From assembly GCA_026129915.1 (NCBI GenBank), contig JAHCHD010000038.1, positions 1 to 33,876 of the forward strand: 33,876 nucleotides of DNA. Direction: 5' to 3'. The DNA comes from Bryobacterales bacterium. Its GTDB lineage: Bacteria > Acidobacteriota > Terriglobia > Bryobacterales > Bryobacteraceae. Positions within the stretch are counted from its first letter, which is position 1. Each line of letters opens with the position of its first letter. Shown here piece after piece: positions 1-33,876 of this stretch. The translations under genes were made by a program, and so were the position numbers. The notes under the pieces were generated by a model that did no database searches, was not told where the DNA came from, and worked only from the letters and a program-made list of their open reading frames with translations.

Positions 1-205
1 TGGCGGCGATGGTCTGCTCGGTTCTCTCGAGCGCGCTTTCGCCGGTCTTGAGTTCATTTGCGATGGCAGCCCGGACGAAGGCGTTGGCGGAGGTGAAGCC
101 TCGCTGCCGGGCGGCTTCGCGGACCTGGCTGAGGAGTTCGGGCGGGAGCTTCACTTCGAGGCGCTGATTTCGGGGTGTTTTTTGTCTTTCTTTGGTTGTC
201 GGCAT
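1..205 (-). CDS. traJ: TraJ-like ribbon-helix-helix relaxosome protein (partial, C-terminus outside window)
   Basis: The reading frame starts at ATG 205-203 and runs off the left edge, leaving 68 residues. A lysine/arginine-rich start is followed by a strand-helix-helix stretch (LEVKLPPELLSQVREAA, then GFTSANAFVRAAI) typical of ribbon-helix-helix DNA-binding proteins, including plasmid relaxosome proteins of the TraJ/MobC/NikA type. The assignment to TraJ rests mainly on context: it is divergent from traK- and traL-like genes, as in the IncP Tra1 region where traJ and traK flank oriT. TraJ binds the oriT inverted repeat and recruits the TraI relaxase. A relaxase gene would be expected immediately beyond position 1. 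A start further upstream in another frame (281) gives an arginine/proline-rich shadow and was not chosen. The alternative is a generic RHH transcriptional regulator. Confidence 0.7.
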   Translation of the reverse strand, partial: MPTTKERQKTPRNQRLEVKLPPELLSQVREAARQRGFTSANAFVRAAIANELKTGESALERTEQTIAA

Positions 206-219
206 GTGTCGTATGTGTT

Positions 220-243
220 GCTAGCTTGTACCGTATGGCTAGG
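220..243. promoter_or_regulatory. Shared operator-like palindrome, site A (traJ promoter)
   Basis: GCTAGCTTGTAC (220-231) is followed by GGCTAG (237-242), making CTAGC/GCTAG arms. The same 12-mer occurs at 10043-10054 before the primase and trbB genes. It lies 14 bases upstream of the traJ start codon, in a position suited to a promoter operator. Confidence 0.55.
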
Positions 244-248
244 CTACT

Positions 249-325
249 CGAAACAATCGTGATCCTCAAGAGAAATCGCACCCTGCACCGGCAATTCCTT
301 TATGTTCCACTACACGATTGTTTCG
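249..325. repeat. Perfect 13-bp inverted repeat within oriT
   Basis: CGAAACAATCGTG at 249-261 is exactly reverse-complemented at 313-325, with a 51-base spacer. Flanking bases do not continue the match. In IncP oriT an inverted repeat is the TraJ recognition element, so binding by the adjacent RHH protein or by TraK is the simplest reading. Confidence 0.75.
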
Positions 326-453
326 GGTGCCATGTTGCTGGGGTGTAGTCGCAACACTACGGCAGCGGTAGTGGGCAGACGGATGGCGGACTGGTGGCAG
401 ACAGTCTGTGACTTTGGGCGGCTTTGATGGGATTCTCAGCGAAAATATGCTAT

Positions 454-474
454 CTAGCTTGCATGCAGGCTAGC
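454..474. promoter_or_regulatory. Shared operator-like palindrome, site B (traK promoter)
   Basis: CTAGCTTGCATGCAGGCTAG (454-473) is a 20-base palindrome with a single mismatched pair. It shares CTAGCTTG and the GCTAG arm with sites A and C. It ends about 13 bases before the TTG start of traK. Confidence 0.55.
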
Positions 475-487
475 TGCTGCGGAATAC

Positions 488-934
488 TTGGGAATCGTGG
501 CAGAACGTGCGGGACAAGGCGGGGTGGAGACACCGAACCTCGAAGCGCTTCGTGCGCAGTCGCCGCGACGGAAGATGACGCTAATCCGGATGCTCTGGCC
601 GACGATCCGGGAGTGTCTGGATGCCGGGCATACGGTCCGGGAGGTTCGGGAATCGCTCCGCAAGGACGGCATCGAGGTGAACTACAAGAACCTCTGCGCT
701 TGTATCGCGGAGCTGCGGGCGCGGGAGAAGGCGGACGCTGCACCTGCCCCAACCGCGGCGCCTGCGGTGCGGGAAAAGGTTCCCGTTCCGTTCCCGGTGA
801 GGAAGCCGGCGAGCGTGGGTGGCGATGGGCGGGGTTCCGATCCCCTGGAGAACGTTCGCCGCCTCTCGGGGAATGGGCGGCCGGGCTTTCAGTATCCGGG
901 GACGCTATCGGATGAGGAGTTGTTTGGGAAATGA
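488..934 (+). CDS. traK: TraK-like oriT-binding relaxosome protein
   Basis: This 148-residue protein is close to the length of IncP TraK. Residues about 35-72 (ECLDAGHTVREVRESL, then VNYKNLCACIAEL) match the TraK/KfrA-like helix-turn-helix pattern. An Ala/Pro-rich linker follows, and the C-terminal GFQYPGTLSDEELF resembles the hydrophobic-acidic tail of TraK. In IncP plasmids TraK wraps oriT DNA on the side opposite TraJ and stimulates relaxosome formation. The start is TTG 488, with a weak GCGGA upstream; GTG 497 is also possible. ATG 575 would remove residues conserved in length in the family. Its stop overlaps an ATG at 931 (ATGA), so translation of the next gene may be coupled. Identity is supported by the adjoining, very clear TraL homologue. 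Confidence 0.75.
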   Translation: MGIVAERAGQGGVETPNLEALRAQSPRRKMTLIRMLWPTIRECLDAGHTVREVRESLRKDGIEVNYKNLCACIAELRAREKADAAPAPTAAPAVREKVPVPFPVRKPASVGGDGRGSDPLENVRRLSGNGRPGFQYPGTLSDEELFGK

Positions 935-981
935 GCGGCGGTGTCGCAATTCGTGTGGGGAACCGGGGGAGGCATTCGGGA

Positions 982-1725
982 ATGAGCGAGAACAACGGGA
1001 CGACGGCGGTGCATCTGGTGCTGCAGGGGAAGGGCGGCGTGGGCAAGAGCCTGGTGGCCAGCATCCTGGCCCAGTACTTCGCCCATCGGCTTGGGTTGGT
1101 GACGCATTGCGTGGATACGGATCCGGTGAACCAGACTTTCACGCAGTACCGGGATTTGCAGGTGCAGCGCCTGGATCTGCTGGCGGAAGGGGCCATCGAT
1201 TCGCGGCTGTTCGATGGCCTGATGGAGCGGATGCTGACCGAGGACGGGATCTTCGTGGTGGATAACGGTTCCTCCACGTTCATCCCGGTTTGGAATTACA
1301 TGCTGGAGAACGGCGTGCCAGCGGTGCTGGCGGAGAACGGGCGGCGGCTGTTCGTGCACTGCGTGGTGACTGGCGGCCAGGCGCTGACGGATACGCTGAC
1401 CGGGTTCGCGAAGCTGGCGGAGACGAGTCCGGAGCGGAACATCGTGCTGTGGATGAACGAATACTTCGGGCGGATTGAACGGGATGGCCGGGTGCTAAGC
1501 GAACTGCCGGTCTACCAGCGGGCGGCAGCGAAGGTGTGTGGCTCGGTGGTGCTTCCGCGGCGGAACCGAGAGACCTTTGGGCGGGACCTGGAGGATCTGC
1601 TTCGGCAGAAACGGACGTTTCGGGAAGCGCAGGAGGGCAACGGGCTACCAGTGATGGTGAAACGGCGGCTGGGGATTGTGCGGGATGAGCTGTTCTCGCA
1701 GTTGGACCGGTTGCATCTTGCGTGA
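982..1725 (+). CDS. traL: TraL-like ParA/MinD-family ATPase
   Basis: A 247-residue P-loop ATPase with a deviant Walker A, GKGGVGKS (residues 16-23), followed by CVDTDPVNQTFTQY and VVDNGSSTFIPVWNY. These stretches, and VVTGGQALTDT further on, are hallmarks of IncP TraL. TraL lies in the Tra1 relaxosome operon directly after traK, and its role in transfer is poorly defined. I chose ATG 982 because GGGGGAGG (965-972) is well placed and TraL proteins begin just before the P-loop. ATG 931, overlapping the traK stop, would add 17 unconserved residues. The gene converges on a sigma factor gene whose stop lies 48 bases downstream. Confidence 0.9.
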   Translation: MSENNGTTAVHLVLQGKGGVGKSLVASILAQYFAHRLGLVTHCVDTDPVNQTFTQYRDLQVQRLDLLAEGAIDSRLFDGLMERMLTEDGIFVVDNGSSTFIPVWNYMLENGVPAVLAENGRRLFVHCVVTGGQALTDTLTGFAKLAETSPERNIVLWMNEYFGRIERDGRVLSELPVYQRAAAKVCGSVVLPRRNRETFGRDLEDLLRQKRTFREAQEGNGLPVMVKRRLGIVRDELFSQLDRLHLA

Positions 1726-1764
1726 TCGGCGGGGCCGTTGAGGTTTCGCGCGGGTGTATTTGGG

Positions 1765-1782
1765 GCCGGGTCTTATCCCGGC
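1765..1782. terminator. Possible bidirectional terminator hairpin
   Basis: GCCGGG (1765-1770) and CCCGGC (1777-1782) form a perfect 6-bp stem with a TCTTAT loop, located between the convergent traL and sigma factor genes. There is no clear T-tract, so termination is inferred from position only. Confidence 0.3.
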
Positions 1783-2492
1783 GGGGCTGGAGTGGCGGAT
1801 GGGGCGCTCACCATGGCGGCGAGCGTGTCAATGGCCAGCTTCTGGATCTGCGATACCCTGCCCTGGGTGACGCCGAGTTCGATGGCGATCGATTCGTGGG
1901 AGCGATTGTGAAGGCGCGCTTCGATCACGGTGGCTTGCGGCGCGGGCAGTTGGCGGGAGAGGCGCAGGATCTGGACGCGGAGGATGGAGTGCTCGGCTGC
2001 CTTACTCGGCGGGATTGCCGGTTGGTTGCGCCGTTCGGTGTTTGGATCATCGAGCGAATAGATGTACTCGCGATCGGCTTCTTCGGTGCGGCGACGATAG
2101 GCGTCCAGTGGGATTCGCATCGCTTCGGCGATTTCGGCCTCTTCAGGTTCGCGGCCGAGTTCGGCGCGAAGGCGCGCCCGGCACTCCTGCAGTTTGCGAA
2201 CGAAGCGGCGGAGGGCTCGTGGAAGGGGATCGAGGCCGCGGAGGTGGTCGAGGATGGCTCCGCGGATGCGGCGGTCGGCCAGGGTTCCCAGTTGGGTTCC
2301 GCGGGCGGCATCGTAGCGGTCCGCGGCTTGGATGAGTCCGATGGTGCCGGCAGAGACGAGGTCTTCCAGCGCGACGGTGCGCGGGCATTGGCGGTGGATC
2401 TCGCGAGCGATGCGGCGGACGAGCGGGAGATGGCTGAGGATGCGCTCTTCGCGCGCGGCGTTGACGTAGGTGGGATTGGTGGTGTTGGCCAT
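1773..2492 (-). CDS. FliA/WhiG-like sigma-70 family factor (group 3)
   Basis: This 239-residue protein has sigma region 2 at about residues 15-90 (HLPLVRRIAREIH, VALEDLVSAGTIGLIQAADRYD, ADRRIRGAILDHLRGLD), region 3 at about 95-136, and region 4 helix-turn-helix at about 182-226 (ARLHNRSHESIAIELGVTQGRVSQIQKLA). The ILDHLR segment is typical of FliA-type factors. There is no extended region 1.1. The ATG at 2492 has a near-perfect GGAGGT ribosome site six bases upstream. It lies 32 bases after ssb on the same strand and is probably cotranscribed. A sigma factor within a relaxosome/ssb block suggests element-specific transcription. Its target promoters are not identified; no clear sigma-28 consensus was seen in the tra or trb intergenic regions. 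Confidence 0.85.
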   Translation of the reverse strand: MANTTNPTYVNAAREERILSHLPLVRRIAREIHRQCPRTVALEDLVSAGTIGLIQAADRYDAARGTQLGTLADRRIRGAILDHLRGLDPLPRALRRFVRKLQECRARLRAELGREPEEAEIAEAMRIPLDAYRRRTEEADREYIYSLDDPNTERRNQPAIPPSKAAEHSILRVQILRLSRQLPAPQATVIEARLHNRSHESIAIELGVTQGRVSQIQKLAIDTLAAMVSAPSATPAPPG

Positions 2493-2524
2493 GGTTGTAC
2501 CTCCTGTGGCGGAGGGAGATGCCC

Positions 2525-2977
2525 TTAGAAGGGCACCTCCTCGGCGGTGGCCGCGGCTGCGATGGCCGGGTCCGGGTTGGGGTTCGCCGCGCTGGAGGCG
2601 GGGCTGGGGGAGCCCGCCGTGGTGGCGGGCCGGTCCAGCTTGGTAATGGAGGTGACGCGGATCTCAGCGACCGTGCGGAGCGTGACACCGTTGTCGCTGC
2701 CGTTCTTCGGCTGCGGGGTGTACTCGCGGTGGCGGAGGTCGCCTTCCACCTGGACGTGGGCACCCTTGGTGAGCGTGGCCGCGTACTCGGCCAGGCGGCC
2801 CCAGACGATGCAACGGTGCCATTCGGTCTGGCTGTGGCGTTCGCCGGACTCACGATCCTTCCAGCTACGCTTGGTGGCGAGGGAAAGGACCACGAAGGGG
2901 GTCTGCTGGGCGCGGGTGCTGCGCGATTCGGCGTCCTTGCCGAGGAATCCGATGAGAGTGACTCGATTCTGATACAT
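2525..2977 (-). CDS. ssb: Single-stranded DNA-binding protein
   Basis: A 150-residue SSB. The N-terminal OB fold runs from MYQNRVTLIGFLGKD through FVVLSLATKRSW, TEWHRCIVWGRLAEY and GAHVQVEGDLRHREY (about residues 1-110). An Ala/Pro-rich linker and a C-terminal tip, AEEVPF, follow; the tip matches the acidic DDDIPF-type tail used to recruit replication and repair partners. The ATG at 2977 begins exactly where SSBs normally start and has GGAGA upstream; the frame extends 14 codons further to 3019 without homology. Conjugative elements often carry ssb to protect incoming single-stranded DNA. It leads into the sigma factor gene. Confidence 0.93.
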   Translation of the reverse strand: MYQNRVTLIGFLGKDAESRSTRAQQTPFVVLSLATKRSWKDRESGERHSQTEWHRCIVWGRLAEYAATLTKGAHVQVEGDLRHREYTPQPKNGSDNGVTLRTVAEIRVTSITKLDRPATTAGSPSPASSAANPNPDPAIAAAATAEEVPF

Positions 2978-3614
2978 GATGCGGTTCTCCGTTTCTGCTC
3001 CCGAAGTCTCTCGGGGCACCCAGAAGCAAGCGGAGCCGCTCCCCAGGACAAGGGCTGCTTTTTCGGGGGGACCAGCCCAGCGGCGCGCGCCGGGCGCGGG
3101 TGTGGGAGCGCCGCGGTCCGCAGGAGGACTGGGGGAGCCGAAACCCGCAAGGGCCGTGCGGAACGGAGAGGAGCGCGGAAGCAGAAGCCCGCCGGACGCC
3201 AGGGCGCGGCTAGGCCATCAGGCGAAGTTGTGGGCCGTCAAGCGAAGCGAGTGCCCGAGAGAGGTAGGGGCGGGAATGGGGAAGGCGCGGGAGTGGGCAG
3301 GAGCGAGGCGGGAATGGGGTTCGCGGAGGGGATGCAGAGTGCGTCGGCCGCGTTGCTGCACCGTCGCCCTGGTGTCAATGAGCGCGATCACGGCGTTAGG
3401 GACGGAGACCTTCGACGGTCAGCTTGGGGAGTGGCGAGAGTGGGAGACGGCTTGGGTAATACAAAGCCAGGTCATGGCCGATAGAAGCAGATGGATGACA
3501 GGGTGAAGGACCGCCACCCGAACGCCCTCGCGAGAGTTTACACGGGGGGGAGGAGCGGTGACCGTATTCTAAGGACAACACCGGGCCGCGTCGGCGATCC
3601 GGCAAGAGACTGAA
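2978..3614. other. GC-rich stretch without a convincing gene
   Basis: This 637-base region upstream of ssb should contain the ssb-sigma promoter. Open frames exist on both strands, but their products are Arg/Gly/Pro-rich with no recognisable domain, as expected of GC-rich non-coding DNA. I saw no clear repeat or copy of the CTAGCTTGTA operator here. Confidence 0.5.
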
Positions 3615-3800
3615 ATGCGATTGCGAAACTGGATCTGGGTATCGATGACCACTGGGCCGAGGCTCACGTGGTGGATGGCTCTTGCGTATTACGGCGGGCC
3701 GGTGCTCGTGATCGTGGCCTTCGCTGTTGCTGCCCTGATGCTCATTCCCAAGCCCATCGCAGCAGCGGTACTTGAGCTGATTCGGCTTCTTCTCGAATAG
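3615..3800 (+). CDS. Possible small membrane protein
   Basis: A 61-residue frame with a short basic N-terminus, a hydrophobic stretch with aromatic residues (WWMALAYYGGPVLVIVAFAV, about residues 19-38) and a second amphipathic helix ending IRLLLE. The pattern resembles one or two membrane helices, which makes chance coding less likely. The ribosome-binding site is weak (AAGAGA). No family is recognised. It stands alone between the ssb block and the HEPN cargo gene. It could be spurious. Confidence 0.35.
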   Translation: MRLRNWIWVSMTTGPRLTWWMALAYYGGPVLVIVAFAVAALMLIPKPIAAAVLELIRLLLE

Positions 3801-3959
3801 TGCCGTCGTGGTGGGCACTGCCCCTTGAACGCCGACATTCTACTGAGATGAACGCGAGGACCTGAATCTTCGTTGAGTCAGAGCAGCAGTCGGCACCATC
3901 ATCCCCAGGGAGCATTCGCGCTAATGTGGGTTTCGCACAAGAACGTGCCGGAGTCGCGT

Positions 3960-4003
3960 GTGCCTAGCGCGGCCTATAACCTCGGTCAATGAGTGCTAGG
4001 CAC
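3960..4003. repeat. 9-bp inverted repeat downstream of the HEPN gene
   Basis: GTGCCTAGC (3960-3968) is perfectly inverted at 3995-4003 (GCTAGGCAC) with a 26-base spacer, about 47 bases beyond the stop of the leftward HEPN gene. It could be a terminator stem, a protein-binding site or a scar at the edge of the cargo insertion. There is no T-tract. Confidence 0.4.
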
Positions 4004-4049
4004 TTCCTCCGCCCAATTGACGGAGTTCCGGGGACAGCTCGGCGGCGTT

Positions 4050-5615
4050 CTATTCGAGGAGATCAACGAGATTAGCACTCCCTGGTTTGATTGAAGAGAG
4101 ACTGGCCCTCGCGCGTGACGCCAATCCAAGCGGGTGCAACCCTTCTATTAGCCACGAGTGCGCGATACGGTCCATGCCCGCACCTACCAGTGGTGCTGTT
4201 GTGCGGAGACAGGCATGACGAAGGTCGCCGCCGACCCGGCCCCAGTGGAGGATCAGATTTCGTGAACGGTAAAGCCTTCGAAATGCAGCAGCGAGATGAC
4301 CTTCTACATCGTTCAGCCCATTGCTAGGAGACGCCGCAATTCTTCGGATACGCTCGAGCGATGCTTCGTCGATTGGACGTGACGTCTGGATAGGATCGCA
4401 ATTCTGAATGGCTGCGGCCACTTCGCGGGCTTTGGCCTTGTTCTCATTGATCGCCGCGACTTTCGCTCCCAGTGGAGATGTAGCATCGAGGTTGTGTGAT
4501 ATCGCTGTGAGTTCGGCCCGTGGAAACGAGCAGGCAACAATGGTTGCGAGGCGATCACCGGCGGTGACGCGGTCTCCATCGCCCGGCGAGTGCAGCAGCG
4601 CCTCAATGGCAGCCCAAGCCCCTGATATCGCTGCGCTCAGGTTGCCACCGTTCACCGGCTGGAGGAGTGCAATGGCAGAGTCCAACAGGGAGCTTTCTTC
4701 GGCGATGCTGTATAGCTGGTGCTCTTTGCGTAAAGAGTGGATCTCTGCGCGGTGCCTGATGCGGAAGAGGTCGAAGGGACGTGGTTGATTGCGGATCCAA
4801 ATTCGATTGTATGGGCGCAGTCTTCCGGTAAGCCCGAGGGCGATTCGTGCGCTCACGGCATCCAGTCTTTCCCGTACAACCGAAACTGCCGCGTAGGGAT
4901 CACGGGCAGTCACGGACATTTCGAGGCCGCCATTTTGCCGCACGCCCTCAACGGAAAACCCGTTAGACTCTAGCCAAGCACGCACGCTTCTCGAATCAAG
5001 CCAGCCTTCGGGTACGCCTCCTCTGGTGGGCAGCGCTTCAAATGCGACCAAGACATCCCATTCTTTCGGCTGGGCCTGCGCAAGGGCATGGGCTTCATCG
5101 ATCAATTCGGCCAAGCCTTTGGTGCCACCTTCGTGGAGTATTCGGTACGTCCACCATTGGTGGAGGAAGTCGGAGTCGAAACCGAGGTCGAGCAAATGTG
5201 CCGCGATGGAGCGCGCAGCACGTTCGACGCTGGGGGTTGTGGTGCTCTGCAGATGGCGTGACCACCGGGCGAGGTAATTTTGCCCTAGATCCTGCGCAAG
5301 CATCTCCATGCTGTAGTAGTCCGCGCTCCGGTATATGAGCTTACCTTTGAGTGCGGAGTTTACTACGGCCTTTGCTCTCGAATCGCCAACTCCCTGATCG
5401 TTGGCTGCGACTGGCAGGACCACGCCACAGAAATGCTGAAGCGCGGCGAGGTGCAGTGCGCCGGCTTGTACTGCCTCGGACGATTCAAGTAACTCCAGAA
5501 TCTGGACGCGGAGTCCTGGAGACCATAGGGATCGATTCCACGGCACGTCACGGTAGAAGAACTCCAGCATGCGCATCGCGATGCGGACCCCGGTGATGTT
5601 GTTGACGTCAAGCAC
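4050..5615 (-). CDS. ApeA-like HEPN-domain protein, candidate abortive-infection effector
   Basis: A 521-residue protein with no signal or membrane segment. The C-terminal third resembles HEPN domains of the ApeA type: a helix AAISGAWAAIEALL, a middle helix, then LYRSRNLILHWG, where R452-N453 to H457 gives the R-N-x3-H signature of HEPN ribonucleases. The N-terminal 300 residues match nothing I recognise and may sense the trigger. HEPN proteins of this kind cleave RNA and arrest growth on phage infection; this is family knowledge, not shown here. The start is GTG 5615; it has no ribosome site, but a TACAAT at 5631-5626 would give an almost leaderless transcript. ATG 5576 is an alternative. 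It is a single-gene unit in the cargo pocket, with less GC-biased sequence than the tra and trb genes. Confidence 0.65.
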   Translation of the reverse strand: MLDVNNITGVRIAMRMLEFFYRDVPWNRSLWSPGLRVQILELLESSEAVQAGALHLAALQHFCGVVLPVAANDQGVGDSRAKAVVNSALKGKLIYRSADYYSMEMLAQDLGQNYLARWSRHLQSTTTPSVERAARSIAAHLLDLGFDSDFLHQWWTYRILHEGGTKGLAELIDEAHALAQAQPKEWDVLVAFEALPTRGGVPEGWLDSRSVRAWLESNGFSVEGVRQNGGLEMSVTARDPYAAVSVVRERLDAVSARIALGLTGRLRPYNRIWIRNQPRPFDLFRIRHRAEIHSLRKEHQLYSIAEESSLLDSAIALLQPVNGGNLSAAISGAWAAIEALLHSPGDGDRVTAGDRLATIVACSFPRAELTAISHNLDATSPLGAKVAAINENKAKAREVAAAIQNCDPIQTSRPIDEASLERIRRIAASPSNGLNDVEGHLAAAFRRLYRSRNLILHWGRVGGDLRHACLRTTAPLVGAGMDRIAHSWLIEGLHPLGLASRARASLSSIKPGSANLVDLLE

Positions 5616-5962
5616 AGGAACTGTTATTGTAGCGGTAGGGCAGATAGGCCCGCGACATAAACCACAGGGGAGTCTCCAGCCTTAGGGTAGGACGCTCCCC
5701 ATTTTCGTTCTTTGGATCATCTCTTGATCTTGTCGTTGGGGCGGGTGTCTGGCCGAACTCGCCAGATTAGTCCTTGGTTGATCAACACCCCGCAGAAACG
5801 AGCGCACCAACTAGCGCATTCCCCTGAAGTTGATCAAGTTTCCGGGATATTAGCGATCGCTATCCGATAAATTCAAAGTCGGCATTCTACGTGGCCGGGA
5901 AGCGAGCGGCATGGCTCGGAATCCGCAGTATTTTCGCTGTTGAGGAGTACGCACCAACAACA
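5616..5962. promoter_or_regulatory. Upstream region of the HEPN gene with palindromes
   Basis: This 347-base gap lies between the TIR gene's 3' end and the HEPN start. It has a -10-like TACAAT (minus strand 5631-5626), a perfect 10-bp palindrome GTTGATCAAC (5777-5786), the same core TTGATCAA at 5830-5837, and a perfect 12-bp palindrome TAGCGATCGCTA (5851-5862). The repeated TTGATCAA core, 52 bases apart, looks like an operator pair. No gene was found. Confidence 0.35.
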
Positions 5963-6937
5963 CTACCCCTCTAACTCCCGGCGAAGTTCCGGCGATACCC
6001 AGTACACGTCTAGATGAAGACCCCCTCCGATTGACTTGGAGAACTTGATGAGCCCATTTCCCTCAAGTGATTCCAAAATGTGCTCAGCGATCCGAATCGG
6101 CATTCCCAAAGCCTCAGCAACGGCATGATTGTTCATGCTCTCGTGTCTAACAAGCAGGCGCGCCACATCAGCACAGAGCTTGCCATAGTCTGCAATTCGA
6201 GTGCGGGCAAACTGGTCAAACCCAAAGCTCGTGATTGAAAAATCGTAAGCATGCGGTGGACCGAGAACTCGAAAGATCTGAATGTATCGTTGCCGCTCCA
6301 GCACCTGCTGCGTTTCCACGATCTGCGCTTCCGAAATGCCTTGCCTATTGAGTTCAGCCACCAAACGCTTGCCACTGATTGAGTCTGGATGGCCCTGTTC
6401 GATGGAGATTCTGCAGGCACGTTCAAAGATGGTGCTGTCTATAGGAGCCAGCCCGTCCATCGCGGCGACATCGGGACGTATGTGTGCCGGTCGTGGACCA
6501 AGCGGAGGCCGGGTGTATTGGCCATGAATTGCGTTGACGATACGCTCGAATTGTCGCTCGTAGGAACGCAAGTCGTCGATGTCGATCCACACGATCGCCC
6601 TGAGAACTTCAGGGACCTTAACGTTGTCGAGCCGAACCGGAATCAGTCTCGTGCGGTCTTGGATGCGCTTAACAAATCCGGAATTCAACTCCTCCTGAAC
6701 CCAGCGGCTTGACAGGCTTTCTTCCGATAGAACAACGACAAAGGCGTCACAAGCCTTAAGCCCCTCTTCCCAGATCTTTTCGATGACACTGTCCCCGGGA
6801 AGCATCTCCCATTGATCTACCCACGCATTGATACCCGCTGCCCGGAGCTTTTCTGCAAACGGCAGCACAAAGCGTTCATTGTCCGCACTTGTGTGGCTGA
6901 CAAACACCTTAGGGATTCTTGCAGAGTCTTCGATCAT
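5963..6937 (-). CDS. TIR-domain protein with C-terminal winged-helix region
   Basis: A 324-residue protein. Residues 10-150 form a TIR domain: KVFVSHTSADNERFV, then INAWVDQWEMLPGDS, then ACDAFVVVLSEESLSSRWVQEEL with W79 and the probable catalytic E83, then LIPVRLD. The C-terminal part (about 175-324) reads as two winged-helix-like blocks (SGKRLVAELNRQGISEAQI and NHAVAEALGMPIRIAEHILE), as in proteins whose TIR is joined to a DNA-binding or regulatory module. TIR enzymes in immunity typically cleave NAD+. The ATG at 6937 has GAGGAA six bases upstream, and ATGA overlaps the stop of the preceding gene, showing coupling. A 61-residue upstream extension of the frame lies within that gene and was rejected. 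Confidence 0.85.
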   Translation of the reverse strand: MIEDSARIPKVFVSHTSADNERFVLPFAEKLRAAGINAWVDQWEMLPGDSVIEKIWEEGLKACDAFVVVLSEESLSSRWVQEELNSGFVKRIQDRTRLIPVRLDNVKVPEVLRAIVWIDIDDLRSYERQFERIVNAIHGQYTRPPLGPRPAHIRPDVAAMDGLAPIDSTIFERACRISIEQGHPDSISGKRLVAELNRQGISEAQIVETQQVLERQRYIQIFRVLGPPHAYDFSITSFGFDQFARTRIADYGKLCADVARLLVRHESMNNHAVAEALGMPIRIAEHILESLEGNGLIKFSKSIGGGLHLDVYWVSPELRRELEG

Positions 6938-7824
6938 GGTTTCCTCGCGGCGAGTAGCGCACAGATAGTGGAAAGCACAAGGAGCGCATCCTCTCTGGTC
7001 CACTCGTCTGCTCTCGTATGCGCAGCGTAGTGCGCAACCTGCAATAAGTGCCACCGAAGATTGTCGATGCGTTGCATCTTTGTTCGGCTCTGGAGGCTCT
7101 GCTGTGACGGAACCGTCCATCCCGGACCCTGATCCTCGCGCTCAACCTTCCGCCATTCTTCGAGGGCGAGTCGAACGCTAGTAATCGTACCTTTCCAGGC
7201 TGTAGATCCTCCACTGTCGAACGAGTTCCGCGCTTCTCTTACTGCGTCCCAAACCGACTTCCAATCCGACGGTATGCCGGTGGATATCGGGAGTTCCAGA
7301 AGGACTACATCCTGCAAGTTCAGATCTCGCATCATCGTCGTCCATATCGCTTGTGAGTAGACCACCTCTCCTGAATCAAAGAAGCGGTTCGGTACAGAAC
7401 AGGCTTCCCGGCCTGTTCGATGACCGCTTTCCGGCACAAGGACATAACGGATATCGCCTGATACTCGAACTCCGAACTTGGCGTCCCGGCCCGTCCTGAT
7501 CTTCTCGTAGAACTCAAATGCCTGAATCGTCCAATCCCACGGAAGTGAGACGTGAGCAGCACTCATAGGAGCAGTGAAGAAGGAGTCGCTCGACGCAGAA
7601 CCGATTTCGACGGGCTTTCCATCTGCAACCGCAAAAAACACCACGTGAAGATTCTCCAAGCTGGGAAGGGCCATGCACTTCGAAGGCGAAATCAACGTAA
7701 TCGCAAGGGGAACATGCACACGGAAGCCGCTAGCTGTCCGGCAAGGACTCAGACCGTCCCGAGGCTGAAGTAACGAGATGTCACCGAGGCGTTCGCCGCT
7801 GATGACAATGTTGATTTGGCTCAT
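6934..7824 (-). CDS. Unknown protein coupled to the TIR gene
   Basis: A 296-residue protein I do not recognise. The N-terminal part looks beta-rich (INIVISGERLGDISLL, VPLAITLISPS, VVFFAVADGKPVEIG), the middle is mixed, and the C-terminal 70 residues look helical (QRIDNLRWHLLQVAHYAAH, then EDALLVLSTICALLAARK). No signal peptide or membrane helix is evident. Its TGA overlaps the TIR start codon (ATGA at 6937-6934), so the two are made in step, which suggests a sensor, regulator or partner of the TIR effector. The ATG at 7824 has only a weak ribosome site. Confidence 0.7.
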   Translation of the reverse strand: MSQINIVISGERLGDISLLQPRDGLSPCRTASGFRVHVPLAITLISPSKCMALPSLENLHVVFFAVADGKPVEIGSASSDSFFTAPMSAAHVSLPWDWTIQAFEFYEKIRTGRDAKFGVRVSGDIRYVLVPESGHRTGREACSVPNRFFDSGEVVYSQAIWTTMMRDLNLQDVVLLELPISTGIPSDWKSVWDAVREARNSFDSGGSTAWKGTITSVRLALEEWRKVEREDQGPGWTVPSQQSLQSRTKMQRIDNLRWHLLQVAHYAAHTRADEWTREDALLVLSTICALLAARKP

Positions 7825-8160
7825 GCTTCAGCTGCAAGGTTAACAAACCACGCAAAGGGCCTAGGTCGGGTCACGCCCTGTCACCATCGGCTAGACTGTG
7901 TATCCGGAACATAACCGTCGCGATCACGCCCGCCGAAGTCTGACGGCCACGTCGCGGCTAGCCCCTTCGGGAGGCTGGCAAGCGACGCCGACTGCGGGCA
8001 GTCGGTAGAGTCCAGGTCGTTCCGCGACCGGAAGATGTCAACACCCAACGATGATACTTGGCGAAACACATAATGCCTTCAGTTGGGCTTGGTCACCTAG
8101 TAGAATCCGTTACCCTCTTGCATCGGGCAGTGGATCCAGCGGCAGGTGCGTCGAGAATCG
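7825..8160. other. 336-base region with two GC-rich hairpins upstream of the TIR operon
   Basis: This region lies between the deoxyribosyltransferase-like gene and the unknown/TIR pair, both leftward. CCGACTG (7988-7994) and CAGTCGG (7999-8005) form a perfect 7-bp stem with a CGGG loop, and 7960-7975 can form a second, imperfect stem around TTC. No T-tracts follow, so these are weak terminators at best, or structures in a leader RNA. No gene was seen. Confidence 0.35.
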
Positions 8161-8958
8161 CTATGCTCCTATTCGTTTGAGAAACTCAAGAGGTGTGATG
8201 ATCCCATCCACAATGTCGGCTGCCTCTCCGATCGGGACCTCAATCTTTCGATCCGCGTACTCTATAGTGATCCCTCCGGACGCCTCCACAGGCATCCCGA
8301 GCCCTAAGACGGGAACTCCAAGCTCGCGCAACCTGTGGGAAAAGCGCTCCATGATGGTCTCGCGAATACGGCTTTTTCGCCCAAGCGCCGACAATTCTTG
8401 GGCTGCATGCATACCCTGCATCTTTCCTTTGATCTCCTGAACATCTGAGACTATCTGGGCAATCCCACTCCCCAGTGGATCCGCGCCCACGCCTGCAACC
8501 GAGAAATCTACCGCAAGCGAGAGTGGTGTCTCTGTCCCGCGACCATCGTCCGCAGACCTTATCATCGCGCCCAAATCCAACTTGGCTTGTTCAGCTTTCT
8601 CAATGTCGAATCCGAAAGTGATCGTCCGGTTTGGAGCGACATCAAAAGGAATCTTCTCGCCTTCTTGTATCAGGTGGACGAAGGGCTTTCGTCGCAGGTG
8701 TCTCACGGCAAGTTCGTAGAACACGTTCGGGTTGTTGCCAGTTAGATCGGCGATCACAAGGTCGTCGTTCCACAGGTGAGTAAACACCTGGGTTGTGATG
8801 ACGCCTGGTTGCGTGATGTGATCAGCCCGTACTGGCTGTTGATATCCACACCGCTCTAAGACTGGGGCAACAATAAACCTCAACAGCCTGTCGGAAAACT
8901 GCCGTTCTTGGGAATTTGGGTCGCCGATCCTAGAAACGAAAAAGCACGTCTTCGTCAT
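8161..8958 (-). CDS. Nucleoside deoxyribosyltransferase/TIR-like nucleotide-cleaving protein
   Basis: A 265-residue protein. The N-terminal 100 residues match the deoxyribosyltransferase-like branch of the TIR/NDT fold: CFFVSRIGDPNSQERQ, then RADHITQPGVITTQVF, then NDDLVIADLTGNNPNVFYEL, with D71, N75, N78 and E82 in the active-site-like segment, then KPFVHLIQ. This domain is common in immunity proteins, where it is thought to bind or cleave NAD+ or nucleotides. The C-terminal half (about 120-265) is helical and then beta-like (GITIEYADRKIEVPI), with no known match. The ATG at 8958 has a weak ribosome site. It is upstream of, and codirectional with, the TIR pair, but 336 bases separate them, so it may be an independent unit. 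Confidence 0.7.
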   Translation of the reverse strand: MTKTCFFVSRIGDPNSQERQFSDRLLRFIVAPVLERCGYQQPVRADHITQPGVITTQVFTHLWNDDLVIADLTGNNPNVFYELAVRHLRRKPFVHLIQEGEKIPFDVAPNRTITFGFDIEKAEQAKLDLGAMIRSADDGRGTETPLSLAVDFSVAGVGADPLGSGIAQIVSDVQEIKGKMQGMHAAQELSALGRKSRIRETIMERFSHRLRELGVPVLGLGMPVEASGGITIEYADRKIEVPIGEAADIVDGIITPLEFLKRIGA

Positions 8959-9082
8959 GATTTACCACGCGATCACCGTCTAGATTACCTCAAGCGCGAT
9001 TGCAGCCACCTACGTCTCTATTCGGCGTTCGCACGGCAACCTGGACTGAGTCGATAACGATGAGTGCACGCTCTCCTCGGTA

Positions 9083-10021
9083 TTACTTCGTTCTGCTGGG
9101 AGTGCGCCGCATCGATTTGGCCATGTCAGCCTTGTTGAGGGTCCGTTCAACGTACCTCCACTGCCGCCCAAGATCCCCCTTTTTCGTCAAGTCGCGAGAG
9201 CCAATCGCGCTTTTCACAGTCTCCTCAAGAACCCCATGCGAGAGTGCATAGACAGCGTAGGCCAAATCGATCCGGTGCTGGTCCGCTGCGTACTTGGGAT
9301 TTCCTCGGAAATCGTCGATTTCCTTTAGCAATGTCACCTTGGCTGATTGATTCTGCGGATCGGCTGTCAAACTGGAGTGCACTTTCCGGAAACTGCCTCG
9401 GCAATGCTGCAGAACGCCCAAACCGAACAACTCGGCCTCAGCAAACACCCGTTCCATCTCCGCCTCAATCAACCGCACGAACGGATACCGCCCATCCTGC
9501 TGCTGGTACTTCTCCTTCCGATTCGTAAAGCCGGCCAGGCGGCCGAAGTGTCGCCAGTCGGCGGCTCCTTGGTCTCCTCCGAAGCGTTGGGCTAGCAGTC
9601 TGGCGGCGAGGGTGGAATCGGCTTTTGGGAGCACTTTTCCGTGATTGAGCCAGGCTTGGAAGTTGCCGGGGGAGGTTTCGACGACGACGCAGGGCTCGAA
9701 GCCTTGCTGCTTCATTTGATGAATGGCTTCGGCGGTGAGGTCGTCCACCATGCTGAGGGGGTGCTCACCTTTGGGGCGAATGTAGATGTTGCGGCCCTGG
9801 CTGTTCTGGTAGCGGAGCCAGCCGACGGAGCGGAGGAGGGTCTGCTTGTCCCAGGTGCGGGGGAGCATCTCGGGTTCCGGCTTCTCGTCGCCAGGGGTGG
9901 CCGGCTTGAAGAGGCCGATTTCGAAGACTTCCACTCCCATCGCGTCCGCCTGCCGCTTCACCGCGCGCCAGGTGGCTTTCCAACCATTTGATTTCTTCGC
10001 GTTCGCTCTTTCCGTTGACAT
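9083..10021 (-). CDS. RepB-like DNA primase
   Basis: A 312-residue protein with the RepB-primase domain found in RSF1010-type RepB' and fused to some Mob relaxases: SVGWLRYQNSQGRNIYIRP (about 65-83), MVDDLT (91-96), then CVVVETSPGNFQAWLNHG (111-128), RLAQRFGGDQGAADW and FGRLAGFTNRK. The conserved acidic pair D93-D94 fits the primase catalytic site. It would prime complementary-strand synthesis after conjugal entry, or plasmid replication. ATG 10021 has AAAGGCGAG upstream; GTG 10036 adds five residues. It is divergent from trbB across an 83-base region holding a palindromic operator. It is separate from any relaxase in this window. Confidence 0.85.
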   Translation of the reverse strand: MSTERANAKKSNGWKATWRAVKRQADAMGVEVFEIGLFKPATPGDEKPEPEMLPRTWDKQTLLRSVGWLRYQNSQGRNIYIRPKGEHPLSMVDDLTAEAIHQMKQQGFEPCVVVETSPGNFQAWLNHGKVLPKADSTLAARLLAQRFGGDQGAADWRHFGRLAGFTNRKEKYQQQDGRYPFVRLIEAEMERVFAEAELFGLGVLQHCRGSFRKVHSSLTADPQNQSAKVTLLKEIDDFRGNPKYAADQHRIDLAYAVYALSHGVLEETVKSAIGSRDLTKKGDLGRQWRYVERTLNKADMAKSMRRTPSRTK

Positions 10022-10040
10022 CGACTCGCCTTTCACGGTA

Positions 10041-10060
10041 TAGCTAGCTTGTACTAGCTA
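10041..10060. promoter_or_regulatory. Shared operator-like palindrome, site C (primase/trbB divergent promoter)
   Basis: TAGCTAG (10041-10047) and CTAGCTA (10054-10060) are perfect 7-bp arms around CTTGTA. The 12-mer GCTAGCTTGTAC (10043-10054) is identical to that at 220-231 before traJ. It lies in the 83-base gap between divergent primase and trbB starts, so one bound protein could control both. Confidence 0.6.
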
Positions 10061-10104
10061 CCTTGAGCACGTCAAGGGCTGGTGTAGGGAAGCAAGGCGG
10101 GGGA

Positions 10105-11142
10105 ATGGCAGCCACCATGCACGTGATCGCGGGAAATGCGGATCAGCGATTGCGGCTCGACGCAAAGTTGCGGCGGGAAATGGGGGAGACCGTTCTCTCC
10201 GCCTTGCGTGATCCGCGGACGGAGGACATTGTGCTGAATCCGGATTCGCGGATCTGGGTGAAGCGGCAGGGGGAGCCGTTTGTCGCGGTAGGGACGATGC
10301 CGCCGGCGCAGGTGCAATCCGCGCTGGGGACGATTGCCTCGCAGCGGGGGACGGTGGTGCACCATGACCGGCCGTTTCTGGAAACGGAGTTCCCGATTGA
10401 TGGAAGCCGGTTTGAGGGGATTGTGTCGCCTGTGACGCGGGAGCCGGTGTTTGCGATCCGGCTGCGGCCGCGCAAGGTGTTCACGCTGGCCGATTACGAG
10501 ACGGCGGGGATTGTGACTTTGCGGAGCGATGCGCGAAACCGGCTTTCGCGGCGGAGCACGTTTGCTGAGGATGTGCGGGGGATGGGCCACGCGGAGATTC
10601 TGCGGGAGGCGGTGCGGCGGCGGAAGAACGTGCTGATTGTGGGGTCCACGGGCTCCGGGAAGACGACGCTGGCGAATGCGGTGCTGGATGCGATTGCGGA
10701 ACTGACGCCGCGGGACCGCGTGGTGCTGATTGAGGACACGATGGAGCTGCAATGCCGCGTGGAAAACCACGTAGGGCTGCAGGCGGTGGGTGCGGTGACG
10801 ATGCTCGATTGCCTGCGGGCGTGCATGCGGCTGAAGCCGACGCGGATTGTGGTGGGCGAGGTCCGCGGGGCGGAAGCCCACGTGATGCTGAAGGCCTGGA
10901 ATACGGGGCACCCGGGCGGGGTGGCCACGGTGCACGCGAACGATGCAGTGAGCGGGCTGGTGCGGCTGGAGAGCCTGGTGGCCGAGGCCACGGCGGCGCC
11001 GCAGCAGGCACTGATCGCCGAGGCGGTGGACGTGGTGGTGTTCATCGATGAGGAGCCGAGTTTGGACGCGGGCCGCAAGGTGCGCGAGGTGATGCTGGTG
11101 ACCGGCTATGAGGGCGGGCACTACGTGGTGGAGTACGTCTGA
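10105..11142 (+). CDS. trbB: TrbB, VirB11-family secretion ATPase
   Basis: A 345-residue traffic ATPase. Walker A GSTGSGKTT is at residues 180-188, followed by VVLIEDTMELQC (Asp box), RIVVGEVRGAEAHVMLKAWNTGH (Walker B) and GGVATVHAND (His box), the order seen in VirB11/TrbB hexamers that power pilus assembly and DNA transfer at the inner membrane. ATG 10105 is preferred, with AGGCGGGGG close upstream; ATG 10117 has better spacing and TTG 10063 would begin just after the operator. It is the first gene of the trb operon. Confidence 0.95.
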   Translation: MAATMHVIAGNADQRLRLDAKLRREMGETVLSALRDPRTEDIVLNPDSRIWVKRQGEPFVAVGTMPPAQVQSALGTIASQRGTVVHHDRPFLETEFPIDGSRFEGIVSPVTREPVFAIRLRPRKVFTLADYETAGIVTLRSDARNRLSRRSTFAEDVRGMGHAEILREAVRRRKNVLIVGSTGSGKTTLANAVLDAIAELTPRDRVVLIEDTMELQCRVENHVGLQAVGAVTMLDCLRACMRLKPTRIVVGEVRGAEAHVMLKAWNTGHPGGVATVHANDAVSGLVRLESLVAEATAAPQQALIAEAVDVVVFIDEEPSLDAGRKVREVMLVTGYEGGHYVVEYV

Positions 11143-11167
11143 GCGTTTGGAAACGGGAGGTAACGGT

Positions 11168-11494
11168 ATGCGGGTTTTGTGTGGATTGCGCCTGACTGGG
11201 GCGCTGATGGTGGCTCTCTTCGGATTAGCCGCAGTGGCGCTGGCGGGCGCGGCGGGCGGCGGGTTGCCGTGGGAGGCGCCGCTGAGCTTGGTGGCGACGT
11301 CGCTGACGGGTCCGGTGGCGCTTTCGATTTCGCTGATTGCGCTGATGGTGGCGGGCGGCACGCTGGTGTTCGGCGGAGAGCTGAGCGAGTTCGCGCGGCG
11401 CAGCTGCGTGGCGGTGCTGGCGATTGCGTTTCTGGTGCTGGGCGCCGGATTCATGACCAGCTTGTTCGGCGTGGCCGGGGCGTCGGTGCTGTAG
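11168..11494 (+). CDS. trbC: TrbC, VirB2-family conjugative pilin
   Basis: A 108-residue protein with a signal-like N-terminus and two long hydrophobic segments (LSLVATSLTGPVALSISLIALMVAG region and SCVAVLAIAFLVLGAGFMT), separated by the short polar loop GGELSEFARR, the pilin precursor pattern of TrbC/VirB2. It forms the subunit of the mating pilus. ATG 11168 has GGGAGGT seven bases upstream. It begins 25 bases after trbB. Confidence 0.9.
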   Translation: MRVLCGLRLTGALMVALFGLAAVALAGAAGGGLPWEAPLSLVATSLTGPVALSISLIALMVAGGTLVFGGELSEFARRSCVAVLAIAFLVLGAGFMTSLFGVAGASVL

Positions 11495-11518
11495 GCGAGG
11501 GTCGTAGGGAGTGAACGG

Positions 11519-11830
11519 ATGGAACGGCCACGCGAGGTTGTGATTCACCAGAGCGCGAACCGCCCGCAACTGCTGCTGGGCGGGGACCGGGAACTGGTGC
11601 TGTTCGCGGCGCTGATGGCGGCGATGCTGGTGTTCGCGCTGGTGACCTGGTGGGGCGTGATTGCCGGCGTGGCGCTGTGGTTCGCGAGCGTGGCCGTGCT
11701 TTCGCGGATGGGGAAGGCGGATCCGCTGCTGCGGCAGGTGTATCTGCGGCATGTGCGGTACCGGAGCTTCTATCCGGCGAAGGGGCGGGCGCATGGGCTG
11801 CCGGTGACGACGCCGCGGGGCTGGAGGTGA
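11519..11830 (+). CDS. trbD: TrbD, VirB3-family inner-membrane protein
   Basis: A 103-residue protein with REVVIHQSANRPQLLLGGDREL (TrbD N-terminal pattern) and a hydrophobic pair of helices, about residues 28-62. A basic C-terminus carrying YLRHVRYRSFYPAKGR follows. VirB3-type proteins assist pilin handling with VirB4. It sits between trbC and trbE with only six bases before trbE. Confidence 0.9.
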   Translation: MERPREVVIHQSANRPQLLLGGDRELVLFAALMAAMLVFALVTWWGVIAGVALWFASVAVLSRMGKADPLLRQVYLRHVRYRSFYPAKGRAHGLPVTTPRGWR

Positions 11831-11836
11831 GGGCGG

Positions 11837-14335
11837 ATGCAGGTGACGGAGCATCGGACGAGGGCGCAGGGGCTGGCGGATCTGCTGCTGTATGACTCGC
11901 TGGTGGATGACGGGGTGATGCTGCTGCAGGATGGGGCGCTGGTGGCGGCCTTCCGGTATCGGGGTCCGGATATGGCTTCGGCGACGCATGGGGAGATGGC
12001 GGCGCTGAGCGCGCGGCTGAACGGGCTGCTGAAGCTGGGGAGCGGGTGGATGGTGCAGTGCGACGCGATTCGTTCGCTGGCGCCAAGGTATCCGGCGCGC
12101 GGGGCGTTTCCGGATGCGGTGACGGCGGTGATCGACGATGAGCGGCGGCAGCAGTTCCTGCGGGAAGGCATGCACTACGAGAGCGAGTACTTCCTGGCGC
12201 TGACGTATCTGCCTCCGCTGGAGAACGAGGAGCGCGTGAAGGGGTTCCTGTTCGATGGGGGCGCGCGGGAGAAATCGGCGGCGCGGAAGGCCCTGGAGTA
12301 TTTCCAGTCCCGCGTGGCTTCGTTCGAGGATGTGTTCGGCGCGTTGCTGCAGGCTGAGCGGCTGCGGATGGTGCGTGAGCCGGAGGATGGAAGGCCGGGG
12401 GGTGCCGGGGCGGATAGTGATGGGCCGGGTGATGATGGCGCGGGCGTGGTGACGGATGAGTTGCTGCGCTATGTACATCGCTGCGTGACGATGCTGGACC
12501 ATCCGGTGGCGCTGCCCGAGGTGCCGGCATATCTGAGCGATTTACTGGGGTCGCAGGACCTGGTGGGCGGGGTGACGCCGAAGATTGGGCAGCATCATCT
12601 GCGGGTGGTTGCGATTGACGGGTTTCCGCGGCTGAGCCATCCGGGAATGCTGGCGGCGCTGGATTCGCTGGGCATTCAGTATCGGTGGCATACGCGGGCG
12701 ATCCTGCTGGATCCCGAGGAGGCACGGGCGATTCTCGACAAGACGCGGAGCAAGTGGCGCTCAAAGGTGCGCGGTTGGAAGGACCAACTGCTGCGAACGG
12801 AGACCGGCGCGGTGAACGCGTTCGCCGAGGAGATGGCGGTGGATGCCGAGGAAGCGATGAGCGTGGCGGCGTCCGGCGATGTGCAGTTCTGCCAGTACAC
12901 GAGCGTGGTGCTGTGCCACGGCGCGAATGAGCAGAAGTTGGAGGAAGACGTCGCGCTGGTGGTGAAGACGGTGCGAAACCTGGGGTTCGCTTGCCGGGTA
13001 GAGACGGTGAATGCGCTGGAGGCGTGGCGTGGGAGCTTGCCGGGGGACGGCTATCGCAATGCGCGGCGGGTGCTGCTGCATACGCTGAACCTGGCGGACA
13101 TGCTGCCGATTGCGGCGGTTTGGACCGGAGAGCGGGGGAATCCGTCGCCGCTGATGCCGCCGGGGAGTCCGCCGCTGTTGTTCGCGGCGACGACGGGGGC
13201 GACGCCTTTTCGGCTGAACCTGCATGTTTCGGACCTGGGGCACACGCTGGTGGTGGGTCCGCCGGGTGCGGGGAAATCGACGCTGCTGGCGACAATTGCG
13301 GCGCAATGGTTCCGGTATCCGCGGGCGCAGGTGTTCGCGTTCGACAAGGGCTATTCGCTGTTCACGTTGACGCGCGCAGCGGGCGGGGAGTTCTACGACA
13401 TCGGGGGCGAGTCGACGCGGTGGCAGTTTTGTCCGCTGCGGGAGATTGATGATCCGGCGGATGTGGCCTGGGCGGTGGAGTGGCTGGAAGGGCTGTGCGC
13501 GCTGCAGGACGTGAAGATTACGCCGCGGGAGCGGAATGCCCTGGCCGAGGGGGTGCGGTTGCTGCAGGGTTCTCCGACGCGAACGCTGACGGAGCTTTCC
13601 GCGAATGTGCAGGATGCAGAACTGCGCGAAGCGCTGCAGTATTACACGCTGGCCGGCACGATGGGACATCTGCTGGATGCGGATGCGGACATGCTGGGGG
13701 ACGGCCGGTTTCTGACGTTTGAGACCGAGCACCTGATGGGGCTGGGCGATAAGGCCGTGGTGGCGGTGCTGCTCTATCTGTTCCGGCGGATTGAGAAGCG
13801 GCTGGACGGGGCGCCGACGCTGGTGCCGCTGGATGAGGCGTGGGTGTATCTGCGGCATCCGCTGTTTCGGGAGCGCATGCGGGATTGGCTGAAGACGCTG
13901 CGCAAACGGAATGCCGCGGTGGTGCTAGCGACGCAAAACCTCTCCGATATCTTTCACAGCCCGATTCGCGATGTGGTGCTGGAATCGTGCCCGACGAAGA
14001 TCCTGCTGCCGAATGCGGAGGCGCCGAATCCGGCATCGCGGGAGTTCTATGGGTCCCTCGGATTGAATGAGCGCGAGATCAGCCTGGTGCAGACGAGCAT
14101 CCCGAAGCGGAACTACTACGTGATCTCGCCCGTGGGCAAGCGGCTGATCTCGCTGGGGCTGGGCGAGGTGGCGCTGGCGTTTGTGGGCGTGAGCGGGCGC
14201 GAGGAGTTGGCGCGTGTGCAGCAGTTCATGCTGCAGTACGGCGACGAGTGGCAGGCGGAGTGGATGCGTTCGCGCGGGTTGCGCGATTGGGCGGAGTTCT
14301 ACGAGCTGGTGCGGGACGGGGTGGAGGACCGATGA
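11837..14335 (+). CDS. trbE: TrbE, VirB4-family secretion ATPase
   Basis: An 832-residue ATPase of normal TrbE length. The N-terminal CagE/VirB4 domain spans about residues 1-430. The motor domain has Walker A GPPGAGKST (residues 474-482) and Walker B LVPLDEAWVY with D666-E667; RNAAVVLATQNLSDI and FYGSLGLNEREI follow, all typical of TrbE. It drives pilus biogenesis at the inner membrane. Its TGA overlaps the trbJ ATG. Long frames on the opposite strand are Arg/Pro/His-rich shadows of this high-GC gene. Confidence 0.97.
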   Translation: MQVTEHRTRAQGLADLLLYDSLVDDGVMLLQDGALVAAFRYRGPDMASATHGEMAALSARLNGLLKLGSGWMVQCDAIRSLAPRYPARGAFPDAVTAVIDDERRQQFLREGMHYESEYFLALTYLPPLENEERVKGFLFDGGAREKSAARKALEYFQSRVASFEDVFGALLQAERLRMVREPEDGRPGGAGADSDGPGDDGAGVVTDELLRYVHRCVTMLDHPVALPEVPAYLSDLLGSQDLVGGVTPKIGQHHLRVVAIDGFPRLSHPGMLAALDSLGIQYRWHTRAILLDPEEARAILDKTRSKWRSKVRGWKDQLLRTETGAVNAFAEEMAVDAEEAMSVAASGDVQFCQYTSVVLCHGANEQKLEEDVALVVKTVRNLGFACRVETVNALEAWRGSLPGDGYRNARRVLLHTLNLADMLPIAAVWTGERGNPSPLMPPGSPPLLFAATTGATPFRLNLHVSDLGHTLVVGPPGAGKSTLLATIAAQWFRYPRAQVFAFDKGYSLFTLTRAAGGEFYDIGGESTRWQFCPLREIDDPADVAWAVEWLEGLCALQDVKITPRERNALAEGVRLLQGSPTRTLTELSANVQDAELREALQYYTLAGTMGHLLDADADMLGDGRFLTFETEHLMGLGDKAVVAVLLYLFRRIEKRLDGAPTLVPLDEAWVYLRHPLFRERMRDWLKTLRKRNAAVVLATQNLSDIFHSPIRDVVLESCPTKILLPNAEAPNPASREFYGSLGLNEREISLVQTSIPKRNYYVISPVGKRLISLGLGEVALAFVGVSGREELARVQQFMLQYGDEWQAEWMRSRGLRDWAEFYELVRDGVEDR

Positions 14336-15078
14336 AAAGGCGATTGCGGGCGCTTGGACGGTGGGCGTTAGTGACGGTGCTGTGCGCGGTGCTGTGCGCG
14401 GTGCTGATTCCGAAGCCGGTGGCGCGCGGCGGGACGGTGGGCTACGCGACGGAGTGGACGCAGTTGCTGAACCACGCGCAACTGATTGACTCCTACATCC
14501 GGCAAGGCGAGGAGCTTCGGCAGCAGATCCAGATGGTGCTGGATATGGCGAAGAACTCGTTGGAACTGCCTTCGCAGGTGTTCGGGCCGATCATGCAGGA
14601 CATTGATCGACTGGCGGGGATTGTGCAAGGCGGGAGGTCTCTGGCGTATTCGATGGCGAATCTGGATGCGGAGTTCCGCAGCCGGTTTCAGGGCTGGGGC
14701 TATCGGGAACGGGCCTGGTTCCGGGACTACAAGGAATGGGCGGATACAAGCCTCGATACTACGCTAGGAACGCTTAAGGCGGCGGGGATGCAGGGGGCGC
14801 AACTCCGCGACGAGCAGGCGGTACTCGGCCAGCTTCGGGGGATGGCGCGAACCAGCCAAGGCCGAATGCGGGCGCTGCAGGTGAGCAATCAGATCCTGGA
14901 GCAGCAGGTGCAGCAGTTGATGAAGCTGCGGCAGTTGATGTTGGCGGATCTCCAGGCAAAAGCTGCCTTCCAAGCAGCTTCTGTGCAGAAAGAGGCGGCC
15001 CGTGAAGCTGGCGTCGAGAGGTTTTTCCGGTTTGGTGCGCGCACTGGGGATGGCCGGGGATTCGAGGCTGGCAAATGA
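14332..15078 (+). CDS. trbJ: TrbJ, VirB5-family pilus-tip protein
   Basis: A 248-residue exported protein. A Sec signal (RALGRWALVTVLCAVLCAVL, cleavage near ARGG) precedes TVGYATEWTQLLNHAQLIDSY, the usual TrbJ opening. A long helical region with QQIQMVLDMAKNS and QILEQQVQQLMKLRQLMLAD follows. The start is ATG 14332, overlapping the trbE stop, with GGAGG upstream. The signal core is encoded by a 12-bp tandem repeat (14377-14406, about 2.5 copies), which duplicates LCAV. Confidence 0.92.
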   Translation: MKRRLRALGRWALVTVLCAVLCAVLIPKPVARGGTVGYATEWTQLLNHAQLIDSYIRQGEELRQQIQMVLDMAKNSLELPSQVFGPIMQDIDRLAGIVQGGRSLAYSMANLDAEFRSRFQGWGYRERAWFRDYKEWADTSLDTTLGTLKAAGMQGAQLRDEQAVLGQLRGMARTSQGRMRALQVSNQILEQQVQQLMKLRQLMLADLQAKAAFQAASVQKEAAREAGVERFFRFGARTGDGRGFEAGK

Positions 15079-16640
15079 TGCGGCTGCCGGTGAGTGGAGG
15101 GCGGAACGGCGTTGATTGGGGTCGTCTGGCGAGGCTTGGAATTGTGTGTGGGCTCGCTCTGGTGGTGCTGGCGGATTCCGCACCCGCGCAGAACACGCCG
15201 AGTGCGATGCTTGACCAGTTTCGCTCTGTGCGGACCGCCTGGCTGAACACGGCAGCGGGCTATGCGAATCGGCTGTTCGGGATTCTCGCGCTGATCGAGT
15301 TTGCTTGGACGGGCGCGATCCTGGTGCTGGAACGGACCGACTTGCAGGGATGGACGGCGGCGCTGATCCGCAAAATGATGTTCATCGGCGCGTTCTTTGC
15401 CCTGCTGACGTTTGGCGCCGATTGGATTCCGCGGATCATCGAGAGCTTTCAGATCTTCGGGCAGACCGCATCCGGACTCAACTCACTGGCGCCGAGCGAC
15501 GTGCTGGCGATCGGCTTGAACGTGGTGGGCAACCTGCTTTCGGCGGCTGCCGAATCGGGATGGATGGCAAGTTTCGGCACGGCATTGGCGATGGTGTTTG
15601 CGGCGCTGCTCTCGTTTCTGGCTTTCCTCGGGATCACGGTGCAGTTGGTGGTCACCCTGGTGGAGAGCTACCTGGTGGTTGGTGCCGGATTCCTGTTCCT
15701 GGGCTTCGGCGGCTCGCGGTGGACGGCGCCGTATGTCGAGCGGTACATCGCGTTTGCGGTTTCGACGGGCGTGAAGGTGATGGTGCTCTATCTGATCCTG
15801 GGGGCGAGCCTGGCGCTTACACGGAATTGGGTGGATGAGTCGCAGCTGATTGCGGCAAGCGCGCAACCTGCCATTGATGCGCTAGACATCGCCGGTTCCG
15901 CCGTTTTGCTGCTCATGGTCTGCTGGAACGTACCGAAGCTGGCTGCGAGCGTCCTGGGTGGCGCCCCGGCGTTGACCGGCGGCGATGCGGTGAGCACCGT
16001 GGGCGGTGTGGCTCAGGGCGCACTCGTTGCTAGCGCAGCGGTTGCCGGTTTGGTGGCGCTAGGAGCAAAAGCGTCCGCAACCCGAGGTGCTGCGGTGTCG
16101 GTGAGCCAAGCCGCCGGGTCTGGCGCCGGAGCATCGGGCGGTGCGGCTGGAGGCGGGTCGTCCTTTGGTGGCGGTAGTGCAGGTGGTGCGGGTTCGAGTG
16201 GAGGTGCTTCGGGGTCTGCACCTCGGCGGCCCGGCGGGGGAAACCGAGGCAGTGGGGGCGGAGCCGGGAGTTCGGCGCCAAGCCTGGCTGACCGATCTGG
16301 ATCCTCTGGCAGCGAAAGCATGCCCACGCGAGCAAGTTCCGTGTCGCCTCCGCAGCGCGGCAGTCCACGTGGTTCCTCCGATGCTGCGCCCCCAGCCACG
16401 GGTGCGGCCAACACGGAAACCATGTCGCCGGGTGTACCCGCAAACATCGGCTTTTCGAAGGACCAATCGGAGCTCGGTGCAGCGGAGAGCCGCGCGACGC
16501 GGATCGTAAGCGCGAGCACCAATGCTGCAAAGAATCTGGCTGTGGGGACGCAGCTTACGCGGGCGGCCCAGGGTGCGGTCCCGCCGGATCATGCACCGCA
16601 GGCGACGCCGCCGAACTTGCGCATGGAGGATAGCGAGTGA
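15075..16640 (+). CDS. trbL: TrbL, VirB6-family polytopic membrane protein
   Basis: A 521-residue protein. A signal-like first helix is followed by several membrane helices across about residues 60-310, including ANRLFGILALIEFAW and LVESYLVVGAGFLFLGFGGSR, the latter being the TrbL/VirB6 signature region. A long Gly/Ser/Ala-rich low-complexity tail starts near residue 349, unusual in degree but common in the family. It forms part of the inner-membrane channel. The start overlaps the trbJ stop (ATGATG at 15075). The last bases overlap trbF. Confidence 0.94.
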   Translation: MMRLPVSGGRNGVDWGRLARLGIVCGLALVVLADSAPAQNTPSAMLDQFRSVRTAWLNTAAGYANRLFGILALIEFAWTGAILVLERTDLQGWTAALIRKMMFIGAFFALLTFGADWIPRIIESFQIFGQTASGLNSLAPSDVLAIGLNVVGNLLSAAAESGWMASFGTALAMVFAALLSFLAFLGITVQLVVTLVESYLVVGAGFLFLGFGGSRWTAPYVERYIAFAVSTGVKVMVLYLILGASLALTRNWVDESQLIAASAQPAIDALDIAGSAVLLLMVCWNVPKLAASVLGGAPALTGGDAVSTVGGVAQGALVASAAVAGLVALGAKASATRGAAVSVSQAAGSGAGASGGAAGGGSSFGGGSAGGAGSSGGASGSAPRRPGGGNRGSGGGAGSSAPSLADRSGSSGSESMPTRASSVSPPQRGSPRGSSDAAPPATGAANTETMSPGVPANIGFSKDQSELGAAESRATRIVSASTNAAKNLAVGTQLTRAAQGAVPPDHAPQATPPNLRMEDSE

Positions 16641-17383
16641 CATCGGAAGACATTCTCGAATTGTCAGGAACTGCCGGCGATGGGGAGCAGCGGCCTCCTG
16701 CGGAATACGGCCCTCGGTCCTGCGTTCCGCCGAAGCCGGCGGAGAACCGGTATCTCTCGGCTCGGCGGGAGTGGGACGAGCGATACGGCAATCTGATCAC
16801 GCGGGCGCGGAATTGGCGGATGGCCGCATTTGGCGCGCTTGCCGTCGCGCTTGTCGCCACCGGGGGAGTGGTCGCACTTTCCTTGCAGACGCGGATCATC
16901 CCGTTTGTTGTCGCTGTGGACAATCTCGGCCGGCCGGTTGCGTCCGGGCTGGCGGAGGCGGCGCCGGTCGCGGACGATCGGCTGAAACGCGCGGCGCTGA
17001 TTCAGTGGGTGTCCGACCTGCGAATGGTGACCTCCGATGGGATCTCGCAACGGAAGGCGATTGATCGGGTGTACGCAATGATTGCGCGGGGGAGCGCGGC
17101 GCAGTTGGAGGTGAGCGAGTTCTATCGCAAGGACCCGCCGCAGAAGCGGGCCCAGTCCGTGATGGTGAGCGTGGACGTGAAGGCGATCTACGCGAGCAGC
17201 GAGCAGACCTATGAAGTGGAGTGGGTCGAGACTACGCGGGGCTTGGGCGGCGATGTGCAATCGGAGCAAGCGTGGAAGGGTTCGTTCACGATCGCCGTCA
17301 ATCCGCCGACAGACGAACAGCTTGCGCGGGTGAATCCGCTCGGGGTGTATGTGACGAACGCGAGTTGGTCAAAGGTTCTGTAG
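16637..17383 (+). CDS. trbF: TrbF, VirB8-family assembly protein
   Basis: A 248-residue protein starting at GTG 16637, overlapping the trbL stop. A cytoplasmic N-terminus is followed by one membrane helix (about residues 59-80: MAAFGALAVALVATGGVVALS) and a periplasmic NTF2-like domain with IIPFVVAVDNLGRPV and QWVSDLRMVTSDG, characteristic of TrbF. VirB8-type proteins nucleate the secretion complex in the periplasm. Confidence 0.94.
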   Translation: MTSEDILELSGTAGDGEQRPPAEYGPRSCVPPKPAENRYLSARREWDERYGNLITRARNWRMAAFGALAVALVATGGVVALSLQTRIIPFVVAVDNLGRPVASGLAEAAPVADDRLKRAALIQWVSDLRMVTSDGISQRKAIDRVYAMIARGSAAQLEVSEFYRKDPPQKRAQSVMVSVDVKAIYASSEQTYEVEWVETTRGLGGDVQSEQAWKGSFTIAVNPPTDEQLARVNPLGVYVTNASWSKVL

Positions 17384-17389
17384 CGAGGG

Positions 17390-18589
17390 ATGTGGATGGG
17401 GGTACTGGGGATGTGGAGATCAAGTGTTGTGCTGTCGTTCGGTTTGGCCGTGATGGTCGCTGCGGGAGTCGGCCAGGAGAAGAAGCCCGGCGACTCTATA
17501 GGAAGGGTGTCTTCGCCAACAAAGCCAGCATCAACTTCGGCCCCGATGCAGGGCGTGCCGGCTGCTGCGGAATACCAGTTCGACGAACTGATTGGGGAGT
17601 TGCAGACCGACCCTCGTCGGTCCGGGCAAACCAACTCGTCCATGCCGGCGCCTTCGGGTAGTGTCCCGCTGTATCTGAAGCACGCGGATTCCGCGAGCGG
17701 TAACGAGAGCGATAGCGAGGTTCCCGCGGACTTTGTTGCAGGCAAGTCGGTCCCGCTGCCAGAGGATGCGAGCCAGGCGATTGACGTGGACAGTTCGTGG
17801 AAAAGCCAAAGCGCGCTTCCGAGTCCTGGTGAGGATGGGCGCGTGGTCTACACCTACGGTGCGGGTTTGCCAACAGTCGTTTGTGCCCCGTTGCGGCTCT
17901 GCGTAGTTGAGCTTGAATCCGGCGAAAGGCTGATCGGCGAACCCCACATCGGCGATTCGGTCCGGTGGCTCATTGATCCCGCGACTTCTGGTGAGGGATC
18001 TCTCGAACGGGCGTTGATTGTGGTGAAGCCGAAGGGGCCTGGCCTGGATACGAACATGCTGCTAACAACGGATCGGCGGCTGTATTATCTGCGCCTGGTT
18101 TCGACACCCTCCGAGTACATTGCACGAACCAGTTTCGAGTACCCGGCGGCGGAGACGGCTCGCTGGCAGGCGCATTTGCTGGAGAGTGAGCAGCGGCGGA
18201 AGGAGGCGGTTGAACAGTCGCAACTCGCCCCGCTGCGAACCATTGAGGATCTCTACTTTGACTATCGCGTTCTGGGAAAGCACCACGAGTTGCGGCCAGT
18301 GCGGATCTTCGATGACGGCGAGAAGACATACGTGCAGATGCGCGAGCAGATTCTGCACCGGGAGTTGCCGGTATTGGTTGTCGTGGGGACTCAGGGTCCC
18401 GAGATGGTGAACTACCGCGTGAAGGGAACTGTGTACGTGGTGGATCGGATCTTCGAACACGGGGCCTTGATTCTCGGCGAGGGCAAGAAGGCAAAGCGAC
18501 TGGACATTGTGCGCGGAACGTTCCGCGGCAAGGTGAAGGGGGACGGATTCGAGGCCAGCTTCTCAGGGAAACCGGAGGTGGAGCGATGA
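17390..18589 (+). CDS. trbG: TrbG, VirB9-family outer-membrane complex protein
   Basis: A 399-residue exported protein. A Sec signal (MWRSSVVLSFGLAVMVAAG) is followed by an unusually long Pro/Ser-rich stretch (about residues 30-155), longer than in typical TrbG. The VirB9 domain follows: VYTYGAGLPTVVCAPLRLCVVEL, then LIVVKPKGPGLDTNMLLTTDRR, RLYYLRLVS and, near the end, NYRVKGTVYVVDRIFEHGALILG. It builds the outer-membrane core with TrbI. Possible ATG starts are 17390, 17396 and 17411; the last keeps the cleanest signal peptide. Its stop overlaps the trbI start. Confidence 0.93.
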   Translation: MWMGVLGMWRSSVVLSFGLAVMVAAGVGQEKKPGDSIGRVSSPTKPASTSAPMQGVPAAAEYQFDELIGELQTDPRRSGQTNSSMPAPSGSVPLYLKHADSASGNESDSEVPADFVAGKSVPLPEDASQAIDVDSSWKSQSALPSPGEDGRVVYTYGAGLPTVVCAPLRLCVVELESGERLIGEPHIGDSVRWLIDPATSGEGSLERALIVVKPKGPGLDTNMLLTTDRRLYYLRLVSTPSEYIARTSFEYPAAETARWQAHLLESEQRRKEAVEQSQLAPLRTIEDLYFDYRVLGKHHELRPVRIFDDGEKTYVQMREQILHRELPVLVVVGTQGPEMVNYRVKGTVYVVDRIFEHGALILGEGKKAKRLDIVRGTFRGKVKGDGFEASFSGKPEVER

Positions 18590-19941
18590 CAAATCCGTTC
18601 CGGAAGCTAGAGTCCCCCAGCGGCATTGACCTGTACCCTGCTCCGCCCGCGGCAGTTCGGTTGAGCCGACGGGCGGGAGTGCTGGCGCTGATTGTCGTTT
18701 GCGGAGTGGTCGCGTTGATCGGGTATGGCGTGATCACGCGCCGTCAGCGATCCATCGAACTGGTGCAACTGGATGGGACGAAATCCGTAACCGCGGCGAC
18801 CGAGGTCGGGAAAACAATCGCGGACGAGGTTCCAGCCAAAAGTCTCGCCGGAACGGCGGAGGAATCCAGCCAGACCTCCGAGGGCGAAGAGTCTGTGGAT
18901 GAGGCTTGGGAGCCGGGTCCATCCTACACTCGGCCTGCGTGGCGTCCCCAAGCCCAACCTGTTGCGGCCCAAGCCGTAGCCACCGCTCCAACGGCCAGTA
19001 GCCTGAGCCCCGCCGAGGCGCGACGGCTCGCCGCATACCGCCTGGAGTTGCAGGCAATCGCAGCCCCGACGGCGACTGCTGGTGGAATTGGTACGAGGGC
19101 AGAGACTCCCACGATGGCGACGGGTACCGCCGCAGCCGGAGCGTCCGGTTCGCTGGTAGACCTGGTGCGAAATGCTATGGGCCGCTCGTCGGCCCCGACC
19201 AATCCGCTGGAAGCGCTTCTGCCAATCGAAGGTCAACCGAACGAGCGGGGCGAGGACGATGGACAGGACCTCCAAGACGCCCGGGAGCGGTTTCTGGAAC
19301 GCGCGCGACAGAACACCAAGGACGAGGTGTTACCAGCGACGCGTAGGCCGCCCTTGAGCCGCTACGAGATCAAGGCAGGGTGGGACATACCCGCCGTCTT
19401 GGAGCACGCACTGAACTCCGATCTGCCTGGTGAAGTGCGGGCGCTCGTTCGCGAAAGCGTGTACGACACGGCGACCGGAAGGTACCTGCTGATCCCGCAA
19501 GGTTCCCGCCTGGTGGGAATCTACGACTCCCGCATCGTCTACGGCCAGGACGGTCTAATGGTTGTCTGGAACCGCATCATCTTCCCAGACGGTTCGTCGA
19601 TTCACCTGGACGGCATGGCCAGTCAGGACGCTTCCGGCCAAAGCGGGATGAGGCACAAGGTGGATAACCACTACCGAAGGCTGTTGGGGTTTGCCGCGCT
19701 CACAAGTGTCTTCAGCGCGGCCTTTCAACTCTCCCAGTCGCCCCGCGGCGGGATCCTCGCCTACCCCTCGGCCGGAGAATTGGCTGGCACTGCGGTCGGT
19801 CGGGAGCTCTCACAGTTTGGATCGCAGGTAACGCGGCGTAATTTGAATGCGCAGCCGACAATTCGGGTTCCGGTTGGTTATCGATTCAACGTCCGAGTGA
19901 ATCGAGACGTCATATTCGGCAGATATGCACAATCTAAATAG
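18586..19941 (+). CDS. trbI: TrbI, VirB10-family core-complex protein
   Basis: A 451-residue protein. A cytoplasmic tail, one membrane helix (about residues 30-48) and a long Ala/Pro-rich periplasmic linker precede the conserved C-terminal VirB10 domain: YEIKAGWDIPAVLEHALNSDL, YLLIPQGSRLVGIYDS, WNRIIFPDGSSIHLDGM, VDNHYRRLLGFAALTSVFSA and RVPVGYRFNVRVNRDVIF. It spans both membranes and links the ATPases to the outer-membrane pore. It is the last recognised gene of the trb operon. No trbH, trbK or traG lies beside it. Confidence 0.95.
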   Translation: MTNPFRKLESPSGIDLYPAPPAAVRLSRRAGVLALIVVCGVVALIGYGVITRRQRSIELVQLDGTKSVTAATEVGKTIADEVPAKSLAGTAEESSQTSEGEESVDEAWEPGPSYTRPAWRPQAQPVAAQAVATAPTASSLSPAEARRLAAYRLELQAIAAPTATAGGIGTRAETPTMATGTAAAGASGSLVDLVRNAMGRSSAPTNPLEALLPIEGQPNERGEDDGQDLQDARERFLERARQNTKDEVLPATRRPPLSRYEIKAGWDIPAVLEHALNSDLPGEVRALVRESVYDTATGRYLLIPQGSRLVGIYDSRIVYGQDGLMVVWNRIIFPDGSSIHLDGMASQDASGQSGMRHKVDNHYRRLLGFAALTSVFSAAFQLSQSPRGGILAYPSAGELAGTAVGRELSQFGSQVTRRNLNAQPTIRVPVGYRFNVRVNRDVIFGRYAQSK

Positions 19942-20305
19942 ATTGAGTGATGAGCCACAGCCCAAGTTTGGCTCCCCTCCTGGGATCAGAACCGCCCGCG
20001 ATCAGCACAATCTCCACGAGTTTAGGAGGAGGATCAAAGGTTTCGGGTGTTTGATCTCGACTCTCGGCCGCAACCCGGCACCTAGCGCTTTCCTTGCAGT
20101 TTTGCGACTGCCATGGCTACGATCCCTGGCGGCTCCTTTGGCCAGGACGGGCTATCAGCTACAGAGCGGACTAGCGCGGAAGTATTGCTCTCGATTCGTC
20201 CTGCGCACCCGGTCGTACAGAGCGAGTGTTCGTTGCCCCCAGTGAGGAGCAGGGCTTCAACTGTGATCTAGCTGCCATGCCGCCCGCGCTCTCCGCTTCA
20301 GAAGT
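19942..20305. other. Gap between the conjugation operon and the catabolic operon
   Basis: This 364-base region lies between convergent trbI and the carboxylesterase gene. The only open frame of note (19925-20245, plus) has a low-complexity, Arg-rich product with no domain and overlaps trbI. No tRNA end, integrase, obvious att repeat or strong terminator was seen. Confidence 0.45.
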
Positions 20306-21985
<1,680 letters not shown>

Positions 21986-22059
21986 GTCGTCACTCCTCTT
22001 CTCTTTTTCTCTAGCTGCATTCGGATATCCGATCACGCCGTCTTCCAGGTGGTGAAGGA

Positions 22060-23010
22060 TCAAGCCTTCTTCCAGTACTCCAGCGTGGGTCCGCTGTAGA
22101 CACCCGCGCCGGTGATTGCTTTCTTGCGGACATCCGCGATCTCGTCCGCCGACATCGGCTTGAAGTTCTGCACGGTCCGGATGTTGTCTTCCATCTGCCC
22201 TTGTGTGCCAGCACCGCAGATCGCTACATGCACGCCGGGTTGGCTCAGCGCATACCGCAAGCACTCCGTCGGATTCAGTGATCGCAGGAGATTCGCTTTG
22301 CCGAAAATCTTGATGGCCTGGACGCCGATACCGAACTCTTTCGCGACCGGAAGAGCCGTCTCCTCAAAACTCAGATGCGCATGATCGGCCGCGTGTACCG
22401 GCATCATCACGGTGTCCCACTGGTCATAAGCCTTAAGCAACGCCGCGTGCGCACCGGGATCGAAATGCCCGGTGAAGCCGATCAGCCGGCATTTCCCCGC
22501 CTTCTTCGCCGCCTCCAGCGCCTTCATCGCTCCGTCTGGAGCCAGAATTCGTTCGATATCCTCGCCGGTCTGGATGGAGTGGATCTGCCAGAGATCGACA
22601 TAGTCCGTCTTCAATAACCGCAGCGAAGTCGCCAGGTCGTCTTCCACCTGTTTCGCGGTGCGTCCCATGGTTTTGGTTGTCAGGAAGGCGTTCTTCCGGA
22701 CCCCCTGCAAACCGATGCCATACGCTTCCTCGGAACGTCCGCCCCAATACGAGCGGGCACAATCGAAATAGGTGATGCCGATGTCATACATCCTGCGCAC
22801 GTGTGCGGCTGCAGCCGGAATGTCCGGGTGGAGATCCATGCGGGCGCCGCCCTGGGCGATGACGCTCACCTTCACGCCGGTCCTGCCAAGGGTGGTAACC
22901 GGAATGTCTCCGGCTTTCACGGTCTGGGCCTTCACGGTCTGGGCGGCCGCGCGAGTGCCGCTCATGGAGAGTCCGGCGAATGCCCCGCCGACAAACAATC
23001 GTCTTTTCAT
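22060..23010 (-). CDS. Exported aldo/keto reductase-family oxidoreductase
   Basis: A 316-residue aldo/keto reductase. The N-terminus MKRRLFVGGAFAGLSMSGTRAAAQ looks like a twin-arginine or Sec signal. The catalytic tetrad is visible as D83, Y88 (FDCARSYWGGRSEEAYG), K113 (TTKT) and H144 (LWQIHS). It would reduce an aldehyde or ketone with NAD(P)H; export of a pyridine-nucleotide enzyme is unusual, though Tat can carry it folded. A 15-bp tandem repeat (22916-22945) duplicates AQTVK after the signal. It lies 27 bases after the upstream hydrolase gene and 74 before the esterase. Confidence 0.85.
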   Translation of the reverse strand: MKRRLFVGGAFAGLSMSGTRAAAQTVKAQTVKAGDIPVTTLGRTGVKVSVIAQGGARMDLHPDIPAAAAHVRRMYDIGITYFDCARSYWGGRSEEAYGIGLQGVRKNAFLTTKTMGRTAKQVEDDLATSLRLLKTDYVDLWQIHSIQTGEDIERILAPDGAMKALEAAKKAGKCRLIGFTGHFDPGAHAALLKAYDQWDTVMMPVHAADHAHLSFEETALPVAKEFGIGVQAIKIFGKANLLRSLNPTECLRYALSQPGVHVAICGAGTQGQMEDNIRTVQNFKPMSADEIADVRKKAITGAGVYSGPTLEYWKKA

Positions 23011-23037
23011 GCCTTACCTCGGTCAATTCCCTCACCT

Positions 23038-24120
23038 TCAATCGAGCTTCTTCTCTGAGAGAAACTTCGACATCAGGTCAGCCACTTGTTCGTTGTTCAG
23101 GTCGGAAAACGGGAAATGAGTATTTCCGCGGATGCCGATTTCCGGAAGGTGTACGACGGTGACGTCCCCACCGTAACGGTTTACCGTGTCCCGCCACTTT
23201 TTGGCCATTTCCAGCCTCACCCGCCACCCATCCTGGCCGGGGTTGTCGCTGGGCTTCTCCGGGATGAAATCTCCGTAGAAGATCACGATGGGGATGCGGG
23301 TGAGCTTCTGGAATTCAGCCATTGGCACCCCGATTGCCTCAAGCGGTCCACCGGAGCTTTGCATTGTCTGTGGAACCTCGCCCTCGGGAAACAGGAAACC
23401 GCTGCCCGGCTCGTAGGTGACGATTCCCCGCACGTTACCGCTCTTCACGGCCGTCAGCCAGCCGAGTCCACCGCCTTGCGAGTGCGTAACAAAGACGGCT
23501 GGCCCGATCTTTGCGAACAGTGCCGCACAGGCATCGGAGATCACCTCCGCGTCGTACGGCCCGGTGTTTGGTGTCATCTGACGGAAGTACTGGTTGAGCG
23601 CTTCGGGATCCTTCGAGAACTGAACGCCCGGGAAGTAGTCGGGCCAGACACCCACACGAAAGGTCTCGAACCACATCTGGTCGTCCGGGGTCGCGTTGAT
23701 GGTCGCCGTCACCGTGCTGCGGCCGGCATCCCCACGGCGCGGCTGATCGAGCAGATACACCGGAAAGCGGCGGCGCAGGAAGATCGTCTGGAAGCCCTCC
23801 CGGCCGTCGGGAGTGGTCTCCCAGGTTTTGGAAAACTGTCCAAAGCCATGCAGGAAGACTAGCGGCAACGTACGCCGGTTCACGGGAATCTGGTAGAAGA
23901 CGTAGGCGTGGTCGCCGTGAAGCGTCTGCCCATCGGGCGCGCGCTTCCGGGAATCGTAGGTGCCGGGATTCCTGATTACTTTTCCGCCGACGGCAAAGCT
24001 GCCCTGCTCCTGGATCACCAAGGGCTCAGCCGTTCTTGCTTGTTGAGCACTTACACCTGCCGGCATGAGAATGGCGGCAGCACACAGCAGCCTCGCGACT
24101 CCACGTTTTAGTTTTCTCAT
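23038..24120 (-). CDS. Secreted alpha/beta hydrolase
   Basis: A 360-residue protein. A Sec signal (RLLCAAAILMPAGVSAQQ) is followed by an alpha/beta-hydrolase fold: LPLVFLHGFGQFSKTW (oxyanion region 87-100), VYLLDQPRRGDAG, and the nucleophile elbow VTHSQGGG with S214. GDFIPEKPSDNPG supplies the candidate acid and GIRGNTHFPFSDLNN the candidate His. The substrate is unknown; esterase or lactonase activity is likely. It is 20 bases downstream of the dienelactone-hydrolase-like gene. Confidence 0.85.
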   Translation of the reverse strand: MRKLKRGVARLLCAAAILMPAGVSAQQARTAEPLVIQEQGSFAVGGKVIRNPGTYDSRKRAPDGQTLHGDHAYVFYQIPVNRRTLPLVFLHGFGQFSKTWETTPDGREGFQTIFLRRRFPVYLLDQPRRGDAGRSTVTATINATPDDQMWFETFRVGVWPDYFPGVQFSKDPEALNQYFRQMTPNTGPYDAEVISDACAALFAKIGPAVFVTHSQGGGLGWLTAVKSGNVRGIVTYEPGSGFLFPEGEVPQTMQSSGGPLEAIGVPMAEFQKLTRIPIVIFYGDFIPEKPSDNPGQDGWRVRLEMAKKWRDTVNRYGGDVTVVHLPEIGIRGNTHFPFSDLNNEQVADLMSKFLSEKKLD

Positions 24121-24140
24121 CGATACCTCTTCTCTCCCAG

Positions 24141-25241
24141 CTAAAGCGTCCTGGCATAGAACGTCGTTAGTTTGTCGATTGCGGAGTCCACATATTTCGG
24201 AACCCAGTAGGTTTCGATATGGGTCGCGCCGTCAATCGTGAACAGCTCCTTGTCCTTCGAGCCGGTGGCTTTAGCGAACGCATCCTCGGTCATGTAGAGG
24301 CTGTCGGCTTTGCTACCGGCAATCATCAGCAGTGGCTGATCGATGAGTTCGATCTGGTCGGTGGCATCCCAACGCATCAGATCCAGCAAGCTGTTCATGG
24401 TGTATTTAAAGGTGGAATTGGGGTGGGCGTGGGTCTTCCAATAGTAGTGGTAACCCTGGCGGTAGAGATCAAACGGCAGATTGGCGATCTGCTCGTCTGT
24501 TAAGTTGGCATCTCCCGCATAGAGGATCTTGCCGCCGGTCACCTCGTGGATGTCTGCACGCATCCTCCCGTCGCTCGCCTCTTGTGCGCGGGCAGCCGAA
24601 GCCTGCCGCAGGCGTTGCTGGATGGTCGCGAGCTGCGAATCCACATAGCCGTTGCGACGAACCCGTCCGGAGTTGAACATGCTCACCGTCGCAATCGACC
24701 TGAAGCGTTTGTCAGTTTTCGCCGCAGCCAGAGAGTACCCGCCGCCACCGCAGATTCCGAGCAGGCCCAGACGAGCCACATCGACGGCCGGATAGCCGCT
24801 GATGAAGTCCGCCATGCCGTGGATATCCTCGATGCGATACGCGGGTTTGTCCACGTTGCGCGGATGGCCGTCGCTGGCGCCCTGATACGACGCATCCGCC
24901 GTGACAGTAATATATCCCTTCTCCGCCAGCCGTTGGGCATACAGGCCCGCGACCTGCTCCTTCACCCCGCCGTTCGGGTGTGCCACGACGATGGCAGCGT
25001 AGTTCTTCTTCGGATCGTAGTTCGCCGGTGTGTACACATTGGCGGAGATATCGAGACCGTTGAGCTTATAGGTGACCGGGTGAATATTGACCTTGCCCGG
25101 CTCGTTTTTTGTGATCGCACCGGCGTAGGTTAACGTGAACGGATTTTTTCTGTAGTCTTCCGCGCCGGCTTCGCCTGCCGGAGCCGAGAGCATTGCCGCT
25201 AAGACGGTGGCCTGTATTGCTGTTCCCTTCATGAATTTCAT
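24141..25241 (-). CDS. Secreted dienelactone hydrolase-like alpha/beta hydrolase
   Basis: A 366-residue protein with a Sec-like signal ending near AGEAGAED. AAIVVAHPNGG (oxyanion region) and LGLLGICGGGGYSLAAA follow, where the nucleophile position is Cys164 rather than Ser, as in dienelactone hydrolase. LLMIAGSKADSLYM gives the Asp and IDGATHIETYW the His. It would act on a lactone, ester or similar carbonyl compound in the periplasm. It sits between the aldo/keto reductase and hydrolase genes, with gaps of about 20 bases on each side. Confidence 0.82.
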   Translation of the reverse strand: MKFMKGTAIQATVLAAMLSAPAGEAGAEDYRKNPFTLTYAGAITKNEPGKVNIHPVTYKLNGLDISANVYTPANYDPKKNYAAIVVAHPNGGVKEQVAGLYAQRLAEKGYITVTADASYQGASDGHPRNVDKPAYRIEDIHGMADFISGYPAVDVARLGLLGICGGGGYSLAAAKTDKRFRSIATVSMFNSGRVRRNGYVDSQLATIQQRLRQASAARAQEASDGRMRADIHEVTGGKILYAGDANLTDEQIANLPFDLYRQGYHYYWKTHAHPNSTFKYTMNSLLDLMRWDATDQIELIDQPLLMIAGSKADSLYMTEDAFAKATGSKDKELFTIDGATHIETYWVPKYVDSAIDKLTTFYARTL

Positions 25242-25264
25242 TTGAATTCCTGTTCTCTAGAACT

Positions 25265-26395
<1,131 letters not shown>

Positions 26396-26398
26396 AAT

Positions 26399-27226
26399 CT
26401 AGTTCTCTTTGAAAACCTCTCGGGCAACCCCTATGGCGGTTACCGCGTTTGGCCAGCCCGAGTAGAACGCCAGGTGAGTGATGGTTTCAATCAGCTCCTC
26501 CTTGGTCACTCCATTCGCGCGAGCGATGCGAAGGTGAGACCGAAGCTGGTCCGGCCGGTTCATGGCGATCAGTGCTGCCACGGTGGCCAGACTGCGGTCA
26601 CGTTTCGACAGATCTGGACGCTCCCAGATATCGCCGTAGAGCACGTCGTCCGTGATGTCGGCGAGCTTCGGCGCGAAACTGCCAATCGCCCCTTGCGAGG
26701 GTCTTGGCCGCGGCGCGCTGCTGGCCTCCGCGGTCTGGCCGCGGAGCGGGGCGCCAAACTGCGCATCGGTCACCTTTTCCATCCACTCGACGGTCTTGCC
26801 GTCTAACTGCTCGGTGATGGCAATGTGCGTCATCGAAGTGTGCGGCCCTGCCCCGTGCCAGTGCTTTTGTCCGGGCGGAATCCAGACCACGTCGCCTTGC
26901 CGGATTTCGTCCACCGGGTCGCCCCAGCGCTGCACGCGGCCCGTCCCCGCGGTGACGATCAGCGTCTGCCCGAAAGGATGGGAATGCCACGCGGTTCTCG
27001 CGCCGGGCTCAAACAACACCCGGGCACCGGAAATCCGAGCCGGGGCGCTTCCCCGGAATGCGAAGTCTACCCGCGCGGAACCAGTAAAGTAGTCGGCTGG
27101 CGCCGGCCGGGGAGGTTGCTCTCCGGCTCTCGTGATCCGGATCGTTTCCTCGGGCGCTGGTGTCTGGCTTTGCACTCCTGCCGTGAGCAGGCCAAGCAAA
27201 ATTCCAATCGCTACGAAGACTCTCAT
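26399..27226 (-). CDS. Secreted cupin-carboxymuconolactone decarboxylase fusion
   Basis: A 275-residue protein with a Sec signal (MRVFVAIGILLGLLTAGVQSQ). A cupin domain at about 45-150 has the metal ligand motif HSHPFGQT (H81, H83) and a second motif around GQKHWHG (H122, H124). A carboxymuconolactone decarboxylase/AhpD-like domain at about 155-275 has RSLATVAALIAMNRPDQLRSHLRIARANG and ETITHLAFYSGWPNA. Such fusions are known beside aldo/keto reductases; their reaction is not settled. The ATG at 27226 has AAGGA upstream; the longer frame to 27304 lacks homology and overlaps the preceding gene. Confidence 0.88.
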   Translation of the reverse strand: MRVFVAIGILLGLLTAGVQSQTPAPEETIRITRAGEQPPRPAPADYFTGSARVDFAFRGSAPARISGARVLFEPGARTAWHSHPFGQTLIVTAGTGRVQRWGDPVDEIRQGDVVWIPPGQKHWHGAGPHTSMTHIAITEQLDGKTVEWMEKVTDAQFGAPLRGQTAEASSAPRPRPSQGAIGSFAPKLADITDDVLYGDIWERPDLSKRDRSLATVAALIAMNRPDQLRSHLRIARANGVTKEELIETITHLAFYSGWPNAVTAIGVAREVFKEN

Positions 27227-27249
27227 CACTGTCCTTCCTCCTTCGCTAC

Positions 27250-28278
27250 TCAGCGGGATCTCCCGATAGTCTGTTCCCAGAACTGCACGGCCTCCAGGAT
27301 CCACCCCTCGGCGTTCGTGCCGGTACCGGGACCGAAGCCGTGCCCCAGCCCCATGAACCTGCGATAAACCACTTCTGTACCCGACCGGCGCAGGGCATTT
27401 ACCCTCGCTTCCATGCTGGCGGGCGGGGCGATTCCATCCCGTTCGCCTACCACCACGAACGTAGGAGGCTCCGCGGACGAGGTATCCGAATGTGCCGTGT
27501 AGGCCATCACGATGGTTGCTGGCTTGGGCACATCACCGCCCGCATACCTTGCCAATCCGTGCGAACCAATCGCGGCTGTCATCCTGGCACCCGCCGAACT
27601 GCCCCAAAGAGAATAACCATCGGTGCCAACTCCAAGCGATGCCGCGTTCTGGAAGATATAAGAAAGCGCCGCGGCCAGGTCTTCCGTGGCCGGCGTGCCG
27701 CCATGCCCCACGCGGTACTTCAGCACGAAGGCGTTGTAGCCCTTGCTGCGAATCGCCTCCGCGTACGGAAACCCTTCGTGGACTGAGCCCACGTAGGAGA
27801 AGCCGCCACCGGCGCAGATCACGGCGAACGGGGCACCCGGCTTTCCGCGGTAGAAAAATAGCCCGGTATGCTTGCGCGAATGCTCGTGCTCTATTTGTGC
27901 TTCGGAATAGAAGCGATAGAACACAGTTGCGCCGTTGGCTGCATCGTCGATCATGCCGTTCAATGCGTTCGCGACCGTTTCGGGATCGACGTGCGTGTGA
28001 TACGGCAGCAGCGTTCCTATGCGCGTCAACGGCAGGGTCTCGTCGTATTGGCGATCGTCCCACGGCAGCATCAGAGGAGCGAAACCGACAAATGCCGGAT
28101 GATGCAGGATCTCTCCCACGGTGCTTTGCGGTCCCAGATGACCGCCAGATACTGTTTCCACAGATGTGCCCTTCGTCTGAGGCCGCGCGCCCGCCGGCAT
28201 GTTTCCGCATGTGGCGCCGATGCACAGCGAAAGTAGCAGAGCCGTCAGCGCGCTGTAGTTCCCTCTTCTCGTCGTCAT
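27250..28278 (-). CDS. Secreted alpha/beta hydrolase (esterase/lipase type)
   Basis: A 342-residue protein. A signal-like N-terminus (TALLLSLCIGATCGN) contains C20 and C24, but neither fits a clear lipobox. AVICAGGGFSYVGS (oxyanion region), YNAFVLKYRVG, and nucleophile elbow LWGSSAG with S228 follow. VVGERDGIAPP and GLGHGFG supply the Asp and His. It belongs with xylan esterase/lipase-like hydrolases. ATG 28278 has AAGGAAGG just upstream; an extension to 28362 lacks support. Confidence 0.84.
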   Translation of the reverse strand: MTTRRGNYSALTALLLSLCIGATCGNMPAGARPQTKGTSVETVSGGHLGPQSTVGEILHHPAFVGFAPLMLPWDDRQYDETLPLTRIGTLLPYHTHVDPETVANALNGMIDDAANGATVFYRFYSEAQIEHEHSRKHTGLFFYRGKPGAPFAVICAGGGFSYVGSVHEGFPYAEAIRSKGYNAFVLKYRVGHGGTPATEDLAAALSYIFQNAASLGVGTDGYSLWGSSAGARMTAAIGSHGLARYAGGDVPKPATIVMAYTAHSDTSSAEPPTFVVVGERDGIAPPASMEARVNALRRSGTEVVYRRFMGLGHGFGPGTGTNAEGWILEAVQFWEQTIGRSR

Positions 28279-28316
28279 GCGCCTTCCTTCGCGCCGCCGG
28301 CCAACCGGTGGCCCGC

Positions 28317-28784
28317 CTAAGGACCCATCAACCTTGTGAAAGAGAGCGAGCCCAGCTTCCACGCCCCGTTTTGTTTCACGTACACTTCAGTCACCATGAA
28401 GGGGTTGACCACCTCGTTGCCGCCAACCACGGCCACCAGGCGAATCCTGTTCAACAGGATCGCGGTGCTTTCGATGAAACGCACCGATACCTCCTGGATA
28501 TCCGCTTGCTTGTACTGGATCCTGCCGGTTTCGATGACACCAAGTTCCTGCTCCTTCGACATGGTTCCACCCATGTGTACGAAGACGGCTTCGTCGTGGA
28601 ACAGCGCGTTCAGAGCATCCACTTTGCGCTCCGCCATCCAGAGCCACTTCTCTTTGGAGAGGTCGATAATCTCCTGTTCCGCATTCGTGGGACTCGCGGC
28701 TGTGGCATTTGCCTGGTTCGCTTGTGCGAATGCCGCTTGCACGCTCACAAGCAGGAAACACAGGGCGATGAACGATGCTTTCAT
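28317..28784 (-). CDS. Secreted NTF2/SnoaL-like protein (DUF4440 type)
   Basis: A 155-residue protein with a clear Sec signal (FIALCFLLVSVQAAFAQ). An NTF2-like cone fold follows: EIIDLSKEKWLWMAERKVDALNAL, then DEAVFVHMGG, then NPFMVTEVYVKQNGAWKLGSLSFTRL, as in DUF4440/SnoaL-like proteins. These are often cyclases, isomerases or ligand-binding proteins; no active site is assigned. It is cotranscribed with the molybdenum hydroxylase genes. Confidence 0.82.
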   Translation of the reverse strand: MKASFIALCFLLVSVQAAFAQANQANATAASPTNAEQEIIDLSKEKWLWMAERKVDALNALFHDEAVFVHMGGTMSKEQELGVIETGRIQYKQADIQEVSVRFIESTAILLNRIRLVAVVGGNEVVNPFMVTEVYVKQNGAWKLGSLSFTRLMGP

Positions 28785-28858
28785 GTGAGATGTCCTGTCT
28801 CGATTCGGGCCGTTAGTGACCGGATTGATGCTGTTGCCGATTCGCGGACCCTACGCGA

Positions 28859-29323
28859 CTACTTGCTGGCTTGCATCGCCTTCGCGGCGTGATGGATTGC
28901 TGCCCGGATTCTGGGATAGGTGCCGCAGCGGCACAAAACACCGTTCATCGCCGAGTCAATATCGGCGTCGGTAGGCTGAGGCTTCTTTTCAAGGAGCGAG
29001 CAGGCAGACATGATTTGTCCGCCCTGGCAATAGCCGCACTGCGGTACGTCCAGTTCGATCCATGCCTGCTGCACCGGGTGAGAGCCATCCGTTGAGATGC
29101 CTTCAACGGTTGTAATGGAGCCCTCTGCGGCATCCGACACCTTAGTGACGCAGGCGCGCTTCGGTTCACCATCCACGTGAACGGTGCATGCGCCGCACGT
29201 GCCGATTCCGCACCCGAACTTGGTTCCCTTCAGGTCAAGTTCGTCGCGGAGCGCCCAGAGAAGGGGCATTTCCGGGTCGCCGCCGAATGGATGACTTTTG
29301 CCGTTTATCGTCAGATTGATCAT
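28859..29323 (-). CDS. Molybdenum hydroxylase [2Fe-2S] small subunit, isoquinoline 1-oxidoreductase alpha type
   Basis: A 154-residue protein with two [2Fe-2S] clusters. The plant-type cluster uses C38, C43, C46 and C58 ([13 protein letters not shown]), and the second uses C96, C99, C131 and C133 ([15 protein letters not shown]). Length and motifs match IorA-type small subunits of the xanthine oxidase family. It passes electrons from the molybdenum site of the large subunit. It has no signal of its own; a Tat signal on the large subunit would allow co-export. It starts 18 bases after the large-subunit gene. Confidence 0.93.
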
Positions 29324-29341
29324 GTCGTCCCCCTTGGTGCG

Positions 29342-31564
29342 TTATGCAAAGCTGAAGCCCTGCTTGGTCATGGGCAAGGTGCGAATCCGTTCCCCGGTTA
29401 CCGCGAAGATCGCGTTGCACACCGCCGGGAGAATCGGCGGCAGTGCCGGCTCGCCCAAACCGCTCGGCGTGTTCGGCGAGGCAAGGAACTGCACATCAAT
29501 GGGAGGCGCCTGGGCCATCCTCAACATGGGGTGATTGTGGTAGTTCGTCTGGACCACGCGACCCTCGCGGAGCGTGATTTCCTGGATCAGTTCGCTCAAT
29601 CCGTCGACAACGGAGCCTTGTACCTGGTTCTCCGCGCCACTTGGATTGACGATGTGGCTTCCGACATCGCCCACCACCCACACCTTGTTGACCTTTACCT
29701 TCTTGTTCGCCGCAACCGTCACTTCCGCCACTTCGGCGATGTAGCCCCCGTGGCTATAGTGGAAAGCGGCGCCAAGCGCGGTTCCCTTGGGCAGTTGTCG
29801 TTTGCCCCACCCGGATTTTTCGGCCACGAGCTCGATTGCGCGCCGCATGCGGGCAGGGTCCATCCCGCGGCCACGCGCCTGCGGGCTCGGGCTCGGTGTC
29901 CTTTCCAGCAGTTCCAGCCGGAACTGAACGGGGTCTTTGCCGGCGGCATGCGCCAGTTCATCCAGAAACGACTGAATCACCCACGCCGCGCTGTTCGAGT
30001 ACGGAGCGCGCAACGCGCCGGTCTTCAGCCCTAGGGGCATCACGGAGGAATGTACGGCGAAGTTCGGGACAAACCCTGCCGGAAACTCCGAGGGGCTGAA
30101 GCCTCCGTCATGCGCGAATGCTTCCCCTTCGCCGTAGCCAACAAAGTGGTCCCGCCAGGCGATCAGCTTGCCATTCGGGTCAATCGCGCCTTTCAGATAC
30201 TGGAACCCTCCGCAGCGGTAGTAGTCGTGTTGGATGTCGTCTTCCCGCGTCCAGACGAGTTTCACGGGCGCGCCGACGGCCTTTGAGATCCATACCGCCT
30301 CACACATCACGTCGTTGTACGCGCGGCGCCCGAAGCCCCCGCCGCCGCGCACCATGTTGATGGTCACGTTTTCCTCGGGAATGCTCATCAAACCCGCGAT
30401 CGCACGCAGCCCAGGTTGCGGGAACTGCGTGGCTGACCAGATCTCCGCTTTGCCGTCCTTAAAATGGGCCGTGCACGTCTGTGGCTCCATCGTGGCGTGA
30501 GCAATAAACGGGAAATGGTATGCGCCTTCGACCACTTTGGCGCCCGACTGTGCGAAGGCAGCTTCCACATCGCCTTCACTTCGCAGGTTCCGTGCCGGTG
30601 GTAGCTTCGAGAGTTCCTCCGCCTTCGCCACGTTGGCGGCACTGTCCTGCGTTCCCCACTGCCCCGGTTCCCACTCGACGACGAGCTTCCGGCGCGCCGA
30701 TTGCGCAGCCCACCAGCTATCGGCGACGATCGCAATGCCTGTCTCGAGGCCCGGATCCTGAAAGAGATAGTTGGGATACGTGCTGGGCATCGGCCTGCCC
30801 TCAATCACGAACACGTGCTTGACGCCCTTCATCGCCTTCACTTCATCGAGGTTGGCGCTCGCCACTTTGCCGCCCATCACCGGCGTCTTGTGAAACACGG
30901 CGTGCAACATGCCTGGCAAAGCGAGGTCGATCCCGAAGATCGGCTTGCCGGTGACGATATCGAGGTTCTCAACGCCAATCGTGCTCTTCCCGATGATCTT
31001 GTAGTCTTTCGGATCCTTGAGCGTTAAGGAACTCGCGTCCGGAAGCGGCAGCGACGCGGCTTTGGACGCTAGTTCGCCATACCCGAGTGACCGCTGGCTT
31101 GCCTTGTGATGCACGCGCCCAGAAGCGGTGCTGCATTCCTCAACAGGAACGTTCCAGGTCTGTGCGGCGGCCGAAACCAGCAGCGCGCGTGCGGAGGCGC
31201 CCACTCTTCGCAGGGGTTCCCAGTTCGACGGTGTCGCTGTGCTACCACCGGTAAGTTGCGACCCGAATTTGCGGCCCACACCGGAGCGGACGATCTGGAC
31301 ATCCTTCCAGTCCACATCTAGTTCCTCGGCAACGATCATCGGGAGCGAGGTGAGCACGCCCTGCCCCACGTCCGGGTTGCAGGCGGCGATGGTCACCTTG
31401 CCGTTCGAGGCGATGGTCACAAAATCGGAAGGCGCCAACGGTGCTCTGGCGGGCCGGTTCGGCGCCTGCGCCTTCGCCTTCGAGTAGAGGCCGAGCATCA
31501 GCCCGCCACCCGCAAGTGCCGTCAAGCGCAGAAAGGAACGGCGATTGGGATCCGTCTTTGTCAT
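29342..31564 (-). CDS. Molybdenum hydroxylase large subunit, isoquinoline 1-oxidoreductase beta type
   Basis: A 740-residue molybdopterin-binding subunit. It opens with a Tat signal (NRRSFLRLTALAGGGLMLGL). Then come IGVENLDIVTGKPIFGIDL, ATMEPQTCTAHFKDGKAEIW, RGGGGFGRRAYND (molybdopterin-binding loop) and, near the end, GLGEPALPPILPAVCNAIFAVTGERIR, where the Glu of GEPA fits the family's catalytic Glu. The length and Tat signal are typical of IorB-like aldehyde or N-heterocycle dehydrogenases. The substrate is not evident; an aldehyde would fit the reductases in the operon. No electron-accepting cytochrome gene is nearby. Confidence 0.93.
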   Translation of the reverse strand: MTKTDPNRRSFLRLTALAGGGLMLGLYSKAKAQAPNRPARAPLAPSDFVTIASNGKVTIAACNPDVGQGVLTSLPMIVAEELDVDWKDVQIVRSGVGRKFGSQLTGGSTATPSNWEPLRRVGASARALLVSAAAQTWNVPVEECSTASGRVHHKASQRSLGYGELASKAASLPLPDASSLTLKDPKDYKIIGKSTIGVENLDIVTGKPIFGIDLALPGMLHAVFHKTPVMGGKVASANLDEVKAMKGVKHVFVIEGRPMPSTYPNYLFQDPGLETGIAIVADSWWAAQSARRKLVVEWEPGQWGTQDSAANVAKAEELSKLPPARNLRSEGDVEAAFAQSGAKVVEGAYHFPFIAHATMEPQTCTAHFKDGKAEIWSATQFPQPGLRAIAGLMSIPEENVTINMVRGGGGFGRRAYNDVMCEAVWISKAVGAPVKLVWTREDDIQHDYYRCGGFQYLKGAIDPNGKLIAWRDHFVGYGEGEAFAHDGGFSPSEFPAGFVPNFAVHSSVMPLGLKTGALRAPYSNSAAWVIQSFLDELAHAAGKDPVQFRLELLERTPSPSPQARGRGMDPARMRRAIELVAEKSGWGKRQLPKGTALGAAFHYSHGGYIAEVAEVTVAANKKVKVNKVWVVGDVGSHIVNPSGAENQVQGSVVDGLSELIQEITLREGRVVQTNYHNHPMLRMAQAPPIDVQFLASPNTPSGLGEPALPPILPAVCNAIFAVTGERIRTLPMTKQGFSFA

Positions 31565-31598
31565 TTCTACCTTCTTCTTGTTGAAACGGTCCTTGCGA

Positions 31599-32627
<1,029 letters not shown>

Positions 32628-32638
32628 CTACGGTCGCA

Positions 32639-32664
32639 AGGTTCAGGGTCGTTAGCCTGAACCT
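32639..32664. promoter_or_regulatory. Inverted repeat in the divergent AraC/operon promoter
   Basis: AGGTTCAGG (32639-32647) and CCTGAACCT (32656-32664) form a perfect 9-bp inverted repeat with an eight-base spacer. TTTTAGACTA (32621-32630) and TTTTAGCCTA (32671-32680) flank it as a direct repeat exactly 50 bases apart. The position in the divergent promoter region suggests binding sites for the AraC-type regulator. Confidence 0.55.
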
Positions 32665-32745
32665 ACGGAGTTTTAGCCTATTCCTGTCGGGTGCAAGCGA
32701 AAACGCTCACGATGGGTGTACTCTGGGTCCAAAGGAGCCTGCACC

Positions 32746-33693
32746 ATGGCCGCCAATCCAGTCCTGGACTTCGATCGCCACACAGACCGCCTGCATTGGC
32801 TGAAACAGGAGCTCGCGCATCGCATTGCGGAGTATGTCGGCCGGGAGCAGAAGCGAACCACGGAGATACCGGGTTTCACGGTTCACCGGCGCACGGCTCC
32901 CAGCCCGCCGTGCTCCATGACCTATGAGCCCAGCCTGATCCTGACCGCGCAGGGACGCAAACAAGTGGAACTGGGCGGCAAGTCCTTTACCTATGGTTCG
33001 TCCCACTACCTGCTCACATCGGTCGCTCTCCCGGTGGTGGCGCGGGTGGTGGAAGCAAGTGAGCAGGTGCCGTGTCTTGCCTTGTCCTTGAAGCTGCAGA
33101 TGGCCGTCGTCCGGGAGCTACTTAGCCGGGAGGAGGTGGAGACCTCGCAGTCGGCGGGAAAGGGGCCTGCCATTGCCGTAGGTGAGGTCACCGTGGAATT
33201 GCTCGACGCCTTCTGCCGCCTGATGCGGCTATTGGACCAGCCTGGGGATATTCCCTTCCTACACGGCTTGATTGAACGCGAATTGATCTACTGGGTCCTG
33301 CAAGGGCCAGGCGGCGCGCAGTTGCGGGCCGTGGCAACGTCTGGGGATCAGAGCCACCGGACAGCCAAAGCCGTTGCCTGGATTAAGGAGAATTACGCGA
33401 AGCCGCTCCGTGTGGAGGAACTCGCGGACATCGCTGGCATGGGCGTCTCCACGCTCCACCACCACTTCCGGGCGCTAACGGCGATGAGCCCGTTGCAATA
33501 CCAGAAGCAGATCCGGCTGCAGGAAGCACGCGCGCGGATGTCGCTCCAGGGTCTGGATGCCGGGAGCGCCGCCTTCGAGGTCGGCTACGAAAGCGCCAGC
33601 CAGTTCACCCGGGAATACAAGCGCCTGTTCGGCCAAACGCCGATGCGGGATTCTCGTAGTCTCCGTTCGGCCGACACCGCGCAATCCGGGTAG
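32746..33693 (+). CDS. AraC-family transcriptional regulator (YqhC-like)
   Basis: A 315-residue protein. An AraC-type N-terminal sensor domain of the YqhC group (about 40-190: TEIPGFTVHRR, YEPSLILTAQGRKQVELG, YLLTSVALPVVARV) precedes two helix-turn-helix motifs at about 210-305 (LRVEELADIAGMGVSTLHHHFR and AAFEVGYESASQFTREYKRLFG). Members of this group often control adjacent aldo/keto reductase genes in response to aldehydes. ATG 32746 has AAGGAG eight bases upstream; GTG 32716 is less likely. It diverges from the eleven-gene operon, which it probably activates. Confidence 0.93.
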   Translation: MAANPVLDFDRHTDRLHWLKQELAHRIAEYVGREQKRTTEIPGFTVHRRTAPSPPCSMTYEPSLILTAQGRKQVELGGKSFTYGSSHYLLTSVALPVVARVVEASEQVPCLALSLKLQMAVVRELLSREEVETSQSAGKGPAIAVGEVTVELLDAFCRLMRLLDQPGDIPFLHGLIERELIYWVLQGPGGAQLRAVATSGDQSHRTAKAVAWIKENYAKPLRVEELADIAGMGVSTLHHHFRALTAMSPLQYQKQIRLQEARARMSLQGLDAGSAAFEVGYESASQFTREYKRLFGQTPMRDSRSLRSADTAQSG

Positions 33694-33702
33694 CTGGGCA
33701 TT

Positions 33703-33725
33703 CCTTAACGCTCCTTTATTTAAGG
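33703..33725 (+). terminator. Weak terminator-like inverted repeat after the AraC gene
   Basis: CCTTAA (33703-33708) and TTAAGG (33720-33725) form a perfect 6-bp stem with an 11-base loop, ten bases after the AraC stop. The stem is AT-rich and no T-tract follows, so function is doubtful. The remaining sequence to 33876 shows no gene. Confidence 0.2.
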
Positions 33726-33876
33726 CGGAGAAGCTAACTTTGTCCCGGACTGGTGGACCGTACTCTTCTCGGTAGGATCCGAACGAACCCAAAACCTGGA
33801 GAGCCGAGTCGCGGGAGTATAGGTAGATTGTCGGAAATTGGGAAGTGAATTTGAGAGACTCCTTTCGTTGACAGGC

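Follow-up and report, generated by a model that had tools for sequence, protein, structure and literature searches.

Positions 206-487 of the window, as the whole stretch of 33,876 nucleotides that was analysed is called here, most probably form the oriT of an IncP-like conjugative element of the Bryobacterales (Acidobacteriota), with a conserved core whose nick is most likely at 307/308 (probability roughly 0.87). On the strength of an RP4-like gene order, a relaxase gene to the left of traJ in the sister locus L006, and a core homologous to the IncP nic, the IncP-like oriT proposed in an earlier note on this DNA stands, whereas the nick position given there does not. Conjugation in the Acidobacteriota is little studied, and the core offers a searchable signature of 15-16 bases for conjugation origins in this phylum and on some Burkholderiales plasmids.

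Gene context of the probable oriT region

The window is the entire contig C266 of a Bryobacterales assembly (5.3 Mb, 333 contigs). Its left end cuts a traJ-like accessory gene on the minus strand (2-205), leaving only the 5' part with an RHH domain (PF01402, E 7e-6), and this fragment is 97% identical to a full 148-aa protein in L006. The traJ-traK intergenic region (206-487) separates this gene from divergent traK- and traL-like genes, with the same traJ-oriT-traK order and the same core strand as in pBS228, the IncP plasmid used as reference; it belongs to a block 86% identical in the same-genus sister genome G001, and its core is kept in all relatives. The traK-like gene (488-934, + strand) lacks any Pfam or NCBIfam match, ORFs 42-47% identical to it occupy the same place in L003, L005, L007-L011 and L015, and a profile of the gene and its relatives matches RP4-type TraK weakly (E 0.0024). 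The overlapping traL-like ATPase gene (931-1725, + strand; PF01656) matches NF010461 over its whole length with 254.4 bits, under the 360-bit cut-off for IncP TraL. The same element carries the P-type (MPF_T) mating-pair genes trbE, trbJ, trbL, trbF, trbG and trbI at 11837-19941 (+ strand), recognised through NCBIfam matches.

Two further genes were observed on the minus strand of the element. A sigma-70 family factor (1773-2492) comprising regions 2, 3 and 4, an unusual cargo for a transfer region, comes directly after traL, and a TIR-domain protein (PF13676; 5963-7120) is possibly a defence gene.

A profile search of the 333 contigs of the window's own assembly detected no PF03432 relaxase. 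The corresponding locus of the sister genome, L006, lies on a 170-kb contig (G001:C11) that extends past the window's left end, and beyond the oriT it encodes the full TraJ-like protein, a PF03432 relaxase, an ArdC-type antirestriction protein and TraG, this side being divergent from traK-traL. The pairing of traJ with an adjoining PF03432 relaxase, used as the mark of MOBP systems, was therefore found in the sister element and not in the window's assembly; by the terms of the earlier note, the lack of such a gene to the left of the window would have refuted its reading, and the sister element provides one. The L006 relaxase has 276 aa, scores 32.6 bits against PF03432 (cut-off 24.6) and carries the histidine motif HNTDHPHVH. 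Against the RlxS model (NF041267), it and the L009 relaxase reach 115.5 and 133.6 bits, respectively, through their N-terminal part only, and neither attains the whole-protein score of more than 850 bits. Judged by these profile matches, the sister-genome relaxase is of RlxS-like MOBP type.

The conserved core and the predicted nick

Across ten related traJ-traK regions one stretch is invariant, CTTTATGTTCCACTA at window positions 298-312, extended by a C to the 16-base core CTTTATGTTCCACTAC (298-313, + strand), even though the TraK and TraL proteins of most of these regions are only 27-67% identical. Among 200 genomes of the order, 42 contain the pattern CTTTATGTTCCACTA(C), with 64 copies in all, against none for the reversed pattern used as control. 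Since the 16-mer is rare in a phylum-wide sample (5 of 396 genomes), the core is a lineage feature and not a product of general composition. In a set of 65 diverged sites, at most 85% identical to one another and sharing the core by construction, CC follows the core in 86-89%, and almost nothing else is fixed. Neither the exact core nor a near version (up to three mismatches) was found beside Thalassospira and Rhodobiaceae TraL homologues, and a blastn comparison of the window's oriT with plasmids yielded nothing beyond weak matches to part of an unrelated coding gene. The sequence TTATGTTCCACTA is printed in no paper of the open-access literature searched (subscription journals and figures lay outside it), and no oriT paper is among the 20 of 90 matches listed there for parts of the cores.

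Both the nic of RlxS/DUF3363 systems (TTTTATCYTG|CC) and that of IncP (YATCCTG|Y) align with the core. Relaxases of the RlxS/DUF3363 type on plasmids have CTTTTATCTTGCC, CTTTTATCCTGCC or CTTTTGTCTTGCC 140-210 bp upstream, and the IncP nic TATCCTGC is contained within CTTTTATCCTGCC. An intermediate, TTTATCTTGCACTAC, is found in Phycisphaera, where plasmid pPSMK1 of Phycisphaera mikurensis carries CTTTATCTTGCACTAC, two bases off the window's core. The exact core also precedes the DUF3363 relaxase genes of Comamonas, Diaphorobacter, Acidovorax and Acidisarcina plasmids, which constitute an independent test because they were reached through the relaxase protein and not through the core. The published MOBP nick consensus is (C/T)ATCCTG(C/T), and the hexamer ATCCTG was reported to be required for in vitro cleavage by VirD2 and RP4 TraI (PMC3772185). 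At the homologous place the window's core reads TATGTTCC, thus departing from both the YATCCTGY consensus and the hexamer. Because it matches only three of the six ATCCTG bases, the proposed register depends on the intermediates seen in Phycisphaera and in RlxS systems. The core appears, from these alignments, to be a shared but divergent form of the IncP-type nick sequence in which the ATCCTG hexamer is missing. As this hexamer was reported to be a requirement, the departure from it makes the joint change of relaxase and nick sequence testable.

Alignment through TTTATCTTG|CACTAC and TTTTATCYTG|CC places the predicted nick after C307 on the + strand, at 307/308, giving TTTATGTTC|CACTA. Cleavage after TG is common among relaxases, and a cut elsewhere within the same core, for instance after TTTATG (304/305), would fit as TATG|; set against the alignment, such a position is unlikely, though a real minority option. 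Far less credible is the nick at 285/286 proposed in the earlier note. The sequence ACCCTG/CACCGGC is indeed present at 280-292 (+ strand), and ACCCTG|CACCGGC has CCTG|C in common with RP4 TATCCTG|C on the identical strand. The 13 bases ACCCTGCACCGGC are, however, fully matched only in L006, a locus almost identical over its whole length, and match at 3-7 of 13 positions in nine other relatives, while ACCCTG lies upstream near the core at one of the 65 diverged sites. This candidate, lacking conservation beyond L006, was rejected as non-functional, and an oriT nicked there is very improbable; the actual cutting signal is predicted to be the 16-base core, some 22 bases to the right of that position.

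Association of the core with relaxase genes

A relaxase domain lies within 630 bp of the core at 26 of 67 sites, mostly at 500-626 bp, and in 25 of these 26 cases it is divergent from the core strand. A TraJ-like ORF is interposed between core and relaxase in 20 of the 22 relaxase-bearing relatives tested. Viewed from the relaxase side, the core is present for 30 of the 34 relaxases of this clade whose upstream DNA extends for 1 kb or more, a proportion that does not come from a random sample, many genomes having been chosen for holding the core. The sister relaxase clade has TTT[AG]TCYTGCC at the matching place in 11 of 11 cases. In the relaxase tree, the sequences with TTT[AG]TCYTGCC group together in a clade of their own (99/90), those with TTTATGTTCCAC fall within a second clade of 38 rows (93/99), and Phycisphaera branches outside both. 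The divergent nick region is, as far as tree and flanking sequences indicate, tied to one relaxase clade.

At the other 41 of the 67 core sites no relaxase was found nearby, for some because the contig ends. A tyrosine recombinase lies within 4 kb at 13 of 28 relaxase-less loci, compared with 3 of 22 relaxase-bearing ones, and a few relaxase-less loci keep a TraJ-like gene (L087, L099, L166 and L169, plus L069 on the other strand). These sites look like candidate hitchhiker oriTs, or integrative elements mobilised in trans, a class that has reportedly been reviewed already; the core would then point to many candidate oriT-only hitchhiker elements.

The core could instead be a conserved operator or promoter element of the traJ-relaxase operon, as its place just upstream of traJ-like genes and its near-constant distance from the relaxase might suggest. 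Such a role would hardly account for its alignment with the nic of RlxS plasmids, which is only 140-210 bp from the relaxase, nor for the 41 sites elsewhere, several of them beside integrases, and the core stays constant where flanks and accessory sites vary. We consider this explanation improbable and retain the core as the putative nick region.

Core sites without a relaxase were noted at L069-L071, L074-L076, L078, L080, L087, L091, L101 and L164-L177, many beside tyrosine integrases. Paired core sites, in direct or inverted orientation and with no relaxase nearby, occur about 145 bp apart at L048 (321/464), L076 (4001/4146) and L042 (1501/1646), and about 340 bp apart at L074 (3470/3794). 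In an orphan group (L037, L048, L056 and L076) the core itself is a hairpin arm, GTTCCACTACC-GG-GTGGTGGAAC, after which CAGAAAGCTTCTG comes next in L048 and L056.

Repeats around the core

The exact 13-bp inverted repeat described in the earlier note (249-261/313-325) was confirmed and extends to arms of 16 bp that flank the nick core, ACTCGAAACAATCGTG (246-261) and CACGATTGTTTCGGGT (313-328), complementary at 15 of 16 positions. By our own estimate, about 0.0006 exact 13-bp inverted repeats would be expected by chance in 282 bases, and in 3000 exchanges of arms among related oriTs, no combination reached the score of the window's pair. Covariation maintains the pairing in 6 of 10 close relatives. 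Three sets of arms, unrelated to one another in sequence, are each complementary within the set (window/L006; L003; L005/L010/L015; P < 0.004 against swapped arms), and the more distant L047 likewise has pairing arms. The repeat is absent from the close relatives L007, L008, L011 and L077, and across all 65 sites the arms to either side of the core hardly outscore swapped ones (5.48 vs 4.94). IncP-type origins have an inverted repeat next to nic that is bound by TraJ; the repeat of the window has its arms on either side of the core and is a lineage-specific side feature. It was rejected as a family-defining feature, being restricted to the window's sublineage and L047 and absent from most of the family.

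Commoner across the family are 8-bp repeats, direct or inverted, near positions -90, -69 and -12 relative to the core; by comparison with the RHH proteins of other oriTs, they are likely accessory-protein sites. Between about +52 and +75 after the core (e.g. L005, L010 and L015), a 10-bp periodic repeat (TTGGAAT..TTAGAAC) containing the near-palindrome TACAAGCTAGCTTGTA precedes traK; it may be a site for TraK or a regulator and is weak or missing in the window. A noncoding segment outside the nick core at L059 (1844-2406; query positions 194-285) is 72-83% identical on Sphingobium, Xanthomonas, Acetobacter and other plasmids.

Proposed transfer mechanism

An RlxS-like MOBP relaxase would be encoded left of traJ, beyond the end of the contig and hence missing from the window. 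The TraJ-like RHH protein, and presumably TraK, would recruit this enzyme, which would cut CTTTATGTTC|CACTAC on the + strand, most likely at 307/308, and stay on the 5' end; TraG would then hand the strand over to the Trb channel. The variable repeats around the core (here 246-261/313-328) would act as accessory-protein binding sites conferring specificity. At even odds, a broader scenario may be drawn, in which a relaxase clade across Acidobacteriota and Burkholderiales plasmids moved to a nick sequence lacking ATCCTG, one invariant Bryobacteraceae core is common to many conjugative elements and to a larger set of relaxase-less, integrase-linked hitchhikers, and the variable flanking repeats decide which helper reads which oriT.

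Comparison with known systems

The transfer region resembles the TraI-TraJ-TraK system of RP4/RK2 (IncP-alpha) in its traJ-oriT-traK-traL order, the strand of the nick core, the TraL-like ATPase and the Trb channel. It differs in the core itself (CTTTATGTTCCACTAC vs TATCCTGC), in the much shorter relaxase of the Bryobacteraceae (276-500 aa vs 732) and in the repeat arms, which flank the core in the window; the accessory proteins are weakly similar. With the RlxS/DUF3363 systems (ICEMlSymR7A and Tn4371-like ICEs) it shares the relaxase lineage, as a partial NF041267 match, and the homologous nick core TTTTATCYTGCC. Unlike in those systems, the relaxase belongs to a sister clade, the core shows G/C and C/A changes, and traJ lies between oriT and relaxase, with traK-traL in addition. 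Closest in the core are the DUF3363 plasmids of Comamonas, Diaphorobacter, Acidovorax and Acidisarcina, on which an identical CTTTATGTTCCACTA lies upstream of the relaxase, TraL being annotated on the Comamonas plasmid at the same place as in the window, whereas their accessory sites and flanks are unrelated to the window's. These plasmids, the core-bearing Burkholderiales ones among them, are classed as 'non-mobilizable' by MOB-suite typing in PLSDB, and the core marks on them a candidate origin of transfer.
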